DNA from: Bdellovibrio sp. ZAP7
Lineage (GTDB): Bacteria > Bdellovibrionota > Bdellovibrionia > Bdellovibrionales > Bdellovibrionaceae
Length of the DNA: 64,000 bases
Assembly (NCBI RefSeq): GCF_006874645.1
Contig: NZ_CP030082.1
Coordinates: forward strand, 3,658,001-3,722,000
Direction: 5' to 3'
Within the stretch, counting starts at the first letter, position 1. Every line of letters begins with the position of its first letter. Of the stretch, positions 1 through 64,000 are shown in pieces. A model generated the notes under the pieces. It did not search any database. It had not been told where the DNA came from and worked only from the letters and a program-made list of their open reading frames with translations. Position numbers and translations under genes: made by a program.

Positions 1-1
1 G

Positions 2-406
2 TTCTTGAAATTGGGTTCTATCCACAGAAACCTTTTCATTAACTCTCCAAAACGTCTGAACAAAGATCTTTCCAGCAAGAACGATCCTTGGTTGTTCTTT
101 GCAGGACAAATCACTGGCGTGGAAGGTTATTTTGAATCCACTTGCGTGGGCTTGATGGTGTCTCGCTTCATCAATCAAAAACTGAAGGATCAGATATTCA
201 ATCCTCCGCCAAGAGCCTCTGCGTTCGGTTCTCTGTTGGAAGCCATCACGGATGAATCCCGTGCAGAACACTTTCAGCCGACGAATATCAATTTCGCGCT
301 GTTGCCACCATTGGCTGAAAAAGAACGCGACAAAGAGATCCGTAAAAAGAAACAAATCGAAATCGCTCGCAATGCAGCCAAAGAATGGGTTCAAGCTCAT
401 TCCTAA
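2..406 (+). CDS. trmFO: TrmFO, tRNA (uracil-5-)-methyltransferase, folate/FAD-dependent; C-terminal part only
   Basis: This is the 3' end of a gene that enters from the left edge; the frame is open to base 2. The visible 134 or so residues match the end of TrmFO, which uses methylenetetrahydrofolate and FADH2 to make 5-methyluridine at position 54 of tRNA. The signature is the FAGQITGVEGYFES segment (residues about 33-46), followed by a GLMVSRFIN helix that belongs to the FAD-binding fold shared with GidA/MnmG. The C-terminus is lysine- and glutamate-rich. The downstream hairpin at 430-450 separates it from the next gene. The 5' part is outside the window, so domain completeness cannot be judged. 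Confidence 0.9.
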   Translation, partial: FLKLGSIHRNLFINSPKRLNKDLSSKNDPWLFFAGQITGVEGYFESTCVGLMVSRFINQKLKDQIFNPPPRASAFGSLLEAITDESRAEHFQPTNINFALLPPLAEKERDKEIRKKKQIEIARNAAKEWVQAHS

Positions 407-429
407 GCTGTTCCTCTTTGCCTAAAGAC

Positions 430-450
430 AGCTGGGAGCCTGTCCCAGCT
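430..450 (+). other. Perfect 8-bp hairpin downstream of trmFO
   Basis: AGCTGGGA (430-437) pairs perfectly with TCCCAGCT (443-450) around a 5-nt loop. No T-run follows, so it is not a classical intrinsic terminator. It lies 24 nt after the trmFO stop and 18 nt before the start of the next gene. It may mark the trmFO 3' end or shape the leader of the next gene. Confidence 0.4.
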
Positions 451-467
451 CAGGGCAAAATATCTCC

Positions 468-1244
468 ATGACCTTTCTACCCGCTTTTCTTTCCTTCTAT
501 TTATTGGCGCAACAGACGATGGCAATTCCGTGCCAGGGTTCCTATAGAGTTGCGGTTAACGAATCCGAGCCACTCTATTTTCAGGAGGGCAGCAGCAAAC
601 GTTATACGGGCGTCAGTTTTGACACTGTGGAAGAATTGGCAAAACGCACGACGTGCAAGTTTACAGCGGTTCCGCTAAATCGCTCCCGATTGCTGTCTGA
701 AATAAAGTCCTATCGAATCGACCTTGTGGTCGTGACAATTAAAAATCCGATTTTTGACGAGTACGCGCAGTTTATTCCCATTCAAAAAATCCATCGCGAA
801 GCGCTACTCATAAATAAAGACAAACATAAGAGCTTTCGTGAGGTTCTAACTGACACCAAGATTCGTTTCATCATATTGCCTGCAGCCGCCTATTTCTTTA
901 CACCTGATGAAGTTCAAATGTTAACGAAGGCCGAGCGATTCAAAACAGCCCCGTCATTACAGGCCGCCTATCAAATGTTGACCAGAACACCCAGGGCCGC
1001 AATTGTGCAGAATGCATTTGTACATGAATACTTTAAAAAGACAGTTCCACTATCCTCGGAATACACGCGAGTTCCCGACAGCGAATCATCATTTGAAATT
1101 GGGATTTATCATCGCACGAAAGATCGTGTGAGAGATATGGATGCCATCTCTGAGGCAATAAGTGACATGGTGAAAGACGGAACTTGGGAGCGAATCACAA
1201 ACACCTACGCGAATTATAAAAAACCCGCCCCCCGAATTCGTTAG
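468..1244 (+). CDS. Periplasmic solute-binding-protein-like protein (SBP_bac_3 type)
   Basis: The protein has 258 residues. A signal peptide (about 1-19, ending QTMA) is followed by a single periplasmic binding fold of the amino-acid-binding SBP_bac_3 kind. Typical features are the opening strand AVNESEPLYF (about 29-38) and a Y-T-G-V-S-F-D segment leading into a conserved helix. No ABC permease or ATPase gene lies nearby, so it is an orphan binding protein and may sense or scavenge rather than import through a cognate transporter. It is a clear paralogue of the gene at 1817-2581, with the same VNES-PLYF opening and NRSR motif. The ligand cannot be read from the sequence. Confidence 0.7.
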   Translation: MTFLPAFLSFYLLAQQTMAIPCQGSYRVAVNESEPLYFQEGSSKRYTGVSFDTVEELAKRTTCKFTAVPLNRSRLLSEIKSYRIDLVVVTIKNPIFDEYAQFIPIQKIHREALLINKDKHKSFREVLTDTKIRFIILPAAAYFFTPDEVQMLTKAERFKTAPSLQAAYQMLTRTPRAAIVQNAFVHEYFKKTVPLSSEYTRVPDSESSFEIGIYHRTKDRVRDMDAISEAISDMVKDGTWERITNTYANYKKPAPRIR

Positions 1245-1247
1245 AAA

Positions 1248-1700
1248 TTATTTTTTGCAGAATTGATCCGGCTTGATATTCGTTCCTGGTACACACATAT
1301 CCAACCATTGATTATTCTTGTTAGTCGAATATCCGTAGAACCAGACAAGCTCATCACTTTGCGATGTGAAAGAAACCTTGTGTGGCATGGCCAATGGAAC
1401 TTTTCCATTCACTGAATAGCACCAGCCATATGCGCGCATCAAAGTATCAGAAACAACTTCAACGGCATCCAATCCCACCGGAGAATCATTCACCGAACTG
1501 ATGCCTTCTTCAACGCCGTAGTATTGAACTTTATTGGCATCAAAGATTTGAATCGTGTTAGCGCCCACGGATTTACCCAGGTCAGCCGTAGCTGTGCCTT
1601 GATAAAGTGGAGTTTCTGAGCAAGCTCCGATAACTTTCCAAGTGATTGCGTAAGATGACATAGGAGCTAAAACCAACAAAAGAATGAATATGTTTTTCAT
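1248..1700 (-). CDS. Exported protein with a DUF4430-like fold
   Basis: The protein has 150 residues, with a clear signal peptide (about 1-18, cut after SYA) and a mature part of about 130 residues. Residues 92-99 (GWCYSVNG) and 117-124 (ELVWFYGY) match the pattern of DUF4430 domains, known from the C-terminal part of transcobalamin-like proteins and bacterial surface proteins, where W-Y-VNG is followed by a D-V-W-Y-Y-like strand. Four cysteines in the mature part (27, 93, 136, 148) could form two disulfides. It is convergent with the gene to its left (3 bp between stops). The function is unknown; the DUF4430 assignment is from motif memory only. Confidence 0.6.
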   Translation of the reverse strand: MKNIFILLLVLAPMSSYAITWKVIGACSETPLYQGTATADLGKSVGANTIQIFDANKVQYYGVEEGISSVNDSPVGLDAVEVVSDTLMRAYGWCYSVNGKVPLAMPHKVSFTSQSDELVWFYGYSTNKNNQWLDMCVPGTNIKPDQFCKK

Positions 1701-1816
1701 AAGGACTGACTAAACCGGCAGCCCCTTGGATGCAAGGAATCTGTGTTCAAAGACACCCGACTTGCAAAAAATTGAACAAGAACCTGATTCCTCGCTACAA
1801 TAATTTCAGGTGGACC

Positions 1817-2581
1817 ATGACGGTAGGACTGCTTATTTCCATTCTATTATCGAACACCCCGGTCTGGGCCGAGCGCCCCGCCTGTGGTGTCAATTTTAGA
1901 ACATCTGTCAATGAGTCGCCGCCCCTGTACTTTCCACCCGAAGCTGGTGGAACACCGCGAGGAATTACCATCGATATTATAGAGGAACTTAAAAAACGCA
2001 CGGGATGCGAGTTCACGGTCACATCTATGAATAGGTCTCGGACCGCTCATAGTTTACAGTACTCCTCTATTGATCTTGCACTCTTGGATTCCAGAAATAT
2101 CACTTATGATAAATACGCGAAGTTCATTCTGCTAAGACCCTCGGCCAGAAAATTTCTGGTGAATCTGAAAAATCCACCTGCAAATCCCCCCAGTGTTCAG
2201 GAGTTAATGAACAATCCTAAGTACAAGTTTATTCTGCAGCCAGGCAGCCGTATTTTTTTTAAGCCCGACGAAGTCACAAAACTTGAAAAAGAAAAGCGCT
2301 TAATAACGATGCCGAATCTTCCACAGTGTTTTAAAAAACTCAAGGACACGGAAAACGCCGTTTTTGCTTCACAAGGAACGTTGATTACTTATTATTTGGG
2401 AGACCACCCGGAATTCACATTGGTCGATGACAAAGAGAACGTTTTTGAAAGCGGTGCCTACTATGTTCCGCGAAAGGGCATTCAAGCAGGCATCGCTTTA
2501 GTAGAAAAAGCCTTAGCTGAGATAGCTAAAGACGGGACTCTGAACAAAATCGTGAAAAAATACCAGCGAGTTCCTAAATAG
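1817..2581 (+). CDS. Periplasmic solute-binding-protein-like protein (SBP_bac_3 type), paralogue of 468-1244
   Basis: The open frame begins at 1730, but the ATG at 1817 is preferred. It follows an AGGTGG ribosome-binding site (1808-1813) and places a clean signal peptide (residues 1-18, ending VWA) at the N-terminus, giving 254 residues. The mature protein begins with an SBP_bac_3-type strand VNESPPLYFP (31-40) and shares the NRSRT segment and general layout with the gene at 468-1244. No transporter genes accompany it. Its stop codon overlaps the end of the convergent thymidine kinase gene by 8 bp. The ligand is unknown. Confidence 0.7.
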   Translation: MTVGLLISILLSNTPVWAERPACGVNFRTSVNESPPLYFPPEAGGTPRGITIDIIEELKKRTGCEFTVTSMNRSRTAHSLQYSSIDLALLDSRNITYDKYAKFILLRPSARKFLVNLKNPPANPPSVQELMNNPKYKFILQPGSRIFFKPDEVTKLEKEKRLITMPNLPQCFKKLKDTENAVFASQGTLITYYLGDHPEFTLVDDKENVFESGAYYVPRKGIQAGIALVEKALAEIAKDGTLNKIVKKYQRVPK

Positions 2582-3200
2582 AAACTTCAGCAATCTCTTC
2601 TGTACGACGTAGTTTAAAATCCAAAGTCGGCAAATCAACAACCGGTTTAAAATGAGAACGACAACGAGCCTCGTAAGCTTCGTGAGTACCGACCTGAACT
2701 TGACCGTCGCCACCGGCGGTTCTTTGCGTGCGGCATGCCGGAGCTCCACACACGACACAGACTGCATGTTGTTTGGTGACGTTTTCGGCGATGGCCATCA
2801 AAGTCGGCATGGGTTCAAAAGGTTTTGCCTGCCAGTCTGTATCCAGTCCTGCGATAATCACGCGCAAACCGCGCTCGGCCAGATCCTGAGCCACCTGAAC
2901 TAGGTTGCCAGAAAAGAACTGACCCTCATCAATGCCCACCACTTTCGTTTCAGGCTTTAAATGCTCCCAGATCATTTCTGCGTCTTCGATCGGTTGCGAA
3001 TCCATTGTTGTAAAGTTATGAGAGGTTACGGCCATTTCGTTATAGCGCTTGTCGATCACCGGTTTGAAAACTTGAACTTGCAGACGAGCGAATTCCGCAC
3101 GACGCAAACGACGAATAAGCTCTTCCGTTTTCCCGCTAAACATAGAGCCGACGATCACTTCAATCCAACCGCGAGTTACAACATATGAAAATTCAGACAC
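2574..3200 (-). CDS. tdk: Thymidine kinase (type II, zinc-containing)
   Basis: The enzyme phosphorylates thymidine to dTMP in the salvage pathway. The P-loop GSMFSGKT lies at about residues 18-25 and the DEGQFF motif carries the usual catalytic glutamate. The C-terminal lasso has the CVVCGAPACRT segment and a later RCRSHF, giving the cysteine and histidine ligands of the structural zinc in type II kinases. The GTG at 3200 is chosen because AGGGG lies just upstream; a TTG at 3215 would add five residues. At 208 residues the length fits the family. Salvage of prey nucleosides is an obvious use in a predator, together with adenosine deaminase at 52343. Confidence 0.93.
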   Translation of the reverse strand: MSEFSYVVTRGWIEVIVGSMFSGKTEELIRRLRRAEFARLQVQVFKPVIDKRYNEMAVTSHNFTTMDSQPIEDAEMIWEHLKPETKVVGIDEGQFFSGNLVQVAQDLAERGLRVIIAGLDTDWQAKPFEPMPTLMAIAENVTKQHAVCVVCGAPACRTQRTAGGDGQVQVGTHEAYEARCRSHFKPVVDLPTLDFKLRRTEEIAEVSI

Positions 3201-3400
3201 GAAATATCCCCTCAAAATGAACCGTTCAAAGCATCGGATGGGGGCGAAACAGTGTCAAATGATTGCGTTGCATTACGAAACTGAGGGATTAAAGCTTTGT
3301 TTCCCGCTCGCATCAAGGGCCTGCGGATATTGAATATTTTTCTGAAAGCGAGCCAAAAACGGCATTCTTTCACATTTAAAACCCCATTTCGGCTGCTTAT

Positions 3401-3414
3401 TGCTTGCGCAAGCA
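3401..3414. promoter_or_regulatory. Perfect 14-bp palindrome upstream of mltF
   Basis: TGCTTGCGCAAGCA is a perfect inverted repeat without a spacer, 30 bp before the preferred mltF start at 3445. It could be an operator for a dimeric regulator. No regulator gene is adjacent and no promoter boxes are convincing. Confidence 0.3.
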
Positions 3415-3444
3415 GCGCGCCATAAGTTACTCAGCCCGAACACT

Positions 3445-4821
3445 ATGGGTAGGAATTTAAGATTTAGACAGAAATTCAAACGCTTCTGCGTGGTCAGTGG
3501 ACTGGCGGCAATGACGTTCATCATGAACGGTTGCGATGCTATCTATTGGGACGAGCAGGAAAGTTTGGAAAAAGTCCAAAAGCAGGGCGAGATCACCGTC
3601 CTGACCACGCAAAGTCCTCTTATATATAGTCAGCGCAAAAAAGGTGAAGCCAGCGGGATCGATCACGATCTGATCCAAAACTTCGCCAACCACTATCACC
3701 TCAAAGTAAAGTTCGTGGTGATGAAGGATGAAAGCGCCATATTAAGAGCCCTTTCCAAAGGCCAAGGCGATGTGGCAGCGGCTCGCATCCGAACTCCTGA
3801 GAATCGCTCAGGGTTTTTAACAGGCCCGGCTTACGAAGACACAACATTAAGTCTTTACTGCCAACGCAAATCCCAGATCAGCAATATTCAAGATCTAGGT
3901 GGTAAAAGTGTCGCACTCCTTAAAAAAGACAACTATCAAGGCTTCTCTCAACGCCTGACTCAACTGACACCGACGACTAAAATTGAATTGCTGGAAAACA
4001 CCCGCACTCAAGATCTCCTATCTCAACTGAACGATAAAAAATTCGACTGTGTGATTTCTGAAAACGTCAGCGGAGATTTCTATGTGCGTTTCCATAAAAA
4101 TATCGAGAAAATCACATCGTTAACGGATTCTTACTCTTTAAGTTGGCTTTTGAGTCCTGACAGTCAGGATCTTGCGCGTCTGATGCAGGCTTGGTATCAA
4201 TCTGCCAGTCGCGAAGACAGCGTCATGCGTATCATGGATCGTTATAAAACGACTTTGAATCAATTGGATAAAGCCGACATCTCGCGCTTCTTCCGTAATA
4301 TCGAAGACATTTTGCCGACTTACCGCCAAGCCTTCAAAGACGCAGGCAATGAACACGGTCTTCCTTGGCAATTGATTGCCTCTGTTGCTTATCAGGAGTC
4401 TCATTGGAATCCGGATGCTCGCAGTTTCACGGGAGTTCGTGGTTTGATGCAATTGACGACGGACACAGCAGACCATGTCGGCATCGACGATCGCACCGAT
4501 CCTTTGCAAAGCATTTGGGGCGGTTCGAAATATTTGAAGTATCTTTTGGATAAAATGCCGCGCTCTTTGAACTCGAAAGATCGCATGGCTTTGGCTTTGG
4601 CAGCTTACAATGTGGGTTATGCCCATCTTCGTGATGCCCAAAAATTAGCCGAGAGCATGGGACGCGATCCTTATTCTTGGCGCCACATGAAAGAGATTTT
4701 ACCATTGTTGGCAGATCCTGATTACACGGAAAAATTGGAATACGGTTACGCTCGTGGGTACGAAACTGTTGAGTTCGTTGAGCGCGTGAAGTCTTTCTAT
4801 AGCTTAATGTCTGCGGGTTAA
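3445..4821 (+). CDS. mltF: Membrane-bound lytic murein transglycosylase F-like lipoprotein
   Basis: The protein has 458 residues from the ATG at 3445; an upstream TTG at 3400 is less likely. The N-terminus is a lipoprotein signal with lipobox IMNGC (Cys30). An SBP_bac_3 regulatory domain follows (about 45-285), then a C-terminal SLT catalytic domain (about 300-430) with the QESHWNP motif, whose Glu318 is the expected acid catalyst, and a later ALAAYNVG segment. This two-domain order defines MltF, which cleaves the MurNAc-GlcNAc bond to leave 1,6-anhydroMurNAc, with the regulatory domain sensing muropeptides. It probably sits in the outer membrane and recycles own or prey peptidoglycan. Confidence 0.88.
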   Translation: MGRNLRFRQKFKRFCVVSGLAAMTFIMNGCDAIYWDEQESLEKVQKQGEITVLTTQSPLIYSQRKKGEASGIDHDLIQNFANHYHLKVKFVVMKDESAILRALSKGQGDVAAARIRTPENRSGFLTGPAYEDTTLSLYCQRKSQISNIQDLGGKSVALLKKDNYQGFSQRLTQLTPTTKIELLENTRTQDLLSQLNDKKFDCVISENVSGDFYVRFHKNIEKITSLTDSYSLSWLLSPDSQDLARLMQAWYQSASREDSVMRIMDRYKTTLNQLDKADISRFFRNIEDILPTYRQAFKDAGNEHGLPWQLIASVAYQESHWNPDARSFTGVRGLMQLTTDTADHVGIDDRTDPLQSIWGGSKYLKYLLDKMPRSLNSKDRMALALAAYNVGYAHLRDAQKLAESMGRDPYSWRHMKEILPLLADPDYTEKLEYGYARGYETVEFVERVKSFYSLMSAG

Positions 4822-4865
4822 AATTCGCTCTCTCTTTTCAAGAAATCTTGTTAAGGTTTCTTGAA

Positions 4866-5432
4866 ATGATAAAAACTTTCCTTCGCAAATTTATTATCTA
4901 TCTTGCTGTGCTCTCCACAGGTTTGTTTGCGGGATTTACGTCATTCTTTTCTTTAACATTTGGTCCAACACTTAAGGAACTTCCACCTTCCACATTTCTG
5001 GAGTTCTTCCGTTATGATCGCGAAGCCTTTGATATGAACGTGTTGTATCTTTATCTGGTGATGTCTTTGTCCACTGGCATTTGGTTGATCATCTGGCGAC
5101 GTCGTTATCGTATGGTGGATTTCTATTTTGTCTTGGGCGCGTTTCTTTGCGTACTTCAGGAAGTATTTCTTTCTTATCTGGGCCACTATCGTATCAACAT
5201 CATTCTGCGATCATTTGCGGAAAACCGGGTGGTCGGCAGCGAGATCTATGGGCTCCGTGAAGAGTGGGCGTACTTTATGAACTTTCACTTTGCGACGAAT
5301 CTTTTGGGATTCTGTCTGGTGTTGGCAGCTCTTCGCCGCGCGAGTTCGGGACGAGATGCTCCCCGCAATAACTTTCTGGCACCCACACATCATAAAAAAA
5401 CCCGTGAGATCATCACGGGTTATGGACAGTAA
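4866..5432 (+). CDS. Inner-membrane protein of unknown function, four predicted membrane segments
   Basis: The protein has 188 residues from the ATG at 4866, which follows AAGG at 4853-4856. Hydrophobic stretches near residues 8-32, 58-74, 85-110 and 135-155 suggest four transmembrane helices, with charged loops such as RRRYR between the second and third. No domain was recognised. The last codons (KKTREIITGYGQ) are written in DNA that also forms the glmS terminator hairpin (5399-5421), so the C-terminal sequence may be constrained by the neighbour's RNA rather than by protein function. Confidence 0.65.
   Translation: MIKTFLRKFIIYLAVLSTGLFAGFTSFFSLTFGPTLKELPPSTFLEFFRYDREAFDMNVLYLYLVMSLSTGIWLIIWRRRYRMVDFYFVLGAFLCVLQEVFLSYLGHYRINIILRSFAENRVVGSEIYGLREEWAYFMNFHFATNLLGFCLVLAALRRASSGRDAPRNNFLAPTHHKKTREIITGYGQ
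5394..5421 (-). terminator. Rho-independent terminator of glmS, inside the 3' end of the facing gene
   Basis: AACCCGTGA (5399-5407) and TCACGGGTT (5413-5421) form a 9-bp stem with a 5-nt loop. On the minus strand the stem is followed by seven T residues (5394-5400). It lies 29 bp past the glmS stop codon. Confidence 0.85.
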
Positions 5433-5449
5433 AAATTTACTTTTTTAAA

Positions 5450-7336
5450 CTATTCAACAGTCACGGACTTCGCAAGGTTGCGTGGTTGATCCACGTCGTA
5501 ACCCAAGCTTGATGCCAAGTGATAGCTCATTAATTGCAACGGAATCACTGACAAAATCGTGTTCGTTGTCCAGTGAGCTTTCGGCATGGCCAAATAGTAT
5601 TCGCTGATACCACGAAGTTTTTCGTTTTCACCCGTACCGATAGAAATGATTTTACCACCACGCGCACGAGCTTCTTCCAGGTTGCTGATTGTTTTTTCGT
5701 ACCAGTGGTCTGTTGGAGCCACCATCACGATTGCCATGCGCTCGTCGATCAAGGCTAAAGGACCGTGCTTCATTTCGCCGGCAGCATAGCCTTCCGCGTG
5801 CATGTAAGCCAACTCCTTCAACTTCAAAGCACCTTCCATCGCGATCGGATAGCTTGTGCCACGACCCATGTACAAGAAACCACGGAACAGCTTCAATTTA
5901 GCCGCTGCTTCGTCGAAGTACTTGTCATAAACCAGGACGCTTTCCATTTGCGCTGGAGTCGCTAGCAAGCTTTGTACAAGTTCTTTTTCTTCCTTAGCTT
6001 CCATCACGCCACGGCTGCGAGCCATTGCCACTGCCACGCAGTTCAAGACCGCCAGTGTTGATGTGAAGGCTTTTGTCGAAGCCACACCGATCTCAGGACC
6101 CGAGTTCATGTACAAATGACCATGAGCTTCACGATCGATTGTGGAGTTGCGCACGTTACAGATACTCATTGTTGTTGCGCCCGCTTCTTTTGACATACGG
6201 ATAGCTGCCAATGTATCTGCCGTCTCGCCGGATTGAGAGATCGTCATCACCAAAGTTTTTGGTGGGATCACTGGATTGCGGTAACGGAATTCAGAAGCCA
6301 CATCCACTTCAACGGGGATGCGAGCCAATTGTTCGATCAAGTATTTACCGACAAGACCTGCATAGAAACTAGTTCCGCAAGCGATGATGAATACACGTTC
6401 GATACCTTTGAAAACTTCCTGAGTTTTCGCCCAGTCCGCTTTTGAATCAAGCTCTTCCAATTTTTGAACAGATTGACCACCGAAGCCCACATTTTTCAAA
6501 GCCACATTGAAGGCTTCTGTATTGACGTGTGGTTCGATCGCAGCAGCCACAGCACGTGGTTGCTCATAAATTTCTTTCAACATGTAGTGAGCATAGCCTT
6601 GTTTTTCGACCATCTCAGGATTCCAGTTCAACTCAACTGATTTTTTTTGGATAGGGAAACCATTGGCAGAAAAGAACTCGACCTTGCTGCCTTTGATGTT
6701 TGCGATCTCACGATCATCCAGATACACGAAAGTTTTTGTGTATTGGATCAATGCTTGAACGTCCGAAGCGACAAACACTTCATCTTTACCCAAGCCCACA
6801 ACCAATGGAGGACCATCTTTGAAAGCGATCAGGTGATCCGGTTCTTTATCCCACATAACCAGGATCGAGAAGGCACCGCGAAGTTTTGTCAAAGTCGACT
6901 CGACGGCCTTATAAAGATCTTTGGTATTTTCAATTTCGTTGGCGATCAAATGCGCCACCAACTCAGAGTCTGTGTCGGAAGTGATCTCTGCACCTTGAGC
7001 CAAAAGCTCTTCGCGGATATCAAGGTAATTTTCGATGATACCGTTATGAACCAGATTGATGCCACGAACTTGATGGGGATGGGCATTGCGCTCAGAAGGC
7101 TTCCCGTGAGTTGCCCAACGCGTATGACCGATACCCAAGTGGCCATCGAATTTTTCGTTTACTAGTTTTTCTTCAAGGTTTTTTAGCTTTCCTTGAGCAC
7201 GCACACGTTTCGTTGCGCCTTTATCAAGGATTGCGATACCCGCGCTGTCATAGCCACGGTATTCAAGCTTTTTCAAACCACTGATAATGATGTCTTTGGG
7301 ACTTTGAGGTCCAAGGTACCCTACGATTCCACACAT
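5450..7336 (-). CDS. glmS: Glutamine--fructose-6-phosphate aminotransferase (isomerizing)
   Basis: The enzyme makes glucosamine-6-phosphate from fructose-6-phosphate and glutamine, the first committed step to UDP-GlcNAc. The 628-residue length is normal. Residues 1-220 are the class II glutamine amidotransferase domain, with the N-terminal nucleophile Cys2 in MCGIVGYLG and the HTRWATHG motif. Two SIS sugar-isomerase domains follow, marked by ACGTSFYAG and SQSGETADT. The end is close to the usual KSVTVE. The start lies 27 bp downstream of the glmU stop, so the two genes form an operon for cell-wall and LPS precursor supply. No ribozyme or riboswitch is visible in the short intergenic gap. Confidence 0.97.
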   Translation of the reverse strand: MCGIVGYLGPQSPKDIIISGLKKLEYRGYDSAGIAILDKGATKRVRAQGKLKNLEEKLVNEKFDGHLGIGHTRWATHGKPSERNAHPHQVRGINLVHNGIIENYLDIREELLAQGAEITSDTDSELVAHLIANEIENTKDLYKAVESTLTKLRGAFSILVMWDKEPDHLIAFKDGPPLVVGLGKDEVFVASDVQALIQYTKTFVYLDDREIANIKGSKVEFFSANGFPIQKKSVELNWNPEMVEKQGYAHYMLKEIYEQPRAVAAAIEPHVNTEAFNVALKNVGFGGQSVQKLEELDSKADWAKTQEVFKGIERVFIIACGTSFYAGLVGKYLIEQLARIPVEVDVASEFRYRNPVIPPKTLVMTISQSGETADTLAAIRMSKEAGATTMSICNVRNSTIDREAHGHLYMNSGPEIGVASTKAFTSTLAVLNCVAVAMARSRGVMEAKEEKELVQSLLATPAQMESVLVYDKYFDEAAAKLKLFRGFLYMGRGTSYPIAMEGALKLKELAYMHAEGYAAGEMKHGPLALIDERMAIVMVAPTDHWYEKTISNLEEARARGGKIISIGTGENEKLRGISEYYLAMPKAHWTTNTILSVIPLQLMSYHLASSLGYDVDQPRNLAKSVTVE

Positions 7337-7363
7337 AACTCACCTATTAATTCTAAAATCTAA

Positions 7364-8791
7364 TTACTTGTTCTCTGTTTCGGTTACTGCTTCAGGCGCC
7401 TTCGTCACATAGTTCTCTTTCGTGAACTGTTTACCGCGAGCCACTGCCAAAGCATTTGCCGGAACATTCTTCGTGATCGTTGAGCCGGAGCCAATCACCG
7501 CGTCGTTGCCGATTTCAATCGGAGCCACGAATTGCGTATCACTGCCCACGAATACACGATCACCAATTTTGGTCTTATATTTCTTTTTATCTGCAGCGTA
7601 GTTGCAAGTTATAGTTCCGCAACCCACGTTCACTTCTTCACCAATTTCCGCATCACCCAAGTAAGTCAAATGACCGGCTTTGGATTTTTTGCCGAATTTA
7701 GTTTTCTTCATTTCCACGAAGTTGCCCACATGAGCTTCTTCGCAGATCTCTGTTTCCGGGCGCAAACGAGCATAAGGACCCACAGAAACTTTGTTATGAA
7801 GTTTAGAACTTTCCAAATATGTCCCGCCACGTACCTGAACACTGTCACCGATTTCCGTGTCAGAGATAAAGGAGTTGGATTCGATCACACTGAAAGAACC
7901 GATCTTTGTACGGCCACGGATGAACACGTTTGGATAAACCACTGTGCCCGCACCGATTTGCACGCTGTCTTCGATGTAGGTCGTGCGTGGATCGATCATC
8001 AACACGCCTTCTTCCATCAAGCGCAAAGCTTTTCTTTTAAACAACAAGCGAGTCGCTTTCGCCAACTCCACCTGATTGTTCACGCCCACGGCCACTTTCG
8101 GAGTGGATTTGATCGCTTGAACTTTCATTTTGTCTTGAATGCACAAAGAGATCAGATCTGTGATGTAGAATTCTTTTTTAGAATTGTTGTTTTTGATTTG
8201 TGGCAAGTATTCAGCCAAAACAGAAGCCTTGGCGATATAAATGCCAGTATTGATCTCGCGGATTTTCAAAGTTTCGGCAGAGGCGTCTTTCGCTTCAACG
8301 ATAGCAACCAAGTCGCCACGGTTGCGCACGATACGACCAAACTCGCCTGGAACTTTCAACTCAGCCGTTACCACCGCCAAGTCGCATTTTTCATCACGGA
8401 AAATGCGCAGAAATTCTTTAACGTCAGAAGCCTCGATCAAAGGATGGTCACCGTTCATGATGACAACATCGCCTTCGATCGTTTCAGGCTTTGCACAACG
8501 AACTGCGTGGGCTGTTCCCAACTGCTCGTCTTGAGCGTAGCAAGAGACACCCATCGGCTCGACAACCTGGCGAACCAAGTTCTGGCCATGACCAACGATC
8601 ACGCGTACTTCCGTCGCGCCCGCCCCTTTAGAGGCTTGAATAACTTTTTCGATCATTGGACGACCCGCCACCGGGTGAAGAACTTTAGGGAGTGGGGATT
8701 TCATACGTGTCCCCTTACCAGCAGCGAGGGCAATCACAGTCAACTTGTCGGTAGTATTTGGGGGGGTATTATGAGTGGCATTTCCTGACAT
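7364..8791 (-). CDS. glmU: Bifunctional GlcNAc-1-P uridyltransferase / GlcN-1-P acetyltransferase
   Basis: The protein has 475 residues. The N-terminal half is a nucleotidyltransferase with the signature LAAGKGTRMKS (about 22-32), followed by QLGTAHAV and NGDHPLI. The C-terminal half is a left-handed beta helix of hexapeptide repeats with the acetyltransferase segment GHLTYLGDA and GCGTITCNYA. GlmU converts GlcN-1-P to UDP-GlcNAc in the cytoplasm. An AAGGAAG ribosome-binding site precedes the ATG. It is the first gene of the glmU-glmS operon and is divergent from the M14 peptidase gene, with 57 bp between the starts. Confidence 0.96.
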   Translation of the reverse strand: MSGNATHNTPPNTTDKLTVIALAAGKGTRMKSPLPKVLHPVAGRPMIEKVIQASKGAGATEVRVIVGHGQNLVRQVVEPMGVSCYAQDEQLGTAHAVRCAKPETIEGDVVIMNGDHPLIEASDVKEFLRIFRDEKCDLAVVTAELKVPGEFGRIVRNRGDLVAIVEAKDASAETLKIREINTGIYIAKASVLAEYLPQIKNNNSKKEFYITDLISLCIQDKMKVQAIKSTPKVAVGVNNQVELAKATRLLFKRKALRLMEEGVLMIDPRTTYIEDSVQIGAGTVVYPNVFIRGRTKIGSFSVIESNSFISDTEIGDSVQVRGGTYLESSKLHNKVSVGPYARLRPETEICEEAHVGNFVEMKKTKFGKKSKAGHLTYLGDAEIGEEVNVGCGTITCNYAADKKKYKTKIGDRVFVGSDTQFVAPIEIGNDAVIGSGSTITKNVPANALAVARGKQFTKENYVTKAPEAVTETENK

Positions 8792-8848
8792 TCAGAAACT
8801 TCCTTTTAAATGCTTTTCTTCCGTTAAAAAAACAGGCTTAATTATCGC

Positions 8849-9544
8849 ATGCAACACCAAATTTTTCACCAATCTTCTTGGGCAAAGTCTGCATCGGGAA
8901 AAAACATAGAGCTGTATAAAAAATCACACAGCTTGAGTGACTTTTCAGAACGCCCCATTCTCTTTGTGGGCGGCGTCCATGGCGACGAACCCGAGGGAGT
9001 TCGCCTGGCTCAGGATCTATTGCAATGGCTTCAGGAAAACGAGAAAACCCAAAGTGCGAAAATCCTCCCTTGGATTCTTATTCCCGATATCAATCCCGAC
9101 GGCTCCTCTCAAAATCAAAGAACCAATGGCAACGGCGTCGACCTGAATCGCAACTTTCCCAGCAGCGATTGGAGCCCTGACGCTAAAGCTCCCAGATACT
9201 ATCCCGGCCCTTCGCCCGGGAGTGAGCCCGAAGTTCAGGCTTTGGTAAAACTCATTGAGGACGAAAAGCCACATCTCATAGTACACTTCCATTCATGGGA
9301 GCCTTGCGTTGTCTATACTGGCGAACCGGGCAAAAAGGCCGCCGAGATTTTGGCAACTGGCACCGGATATGAGCATCGTGAGGATATTGGCTATCCGACT
9401 CCGGGAAGCTTGGGTCAGTACGGTTGGATCAATAAAAAAACGCCAGTGGTTTGCATCGAGGAACTGAGCGGAGAAGATCTCAACAAAGTATGGCCTCACT
9501 TTAAAACGGGTTTGGAAATGCTCCTAACAGGAAAAGGCGTTTAG
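8849..9544 (+). CDS. M14-family zinc carboxypeptidase, murein peptide amidase-like
   Basis: The protein has 231 residues. The M14 zinc site is complete: H44 and E47 in GVHGDEPEG, and a third histidine in VHFHSW (148 is the likelier ligand). The catalytic glutamate is probably E204 in CIEEL. The substrate-carboxylate segment DLNRNFP lies at 98-104. The small size and these motifs resemble MpaA, which cuts the gamma-D-Glu-meso-DAP bond of released muropeptides. No signal peptide is seen, so it probably acts in the cytoplasm on imported peptides. It is followed directly by the HAD gene (stop at 9544, start at 9545). A broader peptidase role cannot be excluded. Confidence 0.75.
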   Translation: MQHQIFHQSSWAKSASGKNIELYKKSHSLSDFSERPILFVGGVHGDEPEGVRLAQDLLQWLQENEKTQSAKILPWILIPDINPDGSSQNQRTNGNGVDLNRNFPSSDWSPDAKAPRYYPGPSPGSEPEVQALVKLIEDEKPHLIVHFHSWEPCVVYTGEPGKKAAEILATGTGYEHREDIGYPTPGSLGQYGWINKKTPVVCIEELSGEDLNKVWPHFKTGLEMLLTGKGV

Positions 9545-10228
9545 ATGACTATGATCAAGTCCATCGCATTCGATTTGGATGACACCCTGGTAGACACTTC
9601 GGGTCTACTGGTGCCCATGGCATCTCAACGCGCATGCGAGGCAATGATCGCCGCAGGTGTTTGTATTTCTTTGGAAGAGTGCATGCGCATCCGCGAGGAA
9701 TTGGCTGCCAATCTTTCCCACACCGAAATTTTCACAAAAATCGCCAATCAATACGGCACGAACCAGCCGGGCAAAGCGGTGCATGATGCTTTGGAGATGT
9801 TTTACAATCCCGAAGTGCCACCGGTTCTGCCGTTGCTCGCAGGAGCGACTGAAAATCTTTTACACCTGAAAGAACAATACAACCTGTATCTGGTGACGAT
9901 GGGTTCTTATGAAGCCCAAGTCCGTAAGATCCAAGCCTTGGGTGTCGAAAAGTTTTTTAAAAGGATTTACATCCTGAACGGTTTTATCGGCGAGAAAAAA
10001 GAATCGGCTTTTCAAGACATCCTGGCTCGCGAGGGTCACAGTCCTGAAGAACTCATCAGTATCGGCAACCGTCTTTCCAGCGAGATTCGTGATGGAAAAC
10101 GTGTGGGCGCTAGAACTTGCTACTTTGCGCATGGGGAACACATCGGCGAACAGCCGGTTTTCCCTGAAGACCATCCTGACTTTACCATCACTCAGCACAA
10201 GGATCTTATCACAGTATGCGGACTTTAA
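9545..10228 (+). CDS. HAD-superfamily hydrolase
   Basis: The protein has 227 residues. Motif I is DLDDTLVDT with nucleophile D10 and acid/base D12. Motif II is the VTMGS strand and motif III the lysine in GEKKESAF. Motif IV appears altered: the ISIGNRLSSEIRDGKRVGA segment has an asparagine where many phosphatases have the first acidic residue. The helical cap between residues 15 and 85 suggests subfamily I. The substrate is unknown; phosphoglycolate- or nucleotide-type phosphatases look similar. It may start at the second ATG (9551). It overlaps the following histidine kinase gene by 13 bp, so the two are probably translated together. Confidence 0.75.
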   Translation: MTMIKSIAFDLDDTLVDTSGLLVPMASQRACEAMIAAGVCISLEECMRIREELAANLSHTEIFTKIANQYGTNQPGKAVHDALEMFYNPEVPPVLPLLAGATENLLHLKEQYNLYLVTMGSYEAQVRKIQALGVEKFFKRIYILNGFIGEKKESAFQDILAREGHSPEELISIGNRLSSEIRDGKRVGARTCYFAHGEHIGEQPVFPEDHPDFTITQHKDLITVCGL

Positions 10229-12072
10229 AGGCGAGCTTCCTGCTGATCGGTCCGTGGGACTCGCGCTTGCAAGAGTTGGGGGCTCACATTGCCACCGACC
10301 TGCAACAGGCCTGGCATTGGATTCAAGATTCCACCTATAACGTTGTCGCGGTTTCAGTCACAGTGATCCTGGGCAAACGCTTCAATGAATTTTATCAGGA
10401 AATTAAACAGAACAGCCCGGCGACCCAATTCATTGCAGTTGTGCCGCCAGACTTTTCTGCAAATCAACTGAGCCGCTTGCACGAGGAATATTCTTTTATC
10501 CGTGTGATGCACAGTTTTAATGACACTGATTTAGAAACTCACTTGTTTACAGCACTTGAAGAAGCCAATCAGCGAAAGCAAGATGAAAACCTGGCGGTGT
10601 TGATTCGTGAACAAACAGAAAAATTAAAACGCCTGCAAATTGAATTGGAAGAGCGGGTTCAAAAAAGAACCAAGTTCTTAACCGAAGCACGCCGCAAACT
10701 GTATTTGACGAACTCCCGTATCGAGGGATTCAAAGTCGCTTTGATGGCGGTTCATCAGGCAAGCTCCGTGGCCGAGATCGAACAGCTATTGAACGAATCT
10801 TTGGCGACCACTGTACAAACTTCGTGGATTCGCATTTTCTTTTCTCCACAGGATGAGCAGTTTTCCAGTCAGGTAACCGCGCAGTTAAGCTTTACGCAAT
10901 TACAAGTTCCATTATTTAAAATGCACGATCGCATCGGCTCAGTCTTTTTCCTGCGTGCGCCCGATCATCCTTTTAACAAGGAAGAAAGCGATTTCCTGAC
11001 TCGCGTGGCAGAGGCTGTTGCGCTGGCTTTAGATCGTATTCAGAAATTAAAAGAATCAGAATCGATGAAAGAACAATGGGAAGCGACATTCAATTCGATG
11101 TCGGATCCCGTAGTTTTGATTGATCAGAATTACGACATCATTCAATCCAATAAAGCCGCCGAAGAACGCTTGAAAGAGCGGGAACATCCTCAGAACACCC
11201 GCAAGTGCTATGCTTTATTGTATAACCGCGAAGAACCCTGCCCGGGTTGCCAGCGCGGTCGCAATTTCCGTATGCGCTCGAATGATCCAGCCCCGCGCAG
11301 TTTCGATGTTTTCAGTCAGAGTTTGTTGTTGGACAGCGATAAGCCTGCCGTCTTTGTGAATCTTTATCACGACGTGACTCAACAGATGAAAATGGAAAAA
11401 CAAATTCTAGAGTCCGCGAAAATGGCCGAGCTTGGAACGATTGGTTCTTCTATTGCGCATGAGCTGAACAATCCGTTGGGGGGAATTTTATCATTCACTC
11501 AGCTGATCAAAATGGACATGCCTGGCGATCATCCACTTTATCCAGATATCTTAGAGATGGAAGCTGGCGTTCAACGCTGCAAAGAGATCGTCATAAATCT
11601 TTTAGGTTTCACACGCAGTTCAACGTCAGACCAAGAAGGCGACGTCAGCCTGAAAGACGTGTCCCAAAGGGCTTTCAAGATTGTCGAACTACAGACAAAA
11701 TCCCAAGGCATCGAAGTGCGCTTGCACTTCCCGGCTCAGGATATTTTTGTCAAAGGTCATTTGAATCTGTTGGCCCAAGCTTTGAAAAACGTTTTTCAAA
11801 ACGCGATCGATCATTTGACAGATCGCAGCCGACAAATCAAAGGATTCCGAGCTTCCCTCGATATTGAAATCGGGTCCAGCGAAAACGTTGCTACTATTTT
11901 AATCAAAGACAATGGAACCCCAGAGAAAAATCCAAGTCTTCCCATAGGTTTAGGCGTTCCTGTTGCCGCTCAGATCCTGCGCGATCACGAGGCCGACCTC
12001 GAATTTTACACGGGTCCAGGCCAGGAAAACGTGGCAAAAATTTCCTTCAACCGTCTAGTTTTAAGGTCCTGA
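10216..12072 (+). CDS. Sensor histidine kinase with pseudo-receiver, GAF and PAS regions
   Basis: The protein has 618 residues and no membrane segment, so it is cytoplasmic. Residues about 1-115 look like a receiver-type fold without the usual phosphorylatable aspartate context. A coiled coil (about 118-165) follows, then a GAF-like region (about 175-275), then a PAS-like region (about 285-395) containing a CPGC motif. The HisKA helix has SSIAHELNNPLGG with His415. The ATPase domain has QNAIDH as N-box and KDNGTPE in place of the usual D-x-G-x-G, so its G1 box is unusual. The IGLGVPVA segment is kept. It is followed by an NtrC-type regulator, its likely partner. Confidence 0.85.
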   Translation: MRTLKASFLLIGPWDSRLQELGAHIATDLQQAWHWIQDSTYNVVAVSVTVILGKRFNEFYQEIKQNSPATQFIAVVPPDFSANQLSRLHEEYSFIRVMHSFNDTDLETHLFTALEEANQRKQDENLAVLIREQTEKLKRLQIELEERVQKRTKFLTEARRKLYLTNSRIEGFKVALMAVHQASSVAEIEQLLNESLATTVQTSWIRIFFSPQDEQFSSQVTAQLSFTQLQVPLFKMHDRIGSVFFLRAPDHPFNKEESDFLTRVAEAVALALDRIQKLKESESMKEQWEATFNSMSDPVVLIDQNYDIIQSNKAAEERLKEREHPQNTRKCYALLYNREEPCPGCQRGRNFRMRSNDPAPRSFDVFSQSLLLDSDKPAVFVNLYHDVTQQMKMEKQILESAKMAELGTIGSSIAHELNNPLGGILSFTQLIKMDMPGDHPLYPDILEMEAGVQRCKEIVINLLGFTRSSTSDQEGDVSLKDVSQRAFKIVELQTKSQGIEVRLHFPAQDIFVKGHLNLLAQALKNVFQNAIDHLTDRSRQIKGFRASLDIEIGSSENVATILIKDNGTPEKNPSLPIGLGVPVAAQILRDHEADLEFYTGPGQENVAKISFNRLVLRS

Positions 12073-12187
12073 AACGCCCGCTGGGCGCGGATTTTTTGAC
12101 AGGCCCGTCAAAAATACCATATCCTTTTATCAAGGCTGACATGCACGTCGGCTGTCTCTCCAAGAACCCACCATGGAAGGAAGGTTC

Positions 12188-13600
12188 ATGCGTTCACAAC
12201 GTGTTCTCATTCTGGATGACGAATCGTCTCTGCGTACCGCTCTGTTCAGAGTGCTCGACAGAAAAGGTTTGAATGTCATCACTGCCAATAAAATCGAAGA
12301 AGCCAAAGCTCTTTCTCAAGGTGACACTCCTATTGATCTGGCTATCGTTGATTTAAATCTCCCGGATGGAGATGGCATCGAGTTCATGACTCATTTAAAA
12401 GCCCTGAACCCCGCTTGTGAAGTAATTATCCTGACGGGTCACGCGACTATCGAGTCTGCAATCCGCGCGACACAAAAAGGCGCCTTCCACTTTGTGACCA
12501 AGCCTTTCAATCTTGAAGAGCTGATGAGCCTGATCGAAAAAGCGCTGACTCACAAAAAACTTCAGCAAGAAAACCAACAACTTCGTTCCGAATTAAACAA
12601 GAAATACAAATTCGATCAAATCGTCGGTTCTTCTGAACCCATTCAAAATGTTTTGCGCTTGATCGAACGTGTTGCTGATTCTGATTCAACAGTCTTGGTT
12701 ACGGGCGAGTCAGGTACGGGTAAAGAGTTGATCGCACGCGCGATTCACTACAACTCCCCTCGCGCCCAAGGCCCTTTTATTCCAATCAACTGTGGTGCAA
12801 TTCCTTCGGAACTTTTGGAAAGTGAATTGTTCGGCCACATGAAAGGTGCCTTCACCGGTGCTATCGCCAACCGCATCGGCCGTTTTGAAATGGCTGACGG
12901 CGGTACGATCTTCCTGGATGAAATCGGTGATCTGGAGCCGTCTTTGCAAGTGAAACTCTTGCGTGCTCTTCAAGAACGCAGTTTTGAACCGGTGGGTTCG
13001 ACAAAAACGGTTTCCGTCAATGTTCGAGTGATCGCAGCGACTAATATCCACCTGGAAGAAGCTGTCGAGCAGGGTAATTTCCGTGAGGATCTTTACTATC
13101 GACTGAATGTTATTCCTATCCACGTTCCGGCGTTGCGCGAGAGAAAAAGCGACATTCCTTTGTTGTTGAATCACTTCATGGAGATCTTCAATAAAAACAA
13201 AGGTCGCGGTTTGACAGGAATTGCTGCCGACGCTTTGGATGCTTTGGGGAATTACCCATGGCCGGGAAATATTCGTGAGCTTGAGAATTTGGTAGAGCGC
13301 ATGACGATCCTTAAAGGCCAAGGCACAGTTGAAATGAATGACCTTCCGGTGAAATACAAATCCATGAAGCCCGTGGCTTCTTTGGATGCGAGCCAAATGG
13401 AAATCCCTGACAGCGGCATGGACTTTAACACGGCGGTAGACAATTTCGAGAACAATCTGATCTTGAAAGCTTTGGAAAAAACCGGCTGGAACCGCAATCA
13501 AGCAGCGGCTTTGTTAAGACTGAACCGCACCACACTGGTAGAGAAGATCAAAAAGAAAGGTCTTACTCCTCCGAACGATATCAATCCTTCCAATTTCTAA
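12188..13600 (+). CDS. Sigma-54-dependent NtrC-family response regulator
   Basis: The protein has 470 residues. The ATG at 12188 is preferred because GGAAGGAAGG lies immediately upstream; the ATG at 12173 would put that site inside the gene. The receiver domain has phosphoacceptor D55 in IVDLNLPDGDG. The AAA+ domain carries Walker A GESGTGKE (173-180), the sigma-54 contact loop GAFTGA (220-225), Walker B GGTIFLDEIGD and arginine fingers further on. A Fis-type helix-turn-helix closes the protein (RNQAAALLRLNRTTL). It should activate sigma-54 promoters when phosphorylated, probably by the kinase encoded just upstream. Target genes cannot be read from this window. Confidence 0.95.
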   Translation: MRSQRVLILDDESSLRTALFRVLDRKGLNVITANKIEEAKALSQGDTPIDLAIVDLNLPDGDGIEFMTHLKALNPACEVIILTGHATIESAIRATQKGAFHFVTKPFNLEELMSLIEKALTHKKLQQENQQLRSELNKKYKFDQIVGSSEPIQNVLRLIERVADSDSTVLVTGESGTGKELIARAIHYNSPRAQGPFIPINCGAIPSELLESELFGHMKGAFTGAIANRIGRFEMADGGTIFLDEIGDLEPSLQVKLLRALQERSFEPVGSTKTVSVNVRVIAATNIHLEEAVEQGNFREDLYYRLNVIPIHVPALRERKSDIPLLLNHFMEIFNKNKGRGLTGIAADALDALGNYPWPGNIRELENLVERMTILKGQGTVEMNDLPVKYKSMKPVASLDASQMEIPDSGMDFNTAVDNFENNLILKALEKTGWNRNQAAALLRLNRTTLVEKIKKKGLTPPNDINPSNF

Positions 13601-13619
13601 ATCTCTGAATGAGACAAGC

Positions 13620-13650
13620 AAGCGGCGAAGACACCTTCGCCGCTTTTTTT
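13620..13650 (+). terminator. Rho-independent terminator after the NtrC-type regulator
   Basis: AAGCGGCGAAG (13620-13630) and CTTCGCCGCTT (13635-13645) form an 11-bp perfect stem with loop ACAC. A T-run to 13650 follows. It ends the kinase-regulator unit 20 bp after the stop. Confidence 0.92.
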
Positions 13651-13731
13651 ATAACTAAATTTCCCTGCGAAACCGGACGTTCGACGAGCGATAAAACTTC
13701 ACTTTCCCTCTTAAAATCCGATCAGAATTTG

Positions 13732-15951
13732 ATGCGATTTTTTTTGATTTCATTCATCATTTCAACGGTCTTGGGACTACTTTCGTGCACCAGCGCGCAA
13801 CGTACGCCAAGCTCTGTTGTGACGGATGAAGATCGCATCGTACGTATTCAGGAAATCGACTTAGAGCTTTCCCAGTATTGGAACAACGATTGGCGCTACA
13901 GCCAAAAACTTTTCCAGGTGGCTCCCTCGAAAGTTATGACTTCCAATGCTCCCCTGTTTGATCTTTCTAAGATTTCTGACCCCAAGGTCCGCTCAGAGAT
14001 TGTTCGCTTACAGAATGAGCGACAGTCTTTGCGAGACGCTTTGGCATTCAAATTCGAAGCCCGGGATTGGCAGGGTATCGGTCCTTGGTTCCAAAGTACC
14101 TTTCGTCGCCCTTTGTTTGCCAAAGAAGAAATCATCAGTATTCGTGATCTGGAAGAATTCCGTTTGAACGGGAAGTCGTCAAATCCATTTCCTTTGGAGC
14201 ATCGTTTTTTCGCCGAATACTCTCTGCGCTTTAAGAATGAAATGAAAACCGAGAACGGTGTCTTTGCGAAAGACAAAGACGATCGCATCAACAAGCGCTA
14301 TTTGAAGGCTCGTTTGGAATGTGATGGGGATATCATTGCTCCGGCCAAATACTTTTGGCTGTCCGAAGAGCGCACTCGTATTTACGAGTTCAAATGGTTT
14401 TATGCGAACGAGAATACTCAGAATATTTCTGTGAAGTTTTCTTCCAACGTTTCTCAATGTCGATTCAGCTATTTTGATCCGGAAAAGGCTTCCTCCTGGA
14501 CGAATGGATTTCCGTTGTCCAGTCTGCGTGATGTTTCGCCAGAATGGATGAAGCTGACTCAGCAAATCGATGTGTGCCCACAGATCGCAGGTGGCTTTGG
14601 CAAAAATCCTGAAGGATTTTTTTGGATGCAGGATTTTAACTTCGACACTTGCCCTGAAAGTTTTGATTCATACACGAACCTGCGCGATCCGTATGCGGCG
14701 ATGAACCGTCGGGTGATTTCTTTGACAGGATCTCCGTTGCAACGCCGGGATTTCGATGCCAAGAATCCAATGGCATCTTTGAATTTTGCAAAGGCTCCGC
14801 AATTTGATATTTTATGGGTGTCTTCTTTGAACTTCTCGGCTGACTTTTCGGGAATGGTCACAGCCCGTGCGATTCGCTATCACGCGGAAAAAGGCACGCA
14901 AGTGCGCATTTTAGTTCCGCAAGTAACGATGACTAAGAAGGATCGCGAGATCGTTTCGTGGTTGATGCGTGACCTTCCGAACGTGAAGGTTCAGTACTAT
15001 AAATATTCTGTCACTGATGATGGTGATGGAACATGGTTCGATCGTTTGCACCGTGTGAATCACACGAAGCTCTTGTTGGGATATTCTTTCCGTCAGCCAT
15101 CTGCGAACTTCTTAATTACGGGTGGTCGTAATATTCGCGATTCTTATATTTTCCCAGAAACGCCGTTCTATCGTGCCTATAAGAATTTAAAAAATTATGG
15201 CGATGGCGAAGAGCCCTACATTTACTATAACGACTTTGAAGTCGAACTGCGTGGGACTGAAATCGTCAAACACACACTGGCGCAAATGTTGAATTTCTGG
15301 AACCGTGAGCCCTCCACTCAACGCTTCCGCTCTACCAACGTGAATATCCCGGTGGTTGGCAGCTCGGATCTGGTGACTCGCTTAAATGCGTTACCGAAAT
15401 CAAAGCCCTTGGTTCGTCATGTGATGTCACTGCCTTACTTTGATGGTTATCAGCTCGAGCGTTTCTATATCGAGATGATTGATTCTGCTCAAAAGGAATT
15501 GCTGTTAACGACGCCGTACTTCCGTCCTTCCGTGGCTATCAGCGCGGCCCTGGATCGCGCTCATGCTCGTGGTGTCGCGGTTAAAGTCGTGACCCGTATT
15601 CACTTAGCAGGCGACGGCACTCCGCAAATAGCCGAAGAAGTGAACAAAGAAGGCGTGAACCGCCATCTGAAAAACGTCATGATCTATGAGTGGACTGAAT
15701 CCAATTCGATCATGCACGCCAAGATCCTGGTCATCGACGGCAAACTAAGCTTTATCAGCAGTGTGAATCTAAATCGCCGCAGCTTCATCCACGACACCGA
15801 AAGCGGCGTCTTGATCCTGCACGAACCAACGGCGATGAATCTGCGCAAAGAATTCTTCAGCTACCTAAACCGCAGCCGCCTCATCACAATCGAAGAAAAA
15901 ATAGGCTGGATCAGTGGCCACCTCATCGACTGGGCCGACTCTTACTTCTAA
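13732..15951 (+). CDS. Phospholipase D-like lipoprotein (two HKD motifs)
   Basis: The frame is open from 13609, but that stretch contains a terminator. The ATG at 13732 gives a lipoprotein signal with lipobox LLSC, so the protein has 740 residues and is probably anchored in a membrane by its N-terminal cysteine. Two PLD half-sites are present: NHTKLLLG with H444 and MHAKILVIDG with H662, the latter followed by SVNLNRRSF. PLD-fold enzymes of this type hydrolyse or transfer phosphodiesters such as cardiolipin or other phospholipids. The N-terminal 350 residues are not recognised. The cell location suggests action on envelope lipids, own or prey, but the substrate is inferred. Confidence 0.85.
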   Translation: MRFFLISFIISTVLGLLSCTSAQRTPSSVVTDEDRIVRIQEIDLELSQYWNNDWRYSQKLFQVAPSKVMTSNAPLFDLSKISDPKVRSEIVRLQNERQSLRDALAFKFEARDWQGIGPWFQSTFRRPLFAKEEIISIRDLEEFRLNGKSSNPFPLEHRFFAEYSLRFKNEMKTENGVFAKDKDDRINKRYLKARLECDGDIIAPAKYFWLSEERTRIYEFKWFYANENTQNISVKFSSNVSQCRFSYFDPEKASSWTNGFPLSSLRDVSPEWMKLTQQIDVCPQIAGGFGKNPEGFFWMQDFNFDTCPESFDSYTNLRDPYAAMNRRVISLTGSPLQRRDFDAKNPMASLNFAKAPQFDILWVSSLNFSADFSGMVTARAIRYHAEKGTQVRILVPQVTMTKKDREIVSWLMRDLPNVKVQYYKYSVTDDGDGTWFDRLHRVNHTKLLLGYSFRQPSANFLITGGRNIRDSYIFPETPFYRAYKNLKNYGDGEEPYIYYNDFEVELRGTEIVKHTLAQMLNFWNREPSTQRFRSTNVNIPVVGSSDLVTRLNALPKSKPLVRHVMSLPYFDGYQLERFYIEMIDSAQKELLLTTPYFRPSVAISAALDRAHARGVAVKVVTRIHLAGDGTPQIAEEVNKEGVNRHLKNVMIYEWTESNSIMHAKILVIDGKLSFISSVNLNRRSFIHDTESGVLILHEPTAMNLRKEFFSYLNRSRLITIEEKIGWISGHLIDWADSYF

Positions 15952-15975
15952 CTCTCCCCCGCCCCCGCCCCTCTC

Positions 15976-16098
15976 GGGGGTATCGGTCACACACCCACCC
16001 CTAACATCCCCCCGGGGGTATCGGTCACACAACACTCTCGCTCCTATCCTGGGGTATCGGTCAGCTCTATCCTCCTCTCCTGCCGGGGGTATCGGTCA
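15976..16098 (+). repeat. Cluster of four direct copies of a GGGGTATCGGTCA repeat (REP-like)
   Basis: Four copies of (G)GGGGTATCGGTCA lie at 15976-15989, 16014-16027, 16051-16063 and 16085-16098, spaced 34-38 bp apart. The spacers are pyrimidine-rich, and at least the first two copies can form a small C/G hairpin just before the TATCGGTCA tail. The last copy contains the transposase stop codon. Inverted copies lie on the other side of the gene. Confidence 0.85.
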
Positions 16099-16647
16099 TG
16101 CCCACAACTCCCGTAACTGCTCCTCGGACAATCCCCGCAGTCGCGTTTTAGAATACGGTCGTCCCGCCGCCTCGAGCTCATTCAATTGAATATAATCGCG
16201 CACAACTCGATAAGGCTTATAACCTTTGATAACCCGGGAAAATGGACGATGTTTCCAAACTTTCTCGCCCTCATGCTTCTGCGTGAAGGTATCGGTCAAG
16301 CACTGAGCAAACTGCCCCGCCACAACCCGCAAGAAACTTTGCATCGCCGATCTGCGACCACCTCGCACCAAAAGATGGATATGATCCGTTTGAATAGAAA
16401 CCTGCTCAACCCGCACGAAAAACTTCCGCGAATACTTTCTCAACAGTGCCCGCAATAAATTAAAAGTCCGAGGACTGCGAAGTCCGGCACGGACAGCACC
16501 TTTATTAACTTTAAAAACCAAATGAATAGGATCGGTTGACGATAACGGTCTCGCTCCCCTGCCTTTCGAGGACTTTCGTAAATTACCACCGTAAGAATAC
16601 CGATGCCGCCAATGGGTGTTTAACTGGGAAAAAGTTTGCTGCTTCAT
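16096..16647 (-). CDS. REP-associated tyrosine transposase (RAYT; IS200/IS605-like Y1 HUH)
   Basis: The ATG at 16647 is chosen because AGAGGAG lies upstream; the longer open frame would run through repeat copies. The protein has 183 residues. The HUH metal site is H89-I-H91 in QTDHIHLLV, and Y152 in VRDYIQLNELEA is the likely nucleophilic tyrosine. The upstream strand PIHLVFKV (residues 40-47) is also typical of the Y1 fold. This family makes single-strand nicks at hairpin-bearing sites and includes TnpA-REP proteins that live beside REP repeats. Here four direct repeats follow the gene and two inverted ones precede it. No tnpB gene is present. It is either a domesticated RAYT or a small solitary element. 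Confidence 0.85.
   Translation of the reverse strand: MKQQTFSQLNTHWRHRYSYGGNLRKSSKGRGARPLSSTDPIHLVFKVNKGAVRAGLRSPRTFNLLRALLRKYSRKFFVRVEQVSIQTDHIHLLVRGGRRSAMQSFLRVVAGQFAQCLTDTFTQKHEGEKVWKHRPFSRVIKGYKPYRVVRDYIQLNELEAAGRPYSKTRLRGLSEEQLRELWA
16288..16298 (+). repeat. Internal copy of the GGTATCGGTCA repeat inside the transposase gene
   Basis: GGTATCGGTCA matches the core of the flanking repeats and lies within the coding sequence, where its complement encodes LTDT (residues 117-120). It is in the same orientation as the downstream cluster. Confidence 0.7.
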
Positions 16648-16672
16648 TCGTAACTCCTCTGGGAAAGTCGGT

Positions 16673-16808
16673 TGACCGATACCCCGCGAACGAAGAATGG
16701 GAGATGCAATTTGAGAGGGAGGGCGAAGTACGAAAGATTTTGAATCAGGGATCAAGCTTGTCCGAACTGAGGATTGAATGACCAAAAAACTGAGATGACC
16801 GATACCCC
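16673..16808 (-). repeat. Two inverted copies of the GGGGTATCGGTCA repeat upstream of the transposase
   Basis: TGACCGATACCCC is present at 16673-16685 and 16796-16808, the reverse complement of the downstream cluster. The distal copy is followed by a short hairpin with CGACCC (16812-16817) and GGGTCG (16825-16830). With 15976-16098 these bracket the transposase gene in inverted orientation. Apart from these repeats and an A/G-rich stretch near 16833-16880, the interval 16648-16908 holds nothing recognisable. Confidence 0.85.
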
Positions 16809-16908
16809 AAACGACCCGGGAGTTGGGTCGCGACAAGGTAAAGGTAAAGGAGAAGGTGAAAGCGGAAAAGAAAGTCCTAGGGAGCTTGGGTGGGTGGACG
16901 GAAAAACA

Positions 16909-16936
16909 AAACCCCAGGGGTGCTGGGGTTTTTTCT
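16909..16936. terminator. Terminator (bidirectional) next to the agmatinase-family gene
   Basis: AAACCCCAG (16909-16917) and CTGGGGTTT (16923-16931) form a 9-bp stem. A T-run follows on the plus strand and an A-rich tract precedes it, so it can act in both directions. Its main client is the minus-strand gene ending at 16944. Confidence 0.85.
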
Positions 16937-16943
16937 CGAAAAA

Positions 16944-17876
16944 CTATTTCGTTTTGAATAAGTGGAGCATTTCGAACATTGCGTCCATCCCTGCCAATGC
17001 GGTGATGTCGCCATGATCGAACGGCGGAGAGATCTCCACCACGTCACAACCCACCAAGTTTGGAATTTTGAAGGCGCGGAAGATGCGTTGCACTTCGTAC
17101 GTCGTCAATCCGCCTGGGACTGGCGTGCCGGTACCTGGAGCACAGCTTGGATCCAGGTTGTCGATGTCGTAACTGATATATGTCGGAGTATCGTCGAACG
17201 TCGGCAAAGTTTTTAAAAAGTCGTTGATGTTTTGATTGCGGATTTCGTCGACAGTAATCACGCGAATGCCGTGTTTATTTACGAAATCTAAATCTCCACC
17301 TGCGGCCAAAGGACCACGGATTCCGATTTGGACCATTTTCTTGGGATCGACCAATCCCTCTTCCACGGCATGGCGAGCAAAAGCTCCATGATGGTATTCA
17401 CAACCCCACGCCGCTGGATAAGTATCCAAATGCGCATCAAAATGAATGAACGCCAAAGGCTTGCCGTATTTTTTTCTTAAAGCGCGCAACACCGGAAGCG
17501 TAGTCGAGTGATCTCCGCCAACCGAAACAAACCTTTTATTATGCGACAGAATCTCACCCACAAACTTTTCAATGCGCTCGTAAGTTTGACCTTGATCAAT
17601 AGGAACCGTAGGGCAATCGCCGATATCAGCGACCTTCAATTTTTCAAAGAAATTTTCCATGCGAGTCATGTGAAAACCACGACCCAAAGCAGAAACCTCT
17701 CTCACTTTCGTCGGAGCAAAACGAGCACCGGGACGATAGGAAACCCCGCCGTCATAGGGAATACCAAAGATTCCGACTTCATAGTCCGCGTCAATTGCCA
17801 CATAAGGCAGTCTGAAGAATGTTTTAATCGCAGAAAATCGGGGGAACTCACGTCCGCTCAGAGGTTTGTATTCCAT
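16944..17876 (-). CDS. speB: Agmatinase / ureohydrolase family protein
   Basis: The protein has 310 residues, normal for the arginase-agmatinase family. All manganese ligand motifs are visible: GGDHSTT, FDAHLDTYP (D-x-H-x-D) and SYDIDNLDPS (D-x-D). The PGTGTPVPGGLT segment after the last motif is typical of agmatinases. Agmatinase splits agmatine to putrescine and urea. The exact substrate cannot be settled from motifs, as guanidinobutyrase and formimidoglutamase share them. It is divergent from mutY, with 39 bp between the starts. Confidence 0.88.
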   Translation of the reverse strand: MEYKPLSGREFPRFSAIKTFFRLPYVAIDADYEVGIFGIPYDGGVSYRPGARFAPTKVREVSALGRGFHMTRMENFFEKLKVADIGDCPTVPIDQGQTYERIEKFVGEILSHNKRFVSVGGDHSTTLPVLRALRKKYGKPLAFIHFDAHLDTYPAAWGCEYHHGAFARHAVEEGLVDPKKMVQIGIRGPLAAGGDLDFVNKHGIRVITVDEIRNQNINDFLKTLPTFDDTPTYISYDIDNLDPSCAPGTGTPVPGGLTTYEVQRIFRAFKIPNLVGCDVVEISPPFDHGDITALAGMDAMFEMLHLFKTK

Positions 17877-17915
17877 TATTGACTCCTCAATTATCTCCCG
17901 ACTAGATTACCGCGG

Positions 17916-18911
17916 ATGAGCTCAAAATACGATCAGAAACTCGACTATCAACGCGACCAAAAAAGTTTGATCCAGTGGTACAAAAAGAATCGCCGCAGTC
18001 TCCCATGGCGTGAGAGTAAAGATCCCTATCGTATTTGGCTTTCGGAAGTCATGCTCCAACAGACGACAGTCGTTGCAGTCATTCCCTATTTCGAGAAATT
18101 TCTTAAAAACTTCCCCACGGTTCAGGACCTGGCCTCAGCTCCAGAGCATGACGTTTTAGAAGCCTGGGCTGGTCTAGGCTACTATTCCCGCGCCCGCAAT
18201 CTTCATAAGGCGGCAAAAGCTTTGGCCGAAAATGGATTTCCAAAAACGGCCGCAGAACTGTTAGAACTTCCTGGATTTGGTCCCTACACTTCCCGCGCAG
18301 TGGCGAGTATCGCCTTTGGCGAAAAAGTAGGTGTTCTGGATGGCAACGTGATCCGCGTTCTTTCACGTCGCTATGGTTTGAAGTTGGAGTGGTGGAATGG
18401 AAAAGCCCGCCAACAATTGCAGGATCTTTCTGATATCTTGTCTTCGTTTGGAAATTCTGACTCCGTCAATCAAGGACTCATGGAATTGGGAGCAACGGTT
18501 TGCACTCCACAAAAAGTCTTGTGCTTGATGTGTCCTTGGTCCACGGACTGTGTTGCACGCGAAAAAAACATGGTGGACAAATTACCTCTGAAAAAGCCAC
18601 GTAAGCAGAGTGAAGTCTGGGTCTGGAATCCGATTGTTTCAATCAAGAACAATAAAGTCGCATTGATAGCGAACGACTATGCTCCGTTCCTTAAAGGGCA
18701 AATGATATTTCCAGGAACGATTTCTCAAAATGATGACAAGCCCAAAGACTATGATGCTAAACACAACATCACACATCATGATATCTTCATAAAAATCGCT
18801 CAAAGAAAGAGCGTGAATGACCGAAACATCCAGTGGGTTGAGTTGAAAAATCTGAAGAAGGTCAATCCCTCCTCACTGTTACAAAAAGTACTTCACAAGG
18901 TAGAAATATGA
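17916..18911 (+). CDS. mutY: A/G-specific adenine DNA glycosylase MutY
   Basis: MutY removes adenine mispaired with 8-oxoguanine. The protein has 331 residues. The HhH-GPD fold is clear: E44 in WLSEVMLQQT is the catalytic glutamate, LPGFGPYT is the helix-hairpin-helix, and D142 in VLDGNVIRVLSR is the second catalytic residue. The 4Fe-4S loop is complete, C196-x6-C203-x2-C206-x5-C212. The C-terminal domain that recognises 8-oxoG is present but short and divergent. The gene overlaps the start of the next lipoprotein gene by 4 bp. Confidence 0.95.
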   Translation: MSSKYDQKLDYQRDQKSLIQWYKKNRRSLPWRESKDPYRIWLSEVMLQQTTVVAVIPYFEKFLKNFPTVQDLASAPEHDVLEAWAGLGYYSRARNLHKAAKALAENGFPKTAAELLELPGFGPYTSRAVASIAFGEKVGVLDGNVIRVLSRRYGLKLEWWNGKARQQLQDLSDILSSFGNSDSVNQGLMELGATVCTPQKVLCLMCPWSTDCVAREKNMVDKLPLKKPRKQSEVWVWNPIVSIKNNKVALIANDYAPFLKGQMIFPGTISQNDDKPKDYDAKHNITHHDIFIKIAQRKSVNDRNIQWVELKNLKKVNPSSLLQKVLHKVEI

Positions 18912-20311
18912 AGCAAACGTGTATGAAGATCTTTATTTTGGGCAGCATCCTAACTGGATGCACACACAGCCCAACGAAAGATCTTTTGACCACGGACTTC
19001 CTGCTTCAAAAAGACATCAAGCAAATCACCTTCCAAGGTGATAACGAACGTCCCCGCTTTTCTGCCAATGGCAATCGTCTGATTTACGCCAGCCGTGGTC
19101 GCGGCAACCAAAAAAATCTCCAGCTGTATGAAACCGATCTGATTCGCAACAAAGAACGTCGTGTGACATTTCAGGATGGCGATGCTTTCGATGCGAACTA
19201 TATCAGCGAGATGGAAATGATTTACTCGAGCACAACGGATGAGATTAAAGAGAGTCCGTTCTTGAACAGAAATCCCAGCAAAGAGTTTCCGCCAGCTGAT
19301 ATTTATATGAGCGATCGCTTTGGCTCTGATATTTTACGAGTCACAAATCAACCTGGCTACGATGGCGAGGCGTTCTTGATGCCTCACCCAACCAAGCCTT
19401 CGGTGATCTTCACTTCCCGTCGCGGTGACGTGACGGGTATTTATCAGTCCGATTTGAAATCTGGTTTTGTTTCGTTGCTGGCAGCAGAAACGGGAAAAGA
19501 TCGTCGCTCGCCGACACTTTCTCCCGAGAAATCCCGTGTAGCTTTTATTGAGACAAATTTAGAAACCAAGCAACAAAGTTTGCAATTGGTAGATATTCGC
19601 ACCAAACAAACGGCGCTTCTAAAATCCGATGAAGGACAGTATCGCGATTTATTCTTTGCTCCGCGCCCGCCGGCACGTTTGTTCTATAGCATTTTAAGAA
19701 AAGGCGAGAAAAAGAATCAAATCGAAGTCTACAATTTGGAAACGAAATGCACGCAGGTCGTTTTCAAAGGCACAGACTCTTTGATGTACCCTGCCGTTTC
19801 CAATGAATCCAACGAACGTGTGGCATTCACCAGAACCTTCCAGGATAAAAAGCAAATCTACATTGTGGCTTTGCCAGATGATATGGGACCTTGCTTGGTG
19901 GACCCTACGGCGACAAAAATTGAAACACCTGCTTCTGCGAATGGAGTAACGGCATCTGAAAGCTCGGCCGCCGCGACTGTAGTTGCACCTGCAGCAGTCA
20001 AACCCACTCGTCGTGCGAAACGTCAGCCAATTCCAAAACCAACACCGGTTCAGGAACCTGCAAACCCACTCCCGGAAAGAAAAATAATTCCAGCTCCGGC
20101 GGATGGAGTTCCCGCTCCCACAGAAGCCACCACTCCTACGACTTCGAACCCAGCGTTTACAGCCCCTGCTTCATCGCAGTTAGCTGCGCCAGCAACACCT
20201 GCAAATGCTACAAAGCCAGTGCAAAATCCGGCAGCTGCGGCGCCGATGACACCTGCAACGAGTCCAGTTCCTGCTGAAACACCCGCAGCTTCGCCTACAC
20301 CCGTGAAATAA
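18908..20311 (+). CDS. TolB-like beta-propeller lipoprotein with Pro/Ala-rich tail
   Basis: The protein has 467 residues. The lipoprotein signal ends in LTGC (Cys18). Residues about 35-320 contain repeated WD40-like/PD40 blades of the TolB kind, for example DNERPRFSANGNRLIYAS and RRSPTLSPEKSRVAFIE. The last 130 residues are a low-complexity tail rich in proline, alanine and threonine, which may span the periplasm or reach peptidoglycan. It overlaps mutY by 4 bp at its start. No tol/pal genes are adjacent, so it is probably not the Tol-Pal TolB itself. Function unknown. Confidence 0.7.
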   Translation: MKQTCMKIFILGSILTGCTHSPTKDLLTTDFLLQKDIKQITFQGDNERPRFSANGNRLIYASRGRGNQKNLQLYETDLIRNKERRVTFQDGDAFDANYISEMEMIYSSTTDEIKESPFLNRNPSKEFPPADIYMSDRFGSDILRVTNQPGYDGEAFLMPHPTKPSVIFTSRRGDVTGIYQSDLKSGFVSLLAAETGKDRRSPTLSPEKSRVAFIETNLETKQQSLQLVDIRTKQTALLKSDEGQYRDLFFAPRPPARLFYSILRKGEKKNQIEVYNLETKCTQVVFKGTDSLMYPAVSNESNERVAFTRTFQDKKQIYIVALPDDMGPCLVDPTATKIETPASANGVTASESSAAATVVAPAAVKPTRRAKRQPIPKPTPVQEPANPLPERKIIPAPADGVPAPTEATTPTTSNPAFTAPASSQLAAPATPANATKPVQNPAAAAPMTPATSPVPAETPAASPTPVK

Positions 20312-20336
20312 AGACCTTTGCTCTTGCTGGGCTAGA

Positions 20337-20362
20337 TCACCCTTGGTAACCTGAAAGGGTGA
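20337..20362 (+). promoter_or_regulatory. Hairpin enclosing the GTG start of the next gene
   Basis: TCACCCTT (20337-20344) and AAGGGTGA (20355-20362) form a perfect 8-bp stem. The second arm contains the GTG start codon at 20359-20361 and the AAGGG just before it, so folding could limit initiation. Low confidence that it is functional. Confidence 0.3.
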
Positions 20363-20919
20363 GAACGTGGTTAGCTCTTCTTTTATTAAGCCCCCTGACA
20401 AGCTTCGCAGCACCTTACCCTGCGACAAGCACTTCTGCGCTGACAGCGCCAGAAAAGGGTCTTTATTTCTTGCACAAGGGCTTCACCGTTAAAACAGATG
20501 GCAGCACTTGGACGCCGATTGCGACTTCTGAGGACAGCCTTCTCGACACTGTTCGCTTCGCAGATAAAACAGCACCCGATGCTGCTTCATTAAGTGTGCG
20601 CACGGATCGTGTTTCTAAAAACGCTTCTTTGGAACTTTACACTCGCAAATGGATGCGTGATTACCCAAGCTATGGCTTTGAAGTTTTGGCGACGAAACAA
20701 TTCAATTTGAATGGCAGTCCGGCCTTGATCGTAGACATGCTTTCCAGATCCAAAAACAAACAGATCCGCCAAGTCGTTTTGAAAAACGAAGACAAAGTGG
20801 CGATCATGACTTGTTTAGACAACAAAGACACTTTCAGCAAGTCACTGAAAGAGTGCAATCAGATCATCAAGACATTCTCTTGGGTAGTTCCCGAAGAAAA
20901 GCCCTCTCTTAAAAAATAA
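20359..20919 (+). CDS. Exported protein of unknown function
   Basis: The protein has 186 residues and a GTG start; an in-frame stop at 20347 rules out an upstream start. The signal peptide is about residues 1-17 (MRTWLALLLLSPLTSFA). The mature protein has one cysteine pair (CLDNKDTFSKSLKEC) that could form a disulfide near the C-terminus. It resembles small periplasmic proteins that keep a mixed alpha/beta fold around a Y-x-R-x-W helix, but no family was recognised. It lies 47 bp after the TolB-like lipoprotein gene and may be co-transcribed. Confidence 0.6.
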   Translation: MRTWLALLLLSPLTSFAAPYPATSTSALTAPEKGLYFLHKGFTVKTDGSTWTPIATSEDSLLDTVRFADKTAPDAASLSVRTDRVSKNASLELYTRKWMRDYPSYGFEVLATKQFNLNGSPALIVDMLSRSKNKQIRQVVLKNEDKVAIMTCLDNKDTFSKSLKECNQIIKTFSWVVPEEKPSLKK

Positions 20920-20994
20920 TTCTATAAATTTTAGTACAATGAAATTTGCGCAGTACAGAACCGCTGCGGTTCCGCATTGCACAAGTTATCGTTC

Positions 20995-21381
20995 CTAGTT
21001 GTGATCGAACTGCCCGGGACAGTAATCCATCTCGACCGGGCAATACACGCAGTTCAATCCACGAATATCTTTCGTTACGCGGCCTGTGGATTGAATGATC
21101 TCGCGGTAAAATCCTTGACCGAAATTCAAAACGTATTTCATATCGCCATCCAAGCCGACAGCGACTTGTTGAAATTCTTCGACACGATTGGAAAGTACCG
21201 TGACTCGGTCATTTTCGATCCAATACAAAGCAATGGGTTGGTTCTTCGTTACCGCAAAATGAATCTGGATGGATTTATCGGGAGTACGGCAGCGAACAGC
21301 ATTGTACTGATCAGAAACTTCAGCTTGAGCTACAGATGATAAAACCAAAGATGCCAGCAAAGAGCAGATAATCGTTTTCAT
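20995..21381 (-). CDS. Small exported protein of unknown function
   Basis: The protein has 128 residues from the ATG at 21381; the longer frame to 21420 would run into the hairpin at 21398-21430. The signal peptide is about residues 1-20 (ends AQA). Cysteines at the N-terminal third (RCRTP) and the C-terminal end (LNCVYCPVEMDYCPGQ) suggest disulfides. No domain was recognised. It stands alone between a plus-strand gene on its left and a lipoprotein gene on its right. Confidence 0.55.
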   Translation of the reverse strand: MKTIICSLLASLVLSSVAQAEVSDQYNAVRCRTPDKSIQIHFAVTKNQPIALYWIENDRVTVLSNRVEEFQQVAVGLDGDMKYVLNFGQGFYREIIQSTGRVTKDIRGLNCVYCPVEMDYCPGQFDHN

Positions 21382-21397
21382 GCTTCGATCAAAACGA

Positions 21398-21430
21398 CAA
21401 AACCTCTTTGTGTCAAACAAAGAGGTTTTG
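21398..21430. promoter_or_regulatory. Perfect 13-bp hairpin in the leader of the small exported protein, with a TTGACA in its loop
   Basis: CAAAACCTCTTTG (21398-21410) is perfectly complementary to CAAAGAGGTTTTG (21418-21430), with a 7-nt loop. On the minus strand the loop reads TTTGACA, a match to a -35 box. It may therefore be a promoter-operator, or a terminator for the gene at 21534-22949, since it is T-rich on both sides. Both readings are inference. Confidence 0.4.
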
Positions 21431-21475
21431 ATGAAAACGAAAAGTTGGGTTACTCGGCCGATGACGACATACTTC

Positions 21476-21533
21476 GAAAAGGTACTTCCTTACTTCCGCA
21501 GGTAAGTCCGTACCTTTTCACGTAAGGCCGTAC
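21476..21533. repeat. AAAAGGTAC/GTACCTTTT inverted repeat with a tandem GGTACGG-CTTAC unit
   Basis: GAAAAGGTAC (21476-21485) and GTACCTTTTC (21510-21519) are perfect 10-bp arms around a 24-nt loop that has its own small CTTAC/GTAAG arms. On the minus strand two near-identical 17-mers occur in tandem (AGGTACGGCCTTACGTG then AGGTACGGACTTACCTG); the first begins in the stop codon of the lipoprotein gene. A related palindrome lies after the transketolase gene (50281-50301). Confidence 0.6.
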
Positions 21534-22949
21534 CTATTGGAACACTAGGTAAATCTCGGACATGGCTTTTGAACCACCACAATCCAGAGCGTTTACATTG
21601 AGCTCGTACTGCTTGCCGACACTGAAATCACTTGTCAGCAACAGAGTACCGATTGTCGCGGTCCCGCCCGACTCGAAAGCTTGCAAGGACACGTCGGCGT
21701 TGTTCACTTTGATTTTACCAGTTGTTCCGATGGCAGAGTCACCCGAACCGAATGCGCGGTAATTTGAAATCGGGGCCGTTGATGAAGCCAGACGACTTCC
21801 CATCAAGACAAAGTTATCAACCAGAATCGAAGTCAATGCTTGAGATGAACCTGACAACTTCACAGAGCGCTCGCCATTCAAAGTCACTTTATTAGTGAAA
21901 GCACCCAAGACATAAGGAGCAGCTACATTCGTCACAGCCAAATTGCTTGGACCACCATTTGCCGAGCTGTGGTCACGAGCCACAACATTCGATAAACGCG
22001 ATCCCGAAGAAGGGCCCGTCGCAATCTTATCGAACAACTTCGCGTAATAACAAACGCCATCCACCGTACGCTCTGGAATCACCACTGGGAAAGATTTGAT
22101 TTCCACAAAAGATTTACAAGCGTACACGATACATTTACCACCCGATTTCACTTCATTGCTTCCGCAAGTCACAGAAATCGAAGCCGTTTTACTCACTGAA
22201 ACTCCGGCAGAGTTCGTACCTTTCACCGTACAAGCCAGATCTTGAGTCACTTTAATCGAAGTCGAAGTTTGTGCCACTGGCAACATACCTGACTGACCAT
22301 CAGAGCAAGAGTATGCCATCGTGCTGACGTTGATACCTTGGGTGATCAAACCAGCCGTACCATTGATCGCCACTTTTTCACTCGAGAAAGCTGCTGTTAA
22401 GTCCGGAGCAGGACAGGCTTTATCCAAACCGATGTAACTGCCTTTTTCAGAATTCACGTAACTTTCTTTGCCACCCAGGCAAACATAGTTGTCGTTCTTA
22501 TTGTAAATCGCATTCACGGTCACAGATGAAGAAGGACAGCTTTGCGGTTCAGACACCGTGCCATTCGGAACAGACCAAGTGCTTCCCGCTGGTTTACCAT
22601 TACAATTAGCTGGCAAACATGCGCCTGCCGTAGAAACCAAAGCGCCTTTTTGCGAGTTACCCGTTGGTACCGCATTTCCGTTTGTACAAATCAGTTCAAT
22701 ATTTTTTTGATAGGAATATTTTAGATCTCCCCCAAATTCACAAATGCCGTTTTCGACAATGGCTTCATTAGATGGAACCCACCAAGTCGTACCTTCCGTG
22801 CGACCAAAGCAATTTGGAACCGCTTCCTCTTCAGGAGCTGTTTGCGATGACGCTAATTCGGATTTTGTGAATGAGGCATTATTAGGAGCACAGTTTTGAA
22901 AGGCAATAACGAGCAGGCCCACGGCCAATATCTTATTAACATGCTTCAT
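21534..22949 (-). CDS. Large lipoprotein with repeated Cys-rich modules
   Basis: The ATG at 22949 is chosen because of AAGGACTG upstream and because it yields a lipoprotein signal with lipobox FQNC (Cys19 of 471 residues). Residues about 45-190 contain three related modules, each with a cysteine, a short WSVPN- or WWVPSNE-like motif and a second cysteine (for example NCNGKPAGSTWSVPNG). A middle part with a SCSDGQSG motif and an Ig-like ASISVTCGS segment follows, then a C-terminal half of about 170 residues. It is probably displayed on the cell surface; the binding partner is unknown. Confidence 0.65.
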   Translation of the reverse strand: MKHVNKILAVGLLVIAFQNCAPNNASFTKSELASSQTAPEEEAVPNCFGRTEGTTWWVPSNEAIVENGICEFGGDLKYSYQKNIELICTNGNAVPTGNSQKGALVSTAGACLPANCNGKPAGSTWSVPNGTVSEPQSCPSSSVTVNAIYNKNDNYVCLGGKESYVNSEKGSYIGLDKACPAPDLTAAFSSEKVAINGTAGLITQGINVSTMAYSCSDGQSGMLPVAQTSTSIKVTQDLACTVKGTNSAGVSVSKTASISVTCGSNEVKSGGKCIVYACKSFVEIKSFPVVIPERTVDGVCYYAKLFDKIATGPSSGSRLSNVVARDHSSANGGPSNLAVTNVAAPYVLGAFTNKVTLNGERSVKLSGSSQALTSILVDNFVLMGSRLASSTAPISNYRAFGSGDSAIGTTGKIKVNNADVSLQAFESGGTATIGTLLLTSDFSVGKQYELNVNALDCGGSKAMSEIYLVFQ

Positions 22950-23053
22950 TTGGCAGTCCTTGGTTAAAACATTCCCTACTAGACTTTTCGGCAGGTTCCG
23001 AATGAAACTTGCGGCTTTTCGCTGGGAAACAAGGACTGATTCAGAATGAGACA

Positions 23054-23075
23054 CCCGCCTCGAACACAAGGCGGG
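23054..23075 (-). other. Hairpin between hemB and the lipoprotein gene
   Basis: CCCGCCT (23054-23060) pairs with AGGCGGG (23069-23075). There is no T-run, so it is only a weak candidate for the hemB transcript end. Confidence 0.3.
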
Positions 23076-23092
23076 CAGTGATGATCAAAAGA

Positions 23093-24076
23093 TTAACGAT
23101 TTTTTTGTAACCACTCGGCCATTGGCAAAGCGAAGTATGTAAAGATGATGTCGGCACCCGCTCTGCGGATAGAATAAAGTGTTTCCACCATCGCGCGGGT
23201 TTCATCAATCAAGCCTGCTTTTGCGCCGTGCTTGATCAAGCCGTACTCACCACTCACGTTGTAAGCTGCGACCGGAATGGACGTGTGGGCTTTTACTTTT
23301 GCGATCACATCCAGATATGACAACGCAGGTTTTACCATCACGATGTCTGCACCCTCGGCCACGTCCAAATCGATTTCGCGAATCGCTTCACGCGTGTTTC
23401 TGAAATCCATTTGATAGGTTTTTTTGTCGCCGAATTTAGGAGCCGAATCCAAAGCCTCACGGAATGGACCATAGAAGCTGGAAGCGTATTTTACCGAGTA
23501 AGAAAGGATGCCGGTATCGATCAAACCTTCTGTATCCAACGCCTCACGAATCGCACCGACTCTGCCATCCATCATGTCAGATGGTGACACAATATCCGCG
23601 CCTGATTTCGCATGCAGCACGCTCATTTTCGCGAGAATCTCTACCGTTTCGTCATTCAAGATGAGACCGTTTTTCACTAAGCCATCATGTCCATCCGAGG
23701 AGTAGGGATCGAGTGCGACGTCTGTGATCAGCGTCACATCAGGAAATTTGTCGCGAATTTTCTTCAGGGTTGTGGGCATTAAACCATTCGGATTCAATGA
23801 CTCCTTCCCGGTTGGATCTTTTTTGGTTTCTGGCAAAGCTGGGAAAAGATCGAAACTTTTCACGCCCAAAGAAACAGCCTTCGCAACCTCATCTAGAATT
23901 AAATCAGGGCTCATACGGAAAATGCCCGTCATTGAGGCAATTTCTTGCTTCTGTCCAGTGCCTTCAACCAGGAATAAGGGGAGCACTAATTGCGATGGGC
24001 GGAGATCAGTTTCGGCAACCATTTGTCGCACGGCTTCAGTGCGTCTGTTTCTTCTGGGCCTCTGTGTCAACTTCAT
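23093..24076 (-). CDS. hemB: Delta-aminolevulinic acid dehydratase (porphobilinogen synthase)
   Basis: HemB condenses two 5-aminolevulinate molecules into porphobilinogen. The ATG at 24076 follows GCGAGG and gives 327 residues, close to the family norm; an ATG at 24112 is less likely. The active-site lysines are visible in VKYASSFYGPFREA and in VMVKPALSYLD. The metal loop region reads TDVALDPYSSDGHDGL, without the cysteine triad of zinc-dependent enzymes, which suggests a magnesium-type HemB. The gene is divergent from the rest of the haem operon and shares its upstream repeats at 24128-24171. Confidence 0.95.
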   Translation of the reverse strand: MKLTQRPRRNRRTEAVRQMVAETDLRPSQLVLPLFLVEGTGQKQEIASMTGIFRMSPDLILDEVAKAVSLGVKSFDLFPALPETKKDPTGKESLNPNGLMPTTLKKIRDKFPDVTLITDVALDPYSSDGHDGLVKNGLILNDETVEILAKMSVLHAKSGADIVSPSDMMDGRVGAIREALDTEGLIDTGILSYSVKYASSFYGPFREALDSAPKFGDKKTYQMDFRNTREAIREIDLDVAEGADIVMVKPALSYLDVIAKVKAHTSIPVAAYNVSGEYGLIKHGAKAGLIDETRAMVETLYSIRRAGADIIFTYFALPMAEWLQKNR

Positions 24077-24127
24077 ATAGAACCTCGCTTCGGATGTCAG
24101 ATGCCGTCTCACTATGGGAAAGCAGCG

Positions 24128-24171
24128 TTAATGACATTTCAATGACACTTTAATGAAAGTTTAGTGATAAA
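24128..24171. promoter_or_regulatory. Four tandem 11-bp repeats in the hemB/hemA promoter region (Pho-box-like)
   Basis: Four copies follow head to tail: TTAATGACATT (24128), TCAATGACACT (24139), TTAATGAAAGT (24150) and TTAGTGATAAA (24161). On the minus strand the core reads TGTCATT every 11 bp. Direct repeats of CTGTCAT at 11-bp pitch are the known layout of Pho boxes bound by PhoB and of other OmpR-family sites. An OmpR-family regulator is encoded inside the same operon (28703-29383). That it binds here is inference. Confidence 0.65.
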
Positions 24172-24184
24172 CCTAATAATCAAG

Positions 24185-25084
24185 ATGGAAGATATACTTC
24201 TCGTTCACAGAAAATCTAGTAAAAACTTTGCTGAGTCTCTTCAAGATGCAGCTGTTTGGAAGACATGTCTTCGCCAGATTTTATTTTGCCGTGAAGACGA
24301 AGTAAATTCAATGCTAGATGTTTTGGAAGCCGACGATCAAATTCTTCGCGGTGAAAAAGCATTCAGTCTTCTTCTTGAAATTCTTTGTGGTCTCCACTCC
24401 CCGATCGTGGGTGAAACTGAAGTCTTCGGTCAATTCCGTAACTTCATCGAATCCCGTAAAGCCGCAGGCGACATTTTGTTTGGCGACAACCAGAAATGGC
24501 TGAACTTCGTCATGCAAGAAGTGAAACGCACGCGCGCGGAACACTTGGTGGGAATTGGTTCACAAAGTTATGGCAGCCTTCTGCGCCGCTACTCCAAGGA
24601 TATGGATTCCGTGACTCTTTGCGGATCCGGACAACTGGCGCAAGAAATTCTTCCGTGGCTGGCACACAAAAAATCCGTTCAAGTTCTTTGCCGTGAATGC
24701 ACAAAGATGCGCAGCTTCGCAGAGAAATACGATAATTTGACTATTTCTAACTACAACGAAGCTTACGTTCATGGAGAGGCGATGGTTATTGCTGCGCCTC
24801 TGTCTGATGCACGCATCTTGGAATTGATCAGCAAGCAGGATACCCGTCCTCATGTAATTTACGATCTGCGCGGCGAAGAAAACAATCTTTCAGCAATGAT
24901 CGCGAGTCAGTTCCCTCACGTGACTCTCATGACCCTTCAACAGTTCTTTGCCGAAATCGAAGAGACCAAAAAGGACCGACAAACAAAGATCGAGCAAATC
25001 CGCGAGTTCTTGTTTGAAAAAGCCTTGGCCTTCGCGCAAAGAACGGAGCTTCGTCCACTTGGGTGGGACGATATATGCGCTTAA
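24185..25084 (+). CDS. hemA: Glutamyl-tRNA reductase, short divergent form
   Basis: HemA reduces glutamyl-tRNA to glutamate-1-semialdehyde. The ATG at 24185 (299 residues) is preferred over a GTG at 24164, which lies in the repeat region. Family marks are GLHSPIVGETEVFGQ (69-83), an equivalent of the substrate-binding segment, and a Rossmann NADPH site with LCGSGQLAQEILPWL. The N-terminal catalytic domain is clearly shorter than in typical enzymes (over 400 residues), and the usual S-T-C-N-R motif is replaced by LFCRED with Cys35 as the candidate nucleophile. The C-terminal dimerisation domain is also reduced. It overlaps hemC by 10 bp. Confidence 0.75.
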   Translation: MEDILLVHRKSSKNFAESLQDAAVWKTCLRQILFCREDEVNSMLDVLEADDQILRGEKAFSLLLEILCGLHSPIVGETEVFGQFRNFIESRKAAGDILFGDNQKWLNFVMQEVKRTRAEHLVGIGSQSYGSLLRRYSKDMDSVTLCGSGQLAQEILPWLAHKKSVQVLCRECTKMRSFAEKYDNLTISNYNEAYVHGEAMVIAAPLSDARILELISKQDTRPHVIYDLRGEENNLSAMIASQFPHVTLMTLQQFFAEIEETKKDRQTKIEQIREFLFEKALAFAQRTELRPLGWDDICA

Positions 25085-26583
25085 AGATTTCCGCGAGAAA
25101 AAGTGATTTGGCCCGCCTCCAGGCCTATATGGTTGGCGAAATTCTAAAAGAAAAAAATCCGGGACTGGAAATCGAATTCAAGTTCAAAGAATCCCTGGGT
25201 GATATCAACCTGACAACTCCGCTGTGGCAAATTCCTGAAAAAGGCGTTTTCACTGAAGACTTCTTTGGCGAGTTGATCAAGGGCGAAACCGATATGGTGG
25301 TTCACTCCTGGAAAGATCTTCCAACAGAAACTAAAACAGAGACTGTGATTGCGGCGACACTTCCTCGCGCCGATCAACGTGACTTGTTGTTGGTTAAAAA
25401 ATCTCACTTCGAAAAACTGCGCACGACAAAAAAAATGAACGTGTTCAGTTCTTCGCCTCGTCGTGAATACAATCTGACAAATTTCTTTAAAGAGCATCTT
25501 CCGTTCAATTTGGAATCGGTCAAGTTTGAAAGCGTTCGTGGAAATATCCCGACACGTATCCGCAAACTTTTAGAAGCGACTGAAACAGATGGTTTGATCG
25601 TTGCGAAAGCAGCCTTGGACCGTTTGTTGACAGCGAAAGAACCAGAATTCAAAGAAGTTCAGACTTTGCTACGTTCATACCTGGATCAAGTTGAATTTGC
25701 AGCTCTTCCTTTGAGCATCAATCCGAATGCCGCAGCTCAAGGTGCATTAGCGGTTGAAATCAAAGCCGACCGTGCTGACTTGAAAGCTTTGCTTGCTAAA
25801 ATCGACAACCCAACAACATTCCAGTGCGCTCAAAAAGAGCGTGATATCCTGGCGAGCTTTGGCGGCGGTTGCCATCAAAAAATCGGTGTTGCTGTGTTGT
25901 CTCGTCCTTACGGCGAAATCACGATCCTAAAAGGTCTGACTGACGGTGGAACTGTTTTGGATAAACGCGAGTTGAAACCTTCTGTGGTTTCTCCGAAATT
26001 TGCTGCAGATCAAATGTGGTCTTCCGAGGTTCGCGCGGAAAGAAAAGTATTAAACGACTGGAAGATTCCGTCGGGAACAAACGCTTTGTATGTTTCCCGT
26101 TCTGAATCTTGGCCAGAATCATTGAAATTCGATCAATTCATTTGGACGGCCGGAACTCGCACTTGGAAAGCTATGGCTCAAAAAGGTGTTTGGGTGCACG
26201 GTTGCTCTGAAGGTTTGGGCGAACAAGAAGAATCCCGCATCGATATTTTAGCGGGCAAATCTTTGTCTTGGGCAAAATTAACTCACGACACAGGTTACGA
26301 AGAAGGCGCACGCCAAATGCCATTGGTTGCGACTTACACACTGGGTGAGCAAAACAACGCAACACCTGTGACTGGCAAGGAATGCTTCTTCTGGAGCAGC
26401 GGCAGTCAGTTCTTGGATACGGCTAAGAAAAACCCTGAAGTTCTTGGCAAACACCACGCATGTGGTCCTGGCAACACTTTCAAAATCATTCGCCAGTATC
26501 TGCAAGAACAAGGCACATTTGAAGAATCAAAATTAAATATCTATTTGGATCAAGAAAACTGGAGACAGCAATGCACAAAGTAA
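25075..26583 (+). CDS. hemC: Hydroxymethylbilane synthase fused to a uroporphyrinogen-III synthase-like domain
   Basis: The protein has 502 residues from the ATG at 25075. The first 310 or so match Hem[14 protein letters not shown] at the N-terminus, SSPRREYN for substrate binding, and the cofactor cysteine C266 in GGGCHQKIG. HemC makes the linear tetrapyrrole from four porphobilinogens. The remaining 190 residues read as a HemD-type domain, with segments such as [20 protein letters not shown] and [14 protein letters not shown]. No separate hemD gene exists in the operon, so a bifunctional HemC-HemD enzyme is likely. It overlaps hemA by 10 bp and hemL by 13 bp. Confidence 0.88.
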
Positions 26584-27854
26584 CTTCTGAAGAACTATTC
26601 CAACGCGCTCTTAAAGTCGCACCAGGCGGAGTTCACTCCCCAGTTCGTTCTTTCAAAGGCTTGGACCGTGCTCCTGTTTTCTTTAAGCAAGCTGAAGGCG
26701 CTTTTCTGACTTCTGTTGAAGACAAAAAGTACATCGACTTCTGCCAAAGCTTCGGCCCTTTGATCCTGGGTCACCGTGATGCTGAAGTTGCTGAAGAAGT
26801 TCACCGCATGGTGGATACGGCTTGGACTTTCGGCGCCACTGAAATCTATTCTTTGGAACTGGCTGAGTGGATCACTTCAACTTTGCCATTCATGCAAAAA
26901 CTTCGCTTCGTATCTTCTGGAACTGAAGCGGTCATGTCTGCATTACGTGTAGCGCGTGCAGCAACTGGCCGTAGCAAAATCTTGAAATTCGAAGGTTGCT
27001 ACCATGGTCACGTTGATAACTTGCTGGTTAAAGCGGGTTCCGGCTTGGCTGGTGCTGCGGCTTCTTCATCTGCAGGTATTTCTGCGGAAGTAGCTGCTAC
27101 AACTGTCGTTGCTCCGTTGGATGACGAAGCGAAACTGGCTGAAGTCTTTGCGGCTCAAGGTAAAGACATCGCTGCCGTGATCATCGAACCACTTCCAGCG
27201 AACTATGGTCTTTTGATCCAACGACAAGAATTCCTTCAAAAAGTCGCTGATCTTTGCAAAAAGAACGGTTCTTTGTTGATCTTTGACGAAGTGATCTCTG
27301 GTTTCCGTGTGGGCCTAGCCGGCATGGTTGAAAAAACAGGTATCACTCCAGACCTTGTAACCTACGGTAAAATCATCGGTGGTGGCTTCCCAGTGGGTTG
27401 CTATGGTGGTCGCGCGGAACTTATGAACATGGTTGCTCCAAGCGGCGATGTTTACCAAGCAGGAACTTTGTCAGCGAATCCCATCGGTATGCGCGCGGGT
27501 CTTGTGACTCTTAAAAAGATGCAAAGACTTGATGGCTGGAATGTTCTTGAAAAACGCACTCAAAAATTCGTTCAAGCTTTGCGTGATGGTTTTTCCAAAA
27601 AAGGTTTGCCGTTGAAAGTTGAACAGCACTCCTCGTTGTTCTGGATCCACGGCGACACTAGCGGCAAACCAATCCGTACCATCGAACAAATCCCAGCGAA
27701 CCAAGGTGCGACCTTCAAAGGTTTGTTCCTGAAAGCTTTGGACAAAGGTGTCTACCTGGCACCAAATGCTTACGAAGTAGGTTTCGTTTCTATGGCTCAC
27801 ACAGATGAATTGTTGGCAGAAGCTGCAAACATCATCGTAAATTCTGCGGAGTAA
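26571..27854 (+). CDS. hemL: Glutamate-1-semialdehyde 2,1-aminomutase
   Basis: HemL turns glutamate-1-semialdehyde into 5-aminolevulinate, completing the C5 route begun by HemA. The 427-residue protein is a class III PLP aminotransferase. K267 in [13 protein letters not shown] is the Schiff-base lysine. Other family marks are [13 protein letters not shown] at the N-terminus, [15 protein letters not shown], the GCYHGHVD segment and [12 protein letters not shown]. Its start overlaps the end of hemC by 13 bp and the kinase gene follows after 6 bp. Confidence 0.97.
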
Positions 27855-27860
27855 TCGAAA

Positions 27861-28706
27861 ATGAAGAACTTCCTCAAATCACATTTGAAAACGGTGCTCG
27901 CGATCATCTGGTTCGCGTTCACGTTTGCACTTGTGGCTTGGTGGTGGGTATTCTTTTTGATGGAGTTGGAAGGTGCTCGCCAACATCGCATGATCGCCTG
28001 GGAAGGTTCGATTCTTTTGGGGTCCATCTTAATTGGTGGTATTTCGCTAATTGTTTTCACCTTCCGCGATAAACAACGCCACGATCGGTTGCGTTTCTTT
28101 TTCTCGACTTTCAGTCATGATATCAAAACTTCAATTGCCCGTTTAAGACTGCAGGCTGAAGTTTTGGAGGAAGACTTGCAAGGTAACAGCCCGCCTGTGA
28201 TGAAACGCCTGATCGCAGATATCCAAAGACTGGATCTGCAACTTGAAAATTCTCTGTTGCTGGCCAATCTTGAAGTAAGTCCTCTTCTGCACGAAGAAAT
28301 GTCGTTGAGCCAATTGATGGCAAACCTTCGCAGCGAATTCGCAGATCTTTCCGTTGAGCTTGAGCGTGATGCCAAAATTTCTGGCGACCGCCGAGCTTTG
28401 ATGAGTGTCGTTCGAAATCTTCTGCAAAATTCTGTTCTGCATGGCAAAGCCACAACTGTTCGCATTCGCGTGCGCGCCTTAAACAGCAACCGACTTGAAG
28501 TGATCTTTGAAGACGATGGCTTGGGCTTTAAAGGTGAAACGAACAAATTGGGCTCTGAACTGCTAAATTCTAAAGACTCCCGCGGTAACGGCATAGGACT
28601 TTTGATTACAAAACGTCTGATGGAAAAAATGCGTGGAGACATTAAGTTCGAATCCTCTGAAAATGCTGGCTTCAAATCAATCCTCCATACGGAGGGTCAT
28701 CTATGA
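27861..28706 (+). CDS. Membrane sensor histidine kinase inside the haem operon
   Basis: The protein has 281 residues. Two transmembrane helices (about 10-31 and 51-68) flank a short periplasmic loop of about 20 residues, too small for a sensing domain, so it may sense within the membrane. HisKA has FSHDIKTSI with His86. The ATPase domain has the N-box NLLQNSVLHG, G1 DDGLGF and G2 GNGIGLLI. It overlaps the regulator gene by 4 bp, so the two are surely partners. Its place between hemL and hemE suggests that it reports on haem or an associated redox state, but the signal is not known. Confidence 0.9.
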   Translation: MKNFLKSHLKTVLAIIWFAFTFALVAWWWVFFLMELEGARQHRMIAWEGSILLGSILIGGISLIVFTFRDKQRHDRLRFFFSTFSHDIKTSIARLRLQAEVLEEDLQGNSPPVMKRLIADIQRLDLQLENSLLLANLEVSPLLHEEMSLSQLMANLRSEFADLSVELERDAKISGDRRALMSVVRNLLQNSVLHGKATTVRIRVRALNSNRLEVIFEDDGLGFKGETNKLGSELLNSKDSRGNGIGLLITKRLMEKMRGDIKFESSENAGFKSILHTEGHL

Positions 28707-29383
28707 TGAGAAAGATCCTTCTGGTCGAAGATGATTTGTCATTGGGTGAAACCCTGACGGAACGCCTGCGCAAGGACTATGAAGTTTCTTGGGGCAAAAG
28801 CGTTGCCGAAGCCTGGGCGTTGTTTAGTAAAAACAAGGACTTTGATTTAGTGATTTTGGATGTGGGACTTCCTGACGGCACGGGCTTTGAGCTCGCAGCT
28901 AAAATGAAAAAGCTTTCCCCGGTTCTATTTTTATTCCTGACAGCTCAAGCAGATGCGGAATCTCGTCTGCAAGGCTTTGAATTAGGTGCTTCTGAATACA
29001 TCCCTAAACCTTTCCATCTGAAAGAGCTGTTAATCCGCGTAAAAAACGTTTTGGATTCCCATGCTCCCCTGAAGGAAGTCCAACTGACTTCCTGCGTGAT
29101 TAATTTCACCAACATGTCTGTGCGTAAGAACTCGGGTCAAATCGAGTATCCTGCTGTGACTGACATGAAGATCTTGCAGTTATTAATTGATAAAGCACCC
29201 CGCGTTTTAAGTCGTGATGAAATCATGAACGAAATCTGGGGGGTTGATAAAAATCCAAGCCACCGTACGATTGATAATATCATCGTTCGTCTGCGCCATC
29301 TATTGGGCGAAGACGGAGAAGCACACATTCGTTCTGTGCGCGGCATCGGCTACCAATGGTCCACGGAGGAAACACCCGCATGA
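28703..29383 (+). CDS. OmpR-family response regulator inside the haem operon
   Basis: The protein has 226 residues. The receiver domain has D53 in VILDVGLPDGTG, the acidic pair EDD at 9-11 and the K in YIPKPFHLKE. The C-terminal winged helix (residues about 130-222) ends with HIRSVRGIGYQW, the usual OmpR/PhoB hallmark. It overlaps the kinase and hemE by 4 bp each. OmpR/PhoB proteins bind head-to-tail direct repeats at about 11-bp pitch, as found at 24128-24171, which makes autoregulation of the haem operon the simplest hypothesis. Confidence 0.95.
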   Translation: MMRKILLVEDDLSLGETLTERLRKDYEVSWGKSVAEAWALFSKNKDFDLVILDVGLPDGTGFELAAKMKKLSPVLFLFLTAQADAESRLQGFELGASEYIPKPFHLKELLIRVKNVLDSHAPLKEVQLTSCVINFTNMSVRKNSGQIEYPAVTDMKILQLLIDKAPRVLSRDEIMNEIWGVDKNPSHRTIDNIIVRLRHLLGEDGEAHIRSVRGIGYQWSTEETPA

Positions 29384-30402
29384 ACACTCTTTTTCACAAC
29401 GCTCTTCAAAGAAAAGCACAAAAAGTTCCTCCTATCTGGTTCATGCGTCAGGCCGGGCGCTATCACCAGCATTATCAAGGCATGAGAAAGAAAAATTCTT
29501 TTGAAGAGCTTTGCAAAACTCCTGAACTGGCGGCCGAAGTGGCTCGCGGTCCTGTGGCTGAATTTGATTTTGACGTCTCCATCCTCTTCTCTGATATCTT
29601 GTTCCCGTTGGAAGCTTTGGGTATGGGATTGAAATATACGGACGCTCACGGTCCACAATTGGGATTTAAGCTAAATCCTGAAACGATCGGTCAGTTGGGT
29701 GAAGTAGCTCCGGCGATTGAATTTATGAAGTTCCAAAAAGAAGCAGTGATCGCAACTCGCGAAGTCTTGCCTCGCGACAAAAGCTTGATCGGTTTCGTCG
29801 GTGGGCCTTGGACATTATTCGTATACGGTGTCGAAGGTTCCCATGCGGGTTCTTTGATTCAATCCAAAGTATTGATCAATATGTTCCCCAAATTCTTGGA
29901 AAAGATGCTTCCACTTTTGAAAGCGAACATCCAACTGCAACTGGATGGTGGTGTTGAGCTGGTGATGATCTTTGATACAGCGGCTGGTGAAGTCTCCCCG
30001 TTGTTCTTTAAAGAATGGATTCAGCCTGTGATCTCGGTTCTGGCAAAAGAATTCCCTGGGAAAATTGGTTACTATTCAAAAGGCACTCAGCCGGCATTCT
30101 TTAATAAAGAATTCACAGAGCTTCCATGGGCGGGCCAAGGTTTCGATCACCGTTGCTACATCCCTGATTGCTTTAAAGTTCAAAACAAAGGCTTCGTCCA
30201 AGGGAACTTCGATCAAAGCTTGTTGTTCATGGAAGACGGTGATTTCAAAAAAGCTGTCGCAAACTTCCTGGCACCAATGAAGGACATGTCTCCTGAGGCG
30301 CGTGCAGGTTGGGTTTGCGGCTTGGGTCACGGTGTCCTTCCGAAAACTCCAGAAAAGAACGTCAAACTCTTCATCGAGACAGTCCGTGAGGTGCTTTCAT
30401 GA
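29380..30402 (+). CDS. hemE: Uroporphyrinogen decarboxylase
   Basis: HemE converts uroporphyrinogen III to coproporphyrinogen III. The ATG at 29380 overlaps the regulator's stop by 4 bp (ATGA) and gives 340 residues. The N-terminal signature PPIWFMRQAGRY is complete, with the conserved arginine and the surrounding active-site residues. Further marks are FGFVGGPWTLF-like IGFVGGPWTLF and GLGHGVLP near the end. It is translationally coupled to hemN. Confidence 0.97.
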   Translation: MNTLFHNALQRKAQKVPPIWFMRQAGRYHQHYQGMRKKNSFEELCKTPELAAEVARGPVAEFDFDVSILFSDILFPLEALGMGLKYTDAHGPQLGFKLNPETIGQLGEVAPAIEFMKFQKEAVIATREVLPRDKSLIGFVGGPWTLFVYGVEGSHAGSLIQSKVLINMFPKFLEKMLPLLKANIQLQLDGGVELVMIFDTAAGEVSPLFFKEWIQPVISVLAKEFPGKIGYYSKGTQPAFFNKEFTELPWAGQGFDHRCYIPDCFKVQNKGFVQGNFDQSLLFMEDGDFKKAVANFLAPMKDMSPEARAGWVCGLGHGVLPKTPEKNVKLFIETVREVLS

Positions 30403-31751
30403 TGATTAAAAATCTACTAGCAAAATACGACGTCCCAGCTCCCCGCTATACGTCTTACCCGACAGTTCCTTACTGGGAAACGAATCCCACGCGCGAGCAA
30501 TGGGTTTCCCATTTAAACACGACATTGAAAAAAGGCGATGGCGGCTGGTCTTTGTACATCCACATTCCTTTCTGTGAAACGCTTTGTACTTTCTGTGGTT
30601 GTAACAACATCATCACGAAAAGCCACACGAAAGAATCTCCTTACGTGGATATGCTTTTGAAAGAATGGCACCTTTATACTCAACAAGTTCCAGAGCTTTT
30701 GAAATCTCCTTTGAAACACATCCACTTGGGCGGCGGAACTCCGACTTTCCTTTCCTCTGAGTCTTTGCTTCGTCTTCTGACTCCGATCGTGAATGACTGC
30801 ACCCTGGATAAAGAACACTTTGAAGGTTCTATCGAAGTCGATCCACGTCGTACGACGGCTGAACAATTAAAGGCTTTACGTACGCTGGGCTTTAACCGCG
30901 TGAGTATGGGTGTTCAAGACTTCAACCCCGAAGTGCAGCGCCTGGTAAACCGTATCCAACCTTTGGAAATCACAGCCAACCTTTCAGACGAAGCCCGCAA
31001 ACTGGGTTATACATCTGTGAACTTTGACTTGATCTATGGTTTGGCAAAACAAACAGCTGAATCTATCCGCGAAACGGCCGAAGCGACTGTGAAGTTGCGC
31101 CCGGATCGCATTGCTCTTTATAGCTTTGCTTTGGTTCCTTGGATCAAACCAGCACAACGTCTTTTCAAAGACGAAGATCTTCCTAAGGCTGCTGAAAAAC
31201 GTGAGCTTTATGAAATCGCTCGTGGCATTCTGATCAAAGCTGGTTATGTGGAAGTGGGCATGGATCACTTTGCTTTGCCGACGGATAACTTGAGCATCGC
31301 GATGGATGAAAAGCGTCTGCATCGTAACTTTATGGGTTATACAGATCAAAGAACCGATGTTCTTTTGGGCTTGGGAGTTTCCTCGATTTCTGAAACTCCA
31401 TTCAGCTTCCATCAAAATGAAAAAGTTCTGCCTTTGTACGAACAGGCTTTGAACGAAGGTGTTTTGCCTACTATGCGTGGCCACATCCTGACAGAAGAAG
31501 ATCAAGTTCGTCGTCGTCAGATTTTGAAACTGATGACAGAGTTCGAAGTGGAATTCTTAAGCGCTGAGCAAGAGCAAGGCGCGAAAGAATTCTTGGCCGA
31601 AATGATCAACGATAAGCTTTTGGTCATCCAAGACCACAAACTGGTTGTTCTGGAAGCGGGTCGCCCGTTCCTGCGCAACGCCTGCGTGTACTTCGACGAA
31701 CGCTTAAAAAGCAAACAACCTCAAACTAAGATCTTCTCTCAATCTATATGA
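30399..31751 (+). CDS. hemN: Oxygen-independent coproporphyrinogen III oxidase (radical SAM)
   Basis: HemN oxidatively decarboxylates coproporphyrinogen III without oxygen. The protein has 450 residues, the length of true HemN rather than the shorter HemW. The radical SAM cluster motif is C59-x3-C63-x2-C66, with C68 following, in PFCETLCTFCGC. HLGGGTPTFL is the SAM-binding segment. The start may be 30399 or the next codon. Using the oxygen-independent enzyme fits growth inside prey, where oxygen can be low. Confidence 0.97.
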   Translation: MMIKNLLAKYDVPAPRYTSYPTVPYWETNPTREQWVSHLNTTLKKGDGGWSLYIHIPFCETLCTFCGCNNIITKSHTKESPYVDMLLKEWHLYTQQVPELLKSPLKHIHLGGGTPTFLSSESLLRLLTPIVNDCTLDKEHFEGSIEVDPRRTTAEQLKALRTLGFNRVSMGVQDFNPEVQRLVNRIQPLEITANLSDEARKLGYTSVNFDLIYGLAKQTAESIRETAEATVKLRPDRIALYSFALVPWIKPAQRLFKDEDLPKAAEKRELYEIARGILIKAGYVEVGMDHFALPTDNLSIAMDEKRLHRNFMGYTDQRTDVLLGLGVSSISETPFSFHQNEKVLPLYEQALNEGVLPTMRGHILTEEDQVRRRQILKLMTEFEVEFLSAEQEQGAKEFLAEMINDKLLVIQDHKLVVLEAGRPFLRNACVYFDERLKSKQPQTKIFSQSI

Positions 31752-32959
31752 AGAAGGTCACGGTGGTCGGAGCCGGTTTTGCGGGATTAACCATCGCGCT
31801 AAAGCTGGCCCAAAAAGGATTCACGGTTGAAATTCACGAAAAGTCCTCTCGTGTGGGTGGGCTTTTGGGAACTGATTATTCCGAACATGGAATGGCGGAG
31901 CGTGCTGCCAATTCTTTGATCCTTTCAAACCGCTCTGAAAAATTATTTCAAGAAATCGGTCTTGAGCCGGCCTTGCCCTTGGAGTCTTCTAAGAAAAGAT
32001 TTATTTTCCGCGGCTTTCCCAAGGCTGTGCCATTGAATCCTTTTGAAATTCTGGCGGTGGCTTTTAAAGTCGTCCCGCGAGTGCTTTTTGCGAAAGCGAG
32101 TTTGAAACCCAAAGCTTTTGAAACTTTAGAAGCTTGGGGACTTCGACGTTTGGGCAAAGCGGCGACTCGTTTTCTGTTGGGACCTGCCATACAGGGAATT
32201 TATGCCAACGAACCTCAAGATCTAAGTGCATCACTAATTATAGGGCCGTTATTCAATAAAGACCGGGAAAAATTCCGCGGCATGATGACCGGCGCAAATG
32301 GCATGCAGGATTTAGTCAATCATCTGCAACAAGCTTTAGAAAAGTTGGGCGTAAAAATTCATTTAAACTCCTCTGTTGATATTGCTAGCCTTCAAGGCCC
32401 TGTGGTTTTGGCGACTTCAGCATCGGCTGCGACGGAGCTTTTAAGATCTTATGCACCTGCAGTTTCAGCGCTGATAGCACGTGTGCACATGTCGTCCTTG
32501 ATCAGCACAACAGTCTTCTTTGACAAGGCGCAGACGAAATACAAAGGCTTCGGCTGTCTGATTCCTCGCGGTTTGAACCTGCGCACTTTAGGCGTGTTAA
32601 TGCCGCCTTATATTTTTGCAGGCCGAGACAAAACTTATAATGAAACGTGGATCATGGGTGGCAATAACAATCAGGACTTAATAAACCTGACTGATAAAGA
32701 ATTGCTGAACTTGATTGGGACAGAAAGAAAGCGCCTGTTCAAACGCCAAGATGGCATCCTGGATGCCAAGATCAACCGTTGGGATCGTGCTTTACCGATG
32801 TACGATCTGGAGCTTGAAAAGGTTCAAAATGAATTGGCGCAAATTACGCTCCCAGCAGGTCTTTTCCTGCACGGGAATTATCTTTCTGGTATTGGTTTAA
32901 GTAAAATTCTGGAGCGCAGTGAACGCCTCAGCGAAAAGATTGTGAGTCAACATGGCTAA
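31748..32959 (+). CDS. hemG: Protoporphyrinogen oxidase (HemY-type, FAD)
   Basis: The protein has 403 residues. The FAD-binding motif GAGFAG (8-13) and the glutamate-containing EIHEKSSRVGGLL strand define an amine-oxidase-type flavoprotein. A substrate-binding middle domain and the C-terminal GLFLHGNYLSGIGLSK motif are typical of HemY/PPOX. It oxidises protoporphyrinogen IX to protoporphyrin IX. It lies between hemN and hemH with overlaps of 4 and 8 bp. It is shorter than the 450-470 residues of many HemY proteins. The symbol hemG follows eukaryote-type naming; hemY is equally used. Confidence 0.9.
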   Translation: MKKVTVVGAGFAGLTIALKLAQKGFTVEIHEKSSRVGGLLGTDYSEHGMAERAANSLILSNRSEKLFQEIGLEPALPLESSKKRFIFRGFPKAVPLNPFEILAVAFKVVPRVLFAKASLKPKAFETLEAWGLRRLGKAATRFLLGPAIQGIYANEPQDLSASLIIGPLFNKDREKFRGMMTGANGMQDLVNHLQQALEKLGVKIHLNSSVDIASLQGPVVLATSASAATELLRSYAPAVSALIARVHMSSLISTTVFFDKAQTKYKGFGCLIPRGLNLRTLGVLMPPYIFAGRDKTYNETWIMGGNNNQDLINLTDKELLNLIGTERKRLFKRQDGILDAKINRWDRALPMYDLELEKVQNELAQITLPAGLFLHGNYLSGIGLSKILERSERLSEKIVSQHG

Positions 32960-33956
32960 AACGGGTGTTTTACTTTTAAATATTGGCAGCCCACGCACTT
33001 ACGAAGTTCCTGATGTTAAAAGATACTTGAAGCACTTCCTGATGGATAAGGAAGTGATCAATCTGCCGTTTATTTTCCGTTGGCCATTAGTGAATCTTTT
33101 AATTGTTCCTAAGCGTGGTCCGATTTCTGCTGGAAACTATAAAAAGATCTGGTTGGAAAACGGCTCTCCCTTAACGGTGTATACGAATCAATTCGCTGAA
33201 AAACTGCAAAAGGATTTGGGTGATAAATATCTGGTGAAAGTGGGAATGCGCTATAGTGATCCAGATATTCCCTCTGCCCTAAAAGCTTTTGCCGATGCCG
33301 GAGTTGAAAATGTTTTGTTGGCGCCTATGTATCCCCAATACGCAGACGCAACGACGGGATCCTCGCTTCGTGAAGTTCAGCGCCAAATCAGAAAACTGAA
33401 ACTGAATTTCAAAGTTAAAAGCATCCGCGATTTCTATCAACACTCGTCCTTTGTGGATCCCAGCGTGGAAATCGCGCAAGAGTTCCTCAAGGGAAAAGAC
33501 GTCACTCACTACCTATTCTCTTTCCACGGACTTCCTGAAAGCCACGTGAAAGTAAATGCGGGATGCTTGGTCACTCCGGATTGCTGCATAAAACCTGGAG
33601 CGTGTGATAAGCCTTGCTACCGTGCCCAGTGTTTAGCAACGGCAACCTCAATGGCCACGAAGATGGGACTTTCCAAAGATCAATGGAGCCTGTCTTATCA
33701 ATCACGCCTCGGCCGAGCGGAATGGCTGAAACCTTCGACAGAAGAAACCATCGCAAAACTTGCTGATAAAAAAAGCATCGCCGTTTTGTGCCCTTCCTTC
33801 GTTGCTGATTGCATCGAAACTTTGGAAGAAATCGGTATCGGTGGAGAGGAAACTTTCCATCATGCTGGTGGGAAGGACTATCACTTGGTACCTTGCGTGA
33901 ACGTGAATCCAAACTGGGTCTCTAAGTTTGCACGCTTCGTAGAATCTCAAGGTTGA
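32952..33956 (+). CDS. hemH: Ferrochelatase with internal cysteine cluster
   Basis: HemH inserts iron into protoporphyrin IX. The protein has 334 residues. H192 in FSFHGLPESH is the conserved metal-pathway histidine, and YQSRLGRAEWLKP is a family signature. Between them is an insert with six cysteines, C205, C211, C212, C218, C222 and C227. Ferrochelatases of Bdellovibrio and Myxococcus are known to carry a [2Fe-2S] cluster in an internal segment rather than at the C-terminus, and this insert fits that class. It overlaps hemG by 8 bp and ends the operon. No clear terminator follows. Confidence 0.95.
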   Translation: MAKTGVLLLNIGSPRTYEVPDVKRYLKHFLMDKEVINLPFIFRWPLVNLLIVPKRGPISAGNYKKIWLENGSPLTVYTNQFAEKLQKDLGDKYLVKVGMRYSDPDIPSALKAFADAGVENVLLAPMYPQYADATTGSSLREVQRQIRKLKLNFKVKSIRDFYQHSSFVDPSVEIAQEFLKGKDVTHYLFSFHGLPESHVKVNAGCLVTPDCCIKPGACDKPCYRAQCLATATSMATKMGLSKDQWSLSYQSRLGRAEWLKPSTEETIAKLADKKSIAVLCPSFVADCIETLEEIGIGGEETFHHAGGKDYHLVPCVNVNPNWVSKFARFVESQG

Positions 33957-33999
33957 TACATTACTCTATTTTGACCCGCTGCAGTTTGCTATCCAACAA

Positions 34000-34036
34000 C
34001 TCCTGAACAAAAATTGGGGTCCTAATTATTCAGGAG
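34000..34036 (+). promoter_or_regulatory. Inverted repeat that covers the ribosome-binding site of the next gene
   Basis: CTCCTGA (34000-34006) is complementary to TCAGGAG (34030-34036), which contains the Shine-Dalgarno CAGGAG used by the TTG start at 34045. A 23-nt loop separates them. The structure could hide the ribosome-binding site. Confidence 0.4.
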
Positions 34037-34044
34037 TAGCAACT

Positions 34045-35943
34045 TTGAAAACGACATCTTTGAAGTCAGTTCTGTTCGTATTGGCTCTGGCTCTATCTGT
34101 TCCCGTCCCGTCCCATGCAGGTTTGGATATTTTCGAACCCTCTAAAGTTCTAGAAAAAATCCGCAAACAAATCGCGAAGCAAGATATCGGTGCGACGATT
34201 GGCCTCAGTGCTGACATCATCGATGGATTGAGCGTTTCTCTGAAATACAAAGCAAAGTCTGAACCTTCTTACTTGGATGGCTATTACACTCGTCTGGATA
34301 AATATATCATGACGACGAATGTGAATGTCGGCGATCTATTGAACGGTGATATCACACCATTTGGTTTTGACGTTGAACAAGGCACTGAAGTTTACTTTGC
34401 CCGTCAGTTTAAATCTCAAGGTGATTCTATCAAAGCTCTTCCCTACACTTTGGATCGCATCCCTTTCACAGCCCAAAAAGCTGTTCAAAAATTGAAAGTC
34501 GGCGATTTCGTGGCCCTTCAAGGTAAGCTTAACATCGTGTTCTCGATCGGTGCTGACACCGATTTGAATCCGACTGTTTCTTTGGGCGGTTCTACACATA
34601 TTTATATGTCAGGTGATTTCATGATTCACTTGTATCGCATGGAAAACGACAAGATCCGCGTGAAATTGATCACATTGAGAAGTCGCGGAACTGGTGCAAG
34701 TGCTTCCATCGATTACTTGGGCCGACTTAAAGTTGTTGGTCTTCGCGTCGTCGACAGAAAACTTGAGCGTTGGATTGACTTGAAACCAGCGTCTTTGAAC
34801 TTTGGTAAATCTTTGAATGACGTTTTCATGTTGGACTATGTGTTTGATTTGAAAAACCCTGCAGCCGCGACAGCTTTCAATAACTTCATGAGCAAAAAAG
34901 TGAAGTTCAAAAACTTGAAAGTGATCGATCCAACAGCTTCCCGTCCTGAGTTGCAAAATGAACTTTTGACCGATATGTCTGAAGTTGAAGACATGTACAT
35001 GGAAGATCACAATTTGCCTGTGGATCAACGCCGCATCGATCGCGTGTTTAAAGGTTCCAACACCTCTGTCGACATCATGTCTCGCTATAAACTTTCCATG
35101 AGCATTCTGCGCCTGGAAGCAAACACGATGTACTCGCAAAACAAATTGCAAAACTACGATTCGAATAACATCGAGAAGCAATACATCCTGGACACTTACC
35201 AAAAATCAGCTCAGTCCAAAATCTTTTATGGTATCTGGGGTAACAAGATCACAGAAGGTGATCACATTATCTTTAATTCCAATCCCCAATGGACTCCAGG
35301 ATCTTTGGTTACGACTTCACACTTTTATGAAGCCCGTATGAGAAACGTTTCCAAAAAAGATTTCGGTAAAATGCAAAACCGTGCGGAAGATGTTTTGCCA
35401 GAATGGATCTATCGTCAAATCGACTGGAAGCACTGGGATTTCTCAAACGGCGACATCGTGAACGGTTACTTCCGTCACCAAGTGTGCATCAGCCCTGAAG
35501 CTTACGAAGCAATTCCAAGATACTCTGCCAGCCAGATCGAAAAAATGTTCTCTGCTTACCTTGATTCCCAAGATCAAGACTTGGATCAGCTAAGACATAA
35601 AAAGATCGAAAAGATTGCTGTGAACTTGGCATACTTGCTTCAACCGGTGATGACTGACAAAGCTCGCTATGAAGCATTCAGAAACTTGCAAAAAATCGCG
35701 ATGTGGCGTGATCACGGAGCGTATTTCATTCTGACTCTTTTGCCAGAAAATCGCTTCGAAGAATTGGTGACTTACGAAATGACTTTCTCGGGCCGTAAAT
35801 CAGACCAGATCAATTTCCGCTTTGGTAACTTTGAAAAACAACAGCTTTACCAAACGTTATTATATATCCAAAACTTGATCAATGATCGTTCCTTTGATCT
35901 GCGTCTGGTGACGGATTCCACCGGCGGAAAAACAAAACCATAG
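34045..35943 (+). CDS. Large exported protein of unknown function
   Basis: The protein has 632 residues and starts with TTG at 34045 behind CAGGAG. The signal peptide is about residues 1-26 (ends SHA). The mature protein has no transmembrane segment, almost no cysteine, and shows a beta-rich first half and a helical second half with motifs such as LPEWIYRQIDWKHWD and SGRKSDQINFRFGN. No domain was recognised. It stands alone with its own terminator between hemH and the predatory DacB gene. It might be periplasmic or secreted into prey, but nothing in the sequence proves this. Confidence 0.6.
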   Translation: MKTTSLKSVLFVLALALSVPVPSHAGLDIFEPSKVLEKIRKQIAKQDIGATIGLSADIIDGLSVSLKYKAKSEPSYLDGYYTRLDKYIMTTNVNVGDLLNGDITPFGFDVEQGTEVYFARQFKSQGDSIKALPYTLDRIPFTAQKAVQKLKVGDFVALQGKLNIVFSIGADTDLNPTVSLGGSTHIYMSGDFMIHLYRMENDKIRVKLITLRSRGTGASASIDYLGRLKVVGLRVVDRKLERWIDLKPASLNFGKSLNDVFMLDYVFDLKNPAAATAFNNFMSKKVKFKNLKVIDPTASRPELQNELLTDMSEVEDMYMEDHNLPVDQRRIDRVFKGSNTSVDIMSRYKLSMSILRLEANTMYSQNKLQNYDSNNIEKQYILDTYQKSAQSKIFYGIWGNKITEGDHIIFNSNPQWTPGSLVTTSHFYEARMRNVSKKDFGKMQNRAEDVLPEWIYRQIDWKHWDFSNGDIVNGYFRHQVCISPEAYEAIPRYSASQIEKMFSAYLDSQDQDLDQLRHKKIEKIAVNLAYLLQPVMTDKARYEAFRNLQKIAMWRDHGAYFILTLLPENRFEELVTYEMTFSGRKSDQINFRFGNFEKQQLYQTLLYIQNLINDRSFDLRLVTDSTGGKTKP

Positions 35944-35951
35944 TTAACGAA

Positions 35952-35977
35952 AAGGGCTTCACACGAAGCCCTTTTTT
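35952..35977 (+). terminator. Rho-independent terminator
   Basis: AAGGGCTTC (35952-35960) and GAAGCCCTT (35965-35973) form a 9-bp stem with loop ACAC, followed by TTTT. It ends the transcript of the large exported protein. Confidence 0.9.
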
Positions 35978-36300
35978 ATTTCCCTCCAGAGGGAGAGTGT
36001 TCCCCGCAGATTTTAATTGAGTAATTTGAGCCAGTGCGACATTTCATTCGCTTCGCCACAAATAGCGCCTCTTCGAGAGATAAAAGCTTGGCCGCTTAAC
36101 CTCCCCATATGTTTGACCTTTTCCCTCTGAAAACAGGTCGTAAACAAGTTTTTGGAAATTAATACAAACCCGTGCTTCGTCGAGAAAAGAAATATTCCCG
36201 GCGACTCCATTTAGAGCTTTAGATTAAAGGATTTTAAGTATATTAACCGAACCCTAGTTGCTAAGTAGACCAGCTCAATTACATCTAAACTAAGGGGAAA
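35978..36300. other. Intergenic region upstream of dacB
   Basis: Some 320 bp hold no recognisable gene. A 65-codon open frame on the minus strand (36013-36210) has no ribosome-binding site and no known domain. The A/T-rich part 36210-36290 probably contains the dacB promoter, and AAGGGGA at 36291-36297 is its ribosome-binding site. Confidence 0.5.
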
Positions 36301-37605
36301 ATGGTGTCATTCTTGAGATTCCAACTGGCATTGACTGCTTTGATTGTCGGCTTCACGACATCTTCTGCTTATGCAAAAGTCTATTTGAACTCCCAATGCA
36401 CGATGAAAGCCAACTCTGGCAAAATCGAAGGCAACGGTTCTAAAGACGAAAAATTTCCTCTCGCTTCTATCTCCAAACTTGTGACTTCGTTGTGGGCCAT
36501 TGAAACTCTGGGCGCCAACTACCGCTTTGAAACTAAAATCCACGTTACTAAAGTTGGGCCTAAAGCCTACGACATGCATTTCGAAGGCAGCCGCGATCCT
36601 TTGATGGGTCGTAATGTCGGCTATTTCATTTTGGCTCAGCTCACGATGAAACAGCTGGGTATCGAAAGAGTTGAAAACTTGACCTTCGATGAAAACTTCC
36701 AAATGGAATGGAACGTGGAAGAACCTGTGGCTGTTGCTGGCGACACGAAGCTTTTCGCTGATATCACAGAACAAGCTGCTCATGTTGAGCATGAATTGGA
36801 AAATGGCTTCATCACACCAATCGCAGATAACTCCTACACGTACTTGCGCAAGATTTCAAAATCGGTGGGCGTGAAGCTGCCGGAAGATAAGCCAAGTATT
36901 AAATTTGGCAACGTCTCGTTCCTGGCGAAAGCAGACTTTAAAAAAACGAACGAGACTCAAACGTTCGTTTACAAATCTGCGCCTCTTTATAAGATTGTTA
37001 AGAACATGAACAACAAGTCCAACAACTATGTGGCTGACCACTTGTATTGGAACTTGGGTGGCACTACAGCGTTCAATTCTTACCTGGCAGCGAATCTGAA
37101 AATGGACAACCGCGATCTTGAGTTCAACTTGGGCTCCGGCAACAACGCGGACTATATCTCTAAAAAGAAATACGACTATAACGAAGGCACTTGCACTGCG
37201 ATGATCAAAGTTTTGATCCGCCTGAACGAAGTTTTGGCGACGCAAAAACTGGTTTTGACGGACGTGATGGCGGTTGCTGGCAAGGACAGCGAATCCACAT
37301 TGGTTCGCTATGATGGCGTTATGGGCGATGCGATGACGGCCAAAACCGGAACGGTGGATAAAGCGAAAACTTTGGCAGGCACGATTTCCACAGGAAACGG
37401 CACGATCTATTTCGTGATCCTGATGCACAAAGATTCTTCGGGTGAGAATGGTTCTGCAGCGAATGCCATCAAAAACCGCATCCGTGCTTTGTTCACCATC
37501 AACAATGGCTCTAAGAAAATTAACTATTCAGAAACTACGCCTCTTCCATTCGATAGCCAATCGGCTCTAGTTCTGGAATACGGGCCTCATTTAGGAATGT
37601 TCTAA
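36301..37605 (+). CDS. dacB: Secreted DacB/PBP4-type DD-endopeptidase/carboxypeptidase (Bd3459-like)
   Basis: The protein has 434 residues with a signal peptide (1-25, ends AYA). The three penicillin-binding motifs of S13 enzymes are present: SISK with nucleophile S56 and K59, S240-N-N242, and K348-T-G-T. A shortened body without the long extra domain of E. coli DacB fits the predatory Bd3459 type. In B. bacteriovorus these enzymes are released into prey and cut peptide crosslinks of the prey wall, which rounds the cell and prevents a second entry. The next gene encodes the ankyrin protector, overlapping by 1 bp. Confidence 0.9.
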   Translation: MVSFLRFQLALTALIVGFTTSSAYAKVYLNSQCTMKANSGKIEGNGSKDEKFPLASISKLVTSLWAIETLGANYRFETKIHVTKVGPKAYDMHFEGSRDPLMGRNVGYFILAQLTMKQLGIERVENLTFDENFQMEWNVEEPVAVAGDTKLFADITEQAAHVEHELENGFITPIADNSYTYLRKISKSVGVKLPEDKPSIKFGNVSFLAKADFKKTNETQTFVYKSAPLYKIVKNMNNKSNNYVADHLYWNLGGTTAFNSYLAANLKMDNRDLEFNLGSGNNADYISKKKYDYNEGTCTAMIKVLIRLNEVLATQKLVLTDVMAVAGKDSESTLVRYDGVMGDAMTAKTGTVDKAKTLAGTISTGNGTIYFVILMHKDSSGENGSAANAIKNRIRALFTINNGSKKINYSETTPLPFDSQSALVLEYGPHLGMF

Positions 37606-38288
37606 TGATCAGTGTGACGCTTTGGATTTTTTATGTTCTGGTTGCGATGTTCACCGTTTTTGGCCCTGTTCGTGCCAGCGGATACACCGTCGAGAACTTA
37701 AACAAAGCGATCGAGCTTCAAAAGAACAAAGAAGTTCAACAGCAAATCCAATCTAAAACTTTCGATCCGGGTGTGGGTGACTCTGATGGAATCACACCCC
37801 TGATGGCAGCCGCCATGAACGGGAACGTGAAGGCGTTGAATTTGTTGATGCAAAAAAATGCGAATCTGGAACAAAGAAATAAATTCGGCGATACAGCCTT
37901 GGCTCTGGCTGTTTCGAACGATCAGGATGCCGCTGCGAAAACTTTGATTACTGCGGGCGCTAAAGTGGATGTCGCGGTTCTTTCTGAAAACAAAGACACG
38001 TTGCTAATCACAGCTGCTAAAAGCAGCGAGAAAACGACCCGTCTGATCCTGCAAAAAAATAAAAAGGTCATCAACCAGACAAATGCTTTAGGCAATACAG
38101 CTCTGATGGAATCCATCGTGGCGGGTTATCCTAAGATCGCAAAACTTCTGGTGGATAATGGCGCTGACGTAACCATTAAAAATAACGACGGAAAAACAGC
38201 TTTGGATCTTTCCAAAGAGATGAAGAATAAAAGCCTTTCAGATCTTCTGACGAAAAAGGCGAAAGCCATCGACTCTGCTAAAAATTAA
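37605..38288 (+). CDS. Periplasmic ankyrin-repeat protector of the DacB enzyme (Bd3460-like)
   Basis: The protein has 227 residues. A signal peptide (about 1-25) exports it, which is unusual for ankyrin proteins. About five ankyrin repeats follow, with consensus pieces such as DGITPLMAAAMNGN, GDTALALAVSND, GNTALMESIVAGYP and DGKTALDLS. In B. bacteriovorus, Bd3460 binds the predatory endopeptidases and blocks their active site until they are secreted, and loss of it damages the predator's own wall. The gene order, the TAATG overlap with dacB and the signal peptide all match. The terminator at 38321-38343 follows. Confidence 0.9.
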   Translation: MISVTLWIFYVLVAMFTVFGPVRASGYTVENLNKAIELQKNKEVQQQIQSKTFDPGVGDSDGITPLMAAAMNGNVKALNLLMQKNANLEQRNKFGDTALALAVSNDQDAAAKTLITAGAKVDVAVLSENKDTLLITAAKSSEKTTRLILQKNKKVINQTNALGNTALMESIVAGYPKIAKLLVDNGADVTIKNNDGKTALDLSKEMKNKSLSDLLTKKAKAIDSAKN

Positions 38289-38320
38289 TCGCGCGCTTAT
38301 AACATTTAAAGAAATAAAAA

Positions 38321-38343
38321 AACCCCGGTTTTGCCGGGGTTTT
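38321..38343. terminator. Bidirectional terminator between ankyrin gene and RNA helicase
   Basis: AACCCCGG (38321-38328) and CCGGGGTT (38334-38341) form an 8-bp stem with a 5-nt loop. T-rich sequence follows on both strands, so it serves both convergent genes. Confidence 0.88.
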
Positions 38344-38348
38344 GTTTT

Positions 38349-39998
38349 TTAAGAGAAAAGCTTTTTGATGAAGCTGGAGATCTTTTTACCGATCGTTTGC
38401 TTCGCTGGTGGTCTGCGAGCAGCGCTTGCACCTTTGCGTGGCTCGTGACGTTTGTGAGCACCTTGGCCTTGGCGGTTGTCACCGCGTTTTTGCTGGCCAT
38501 GAGCTGGAGTTTTAGCACCGTGCTCAGGACGCTTAGCGTGTCTTGCATTAGGTCCTTCAGACTTCACGGCTGAAGCGCCTTTGCGCTCTTCACGTGGAGG
38601 TCTGTTTTCGCCACCGCGGTTTTCACCACGAGGTCCACGACCGCCTTCGCGACGTGGGCCACGGTCACCTTCACGACGAGGACCGCGATCACGGTTTCCA
38701 CCGCCACTGCGACCACCCTCACGACGAGGACCACGCTCTCCGCGCTCACCATCCAATGATTTTGGATAATGGCCTTCGAAACGATCTGGGAATGGTTTGA
38801 ACTCTTGAAGTAGCTGATCATTTTCCAAATAGCCCACTTCAACTTTGTGTTTCAAATAATCTTCGATACGAGTCAAAGACTCGATATCTTTTTCGCCCAC
38901 CATGGAGAAAGCCTGACCTGTCGTACCCGCGCGACCCGTACGGCCGATACGGTGAACGTATGATTCAGAATCCATTGGCAATTCATAGTTGATAACCAGG
39001 TCAACACCTTTGATGTCCAAACCACGAGCAGCAACGTCCGTCGCCACCAGAATGTTCAGATGGTTTTCCGCTTTGAACTGTTCGATCACGCGATTGCGTT
39101 GAGCTTGAGTCAAAAGACTGGAGATCGCCATTGCTGGCACATCGTTATCAATCAAGAATTTCGTGATCTTTTCCACGTTCATTTTAAAGTTCGTGAAGAT
39201 GATCGCTTGTTTTGGATTGTGCAATTTAAGCAAAGACAAAAGATGCTGAGGTTTTTCAGCGTTGCCCACGTGGAAGATTTGGTCTTTCACATTTTCAGCT
39301 TTGGCTTGGTCACGGCTGATGTTGATTTCAACCGGCTCTGAACCAAATTGGTAGGCCGTGTTCAAAACATCAAAATTCAAGGTTGCAGAGAATACCAAGA
39401 ACTGACGTTCGCGAGGCACTCTTTGCAAAATGAACTTCATGTCGTCTTTAAAGCCCATGTCGAACATGCGGTCCGCTTCATCGAATACGATCGCGCGAAC
39501 TTGCTTCAAATCCACCAAATGTTCTTTGTACAAATCGATCAAACGGCCTGGAGTTGCTACGATGAACTCGACGCCGTTTTTAAGAGCTTCTTTTTGTTTG
39601 TCATAGCCAGTGCCACCATAAATTGCGAAACCACGAAGGCCGCTGTCAGCACCGAACTTAATAATGTTATCTTGAACTTGCTCTGCCAATTCGCGAGTGG
39701 GAACCAAAACCAAAATAAAGTTCTGTGGTTTCCAGTCTTTGAAGGCGCGTTTTTCGATGATTTCTTTTTCTGCGTCAGTCACTTCACCGTGAACTGGGCG
39801 AGCGCGCAAAATACGCTCCATCAAAGGAAGAACGAAGGCAGCTGTTTTGCCTGTACCTGTTTGGGCTAGGCCAGCAACGTCTTTACCATCCAAGATATAC
39901 GGCATAGCTTGCTCTTGAATCGGGCTGCAATCTTCATATCCAATTTTTTGGATAGCAGTCATCAAGGCGGGATCTAAATTTAACTCTGAGAATTTCAA
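38349..39998 (-). CDS. DEAD-box ATP-dependent RNA helicase, RhlE-like, with RG-rich tail
   Basis: The protein has 549 residues. All helicase motifs are visible: Q motif (SPIQEQAMP), I AQTGTGKT, Ia PTRELAEQ, Ib TPGRLID, II DEAD followed by RMFDMGF, III SAT, V VAARGLDI, VI HRIGRTGR. The last 150 residues are rich in arginine and glycine (repeats of GPRREG), then lysine and histidine, a probable RNA-binding tail. Such helicases act in ribosome assembly, mRNA decay and cold adaptation. The single-letter composition of the tail produces open frames on the opposite strand, which are not genes. Confidence 0.95.
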   Translation of the reverse strand: MKFSELNLDPALMTAIQKIGYEDCSPIQEQAMPYILDGKDVAGLAQTGTGKTAAFVLPLMERILRARPVHGEVTDAEKEIIEKRAFKDWKPQNFILVLVPTRELAEQVQDNIIKFGADSGLRGFAIYGGTGYDKQKEALKNGVEFIVATPGRLIDLYKEHLVDLKQVRAIVFDEADRMFDMGFKDDMKFILQRVPRERQFLVFSATLNFDVLNTAYQFGSEPVEINISRDQAKAENVKDQIFHVGNAEKPQHLLSLLKLHNPKQAIIFTNFKMNVEKITKFLIDNDVPAMAISSLLTQAQRNRVIEQFKAENHLNILVATDVAARGLDIKGVDLVINYELPMDSESYVHRIGRTGRAGTTGQAFSMVGEKDIESLTRIEDYLKHKVEVGYLENDQLLQEFKPFPDRFEGHYPKSLDGERGERGPRREGGRSGGGNRDRGPRREGDRGPRREGGRGPRGENRGGENRPPREERKGASAVKSEGPNARHAKRPEHGAKTPAHGQQKRGDNRQGQGAHKRHEPRKGASAARRPPAKQTIGKKISSFIKKLFS

Positions 39999-40043
39999 TT
40001 TCTTATACTCCGGTTCGTAAGCCCAAACCTACTTTTCGGTGCC

Positions 40044-40859
40044 CTAAAAGTCACCAACAAAGCTTTTTAGGCTCTCTATAAAGGCCTGAGGCTGATCTGA
40101 ATGGACCCAATGTCCAGCCCCAGGGATTTCGACGCCCTTAATCATCGGGTTCTCGGCCAATATTCTCTGATAAACGTCAGATTTTAGCTCTTGAGATTTC
40201 TCTCCCCGAATCCAAAGGGTCGGCATTTTAAGGCCACGGACTTGGTCCCAACGATCAAACGTATGCCCGGCCTTCACTGATTCAATGATACCATACTTGG
40301 AAAAGCGCCAATCAACGGTCCCGTCCGGTTTTTCAACCATATTCGAGTAAAAGTACTGAGCCATGACTTCGACTTTTTCTCGCGTCTTAGCGATTTTAAC
40401 GAAGTCTTCCATGAAAAACTTACGAGCTTCCTCTCGAGAGGCAAACGGCGTCGGCGCCAGATTTAAGAGATACTCATAGTACTCATAGGCGTTCGGTGCT
40501 GCTTCCGGGCCGATGTCTTCCACGATCAGTTTTTCAACATACTCTGGATACATGGAGGCAAAGGCCAAAACGTTCCGCCCTCCCATGGAGTGACCCACCA
40601 GAATAAACTTTTTCCAGCCAAGTTCGTCGACAATCTGTTTTAAGTCGTTAGCGTAATCTTCAGGCGAGTAGCCCGATTCAGGCTGAAAAGAGCGCCCATG
40701 CCCGCGCTGATCGTATGCCAGGCATCTTTCAGAGGCCTCAAGCCCCGAAATGATCCGGCGCCAATTTTGTCCGTACCCCATAAGCCCGTGAATAAAGACC
40801 CATTTTCGCCCATCAACTGGACCATAGAACTGGTGATTGAAATTGTCCAAGTATGCCAT
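40044..40859 (-). CDS. Alpha/beta-hydrolase family protein
   Basis: The protein has 271 residues from the ATG at 40859; the open frame reaches 40991 but the family begins near FYGPVDGRKWVFIHG. The nucleophile elbow is GHSMGG, the oxyanion region FIHGLMG, and the catalytic histidine lies in GAGHWVHSDQP. Aspartate candidates occur around GDIDIG-like strands but were not pinned. It resembles YbfF-type esterases or epoxide hydrolases. The substrate is unknown. It is divergent from the poly(A) polymerase gene with a 77-bp gap. Confidence 0.8.
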   Translation of the reverse strand: MAYLDNFNHQFYGPVDGRKWVFIHGLMGYGQNWRRIISGLEASERCLAYDQRGHGRSFQPESGYSPEDYANDLKQIVDELGWKKFILVGHSMGGRNVLAFASMYPEYVEKLIVEDIGPEAAPNAYEYYEYLLNLAPTPFASREEARKFFMEDFVKIAKTREKVEVMAQYFYSNMVEKPDGTVDWRFSKYGIIESVKAGHTFDRWDQVRGLKMPTLWIRGEKSQELKSDVYQRILAENPMIKGVEIPGAGHWVHSDQPQAFIESLKSFVGDF

Positions 40860-40936
40860 ATCGAACCTATCCTGCGCCCCTTGAAGGGGTATTTCAAGTT
40901 TGAATTTTGGAACGAAGGAGAGTAGATTCAGCGACA

Positions 40937-42124
40937 ATGAGTTCCTCGAAAAAGCCCCAGCTTCATGAAGACTGGATTGATCCTTACGCATTAAGAATTG
41001 TCAAAAACCTCCAAGATTCTGGTTTTGAAACCTATCTGGTGGGCGGATGCGTGCGCGATCTGATGGTGGGAATTCATCCGAAAGATTTCGACATCGCAAC
41101 TAGCGCTCACCCCAATCAAGTTCGTAAAAAAGTTCCCAATGCCTATGTCATTGGTCGCCGTTTCAAGCTTGTTTTGGTGAAACGTGGCGATCTGCAGTTC
41201 GAAGTTGCTACTTTCCGCCGCAATGTTAGTGCCGAAGAAATCGCAGCCACTCCGGAAGAGGACACGATCGAAGGTGATAACTATTTCGGAACTGTAGAAG
41301 AGGACGCTAAACGCCGTGACTTCACTGCAAATGCTGTTTTCTATGATCCAGCCAATAACAAGCTGATCGATTTCTGCGGTGGCATTCAAGATATAGAAAA
41401 TCGTGTCTTACGTATGATCGGCGATCCGAAAGATCGCTTCATCGAAGATCCGATTCGTATTTTGCGCGCAATTCGTCTGTCTCACAAGCTTCACTTCTCG
41501 ATTGAATCAAGCATGCGCCATGCGATCGTGGAAACCAGCGCAGAACTGAAAAAATCAGTTCTGCCTCGTCGTCGTGAAGAATGGTTGAAATTCCTGCGCC
41601 TGGATGAACCCCATTTAGCGTTCATGGAACTTTTCGATTTGCATATTCTTGAACAAATTCTTCCAGGCTTGCACTCGGTCTTTATGGATCCGGCAAAGAT
41701 GGAATTATTTGAAATGCATTTGGCTCGCATCACGCAAGTCGGCATCAACAAGCAAGACCCATTGGAATTGTTTGCAGGTGTGATGTTTGCTTTTATGAAA
41801 GCACAATACGGTGAGGGCCAATGGAATCACGATGAAATTCTGAATGATCCAAAATTGGCTTATTTCATGCGCGAGGAAATGGGGATCTTCAAACAAGAAG
41901 CGGCTGTTTTCTTTAAAGCTTTACATTTGATGTCGGGACTTAAAAAAATCGACAATTATTCCCGCAAGGGCGAGCGTCGTCAGATGGCTTTCGTTTTAAA
42001 TGAAGCTTTTGGTTTGGCGATGAAGCTTTCGATGATGGATTTCTCTTTGTCAGCGTCTGAGACTCACTACTGGATGCAACAGTTGGAAAAATTCACGGGC
42101 GGCAAAGTTACGCCAACGCACTAA
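40937..42124 (+). CDS. pcnB: Poly(A) polymerase / CCA tRNA nucleotidyltransferase family protein
   Basis: The protein has 395 residues from the ATG at 40937, though a strong AAGGAGA lies 17 bp upstream, so the start is slightly uncertain. The catalytic domain has GGCVRDLMVG, DFDIAT with the two catalytic aspartates, RRDFTANAVFYDP and FIEDPIRILRAIR, all class II nucleotidyltransferase marks. The opening motif and the E-V-A-T-F-R segment resemble PcnB more than CCA-adding enzymes, but the two cannot be separated safely. The stop overlaps that of the hybrid kinase (CTAA). Confidence 0.85.
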   Translation: MSSSKKPQLHEDWIDPYALRIVKNLQDSGFETYLVGGCVRDLMVGIHPKDFDIATSAHPNQVRKKVPNAYVIGRRFKLVLVKRGDLQFEVATFRRNVSAEEIAATPEEDTIEGDNYFGTVEEDAKRRDFTANAVFYDPANNKLIDFCGGIQDIENRVLRMIGDPKDRFIEDPIRILRAIRLSHKLHFSIESSMRHAIVETSAELKKSVLPRRREEWLKFLRLDEPHLAFMELFDLHILEQILPGLHSVFMDPAKMELFEMHLARITQVGINKQDPLELFAGVMFAFMKAQYGEGQWNHDEILNDPKLAYFMREEMGIFKQEAAVFFKALHLMSGLKKIDNYSRKGERRQMAFVLNEAFGLAMKLSMMDFSLSASETHYWMQQLEKFTGGKVTPTH

Positions 42125-44220
42125 ACGCGGGCCAGAAGTGTTTTAGCAAGCACTTCTTCCAGCATCGACATATCAATCGGCTTACTCAAATACCCATCAA
42201 AACCTGAATTCAGACATTCTCTTTGTCCTTCAGAGCTCGCTTGGGCTGTAAGCGCTACGATAGGTTTTATATAACCGCGGGCCCGCAACTCTTTCGCAGC
42301 CTCATGACCTGACATTCCAGGCATTTTAATATCCATCAAAATCAAATCATAGCCTTCCGCTTTCAGGGCGTAAGAAACAGCCCCGGCACCACTGTCACAG
42401 ATATCCACCATGGCCCCGTGACGAAGCAAATAACGATGCATCAGATTGCGCAGATCTTCGGAATCATCCACCACTAAAATACGGCGGTCCTTCAGATATT
42501 CAGAATTTTTATTCTGCGGCAAATTACGCTCCAGAACCATGCGATTGGCATGGTGAGCTTCTACCAACTTTAATGGCGTCACAGATCCAACACTGATGGA
42601 GTATTCAAAGATACTGCCCTTGCCTTCAACCGACTCAATCAAACACAAATCCCCACCTGACAGGCGCGCCAGACGTTGAGACAACGCAAGACCCAAGCCT
42701 GAGCCCACGACTTTTTGAACTTCGCGACTTTCCCCTCGCATGAATGGTTGGAACAGATTCATCTGCGTCTGCACATTCATACCGATACCAGAATCAGTGA
42801 CACGAATTCTTAATGTGCCTTGATTTTCGGTATCCATTCCAAAAGAAACCAGAACTTGAATTTCTCCCTGCGGAGTGAACTTCACCGCATTGGAAAGAAG
42901 ATTGATTAACACCTGACGGAAGCGAACCGAATCCATTTGAATTTCATCTGGCAGCAAGGTCATGTACTTCAAGGTCAGTCGATGTCGGGCATTGATCACG
43001 GTGCGAATCACCGAAACCGAATCCTCGATTTCCTGAACCGGACTCATCGGGGCATTCTGCAGGAACAGCTTTTTACTTTCAATTTTCGATAAATCTAAAA
43101 GATCATTCACCAGGGACGTCATGAACTTACCCTGCCTTTGGATAGCATGAATGTCTTTGTAAGCGGCCTCATCCAAATTCGGATTAGCCAGCATAGCTTC
43201 TGAAAACCCCAAAATGGCTGCGAGCGGAGTACGAATCTCGTGGCTGGCGTTGGCCAACAAAACTGATTTTGCCTCGTTGGCTGCTTCGTGGAGATCTCTT
43301 TCACGACGAAGGAAGTCTTGATTACGCTTGATCGTTACATCCCAGACAATACCTGATGTACGCAATACATTGCCGGCCTCACAGCGTTCGATTTTTCCAC
43401 GAAATGCCAACGAGCGTGCTCCGCCGTTTTCACTCGCCAGCAAAAATTCAAAATCCAATTCACGATTTTCATGAAAATTAGAGCGTAGAATATCTTTTAA
43501 CAAAGCCTGTTCTGGTAAAAGCTGCAGATTGCCCTCGCGGTAAATCATGTCTTCCTGGATATCCCAGTCCCAAGTCATCGCTTCCGAAGAAGCCATGGCC
43601 ATGCGCACGCGCTCTTCACTGCGCAGTAAAATTTTATCGACGCTGAACAAAGTCAGGATGGAACGATTCAAAGAGCGCCCCAGAACAATCACCAACGCCA
43701 GATAGATCAACATGATCGTACCAACCAAGTACGTATGAGGCTGACCCGAAACGACATAACCCAAAGCCCAACCCACAATTGTCGGTCCTACCACACACAG
43801 CATTGCCGTACGGTTGGACACGTAAAGTATCATCCCGCCCGCGGTCATAACCGCAATCAACATCGCCGTTAAATTCTGAACAGTGGTCCCCGTCCACGGT
43901 GCCATAAATCCCATGGCTCCCCAACTCAGTCCCGAAACGGAAAGCAGACAGTACTTGGCTCTTTTCCAAATGTTCAGTTGTTCAATGCTTTGTATTTTAT
44001 CTTTGGCTTCATTCCAGAAGGGCACAATGCCCAGGCTCAGGGCTGCATAAATATTAATCGTTAAAAACCAGCCGATGATGAACTTGTGGGAGACCGTATC
44101 CCATGCCACAAACGTATAAAAATAGGCGGTCGTCAAAACTGCCACCATGGCAGTAAAGCTTTGACCCAACAACAGGTCCACTTTGCGAATTTCTAGTTCG
44201 AGCAGATCATTTTTTTTCAT
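42121..44220 (-). CDS. Hybrid sensor histidine kinase with membrane domain and receiver
   Basis: The protein has 699 residues. The N-terminal part (about 15-195) has roughly six transmembrane helices in short-loop arrangement, resembling an MHYT- or 7TM-like sensor but not recognised as either. A PAS-type region follows (about 200-310). HisKA reads ASHEIRTPLAAI and the ATPase domain has NLLSNAVKFT and SGLGLALSQRL. The C-terminal receiver (about 580-695) has IDLILMDIKMPG-like DLILMDIKMPGMSG with the phosphoacceptor. It probably passes phosphate to an unlinked Hpt or acts alone. It sits beyond the cheB terminator, so it is its own transcript. Confidence 0.9.
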   Translation of the reverse strand: MKKNDLLELEIRKVDLLLGQSFTAMVAVLTTAYFYTFVAWDTVSHKFIIGWFLTINIYAALSLGIVPFWNEAKDKIQSIEQLNIWKRAKYCLLSVSGLSWGAMGFMAPWTGTTVQNLTAMLIAVMTAGGMILYVSNRTAMLCVVGPTIVGWALGYVVSGQPHTYLVGTIMLIYLALVIVLGRSLNRSILTLFSVDKILLRSEERVRMAMASSEAMTWDWDIQEDMIYREGNLQLLPEQALLKDILRSNFHENRELDFEFLLASENGGARSLAFRGKIERCEAGNVLRTSGIVWDVTIKRNQDFLRRERDLHEAANEAKSVLLANASHEIRTPLAAILGFSEAMLANPNLDEAAYKDIHAIQRQGKFMTSLVNDLLDLSKIESKKLFLQNAPMSPVQEIEDSVSVIRTVINARHRLTLKYMTLLPDEIQMDSVRFRQVLINLLSNAVKFTPQGEIQVLVSFGMDTENQGTLRIRVTDSGIGMNVQTQMNLFQPFMRGESREVQKVVGSGLGLALSQRLARLSGGDLCLIESVEGKGSIFEYSISVGSVTPLKLVEAHHANRMVLERNLPQNKNSEYLKDRRILVVDDSEDLRNLMHRYLLRHGAMVDICDSGAGAVSYALKAEGYDLILMDIKMPGMSGHEAAKELRARGYIKPIVALTAQASSEGQRECLNSGFDGYLSKPIDMSMLEEVLAKTLLARV

Positions 44221-44260
44221 ATACGTGCGAATTCGTTAATATTCCATAGGCGCTAAAAAT

Positions 44261-44292
44261 AAAACAGGGAAAGTCTGAACTTTCCCCGTTTT
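44261..44292 (-). terminator. Rho-independent terminator of the cheA-cheR-cheB operon
   Basis: AAAACAGGGAAAGT (44261-44274) pairs with ACTTTCCCCGTTTT (44279-44292), 14 bp with one wobble and a 4-nt loop. It lies 24 bp after the cheB stop. Confidence 0.85.
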
Positions 44293-44316
44293 ACACGTTC
44301 CATAAAGCATCTGTAA

Positions 44317-45378
44317 TTAAGCGGCTTCTCTTAAATCAAGCTGCTTTAATAATTCTCCTGCAATTTTATCCAGGGCCATTATCTTATCTGCAGCTCCCAA
44401 TGCCACAGCCGCGGCTGGCATTCCATACACCACACAGGTTTCTTCGTTCTGCGCGACTGTAAAGGCTCCGGCATTTTTCATCTCCAAAAGACCTTCAGCG
44501 CCGTCTTTACCCATACCCGTTAGTACGACACCCATCGCATTTTTACCTGCGTATTTTGCGACCGATTTCATTAAGTAATCAGCTGCAGGGCGCACGCTGT
44601 GCATAGGAGCATTCTGATGAAGCTTGATATAGTAAAAAGCACCACTACGAGTGATTTCCATGTGGAAATTACCCGGAGCAATCAAGACACGACCTGGAAC
44701 AACCTGGTCACCTTCTTGAGCTTCTTTTACTTCAAACGGAAACATAGCGTTTAAATTATCTGCGAAAGACTTCGTAAAACCTGGAGGCATATGCTGAACC
44801 ACCACTGTTCCAGGGATATTCGCCGGCATGCCGGAAAGGAAAACTTTTAAAGCCTCCGTACCGCCTGTGCTTGATGCGACTGCAATCATTTGATGGGTTG
44901 TACGCGCGAGCGACGTACGATCCACCTTTTTTACAGGAGTTGTCGGTGTTGCCACTTTCGTTCTAGATTGGATGCGAGCGCGGGCGACCACGCGAACCTT
45001 TTCAATAATTTCGCGCCCCAGAACTTCAAGAGTTTGCGAAACGTCGATGGAAGGTTTTTCCATGATTTCAATAGCACCGGCCTCAAGAGCACGAAGATAA
45101 GTTTCCGAACCTGTTTTTGCCAGACTCGAAAAGATAACTGTTCGGGTTGGAAAGTGCTGCATGACTTTTTCCAGGAAGCTGATGCCGTCCATACGAGGCA
45201 TCTCCACATCCAAAGTCATAACATCAGGTTTTAGTTGCACCAATTTATCACGAGCAATGTAAGGATCAGAAGCTGTACCAACCACTTCGATATCCGGTGC
45301 CGAAGAGAAAATTTTCTCTAGCAACTTACGAATCACTGCGGAGTCATCAACGATGAGAACTTTGATTTTTTGACCCAT
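44317..45378 (-). CDS. cheB: CheB, protein-glutamate methylesterase
   Basis: The protein has 353 residues. The N-terminal receiver has the phosphoacceptor in VMTLDVEMPRMDG. The C-terminal methylesterase has the serine in ASSTGGTEAL, the histidine in VVQHMPPGF and the aspartate in GMGKDGAEGL. CheB demethylates and deamidates chemoreceptors when phosphorylated by CheA. It starts 9 bp after cheR and ends the operon. Confidence 0.97.
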   Translation of the reverse strand: MGQKIKVLIVDDSAVIRKLLEKIFSSAPDIEVVGTASDPYIARDKLVQLKPDVMTLDVEMPRMDGISFLEKVMQHFPTRTVIFSSLAKTGSETYLRALEAGAIEIMEKPSIDVSQTLEVLGREIIEKVRVVARARIQSRTKVATPTTPVKKVDRTSLARTTHQMIAVASSTGGTEALKVFLSGMPANIPGTVVVQHMPPGFTKSFADNLNAMFPFEVKEAQEGDQVVPGRVLIAPGNFHMEITRSGAFYYIKLHQNAPMHSVRPAADYLMKSVAKYAGKNAMGVVLTGMGKDGAEGLLEMKNAGAFTVAQNEETCVVYGMPAAAVALGAADKIMALDKIAGELLKQLDLREAA

Positions 45379-45387
45379 ATTTCCTTC

Positions 45388-46257
45388 TTACAGCTTTTGA
45401 TAAACTGCGCGTGATAGCGGTTTCAAATGAGTGTGTTTAATATTTCCTGATTCGGAATGTCCCAAAATCAGGTAGCCACCCGGTGCCAGACACGAAGTCA
45501 GGCTGTCGATTACTTTTTTCGTCGTCTCTTCGTCGAAATATATCAAAACGTTACGACAAAAAATCACATGGAACTTGTGCTGAAATTCATACTTAGGACT
45601 CATCAAATTGAATTGCGCAAAGCGAACCATGTCGTGAATATTGTCTTTCGCTCTCCAATATTCAGTTTCATTCTTTTTAACTTTTTCAAAGTACTTTAGA
45701 CGCTGAGCCGGAGGCAGGCCCTGCATTTCGCGATCTTCATAGGCACCGATGGAGCCTTTTTTCAAAACTTGCAAATCGATATCCGTCGCAAGCAAGCGTG
45801 CCTTCATACCGGGAATCTGTTGCATCACTTCGTGAGCAGTCATAGCAATCGTATAGGGCTCTTGCCCCGTACTTGCAGCTGCACACCACATACGAATGTC
45901 AGCGCCAAATTTTTTATAAAGTTCTGGAAGTTGTTGCGCAAGGAAATCAAAGTGATTTCCTTCTCGGTAAAAAGACGTCATGTTTGTTGTCAAAGCAGAG
46001 ATGAACTCCGAAGTGATTTCATGATTTCCGTGTTCAATCATGTCCCAATACTGCTCGTAAGATTTCAAGCCATGACGGCGCAAAAGCTTCACTATACGGT
46101 TACGGATCAGCGCATGATTCTTAGGGGAAAATGGCAAATCCACGCCCGCCAGGTCATACATGTGCTTGGCGAACTTTGCGAACATCTTCTCGGTGAGCTG
46201 AATATCTTCAAACTCATACAGAGCGCTTACGGCTTCAGTCTTTTTTAGTGCACTCAT
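45388..46257 (-). CDS. cheR: CheR, chemoreceptor glutamate methyltransferase
   Basis: The protein has 289 residues. A small N-terminal helical domain precedes the SAM-binding domain with CAAASTGQEPYTIA, a match to the CheR G-x-E-x-Y motif, and FCRNVLIYFDEET. CheR methylates chemoreceptors with SAM and balances CheB. It overlaps cheA by 4 bp and lies 9 bp before cheB. Confidence 0.97.
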   Translation of the reverse strand: MSALKKTEAVSALYEFEDIQLTEKMFAKFAKHMYDLAGVDLPFSPKNHALIRNRIVKLLRRHGLKSYEQYWDMIEHGNHEITSEFISALTTNMTSFYREGNHFDFLAQQLPELYKKFGADIRMWCAAASTGQEPYTIAMTAHEVMQQIPGMKARLLATDIDLQVLKKGSIGAYEDREMQGLPPAQRLKYFEKVKKNETEYWRAKDNIHDMVRFAQFNLMSPKYEFQHKFHVIFCRNVLIYFDEETTKKVIDSLTSCLAPGGYLILGHSESGNIKHTHLKPLSRAVYQKL

Positions 46258-48413
46258 GCTGCTGCCGCCATTCCTGATCCCTTAGAAACGGACTGCAACA
46301 ATGAACCTGGTTCCAAAATTAGTACGGTACGACCATCACCCAGAATCGCAGCACCTGCGATCTCAGGAATATCAAAGCCCGTCACGATTGGTTTCACCAC
46401 CACTTGCGCCTGACCCAAGACATCATCCACTGGGAAGGCCATTTGACCGGTCACAGACTCGATGATCACCAGCATCGTCTCTTCACGACGCGCGCTCAAC
46501 GTATCTTTCACCACAGTCTCTTTGGTGCCAAACTGGCTGTTCAAAGAACCCAACGTGTGGGACACATCGATCACTGGAAGCAACAAGCCACGAATGTTGG
46601 CCACTTTGCCAGCGTTAGAAATACTTGTGTAATCCTTCGGCTGGACACGCACGATCTCGCGGATCGAGTGGATCGGAAGGATGTAACGAGAACCGTCCAA
46701 GGCCACGATGATACCGTCAGTGATCGCCGTACTAAGAGGAATCGTCAAACGGAATGTCGTACCCACGCCTGATTTAGACATGATGTTAATCTTACCGTTG
46801 ATCTTATCCAGATTTGATTTCACCACGTCCAAACCAACACCACGACCAGAAAGGTCCGAAATTTTGTCAGCCGTCGAGAAACCAGGATAGAAAATATATT
46901 GGAAAACTTGTTCATCCGGAATAGTTGCCGGGTCTTGGCCCTTCGGAACGAAACCTTTTTCAATGGCTTTCGCCAAAACCTTCTCACGGTTGATACCACC
47001 ACCATCATCGATGATCTCGATAACGACGTTACCACCGTTTTGTTTTGCAGAAACCGTTACTTTTGCAGTCACAGGCTTACCGCGCTCTTGACGTACTTCA
47101 CGTTTTTCCACACCGTGGTCCATGGAGTTTCTGACCAAGTGAACCAAAGGGTCACCCAAGAGTTCAAAAACCGTTCTTTCAACCTCTGTCTCCTCACCGA
47201 TCAATTGCAAATCAACAGGTTTATCCAGAGTCAAAGATACGTCACGCACGATACGTTGGATTTTAATGAACATGGATTTCAGAGGCGTCATGCGGATGCT
47301 TAATGTTTTTTCATAAAGTTCACGCACAGCTTTGTCCAGCTGGTCAACGATCGCTTCTAGACGAAGATTTTCACCACTGCGAACAGTTTCGTCGTGTACC
47401 AACTGATTCTTCAATACAACCAACTCACCCACAGCATCCAACACGGAATCAACACGCCCTGTATCCACTTTGATCGTGCTGTTGGCATTTTTTGCAGGAG
47501 TTTTATTACCCCCGCCGCCGCCACCGTTTTCTGATGCAGCTGGTTTTGCCTCAGAAACCACTTTCAATTTCGGAGCTTCTGCCACTGGCTCTGGAGAAGC
47601 CGTTGCAGCAGGAGAAACCGCAGGGCCCGCTGCCACAACTGGAGATGCTTCCACAGCTGCCACTTCTGGAGTGGAAGCTTCCACAGGAATTTCAATTGCT
47701 GCATTTTCAATTTCACGGATCAATTCTTTTTCGGCGGCTTCTGCTGCTTCTTTCGCATGAAACTCGGCTTGGTCTTCTGGAGACAATTGTGCGAGCAACT
47801 CTGCCAAAAGATCGTGGTTCACGACATCGTCAGAAGTTTCCATGTTGGGTTTTGCTTCTGGCACGGGACAATTCGCTGCCGCCGCATCCACATGCTCGAA
47901 GAAGTCATCAGGCACAGACATTTTTGGTTCATCAGCTGTTGCTGCTGCCACCGGAGCTGGAGCTGCCGCAGCGGCCGCGGCCTCAGCTGCTTTCGTATGA
48001 GAAGATTTTTTGCCGGAAAGACTTTCCGTCACAGCCACAAGTTGTTTCACCAGTTCAGATGGATCCCATGGACCACCTTGACCTTGCTGCAAAGAAGAGA
48101 TGCGATTTTTCAACTCGTCACCTGCTTGCAAAAGCAAAGAGATAACATTCGAGTTCACCAGCTCTGGCTTGGAACGAAGAAGATCCAAAAGATCTTCCGC
48201 AACGTGCGCGAATTTCGCAAGATCTGACAATCCTACCGCTGCTGCTCCACCTTTTACTGAATGGGCCACACGGAAAATATCTGTCAGATCTTTCGCAGGA
48301 TCATCACTGTTTTCTAGTTTCATCATCGATTCGTCGTATTGCTCGAACATGAACAAGGACTCGTTAAGGAAATCCATCTGCAGTTCTTCAAAGAATGCAT
48401 TATCGCCGCTCAT
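46254..48413 (-). CDS. cheA: CheA, chemotaxis histidine kinase
   Basis: The protein has 719 residues. The Hpt domain carries the phosphorylated histidine H51 in RVAHSVKGGA. A long low-complexity linker rich in alanine, proline and glutamate (about 140-310) follows, with a run of six glycines. The dimerisation domain has KNQLVHDE. The ATPase domain has LVHLVRNSMDHG, DDGGGI and GRGVGLDVV. The last third is CheW-like for receptor coupling. CheA receives signals from receptors and phosphorylates CheY and CheB. No CheY gene is in the window. The operon is cheA-cheR-cheB. Confidence 0.97.
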   Translation of the reverse strand: MSGDNAFFEELQMDFLNESLFMFEQYDESMMKLENSDDPAKDLTDIFRVAHSVKGGAAAVGLSDLAKFAHVAEDLLDLLRSKPELVNSNVISLLLQAGDELKNRISSLQQGQGGPWDPSELVKQLVAVTESLSGKKSSHTKAAEAAAAAAAPAPVAAATADEPKMSVPDDFFEHVDAAAANCPVPEAKPNMETSDDVVNHDLLAELLAQLSPEDQAEFHAKEAAEAAEKELIREIENAAIEIPVEASTPEVAAVEASPVVAAGPAVSPAATASPEPVAEAPKLKVVSEAKPAASENGGGGGGNKTPAKNANSTIKVDTGRVDSVLDAVGELVVLKNQLVHDETVRSGENLRLEAIVDQLDKAVRELYEKTLSIRMTPLKSMFIKIQRIVRDVSLTLDKPVDLQLIGEETEVERTVFELLGDPLVHLVRNSMDHGVEKREVRQERGKPVTAKVTVSAKQNGGNVVIEIIDDGGGINREKVLAKAIEKGFVPKGQDPATIPDEQVFQYIFYPGFSTADKISDLSGRGVGLDVVKSNLDKINGKINIMSKSGVGTTFRLTIPLSTAITDGIIVALDGSRYILPIHSIREIVRVQPKDYTSISNAGKVANIRGLLLPVIDVSHTLGSLNSQFGTKETVVKDTLSARREETMLVIIESVTGQMAFPVDDVLGQAQVVVKPIVTGFDIPEIAGAAILGDGRTVLILEPGSLLQSVSKGSGMAAAA

Positions 48414-48598
48414 TTATTTCTCCAGGGACTGTGTATTTCTAATCACTAGAGTTATCGGCAACTTAGAACATTTGATTCTACTACGAAGGACCAGAGCCGC
48501 GGGTAAATTCACTGATTTAGTCATAGGTCCTGGAGTCGAACTAAAGCTGTCTCATAAGGGCGCGAAAATACGAATTAACAATTATTTTTAACATACCC

Positions 48599-48626
48599 TT
48601 AAGTTCCCTTGAGATTTCGGCGAATA
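48599..48626 (+). promoter_or_regulatory. Possible sigma-28 (FliA)-type promoter upstream of cheW
   Basis: TTAAGTTC (48599-48606) and GGCGAATA (48619-48626) resemble the TAAAGTTT / GCCGATAA consensus with a 12-bp spacer, 33 bp before the cheW start. The match is partial (6/8 and 5/8). Confidence 0.25.
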
Positions 48627-48659
48627 GTAGGGGGTCCAATTACATCGAAAGGCCTTACT

Positions 48660-49142
48660 ATGAGTGAAATGTCTACAAAAGCAAAAGCTGGTCAGTATCT
48701 GACTTTCCAATTGATGTCAGAGCAATATGGTGTCGCGATTGAAACAGTTCGCGAAATCAACCAGTTTGGTGAAATCACTCCGGTTCCACGCACGCCTGAA
48801 TACGTTAAGGGTGTCATGAATTTGCGTGGAAAAATCATTCCAGTTGTTAATCTTCGCGTAAAATTCGGAATGGATGCTCAAGATAAAACTCGCGATACTT
48901 GCATCATCGTGATCGACACTGAAATCGGTCAAGTTGGCATGATCGTGGATTCAGTAAAAGAAGTTGTGGATCTTCAGGACAACCAAATCGAACCGTCACC
49001 GGTTCTTGGCAACCAAAGCTCTATGCACTTCGTTCGCGGTATGGGTAAAGTTGATAACAGAGTTGTTATCCTTGTTGATATCGTGGCTGCATTCTCTTCA
49101 GATCAAATGGGCCAAATGGCTCAGTTCTCTGAAGCTGCTTAA
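48660..49142 (+). CDS. cheW: CheW, chemotaxis coupling protein
   Basis: The protein has 160 residues from the ATG at 48660, which follows GAAAGG. The family core is complete: YLTFQLMSEQYGV, a PVPRTPEYVKGVMNLRGKI segment, VVNLRVKFG and VRGMGKVDNRVVILVD. CheW couples chemoreceptors to CheA at the membrane. It is divergent from cheA with about 250 bp between them and has its own terminator. Confidence 0.97.
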   Translation: MSEMSTKAKAGQYLTFQLMSEQYGVAIETVREINQFGEITPVPRTPEYVKGVMNLRGKIIPVVNLRVKFGMDAQDKTRDTCIIVIDTEIGQVGMIVDSVKEVVDLQDNQIEPSPVLGNQSSMHFVRGMGKVDNRVVILVDIVAAFSSDQMGQMAQFSEAA

Positions 49143-49167
49143 TCGAATCTCGATTTTCAAAAATAAA

Positions 49168-49198
49168 AAAGGCACTGCTTTTGTCAGTGCCTTTTTTT
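49168..49198 (+). terminator. Rho-independent terminator of cheW
   Basis: AAAGGCACTG (49168-49177) and CAGTGCCTTT (49185-49194) form a 10-bp stem with a 7-nt loop, followed by TTTT. Confidence 0.92.
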
Positions 49199-49222
49199 AT
49201 TTCAGAATGAAGTCCGAAATAA

Positions 49223-49477
49223 TTAGTCGTTGTAATCAGCTTTGCAAAGTTCGTTGATTGTAACTTCCAAGCGAGCTGCATAATCAACATAGTCTTGTCT
49301 TTTTTCAGTCAAAACTTCGATAACGTCTGCATTGTTTGAAGCTTTGATCTGAGCTGTCAAAGATTTGATTTGAGTAAGGGCTTTTGCTTTGTTTTCGATC
49401 ATTTGACCGCAAGAAGCTGCGTTTGCTTGAGATGTGAAAAGACCTGCCAAAACCAATGCGCCGATAAGTGCTTTCAT
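49223..49477 (-). CDS. Small exported protein, helical
   Basis: The protein has 84 residues: a signal peptide (about 1-20, ends ANA) and a short helical mature part, with cysteines at 23 and near the C-terminus (LCKADYND) that could pair. A GGAGTTTC ribosome-binding region precedes the start (minus strand). No family was recognised. The 183-bp gap between it and the glyoxalase gene holds nothing recognisable. Confidence 0.6.
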   Translation of the reverse strand: MKALIGALVLAGLFTSQANAASCGQMIENKAKALTQIKSLTAQIKASNNADVIEVLTEKRQDYVDYAARLEVTINELCKADYND

Positions 49478-49659
49478 TGAAACTCCTAATGGGTTGTTAT
49501 TTTGACCGGAACCTACTCAACAGAAAGCGAATCTCCAAACTAATAAGCGGTAATTCGCCAATGCATCCAAAAAATTCACGAATTCCAGAGGGAAAACAGA
49601 AAAATCTCTTCATTTTCCACTCCGAAATTTAACATATGTTAATGATCGTTAAGAATTGA

Positions 49660-50172
49660 CTAAAGCAAACCCGCCTGAACAATCTCGATCCAATAGTTGT
49701 CGGGATCTTTGATGAAGGCGATATTCTTCATTCCGCCCTCCCCTAAACGTTTCTGATACGTCACATTTAATTTATCAAACCGTTCGCACGCAGCTTTGAT
49801 ATCAGGAACGGTCACGCAGATATGACCAAAGCCACGAGGCTCTGTGTTGCCGTTGTGGTAAGGCGTCGTTTCTTGGTCTTCTGTGCCCCAGTTATGAGTC
49901 AGCTCTAAAACCGCTTCACGACCAAAAGTGTATTTGGCATTCGCTTCGTTTTCCGTCGGAACATTTGTGCCTTCAGGAACATAAGCCAAAAAGAACAACG
50001 AAAACTTCCATTCCGCGAAATCAAGTTTGCGCACCAACTTCATACCCAAGATGCGAGTGTAAAAATCCAACGAAGCTTTAGGATCTTTCACACGAAGCAT
50101 GGTGTGATTGAATACGTATTTTTTCGTCTCGCCATCGGGGTTCGCGCACAAACCCGGAATATTTTCCGCCAT
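49660..50172 (-). CDS. gloA: Lactoylglutathione lyase (glyoxalase I)
   Basis: The protein has 170 residues. Glyoxalase I isomerises the methylglyoxal-glutathione adduct. The four metal ligands are recognisable: His in FNHTMLRVKD, Glu in LELTHNWG, His in GFGHICVTV and Glu in YWIEIVQ. The length with an N-terminal extension of 20 residues and the loop FAEWKFSLFFLAY resemble the longer zinc-type enzymes (eukaryotic and Pseudomonas) rather than the 135-residue nickel type of E. coli. Confidence 0.92.
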   Translation of the reverse strand: MAENIPGLCANPDGETKKYVFNHTMLRVKDPKASLDFYTRILGMKLVRKLDFAEWKFSLFFLAYVPEGTNVPTENEANAKYTFGREAVLELTHNWGTEDQETTPYHNGNTEPRGFGHICVTVPDIKAACERFDKLNVTYQKRLGEGGMKNIAFIKDPDNYWIEIVQAGLL

Positions 50173-50211
50173 GATGTTCTCCTCAAATTAATTTCGCCTT
50201 AGATATAACAT

Positions 50212-50243
50212 AAAAAAAAGGGAGAAGCTTTCACTTCTCCCTT
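50212..50243 (-). terminator. Rho-independent terminator of the transketolase gene
   Basis: AAGGGAGAAG (50218-50227) and CTTCTCCCTT (50234-50243) form a 10-bp stem. On the minus strand it is followed by eight T residues (50212-50219). It serves the gene that ends at 50300. Confidence 0.9.
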
Positions 50244-50280
50244 CGAAATTATATTTACCAGATTTTGCATCGTACCCCCC

Positions 50281-50301
50281 AAAAGGTACGGCGTACCTTT
50301 T
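50281..50301. repeat. AAAAGGTAC-GTACCTTTT palindrome after the transketolase gene
   Basis: AAAAGGTAC (50281-50289) and GTACCTTTT (50293-50301) are perfect 9-bp arms with a 3-nt centre. It overlaps the transketolase stop codon by 2 bp. It shares its arms with the inverted repeat at 21476-21519, also after a gene's stop. Confidence 0.6.
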
Positions 50302-52306
50302 ACTTGGCTGCTGCGACGATGGCTGAAGCGTCGATTTTGTGCTTCTTGTACAAATCAAGAGCTGTGTATGAGCTTTGGCCGAATTCACCGTGTACGCCCA
50401 AAGACTTCACTTTGAAATCAACTTGCGCCTGCAACAATGAGTGGCAAAGCATTTGCCCGAAACCACCGATCAACTGGTGATCTTCTACAGTCACCAAGCG
50501 ACCGCCTGTTTTTACCAAAGCTGCTTTCACAGTTTCGACATCGGGGTGATTTACTTTCACCACGTTCACAACCACAGAACCGATACCTTGCGCTTCCAAA
50601 GTTTTAGAAGCCTCCAAAGCTTGAAGAACCAAAGAACCCGTTGTGGCGATTGTCACAGACTTCGCTTTACCAGCTGTTGTGTCAGCCAATACTTGTGCTT
50701 TGTTCAAATCGTACTTAGTTCCAGCAACATATGTTTTAGGGAAGTTTTCACGGCCCAAGAAGAACACGGCGCTATTTGGAACTTTGCCAGCTTTGCGATC
50801 ATTGGCAAATTTTTCGATTACAGAGTAAACGATGCTGTCTGCTTCTTCGCTGCAAGACAAAGAGTAAACATCCACGTGAGGAATCGAAGAAACCATCGCC
50901 ATGTAAGACAAAGCTTGGTGAGATGCACCGTCAGCAGCATCTTGGAAACCCGTGTGAGAGAAGACTGCAATCACTGGAGCTTCAGACAAAGCGCCCATAG
51001 TGATTGGCAAAGCACCTTTCGTTACACCGAACTGAGCGAATGTATCGACAACTGGGATGTAACCCAATTTAGAAAGACCTGCCGCTGCAGAAACCATATT
51101 GGATTCAGCCACACCCACATCGAAAGAATCTGCTGGGAATTCTTTTCTGAAGCCAGCAACACCTGTGGAACCTGGAAGATCCGAAGTCACGCTCAAAACT
51201 GGGTAACCCGCTTTACGAGCACGGATCAAAGCGGAAGAAACACCATTTTGGATTTTTTCGCCAGAGTCTTTAACTGCGTTTGCTTTGATCTCTGCTTCCC
51301 ACTTGTTCAATTCTTCGATCCAAGTGTTGAATACAGCCGGCAAGGCTTCGCCATTGTAGATTTCAGACAAGAAGGCCGGAAGTTCAGAAGGGCTCTTCAA
51401 TGGGAAACCGTGAGCACCTGAAGCAGATTCAGCCGTTTTCTTAGTTCCGATACCTTTTACGGTTTTCGCGTGGATTGCGACTGGAACCTTAGGATTTGCT
51501 TTGGCTTTTTCAACAGCTGTTGCAATTGCATCGTAGCACTTTTGCAAGTCATTGCCTTCAGGCAACGAGATCACATCCCAGCCCAAAGTTTTCAAAGAAG
51601 CAAATGTATGAGACATCGAGAAAGATTCATTATCAATACGACCCGAAAGTTTCGTGTTGTTATCGCTGATAACCATCACGAATGGCCCCATCTTACCATG
51701 AGCTGCAAGCCCCGGAATCGCCGCGAAAGCTTCGCGTGCTTCACCTTCCATACTGGCACCGTCAGAGATCGCTGTGATCGTTACGCGGTTTTTACCAGAC
51801 AATGCCTCACCCATCGCCAAACCTTGAGTTTGTGGAAGAGCAGAACCCAAAGGACCGTTAGAAACGAAAACACCTTCAGGGAAACAGTGAACTTCACCGT
51901 GACCAGTAAGACCCGATTCGATCGAACGGAATTTTTTTAGGCTGTTCAAATTAAGACCGGCTGTTTGGTAGTTTGCTTTCAAAGCATACAAACCGTTTTC
52001 ACAGTGACCAGCGTCGTTCACAACGTGGAACAAATCATACCAAGGCTTGTTTTCTTTTTGAGCTTGATCAAAAACAAGACCATGCATTGCGGACATCAAC
52101 TCTGCAAAAGCTGCAGGACCGCCGTAGTGCGAAGCCGCGCCGCCAAGCACTGCATTCATGTCCATCAAGGACACAAGCGCACGCGTCGAGCGAGGATCAG
52201 CCACCGGAATGGATCTGCCGTCTTTGCTTTTAACAAAGCTTTTGAATTGAGGTTCTTGAGTCGGGTTGCCAGCCAATTTTGATTTGATTTGAATAGGTTC
52301 AGTCAT
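50300..52306 (-). CDS. Transketolase-family, thiamine-diphosphate enzyme
   Basis: The protein has 668 residues from the ATG at 52306. The thiamine-diphosphate motif has SDGASMEGEAREAF, with S in place of the usual G at the start, and a divergent magnesium-binding pattern. The central pyrimidine domain has GVAESNMVSAAAGL with the catalytic glutamate in VAESNM, and the C-terminal domain has VTVEDHQLIGGFGQ. Length and three-domain order fit transketolase, which would move two-carbon units in the pentose phosphate pathway. The N-terminal part (HVVNDAGHCENGLY) differs from standard transketolases, so a related enzyme remains possible. Confidence 0.75.
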   Translation of the reverse strand: MTEPIQIKSKLAGNPTQEPQFKSFVKSKDGRSIPVADPRSTRALVSLMDMNAVLGGAASHYGGPAAFAELMSAMHGLVFDQAQKENKPWYDLFHVVNDAGHCENGLYALKANYQTAGLNLNSLKKFRSIESGLTGHGEVHCFPEGVFVSNGPLGSALPQTQGLAMGEALSGKNRVTITAISDGASMEGEAREAFAAIPGLAAHGKMGPFVMVISDNNTKLSGRIDNESFSMSHTFASLKTLGWDVISLPEGNDLQKCYDAIATAVEKAKANPKVPVAIHAKTVKGIGTKKTAESASGAHGFPLKSPSELPAFLSEIYNGEALPAVFNTWIEELNKWEAEIKANAVKDSGEKIQNGVSSALIRARKAGYPVLSVTSDLPGSTGVAGFRKEFPADSFDVGVAESNMVSAAAGLSKLGYIPVVDTFAQFGVTKGALPITMGALSEAPVIAVFSHTGFQDAADGASHQALSYMAMVSSIPHVDVYSLSCSEEADSIVYSVIEKFANDRKAGKVPNSAVFFLGRENFPKTYVAGTKYDLNKAQVLADTTAGKAKSVTIATTGSLVLQALEASKTLEAQGIGSVVVNVVKVNHPDVETVKAALVKTGGRLVTVEDHQLIGGFGQMLCHSLLQAQVDFKVKSLGVHGEFGQSSYTALDLYKKHKIDASAIVAAAK

Positions 52307-52342
52307 AGAATATGTTCTACTTCCAGCGCAGAGGAACATCAA

Positions 52343-53365
52343 ATGCAAAAGCTATATGCACACAACATTCGCGATCTTTTAAAAGTAGAGCTTCACCGAC
52401 ACTTGGACTGCTCAGTGCGTTGGAGCACCTTGGTCGAATTAGCACCTCAAGTTGGCATCACTCTGGCGCCTACTTCACAGCAACAAAAAGAGCAGTTTTT
52501 AATTACAGAGCCCATGAATGATCTGGGAAGTGTGCTGAATAAATTCCTGAATGCTCAAAAAGTTCTGGCGAGCGAAGAAATCCTCTCGCGTATTGCTTTT
52601 GAAGCCTGCGAAGATGCTTACAACGACGGCATTCGCCTGCTGGAACTGCGTTACGCGCCCACTTTTATCGCAGAAGGCCACAGTTCTCTGACTTTTGAAA
52701 AGATCCATCAGGCTTTGCACAACGGCGTAAAGCTGGCGCAAAAGAAATTTGCCATCGCTGTCGGACTTATCTGCATCGTGCAACGAGTAAAACCATTCGC
52801 GGTTGCGGAAAAAGTTGTGGATTTCGCTATAGACCACAAAGACAGCTTTGTCGCTCTGGACTTGGCTGACAACGAAGAGGGTTTTGATCCTAAAGTATTT
52901 GCCCCACTTTTTCAAAAAGCAAAAAAGGCTGGCCTGCATATCACCATTCACTCAGGCGAAACACCGAACGATCAAGCCGCCAGCTGGGTAAAAGACTCTG
53001 TCGAAATCCTGGGAGCAGAACGAATCGGCCATGGTATTCAAATCGTGCGCAATCCTGAAGTTTTAAATTTCATCCGTGATCGCAAAATTCCATTGGAAGT
53101 TTGTCCGATCAGTAACTATCTGACTCAATCATTTAAAACCTATGAAGAGCATCCAATCCGTCAGCTTTTAAATGCGGGAGTTTTGGTGACGATAAATTCA
53201 GACGATCCGGGAGTCTTTGCGACGAACTTAAGTGACGACTATGAAGTTCTACATCGCGTGCATTCCTTCACGACGGAAGATTTCAAACGCTGCAATCAGA
53301 TTGCCTTCGAGGCAAGCTTCATTCCAAAAGCGGAAAAAGAGAAATTCAGAAAGGATTTTTTCTAA
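52343..53365 (+). CDS. add: Adenosine deaminase
   Basis: The protein has 340 residues from the ATG at 52343, preceded by GAGGAA. The zinc site is complete: HRHLD (H-x-H), HSGE with catalytic glutamate, IGHGI and SDDPG with aspartates. The enzyme deaminates adenosine to inosine. It is close to the length of E. coli Add. The start is only 36 bp from that of the transketolase gene, so the two promoters overlap. The next gene overlaps its stop (TAATG). Confidence 0.93.
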   Translation: MQKLYAHNIRDLLKVELHRHLDCSVRWSTLVELAPQVGITLAPTSQQQKEQFLITEPMNDLGSVLNKFLNAQKVLASEEILSRIAFEACEDAYNDGIRLLELRYAPTFIAEGHSSLTFEKIHQALHNGVKLAQKKFAIAVGLICIVQRVKPFAVAEKVVDFAIDHKDSFVALDLADNEEGFDPKVFAPLFQKAKKAGLHITIHSGETPNDQAASWVKDSVEILGAERIGHGIQIVRNPEVLNFIRDRKIPLEVCPISNYLTQSFKTYEEHPIRQLLNAGVLVTINSDDPGVFATNLSDDYEVLHRVHSFTTEDFKRCNQIAFEASFIPKAEKEKFRKDFF

Positions 53366-53967
53366 TGGCAACTGATTGGAAATCGATTGGCGAAGAGATT
53401 CAGCACATGATGAGAGAGGACACCGCGGTTCGCGAAGTTCTGGCATCCACGGGAGAACTTTTTCAAGGCTATGCCCCCGCGATGGAAAAAGTTCACCTGA
53501 AGCATGCACAACATTTGAAAACACTGATTGATGAACACGGTTTCCCCACGATATCTAAAGTAGGCAAAGATGCTGCGATTGATGCCATGAGATTGATTTT
53601 ACATGCGATCAGCTGGCCTGAATTCATGCGCTCGATGGAGGCGGTCACAGTGAATTTAGCCAAGACTGGCGAAGTTCCAAAAGATTATGTCGCAAGGCTC
53701 ATGGACCGCATTCGTTTCTATGAGGGACGCAAACAAATCTATGGAACCAACGCGGACTGGGACGATAATGGAATTATGCGCATCACCGATGTGGAAGATG
53801 AAAGTAAATTGAATGCACGCCGCGCCGAAATGGATTTACCACCTTTGGAAAGCCTGGTGATCACTCCGTTGGATGGCGATTTTCATCCAGCCGATCCCAA
53901 GAAGCGTCACGAAGAATATGTAGCATGGACTCTAAAAGTAGGATGGCGTACAGTCGCTATGCCCTAG
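53365..53967 (+). CDS. DUF6624-like protein
   Basis: The protein has 200 residues. Residues about 60-165 resemble DUF6624: EHGFPTISKVGKDA, an H-x-W-P-like helix, a DRIRFYEGRKQIYGTNADWD segment and the ARRAEMDLPPLES piece. The function of DUF6624 is unknown. There is no signal peptide. Its ATG overlaps the adenosine deaminase stop (TAATG) and it lies 13 bp before the proline iminopeptidase gene, so it is part of that operon. Confidence 0.7.
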   Translation: MATDWKSIGEEIQHMMREDTAVREVLASTGELFQGYAPAMEKVHLKHAQHLKTLIDEHGFPTISKVGKDAAIDAMRLILHAISWPEFMRSMEAVTVNLAKTGEVPKDYVARLMDRIRFYEGRKQIYGTNADWDDNGIMRITDVEDESKLNARRAEMDLPPLESLVITPLDGDFHPADPKKRHEEYVAWTLKVGWRTVAMP

Positions 53968-53980
53968 CAAAGGATCAGAA

Positions 53981-54943
53981 ATGGAAAAACAAACTCTTCG
54001 CGATTTTTACCCACCTATTGAGCCCTACAACAAAGGCTTTTTAAAAGTTTCAGATATTCATAATCTCTATTTCGAAGAAGTCGGAAATCCTGCTGGTAAA
54101 CCCATCGTGTTTTTGCACGGCGGCCCCGGTGGTGGTGTCGCTCCTGATCACCGACGTTTCTTTGATCCGAAAACTTATCGCATCATTTTGTTCGACCAAC
54201 GTGGTTCGGGCCAATCCACTCCTTGTGCTGAACTTCGTGACAACACCACATGGGATCTGGTTGCAGATACAGAACGTATTCGCGAGCATTTGAAAATCGA
54301 CAAATGGGTTGTCTTTGGCGGGAGCTGGGGTTCGACCCTGGCTTTGACTTACGCCATTAAACATCCCGAGCGCGTAAAAGCATTGGTTCTGCGCGGAATT
54401 TTCCTGTGCCGTCCTTCAGAAATTAAATGGTTTTATCAAGAAGGCGCTTCTCAGATTTTCCCTGACGTATGGGATGAGTATTTGAAAGTGATTCCTCAAA
54501 ATGAACGCCATGACATGGTAACTGCCTACTACAAACGCCTGACTCATGAAAATCGCGATGTGCGTTTGGAAGCCGCGAAAGCCTGGAGTAAATGGGAAGC
54601 CGCAACTTCTCGTTTGTATATTGATGCTCACGCGATCGAAGAGTTCGATGATCCAGATTCTGCATTAAGCTTTGCACGTATCGAGTGTCACTACTTCACC
54701 AACAATGCGTTCTTTGAAACCAACAACTGGATTTTGGAAAACGTAAATAAGATCCGCAACATTCCAGCGTGGATCGTTCAAGGCCGTTACGATGTGGTTT
54801 GCCCGGCGACATCGGCGTGGGAACTTCACAAAGCTTGGCCGGAAGCCAAATTCCAAATCATCCCCGATTCAGGTCACGCGGCCGCTGAACCCGGCACCCG
54901 TTCTGCCCTGGTCGAAGCCACAGATGCCTGCAGATCGCTTTAA
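53981..54943 (+). CDS. pip: Proline iminopeptidase (alpha/beta hydrolase, S33)
   Basis: The protein has 320 residues. Marks are FLHGGPGGG, LFDQRGSGQSTP and the nucleophile elbow GGSWGSTLAL. A helical cap contains EIKWFYQEGASQIFPDVW, and the C-terminal histidine lies in DSGHAAAEP. The enzyme removes N-terminal proline from peptides, which fits digestion of prey protein. No signal peptide is seen, so it is cytoplasmic. It is the third gene of the add-DUF6624-pip unit. Confidence 0.95.
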   Translation: MEKQTLRDFYPPIEPYNKGFLKVSDIHNLYFEEVGNPAGKPIVFLHGGPGGGVAPDHRRFFDPKTYRIILFDQRGSGQSTPCAELRDNTTWDLVADTERIREHLKIDKWVVFGGSWGSTLALTYAIKHPERVKALVLRGIFLCRPSEIKWFYQEGASQIFPDVWDEYLKVIPQNERHDMVTAYYKRLTHENRDVRLEAAKAWSKWEAATSRLYIDAHAIEEFDDPDSALSFARIECHYFTNNAFFETNNWILENVNKIRNIPAWIVQGRYDVVCPATSAWELHKAWPEAKFQIIPDSGHAAAEPGTRSALVEATDACRSL

Positions 54944-54983
54944 TTCGTTTTAGCGACCTGGCGACTGCATTTTTTACAATATA

Positions 54984-55010
54984 AGGAGCGGGAAATTGTT
55001 TCCTGCTCCT
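54984..55010 (+). other. 12-bp hairpin downstream of pip
   Basis: AGGAGCGGGAAA (54984-54995) pairs with TTTCCTGCTCCT (54999-55010), one wobble, loop TTG. No T-run follows, so it is probably a processing or stability element at the 3' end of the add-pip transcript, or part of the leader of the protease gene. Confidence 0.4.
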
Positions 55011-55093
55011 AAATTGATGTTTCAAATTCCGTGAACTTCAGGTTATATGGCTCAACGCATCATTTGTTTGATGGTGCCATTCCTGGGGGAAAA

Positions 55094-56029
55094 TTGGGGT
55101 CTTTAAACCGCTGTTTCTTATTCCTAGCACTCTGCACTTTAAGCGCCTGCTCTCAGGCTCTGAAGATGCCAGTCTCCAAAAAGAAAACAGACTCTGCAAT
55201 CATCGGTGGTGAAGTTGTCACGGGCCGTGATCTGACTTCCCAAAGCGTTGTCGGTGTTTTGACTCAAAACAAAGAGACTGGCGACGTTGAAATTTGCAGC
55301 GGAACTTTATTAAAAAACAAACTTGTTTTAACTGCTGCTCACTGTGTCTCTGACCCAGAAGGCAGTCTTAGTATTTCAGTGGTTTTCGATAACGTGATCA
55401 GCCCGACGGGCAATACCATCACCGCGATTCGCGCGGTTCCTCGTACAGCGATTCCTGCATGGTGGGGCGCCGAAACACATTTAGAAACTGATACCGGGGA
55501 CATCGCACTTCTTCAGTATGTTGGCGACACTCCAAGTGGCTACACGCCGATCACGGCTTTGGCTTCCGAAGAAGACATCGTTAATAATAACCAAATTCTG
55601 ATTGCCGGTTTCGGTGTCAATAAAGTGACGACGAAGCCCGTGGACGTAAATACATTCCCGGATTTGATTGGTGCTATCCAATCAGGCCAAGTCAGCTGCA
55701 AAGACCCTGTCCGCCTTCAAGGTTGCGTGGAAGTATCTATGGAAGGTGCTGGCACATTAAGACAAGCCACTTCCAAAATTAAAAACAACCGTTATTCCAG
55801 TTCTGAAATCGAAGTCGCTCCGCAATCGGGCAACACATGCCATGGAGATTCCGGTGGCCCGGCGTTCATCGTAAAAAACAATAAACTGTATTTATGGGGA
55901 GTAGCAAACCGCTCTGCCAATAACAGGCTTACTGATTGTTCAACGAATTCAGTCTATGCCAGCGTGCCGTTCTTTAGAGAATGGCTGAACCTTGCAGCGG
56001 CGAGACTTCAGGAAGAATCAGTAAAATAG
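55094..56029 (+). CDS. Trypsin-like serine protease lipoprotein 1
   Basis: The TTG at 55094 with GGGGGA upstream is preferred over a GTG at 55031 because it places the lipoprotein signal at the N-terminus (lipobox LSAC); the protein has 311 residues. The mature domain starts after a short linker with IIGGEVVTG, where activation cleavage is expected in chymotrypsin-family zymogens. The triad is H in TAAHC, D in DTGDIALLQ and S in CHGDSGGPA. It is exported and probably anchored in a membrane. It is followed by a second protease gene after 2 bp. Confidence 0.85.
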   Translation: MGSLNRCFLFLALCTLSACSQALKMPVSKKKTDSAIIGGEVVTGRDLTSQSVVGVLTQNKETGDVEICSGTLLKNKLVLTAAHCVSDPEGSLSISVVFDNVISPTGNTITAIRAVPRTAIPAWWGAETHLETDTGDIALLQYVGDTPSGYTPITALASEEDIVNNNQILIAGFGVNKVTTKPVDVNTFPDLIGAIQSGQVSCKDPVRLQGCVEVSMEGAGTLRQATSKIKNNRYSSSEIEVAPQSGNTCHGDSGGPAFIVKNNKLYLWGVANRSANNRLTDCSTNSVYASVPFFREWLNLAAARLQEESVK

Positions 56030-56031
56030 TT

Positions 56032-56844
56032 ATGAAAAAAAGCATTTACCTGATCCTGACTCTCGTATTGTTAAATGCCTGCCAACCTGAAAACCCCGCT
56101 GTTGATTCTAACGTTGATGAAGTGACGGAAGAAATCGTCGGCGGGAGCACCGTATCCAGCGTGGATTCCATCTCTAAGCACTTGGTTTTTATTTACAGCA
56201 ACCGTGATTCTTCATATTGCACTGGCACAATCATTTCAGAAAATCTGATTTTAACAGCTGCTCACTGTATTAAAAATACGTCTGACACTTTAGTTCTTGG
56301 CTTTGGTTTGGATCGCTCCAAGGGCACAATGCAGGCTCGAACCAGCAACGGCGCGGTTAAACACGTCGCTTATAAAGCGGATCTAACTGCGGAACGCAAC
56401 GATGTCGGTTTGATCTCATTTTCCGGTGGCTTGCCAGAGGGTTTTGAACCCGCTCCGCTGGCGAATGCGAAAATTTTCGCCAAGGTAAAATCAGAAATCA
56501 TTGCGGTTGGCTATGGCCGCGTGAAAGGCGTTCGCAACGTTCCCCCTTCTGACAGTGGCTCGGGTCGCCTTCGCAAAGTGACATTGAAAATTCAATCCAA
56601 GACGACGAACGGCAAAGCTTTTGAAGTCAGCCAACAAGACGGTCGCGGCATTTGCTATGGCGATTCTGGCGGTCCAGCGTTCGTCAAATCAAACGGTCAA
56701 TACTACCTAGTGGGAGTAACTTCCGCAGTGCTTTGGTACAAACCCAAAGACTCAGTCTATGACTTGTGTAAAGAGCACTCGATGTTCATGGATGTGAAGT
56801 TTTATAAACCGTGGATCAATGCCCAATCAGGACAACTGCTGTAG
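56032..56844 (+). CDS. Trypsin-like serine protease lipoprotein 2
   Basis: The ATG at 56032 lies 2 bp after the first protease gene and gives 270 residues. The lipobox is LNAC. The mature start EIVGGSTVSS again fits zymogen processing. The triad is H in TAAHC, D in ERNDVGLISF and S in CYGDSGGPA. It is a diverged paralogue of the preceding gene and probably acts in the same place, perhaps on different substrates. Its 3' end overlaps menH by 18 bp. Confidence 0.87.
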   Translation: MKKSIYLILTLVLLNACQPENPAVDSNVDEVTEEIVGGSTVSSVDSISKHLVFIYSNRDSSYCTGTIISENLILTAAHCIKNTSDTLVLGFGLDRSKGTMQARTSNGAVKHVAYKADLTAERNDVGLISFSGGLPEGFEPAPLANAKIFAKVKSEIIAVGYGRVKGVRNVPPSDSGSGRLRKVTLKIQSKTTNGKAFEVSQQDGRGICYGDSGGPAFVKSNGQYYLVGVTSAVLWYKPKDSVYDLCKEHSMFMDVKFYKPWINAQSGQLL

Positions 56845-57579
56845 GATCTGTTTGATTTTTTCTGCAACTTCGCGGGGACGATCAAACAGCACACGGTGAG
56901 AGGCATCTGGGGCCACCACATAGTCCAAGCCCGTCTGGTGATGCAGATTTTGCGACATCGAGACAAACTTTTCGTCTTTCTCGCCAACCATCCACATTAC
57001 TTTTTGCCTTAGGGCGCTGATGATATTGCGCATGTTCTGTTGTTCCGCCAGGGACCATCTGGTCAATGCAAGACTTAGGAATTCACGATTATAGTCTTTT
57101 TCCAAACGAACAGGCTCACTGCCACCACCGAATACAGGCTGGGCATTCCAGTTTCTCATTACCATATCCCACGGAGCTTTCAGAAACTCCTCTGCCCAAT
57201 AGGAATCGCTCAACCAGCGCTGTCGACGCTGTTCAGAACTGGGATCGAAATGTCGTAAATTATCATCAAAGCCAGGATTGGTAGAGATCAATAAAGCTTT
57301 GAACCATTGAGTGGGATTTTGTGCGAGAGCTTGTAAAGCCAAACGACCGCCCAAAGAATAACCGACAATTACATTGCGGCCAGTGTTTTTGGTTTCATCA
57401 TAAACCCAGTCGTTAAAGTTTTCGGCCCATTGATCAAAACCATGTACGGAGTTGAGCTCTTCGTCTTTGAAATAGTCAGGAGTATAGATACGCAGATTCG
57501 AGACCGGAGGAAGAGAAGCTTTCACCGCTTCCCAATCCGAGGGTCTGCCTAAGAATCCGTGTAAAAGAAAAAGGTTCAC
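56827..57579 (-). CDS. menH: MenH-like alpha/beta hydrolase (SHCHC synthase)
   Basis: The GTG at 57579 overlaps the menD stop by 4 bp (GTGA) and starts the protein as MNLFLLHGF, giving 250 residues; a TTG at 57609 is possible. The nucleophile elbow is VGYSLGGRLAL and the catalytic histidine lies in ASHRVLFD. MenH removes pyruvate from SEPHCHC to form SHCHC in menaquinone synthesis. The neighbouring menD and menF make this role likely. The 3' end overlaps the protease gene by 18 bp. Confidence 0.85.
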   Translation of the reverse strand: MNLFLLHGFLGRPSDWEAVKASLPPVSNLRIYTPDYFKDEELNSVHGFDQWAENFNDWVYDETKNTGRNVIVGYSLGGRLALQALAQNPTQWFKALLISTNPGFDDNLRHFDPSSEQRRQRWLSDSYWAEEFLKAPWDMVMRNWNAQPVFGGGSEPVRLEKDYNREFLSLALTRWSLAEQQNMRNIISALRQKVMWMVGEKDEKFVSMSQNLHHQTGLDYVVAPDASHRVLFDRPREVAEKIKQILQQLS

Positions 57580-59147
57580 TCTTTCCAAAGGGTTTCGATT
57601 TCCTTCCAAAACTGCTGGGTCTCATTCCAATCAGGGACCATCTCAATCACTTGAAGATTGTCCAGTTCCAAACTCGTAGGAACAGTATGCCACTTCTGAT
57701 ACGACCAATTCCACATTTTTGCCCACGATTCGAATGAAATTTCGTGCTTATTCACGAAAATCTCTTTCTTGAACATCCGTGAGAAGATTTGGCCACCACC
57801 ATTGTTGATCACAACTACTCGTAATTTCTGCGCTTCTAACTGAGAAGTCGCCCAAAGTGCCGAAAGATCATACATCGCAGTTAGATCCCCGACCAGACAC
57901 CAGTTCTGTGTATCTGTGTGTGCCCAACCGAGGAAAGTCGAGATCTGCCCGTCTATACCATTTGCTCCACGATTCGCAGCCACACGCAATGGAGAACTGT
58001 CCAAATCAGCACATGAATCCCATTCGCGAATTGGCAAAGAGTTTCCAAGATAAACGGAGTGACCCTTCATATGTTTGGAGGCCGCATAAATCATGCCTTG
58101 CTCGGACTTAGGATATTTCTCAAGCAATGACTTCATTTGTTGGGTGCGAGATTCATCTTCCATCGCGATCTGATAGTTCTCTCTGTGAACGGAGGCGAAC
58201 TCCACCTGGCTGAGCAAATCCAGCGAAGGGCAATGGTCTACCGGACGACTTAATCCCGTATAGTGATTAAATCCGACTGAAAAAACTGGCAGCTCGCGAT
58301 AACGATCTTCAAGATCACGCCACAGACGAACGGTGGGAATCCCTCCAATTCGCAAAATGGAGTCGCAGGTCCCAGACTTTAAAAGCTTGTGAATCATCTG
58401 CTCGCCCGAGCGAATTTGCAGGTCCTTTAAATCAGGATGCCCGCGCAGACTGGAAATACCTTCGGCATACACGGGAGCTTTGTACTGTTTTAAAAAATCC
58501 AAAACAGTGCCATAAGCTTTCTCTGGCAAAATCCCGACGAGCACCAAAGGTTTGTGCGTGTTAAGGAAATCTTCCAATTGCTTCAACATGCCCATTGGTA
58601 ATTGACCCGGAAGTTTTGTTCTTTCCGAAGTTGCTGGAACTTTGATTTGCGGAACAGGTCCGTCAATCAACGGCTCTTCAAAACAAACATTCACGTGAAT
58701 TGGTTTTTTCCACGATAAACTTTTGAACGACAAATGGGAATTTTCCGCATCGATATCCAAAGCCACTTCGTTGTAATAAGAAAAAATACCGACTTGCTCA
58801 ATCGTTTGCGGAGCTCCGGAACCGCGATAGCGTTTAGGACGATCCGCAGTGATCATGATCAAAGGCAAAGAGGAATACGTTCCCTCAACCGCTGCTGGCA
58901 AAAGTTCTGCAACTGCAGTTCCTGAAGTTGTGAAAATAGCAACCGGACGGCGGTAACCCGCGATACGCCCCAAAGCAAAGAAAGCAGCAGAGCGCTCTTC
59001 AAAGAAAGAATAAACTTTCAGGCTTTTGTTTTCGTCCAGGATGTGAACCAGTGGACTGTTGCGGGCTCCAGCACAAAGAATGAATTCACGAACGCCGGTG
59101 TCCACCAGCTCCTGAATAACTTTTGCCGCCAATTCCATGTTTGTCAT
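57576..59147 (-). CDS. menD: MenD, SEPHCHC synthase
   Basis: The enzyme joins isochorismate and 2-oxoglutarate with thiamine diphosphate. The protein has 523 residues with the usual three-domain arrangement. The N-terminal FILCAGARNSPLV segment is typical, as are FFEERSAAFFALGRI and TADRPKRYRGSGAPQTI. The thiamine-diphosphate site has VGDLTAMYDLSAL and VVINNGGGQIF. It overlaps menF by 4 bp (ATGA) and menH by 4 bp. Confidence 0.95.
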   Translation of the reverse strand: MTNMELAAKVIQELVDTGVREFILCAGARNSPLVHILDENKSLKVYSFFEERSAAFFALGRIAGYRRPVAIFTTSGTAVAELLPAAVEGTYSSLPLIMITADRPKRYRGSGAPQTIEQVGIFSYYNEVALDIDAENSHLSFKSLSWKKPIHVNVCFEEPLIDGPVPQIKVPATSERTKLPGQLPMGMLKQLEDFLNTHKPLVLVGILPEKAYGTVLDFLKQYKAPVYAEGISSLRGHPDLKDLQIRSGEQMIHKLLKSGTCDSILRIGGIPTVRLWRDLEDRYRELPVFSVGFNHYTGLSRPVDHCPSLDLLSQVEFASVHRENYQIAMEDESRTQQMKSLLEKYPKSEQGMIYAASKHMKGHSVYLGNSLPIREWDSCADLDSSPLRVAANRGANGIDGQISTFLGWAHTDTQNWCLVGDLTAMYDLSALWATSQLEAQKLRVVVINNGGGQIFSRMFKKEIFVNKHEISFESWAKMWNWSYQKWHTVPTSLELDNLQVIEMVPDWNETQQFWKEIETLWKE

Positions 59148-60232
59148 ACGTTAAGCCCCAAAATCTTTCTTACAGACAGGCGTTTTTGAAAGAGTTCACG
59201 CCACTCTCTGGAAAATTCACTAGCCGCAACAATGCCGCAACCAGAACCAATCATAGATTCGTTCGTACTCCACTGCAAATTCCGAATCGCCACAAGACAC
59301 AGAGCCTCCTCTGCGCCAAAAAACGCAAACGGTGCTCCGTAACCACGACGACCTTCCTGACCTGGCAAATCCTGCATCCAACCGTAACCGGCTGCGCGCG
59401 GAGCGACTCCCAAAGCGGGTGTGGGATGAAGTTCCATCACCAATTCACGGAAATCAGGGCGTCGATTGCACTTCACCTGGAAATCAGTTTTCAGATGAAA
59501 CAGTGTCGGCAATTCCAGGATCATCGGACCCTGACTTTGCACGTCTCCCCATTTCTTTAAGCGTTGGGAGAGATCTTCAACCACCAGATGATGCTCTTGC
59601 ATTTCTTTTTCATCAAGCAACAATGATTGGCGTTCACCCTTGTCGCTTTTTGGACAAGTGCCTGCGAGCGCCATCGTTTGCAGGAAACCCTGTTCATAAC
59701 TGAAAAGTGTTTCCGGAGTGGCCCCCAGAATGCCCTGACCCTTTTGCCAAAAACCAAAGACGTACAAAGTCTCTGGTGCCGACAACAAATTCAAAATCAT
59801 TTGCGCACGCTCCGTAGCCGTCACTGTTTGTGACGAGCGGGCAAAGATCACGGGCACTGCTTTTTGAATTTCATTTTTTGCGATCTTACCTTGGATCACT
59901 TCGAGGTCTTTTTGAAAGTCGGACTCTGCTGGTTCACTCCACTGGGCCTTACTTAGGGGCCCTTCGGGACGCGGGTTTCCGGCCAGATAGTTTTCCAACA
60001 GGGATTGGAGTTCTTGGGTGCTCAAAGTGTTTTGAGCAGTTCCCCACCATAACGGGTGCGAATCCTGCTCATAGAAATCAGGGCAAAACACTGAAATCTC
60101 TGCACTATTGGCAGATTTTACAGGGCTAAAAGGACCCTCAATGAGAGTCCACTGCCCCTTATGGCGCAAGAGGGCCCCCGAGTCCAAAAAGTTTGTAATG
60201 CCTAGAGGCGATATGCTATGTTTGCGATCCAC
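59144..60232 (-). CDS. menF: MenF, isochorismate synthase
   Basis: The enzyme converts chorismate to isochorismate, the entry to menaquinone. The open frame extends to 60337 but upstream of about 60232 it would overlap the divergent DAHP synthase gene; the GTG at 60232 is a reasonable start (362 residues), a TTG at 60187 is possible. The chorismate-binding C-terminal half has GATPETLFSYEQG, TMALAGTCPK and ELHPTPALGVAP, then GYGAPFAFFG and GSGCGIVAAS. The N-terminal part is poorly conserved, as usual. Confidence 0.9.
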   Translation of the reverse strand: MDRKHSISPLGITNFLDSGALLRHKGQWTLIEGPFSPVKSANSAEISVFCPDFYEQDSHPLWWGTAQNTLSTQELQSLLENYLAGNPRPEGPLSKAQWSEPAESDFQKDLEVIQGKIAKNEIQKAVPVIFARSSQTVTATERAQMILNLLSAPETLYVFGFWQKGQGILGATPETLFSYEQGFLQTMALAGTCPKSDKGERQSLLLDEKEMQEHHLVVEDLSQRLKKWGDVQSQGPMILELPTLFHLKTDFQVKCNRRPDFRELVMELHPTPALGVAPRAAGYGWMQDLPGQEGRRGYGAPFAFFGAEEALCLVAIRNLQWSTNESMIGSGCGIVAASEFSREWRELFQKRLSVRKILGLNV

Positions 60233-60248
60233 AGTGAGAGTTCGTAAT

Positions 60249-61082
60249 ATGGAAACGCAAACTATGCAAACAAGTCCCTCAACCCAAATCGTCAATGTTG
60301 GCGGGTTTAATATTGGGGGTCCCGAATTCACGGTCATCGCCGGTCCGTGCTCTATCGAAAGCCACGCTCAATTTCTTGAGACAGCTTCCGGTGTTAAGGC
60401 TTCTGGCGCACACTTGCTTCGCGGCGGTATCTGGAAAATGCGCACGTCCCCGACAGCCTTCCAAGGCTTGGGAAATTCATCTTTCGATATCGTTAAAGAC
60501 GTTTGCAAACAGCTCAATATGAGCTTGATCTCCGAAGTCACTGACATCCGTCAAATTGAAGAAGTTTACGACCTTGTAGAGTGCTTCCAAGTGGGTTCTC
60601 GCTCTATGCAGAACTACGAACTTTTGAAAGAGTTGGGACGTCAAAACAAACCAGTTCTTTTGAAACGTGGTTTGGCCGCTTACATCGAAGAATGGGTTAA
60701 AGCCTCTGAATACGTGATCAAAGCGGGTAACGGCAATGTGATCCTTTGTGAACGTGGTATCCGTACTTTCGAAACAGCGACTCGCAACACTTTGGATTTG
60801 AACGCTGTGGCTTTCGCCAAGAAAAATACAAATCTTCCTGTTATTGTGGATCCTTCTCATGCAGTGGGTATTCGCGCGTTGGTTCCTGACCTGGCTTACG
60901 CAGCTGCGGCTGTGGGAGCTGACGGTATCATCGTGGAAGTTCATCCTCGCCCAGCAGAAGCTCTTTCTGATGGTATGCAAGCCCTGACTTTGCAGGACTT
61001 CGAAATGATGATGAGAAAACTTGAAAGAATCCTAGTCGCTATCGATCGTCCTCTTCACAAGGTGACAGCCCATGCACACTGA
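60249..61082 (+). CDS. 3-deoxy-7-phosphoheptulonate (DAHP) synthase
   Basis: The protein has 277 residues from the ATG at 60249; a second ATG follows at 60264. The [12 protein letters not shown] start, [36 protein letters not shown] and the [10 protein letters not shown] segment identify the small AroF/AroA(DAHP)-type synthase, with metal-ligand residues in those motifs. It catalyses the first step of the shikimate pathway, condensing erythrose-4-phosphate and PEP. It overlaps menG by 11 bp and is divergent from menF, so chorismate supply and use are placed together. No chorismate mutase domain is fused. Confidence 0.93.
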
Positions 61083-61794
61083 GAATCAAAAACACTCTCC
61101 AAATCCTGAAATCATTCGCAGCATGTTCTCTAAAGTGGCCGCGAACTACGACAAAGGGAACAATGTGCTTTCCATGGGTGTTCACCACTTGTGGAGAAAA
61201 AAATTGGTTAAATATTCTGGCGCGAAGCTAGGCGACAGAGTTTTGGATTGCGCAACGGGTACTGGTGACCTGGCGATTGAATTCAAACAACAAGTGGGTT
61301 CTGCAGGTCAAGTCACAGGAACTGATTTCTGTGCCGAGATGTTGATCCCGGCTCCAGGCAAAGCAGCTCAGCGCGGTTTGGACATCAAGTTTGAACAAGC
61401 TGACGTGACTCAACTTCAGTACGCTGATGATTCTTTCGATATCTCTTCCATCTCTTTTGGTATTCGCAATGTAGGCAACCCGGTTAAGGGTCTCAGCGAA
61501 ATGGCGCGAGTCACTAAATCCGGTGGCACAGTGATGGTTTTGGAATTCGGCCAAGTGAACATCCCGGTGTTCGGCGCGCTTTACAATTTCTATTCACAAA
61601 ACATTCTTCCAAAAATCGGTGGCTTGGTAACAGGTCAAAAAGACGCTTACGAATACTTGCAAAAGTCTTCAGCGGCTTTCCCTTGCAAAGAGGGCTTCCT
61701 GGATTTGATGAAACAAACCGGCGCGTTCTCCCACACAGAGTACATCACTTTGACTGGTGGCATTGCGTACATCTACAAAGGCACTGTTAAATAG
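61072..61794 (+). CDS. menG: MenG/UbiE demethylmenaquinone methyltransferase
   Basis: The protein has 240 residues. SAM-binding motif I is LDCATGTGDLAIE, with VTGTDFCAEML as the next strand. The segments FGIRNV and LEFGQV are close to UbiE signatures. It methylates demethylmenaquinone in the last step of menaquinone synthesis. Overlap with the DAHP synthase gene and the divergent menFDH genes support this rather than ubiquinone. It overlaps by 11 bp at its start. Confidence 0.93.
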   Translation: MHTENQKHSPNPEIIRSMFSKVAANYDKGNNVLSMGVHHLWRKKLVKYSGAKLGDRVLDCATGTGDLAIEFKQQVGSAGQVTGTDFCAEMLIPAPGKAAQRGLDIKFEQADVTQLQYADDSFDISSISFGIRNVGNPVKGLSEMARVTKSGGTVMVLEFGQVNIPVFGALYNFYSQNILPKIGGLVTGQKDAYEYLQKSSAAFPCKEGFLDLMKQTGAFSHTEYITLTGGIAYIYKGTVK

Positions 61795-61854
61795 TCTGCT
61801 TCATGCAAACGTAAAAGCCTAAACCACCTCGGCGAAGCTGAAGTGCAAGACAGC

Positions 61855-61883
61855 AAAGGCGTTCCACAAGGACGCCTTTTTTA
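61855..61883 (+). terminator. Rho-independent terminator after menG
   Basis: AAAGGCGT (61855-61862) and ACGCCTTT (61872-61879) form an 8-bp stem with a 9-nt loop, followed by a T-rich tract. Confidence 0.85.
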
Positions 61884-61969
61884 TTTTGTTTTCAAGAGCA
61901 CTAAAATTTGACTCCGACTTCAGTTCGTTGAACAGTAGTCAGCAATTCGATTCGAATAAGGAGTCCCTC

Positions 61970-62407
61970 ATGAAATGGATGGCTTTGGTTTTGACGTTTG
62001 CTCTTGGTTCAACTGCAATTGCCAGTGAGTTCTGCCCTTCGGCGGAAGATTACGAAGCGCAAGGCTGGGTTGTGCATAATCCAGAAGACTTTGCGAAGCT
62101 TGAAAAGACTTTCGATGCGATGTTATCTGCTGGTCAAAAAAACGGTCAGATCATTGACGATATGAGCGGTCACATGGTGACTGGTGATCTCGATAATAAG
62201 GAAATCATGTTAGCCGTGAAGTCTTACGAAGACCTGCGCACCCCAGACATGGTGATGTACGGCGATCATGCAACGTACACTCATATGGAAACTCAAAAGC
62301 GCGTCGAGATCCGTTGGTTCAACGGTAAAAAGAATTTAGTGATCAATCCCAAGTACATCAAATGCATCACAGGACAGCCGCCAGTGGCTGAAAATGTGAT
62401 TCTGTAA
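61970..62407 (+). CDS. Small exported protein of unknown function
   Basis: The ATG at 61970 is preceded by AAGGAG and gives 145 residues. The signal peptide is about residues 1-18 (ends AIA). The mature protein has cysteines in EFCPSAEDY and IKCITGQ, possibly paired. It contains a beta-rich middle with MVMYGDHATYTHMETQKR. No domain was recognised. It has its own terminator. Confidence 0.65.
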   Translation: MKWMALVLTFALGSTAIASEFCPSAEDYEAQGWVVHNPEDFAKLEKTFDAMLSAGQKNGQIIDDMSGHMVTGDLDNKEIMLAVKSYEDLRTPDMVMYGDHATYTHMETQKRVEIRWFNGKKNLVINPKYIKCITGQPPVAENVIL

Positions 62408-62430
62408 ACAGCCTCCACCCGGGTAGTAAG

Positions 62431-62457
62431 AAGGCTGAGTGATCCTCGGCCTTTTTT
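62431..62457 (+). terminator. Rho-independent terminator
   Basis: AAGGCTGAG (62431-62439) and CTCGGCCTT (62445-62453) form a 9-bp stem with one wobble, followed by TTTT. It ends the small exported protein gene. Confidence 0.85.
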
Positions 62458-62563
62458 ATTAATACGCTCGCATCCGAGTGAAAAATCGCAAGATATGATC
62501 TTTATCATACAGAGTTCTTCCGACCAGCCGACAAGCATAGTGAAAAAACCTGCGAGGTGCACT

Positions 62564-62974
62564 ATGTCTGACAATTTTTTTAAATGGGACCAAGAACGTC
62601 TTACCACTCATGTCGATGCGATGGATAACGAGCATAAAAAGTTAATAGAGATTATGAATCGATTGTATGACCGCTACGAAGCGAAAGCGACGAAACCGGA
62701 GTTGCAATCCATCGTTCGCGAACTGGCTTCCTGGACGATCACTCACTTCGACCACGAAGAAAAATTCTTTGATACTTTGGACTACTCGCAAGCTGCTGTT
62801 CACAAAAAAATTCATAAGGATTTGGTCGAGCGCTTAAAAGGCCACGCGACTGAATTTGACAAGACAGGCGTATTAACGCCTGCATTCTTCCAATTCCTGA
62901 AAACTTGGCTAACAGCCCACATCATGGGGATTGATACCAAGTATGGCGTCATTGCCGCCCAAAAGTCTGCTTAA
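62564..62974 (+). CDS. Bacteriohaemerythrin
   Basis: The protein has 136 residues from the ATG at 62564, preceded by GCGAGG. The di-iron ligands are recognisable: His in LTTHVDAMDNEH, His and Glu in THFDHEEKFF, His in VHKKIHKD and the His/Asp pair in HIMGID. Haemerythrin binds oxygen reversibly at the di-iron centre and may act in oxygen sensing, storage or delivery. It stands alone with its own terminator. Confidence 0.93.
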   Translation: MSDNFFKWDQERLTTHVDAMDNEHKKLIEIMNRLYDRYEAKATKPELQSIVRELASWTITHFDHEEKFFDTLDYSQAAVHKKIHKDLVERLKGHATEFDKTGVLTPAFFQFLKTWLTAHIMGIDTKYGVIAAQKSA

Positions 62975-62982
62975 AAATAAAT

Positions 62983-63011
62983 AAGGCTGGTTCATCACCA
63001 GCCTTTTTTAT
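62983..63011. terminator. Rho-independent terminator between haemerythrin and ilvE
   Basis: AAGGCTGG (62983-62990) and CCAGCCTT (62998-63005) form an 8-bp stem with a 7-nt loop, followed by TTTTT. It ends the haemerythrin transcript and may also serve ilvE on the minus strand. Confidence 0.85.
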
Positions 63012-63058
63012 TTCCGATTCGTACCGGAATATTCAATTCATTATCCTTCAAGATCCGA

Positions 63059-64000
63059 TTAAACGAGTGGAGAAATCCAGTTCATAGAATCTTTCACTGT
63101 GCCTTTTTGAATCCCAGTGATTTCGTTATAAAGCTCAGTGCTCAATGGACCGGTTTCGTTGCCGTTGATCATCCAGTCTTTTTCATTGTAGTGAATCACG
63201 CCGATTGGTGAAATCACTGCAGCTGTTCCCGTACCGAAAGCTTCTTTCAACTCGCCCTTCTCCAGGCGCTCAATCACTTCTGTGATTGTGATACGTCTTT
63301 CAACGATCGGAAGATTTTTCTTTTTCAAAACCTGGATGATAGCATCGCGGGTACCACCCGACAAAATGCTGCCGTTCAATGCTGGAGTCACGATCTCGTT
63401 ATTGAAAACAAAGAACGCATTCATTGTACCAACTTCTTCGATACCCAAACGCTCAACGTCCAACCACAAAACTTGCGCATAACCCTTTTGTTTCGCTTCC
63501 AAGGCCGCTTTCAAACTGGATGCATAGTTCGCACCGGCTTTCACAGCACCCAGGCCACCCGGAGCTGCACGCAAGTATTTTTCCTCAGTCCAGATTTTCA
63601 CTGGTTTTGCGCCTTCAGAGTAATAAGAACCCACCGGAGACAACAAGATGAAGAAAGTGGTTTCGCGAGAAGGACGAACCCCCAAGAAAGCCTCAGTACC
63701 GATCAATGTGGGACGGATGTATAAAGAAGTATTTGGCCCGTGAGGAATCCAACGCTCGTCCACTTTCGTCAACTCATGCAAACCTTGCATAAATAGCTCC
63801 ATAGGCGGAGCTTGAAGACACATACGTTCGGCACCCTCAACCAGGCGGTTGTAGTTGAAATCAGGACGGAAGAAGACAACCTTGCCATCGTTTTGGCGGA
63901 AAGCCTTCATACCTTCGAAAAGTGCCTGACCGTAATGAAATACCGAAGCGCCTGGGTCCACAGAAAGAGGGCCATAGGGAACGATCGAAGCCTCGTACCA
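63059..64000 (-). CDS. ilvE: Branched-chain amino-acid aminotransferase, 5' end cut off
   Basis: The frame stays open to base 64000, so the start lies outside the window. The visible 313 residues contain FHYGQALFEGMKAFR, the active-site lysine in GGLGAVKAGANYASS, and the GTMNAFFVF and FGTGTAAVISP segments of PLP fold-type IV aminotransferases. The features LYIRPTLIGTEAFLGV and YAQVLWLD are those of the longer, eukaryote-like branched-chain enzymes. It catalyses the last step of valine, leucine and isoleucine synthesis. Confidence 0.95.
   Translation of the reverse strand, partial: WYEASIVPYGPLSVDPGASVFHYGQALFEGMKAFRQNDGKVVFFRPDFNYNRLVEGAERMCLQAPPMELFMQGLHELTKVDERWIPHGPNTSLYIRPTLIGTEAFLGVRPSRETTFFILLSPVGSYYSEGAKPVKIWTEEKYLRAAPGGLGAVKAGANYASSLKAALEAKQKGYAQVLWLDVERLGIEEVGTMNAFFVFNNEIVTPALNGSILSGGTRDAIIQVLKKKNLPIVERRITITEVIERLEKGELKEAFGTGTAAVISPIGVIHYNEKDWMINGNETGPLSTELYNEITGIQKGTVKDSMNWISPLV

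Follow-up and report, generated by a model that had tools for sequence, protein, structure and literature searches.

The window analyzed here, a 64,000-nucleotide stretch of the Bdellovibrio sp. ZAP7 genome, contains a gene for a small Y1/HUH transposase-like protein set between two unrelated genes and surrounded, as well as interrupted, by copies of a short DNA word (Table 1). A longer frame of 246 amino acids, starting with TTG, is a less likely form of the gene than the 183-aa frame starting with ATG, which is preceded by an RBS-like GGAG. The catalytic set of the protein comprises H89-x-H91 and Y152, and the numbering of the catalytic tyrosine in the original prediction agrees with the 183-aa frame. 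The tyrosine motif reads Y152-I-Q-L-N156-E157; all 47 clade genes have H89, H91, Y152 and N156, and the residue that follows the invariant asparagine is mostly glutamate. Profile and fold searches lead to IS200/IS605 and RAYT relatives, the predicted fold matching the TnpA proteins of IS608 and ISDra2 as well as 4er8, although the structure model is modest (mean pLDDT 62.6, with a poor C-terminal part) and the NCBIfam IS200 and REP_Tyr models score under their cut-offs (32 bits against a cut-off of 80 for REP_Tyr_transpos). Because the catalytic residues are conserved, nicking activity has probably been retained.

Table 1. Genes, motif copies and other elements at the transposase locus (positions are those of the window)
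Feature	Position	Strand	Remarks
Phospholipase-D-like gene	13609-15951	+	convergent neighbour; named from reading the translation
Outermost downstream copy	15977..15989	+	exact 13-mer; decayed in G017
Downstream copy	16015..16027	+	exact 13-mer; decayed in G017 by point mutation
Downstream copy, antisense to transposase gene	16051..16063	+	exact 13-mer
Stop-overlapping copy, antisense to gene	16086..16098	+	exact 13-mer; arrangement recurs in several relatives
Y1/HUH transposase-like gene, 183 aa	16096..16647	-	ATG 16647-16645, stop TGA 16098-16096; Pfam Y1_Tnp 1.1e-9
In-gene copy	16286-16298	+	13-mer with 2 mismatches; exact 11-base core 16288-16298
Start-proximal copy, sense to gene	16673..16685	-	11-base core starts 36 nt 5' of ATG
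TTGCA element	16705..16709	-	26 nt 5' of start-proximal motif
Imperfect dyad TCCTCAGTTCGGA	16761..16773	-	consensus TCCGA..TCGGA; ~63 nt 5' of TTGCA
Upstream copy, sense to gene	16796..16808	-	exact 13-mer
Terminator-like hairpin	near 16906-16936		between transposase gene and arginase-like gene
Arginase-like gene	16944-17876	-	neighbour; named from reading the translation

The 13-mer, GGGGTATCGGTCA, is present in six exact copies within 15977-16808 in a scan of the window, and the coordinates confirm the layout described originally, with four direct copies downstream, two inverted copies upstream and one in the gene. The copy at 16086 includes the stop codon of the transposase gene, as the TGA of TGACCGATACC. 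With up to two mismatches the window holds nine matches where 0.56 are expected, a number reached by no shuffle, in keeping with the earlier claim that the recurrence exceeds chance; the match at 7125 falls within a strong coding frame and that at 14072 inside the phospholipase-D-like ORF. A genome-wide search for the 13-mer, the check proposed with the original prediction, was run on the 4.12-Mb single-contig genome with the reversed motif as control. The 13-mer occurs 24 times and its control not at all, the 11-mer occurs 61 times and its control twice, and clusters of the motif are located at seven Y1_Tnp genes out of the ten that the genome contains. These seven genes are mutual paralogs with 61-75% identity to the window protein, and all of them have the motif around the gene and one copy in the coding sequence. 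The remaining three Y1_Tnp genes are without the motif at the gene, and a search for an equivalent motif at the genome's other Y1 genes found none. The logo is GGGGTATCGGTCA in all classes of copies, with little or no conservation beyond the 13-mer. The original claim of a RAYT-related Y1 transposase tied to a specific repeat is thus upheld by the recurrence of this repeat family at paralogs and relatives.

The description of the repeat as REP-like has fared less well. By definition, RAYT/REP systems involve a GT[AG]G foot and a hairpin, usually with many intergenic copies (PMC6006769, PMC8266576). The repeat has no GTAG, as the original prediction had noted, and it also has no GT[AG]G foot; no hairpin or palindrome was found at the copies (mean folding z of -0.18 over 69 copies). 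The copies outside the transposase loci, for which the original prediction proposed to test an occurrence as pairs in intergenic sites, are almost all ordinary codons in good coding frames, such as those for GIGH or GIGQ; these isolated coding-frame copies are background, and genome-wide dispersal in the manner of REPs was rejected. The non-coding exceptions in the genome are one intergenic copy ~90 nt 5' of leuS and perhaps three others; another genome, G022, has a handful of intergenic solo copies, and no convincing transposase remnants were seen beside solo copies. These few solo copies, together with the relatedness of the protein family, the possession of its own repeat by each clade (see below) and the existence of in-frame REPs between the HuH and Tyr motifs of subclass 2.4 RAYTs (PMC6006769), would suit the classical RAYT/REP (REPtron) system dispersing a new REP family that was proposed originally. 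Such a system is nonetheless improbable, considering the missing hairpin, foot and high-copy intergenic spread, the score under the NCBIfam RAYT cut-off, and a tyrosine signature of Y---NE instead of Y---NP.

The most telling feature, overlooked by the original prediction, is that the in-gene copy is codon-frozen and recurs at the equivalent position in almost every relative. On the gene strand its core (TGACCGATACC) provides the codons for (L)T-D-T, and ACC GAT ACC is frozen in the paralogs. Among the 79 invariant residues counted in the seven paralogs (Trp and Met excluded), only four, F61 and T-D-T, are encoded by a single codon throughout, whereas nearly all the others vary synonymously, which argues for selection on the nucleotides themselves. 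The same pattern extends to 47 relatives, down to ~45-55% identity, in which ACC encodes the motif threonines in 93 of 94 cases compared with 27% elsewhere in the same genes, the genes sharing ancestry and so not being fully independent in these counts. The site is embedded in a hypervariable coding loop in the HUH-to-Tyr interval, the length and sequence of which are otherwise free; one relative, L123 in G027, has a weak copy. The sequences hence show nucleotide-level selection on the in-gene site, a constraint that could alternatively serve another factor. The amino-acid pattern of the loop may be partly older than the motif because more distant clades encode a V/L-T-G-A-like peptide at this position.

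The layout is near-constant in the ~47 relatives, with a sense copy on or close to the start codon (43:0 in favor of sense across the clade) and an antisense copy in the coding loop (antisense 49:4); some relatives add a copy over the stop codon, and in several of them the stop TGA consists of the first three bases of TGACCGATACC. Stop-overlapping and downstream copies are antisense in a ratio of 17:1, and distal upstream copies are mostly sense (32:10). The start and in-gene copies are complementary in the transcripts of many genes, and the start copy, GGUAUCGGUCA, might accordingly base-pair in the mRNA with its in-gene counterpart, UGACCGAUACC, and so hide the start codon. We regard this RNA pairing as highly improbable: there is no significant covariation (complementarity of 10.36 against 10.27 when shuffled, P=0.076), and in 11 genes the start copy is GGTATGGGTCA, a C to G change that makes an ATG, while the in-gene copy is uncompensated. 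No conserved RNA structure was detected in the leader, with an RNAalifold energy of 0, and a search of Rfam gave no match.

Two further elements accompany the start-proximal copy. TTGCA precedes 31 of 45 start-proximal copies, where 2.3 would be expected, mostly at a distance of 21-38 nt, compared with 0-1 of the other copies, and a TCCGA..TCGGA-like dyad recurs in the relatives ~85-90 nt upstream of the start-proximal motif. Both elements also precede the G031 genes, which have a different motif, and equivalents are found in L047-L161. As judged by inspection only, TTGCA was rejected as part of a sigma-54 promoter, there being no GG at -24, and of a sigma-70 promoter, there being no -10-like hexamer at the proper spacing. 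In the flanks of four loci (L053, L054, L116 and L129), short tandem repeats (the 7-mer AGAACCG, the 4-mers CCAT/CCTT and a GAATACA type) were observed beside the transposase genes.

The genes with TATCGGTCA form one clade (support 87/88), and outside of it the motif is replaced by others in equivalent positions. Six genes of G031 have GGGCGGTGCC/GGCACCGCCC both upstream and within the coding loop described above, with the exception of L160, which is without an exact loop copy, and several genes of G052 have GGGGCGAGGGG at the same two places. GGGCGGTGCC occurs 28 times in G031 versus 1-5 times in seven other genomes, and GGGGCGAGGGG 36 times in G052, where a fair share of the copies fall in repetitive coding sequence, versus 0 in seven others. 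A repetitive ORF of ~1400 aa in G052 (L276, C3) contains GGGGCGAGGGG in each of its eight units, which may be a coincidence. Across 66 genomes of the family, the median density of the TATCGGTCA core is 5.9/Mb in those with a clade member versus 1.3 in those without (P=2e-8), the reversed control being at about 0.3 in both groups; G032 and G039 are exceptions, the latter holding a divergent member, L150. Equivalent motifs sought in the clades of G034 and G041 were not found. Sequence comparison thus shows a co-divergence of motif and protein clade, for which the simplest cause would be that the protein reads the motif, and suggests that the site read by each protein is contained in its own gene.

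The motif is also encountered at genes unrelated to the transposases. In G022, a small secreted-protein-like gene (L219:1436-1867) has a sense motif in the signal-peptide region and an antisense, in-frame motif 254 bp further on; neither copy is present in its G000, G013 and G017 orthologs. An exact GGGTATCGGTCA-type site is present ~90 nt upstream of leuS in all four motif-clade genomes of the genus (L237-L240) and absent from 19 other genus members; as these leader sites all belong to a single clade, they may have been gained once and inherited. Both cases fit a motif that is usable in trans, and neither is proof of it. They would also fit, as would the closeness of sites to start codons, an operator of an unrelated host regulator that controls the transposase genes by chance. 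That explanation is very doubtful, even more so than REP dispersal, since the motif switches with the transposase clade, its enrichment tracks the presence of the clade, and the leuS site is missing in genus members without the clade.

Comparison of individual loci between genomes provides some insight into their history. Counterparts of the G000 loci are present in G017, one in shortened form, and most paralogs occupy corresponding places in both genomes. Neither G013 nor G022 has an eighth gene that G017 carries, and the junction in G022 is clean; the G000 version of this gene has lost 712 bp, the left breakpoint coinciding exactly with the outermost motif's 5' edge. A single motif-to-next-motif unit distinguishes G000 from G017 at the 906-kb locus. 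At the window locus, G022 has ~15 bp between the flanking genes and no module, and two downstream copies of G000 are decayed in G017. Because of these comparisons, the distal copies are considered weakly constrained and the start and in-gene copies strongly so. The intergenic spot of the window module, by the arginase-like gene, is occupied in G018 (L170) by a Y1/RAYT-like gene of another kind, with the palindrome GGTGCCAGGCACC on both sides, and in G025 (L171) by the palindrome alone (AAAAGGTGCCAGGCACCTTTTG); this is a REP-like system in the same spot.

The main rival to the explanation that we prefer is an autonomous insertion sequence of the TIRtron or IS200-like type, in which the convergent motifs would be terminal inverted repeats and the gene with its flanks would be mobile. 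The gene is indeed bracketed by inverted copies, the overlaps with start and stop resemble the '5'ov/3'ov' layouts of TIRYTs (PMC3733652), the paralog sets are lineage-specific, G022 has an empty site for the 3344k module of G017, and TTGCA, on the start side only, could be a cleavage site. However, movement must be rare, as the paralogs are only 61-75% identical to the window protein and mostly in corresponding places in G000 and G017; target duplication was not seen; the boundary of the empty site is ~94 nt beyond the outermost motif and lacks TTGCA; and transposon ends do not need a codon-frozen copy inside the gene. On balance we consider this explanation unlikely, if less so than the REP and host-operator alternatives.

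The explanation that we prefer, and hold to be rather probable, is a RAYT/TIRYT-like HUH protein with its recognition site in its own gene, probably serving self-directed binding or nicking. The protein is transposase-like, of the Y1 (HUH/tyrosine) type with its catalytic residues intact, and comes from a clade of Bdellovibrionota that has RAYTs and TIRYTs among its relatives; GGGGTATCGGTCA would be its cognate DNA site. This motif is kept at fixed positions of the gene, in sense at the start near TTGCA, antisense in the loop and sometimes antisense over the stop, with the further copies around the gene less constrained. The protein itself would bind or nick the site; with less certainty, binding at the start and in-gene sites may hold down its own expression and, where sites are nicked or recombine with each other, the local DNA may on rare occasions be rearranged, the locus duplicated and a few solo sites produced. 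As the role of the system we prefer autoregulation, accompanied by occasional nick-driven rearrangement, to transposon ends, although the sequences alone would fit either. More tentatively, the protein could be a nuclease-type autoregulator for which the start site and the opposite intragenic site constitute a looped or self-nicked operator pair, a possibility to which we give clearly less credence; if true, protein specificity and coding sequence would co-evolve clade by clade, and other genes could be drafted by gaining the pair. The system bears on what RAYT-type transposases are kept for. Its recognition site is short, locatable, preserved at the codon level and variable between clades, which makes it a simple testable system (13-nt oligonucleotides, synonymous recoding) for deciding between self-regulation and self-copying by these proteins, and the clade motifs offer natural specificity variants for the study of protein-DNA co-evolution.

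Among the papers that could be searched, none was found that links these motifs, or Bdellovibrio, to RAYTs. Shared with RAYT/REPtron systems are the Y1 core with HUH and catalytic Tyr and a repeat family specific to each transposase type, while the foot and hairpin, the many intergenic copies across the genome and the class 2 signature Y---NP (here Y---NE) are absent. The fold and catalytic residues are those of the IS200/IS605 TnpA proteins (IS608, ISDra2), but the class 1 traits, Y---Q and subterminal hairpins, were not found here, nor were near-identical mobile copies. In layout the nearest known system is that of the TIRtrons, or TIRYTs, in which a RAYT-like gene has terminal inverted repeats on either side (Di Nocera et al. 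2013, PMC3733652): there, too, a Y1 HUH gene lies between convergent non-REP repeats, some of them over the gene ends, and the repeat families are limited in number. Some published TIRs carry a GGGG head (GGGGWSAS) (PMC3733652), and the present motifs likewise start with a G-run, the rest being different; unlike TIRYT repeats as described, those reported here are 11-13 nt long, occur also inside the coding sequence and are codon-frozen across many genera. For the in-gene copy the nearest precedent is RAYT (TnpAREP) subclass 2.4 (Quentin et al. 2018, PMC6006769), in which repeats likewise flank the gene and sit in frame between HuH and Tyr, but as palindromic REPs with GT[AG]G rather than as a short non-palindromic word. 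Published precedents thus exist both for RAYT-like genes between TIRs and for RAYT genes that contain in-frame REPs; what is new is the combination of a short non-palindromic word, its near-fixed place and orientation, the freezing of its codons and its clade-specific replacement.
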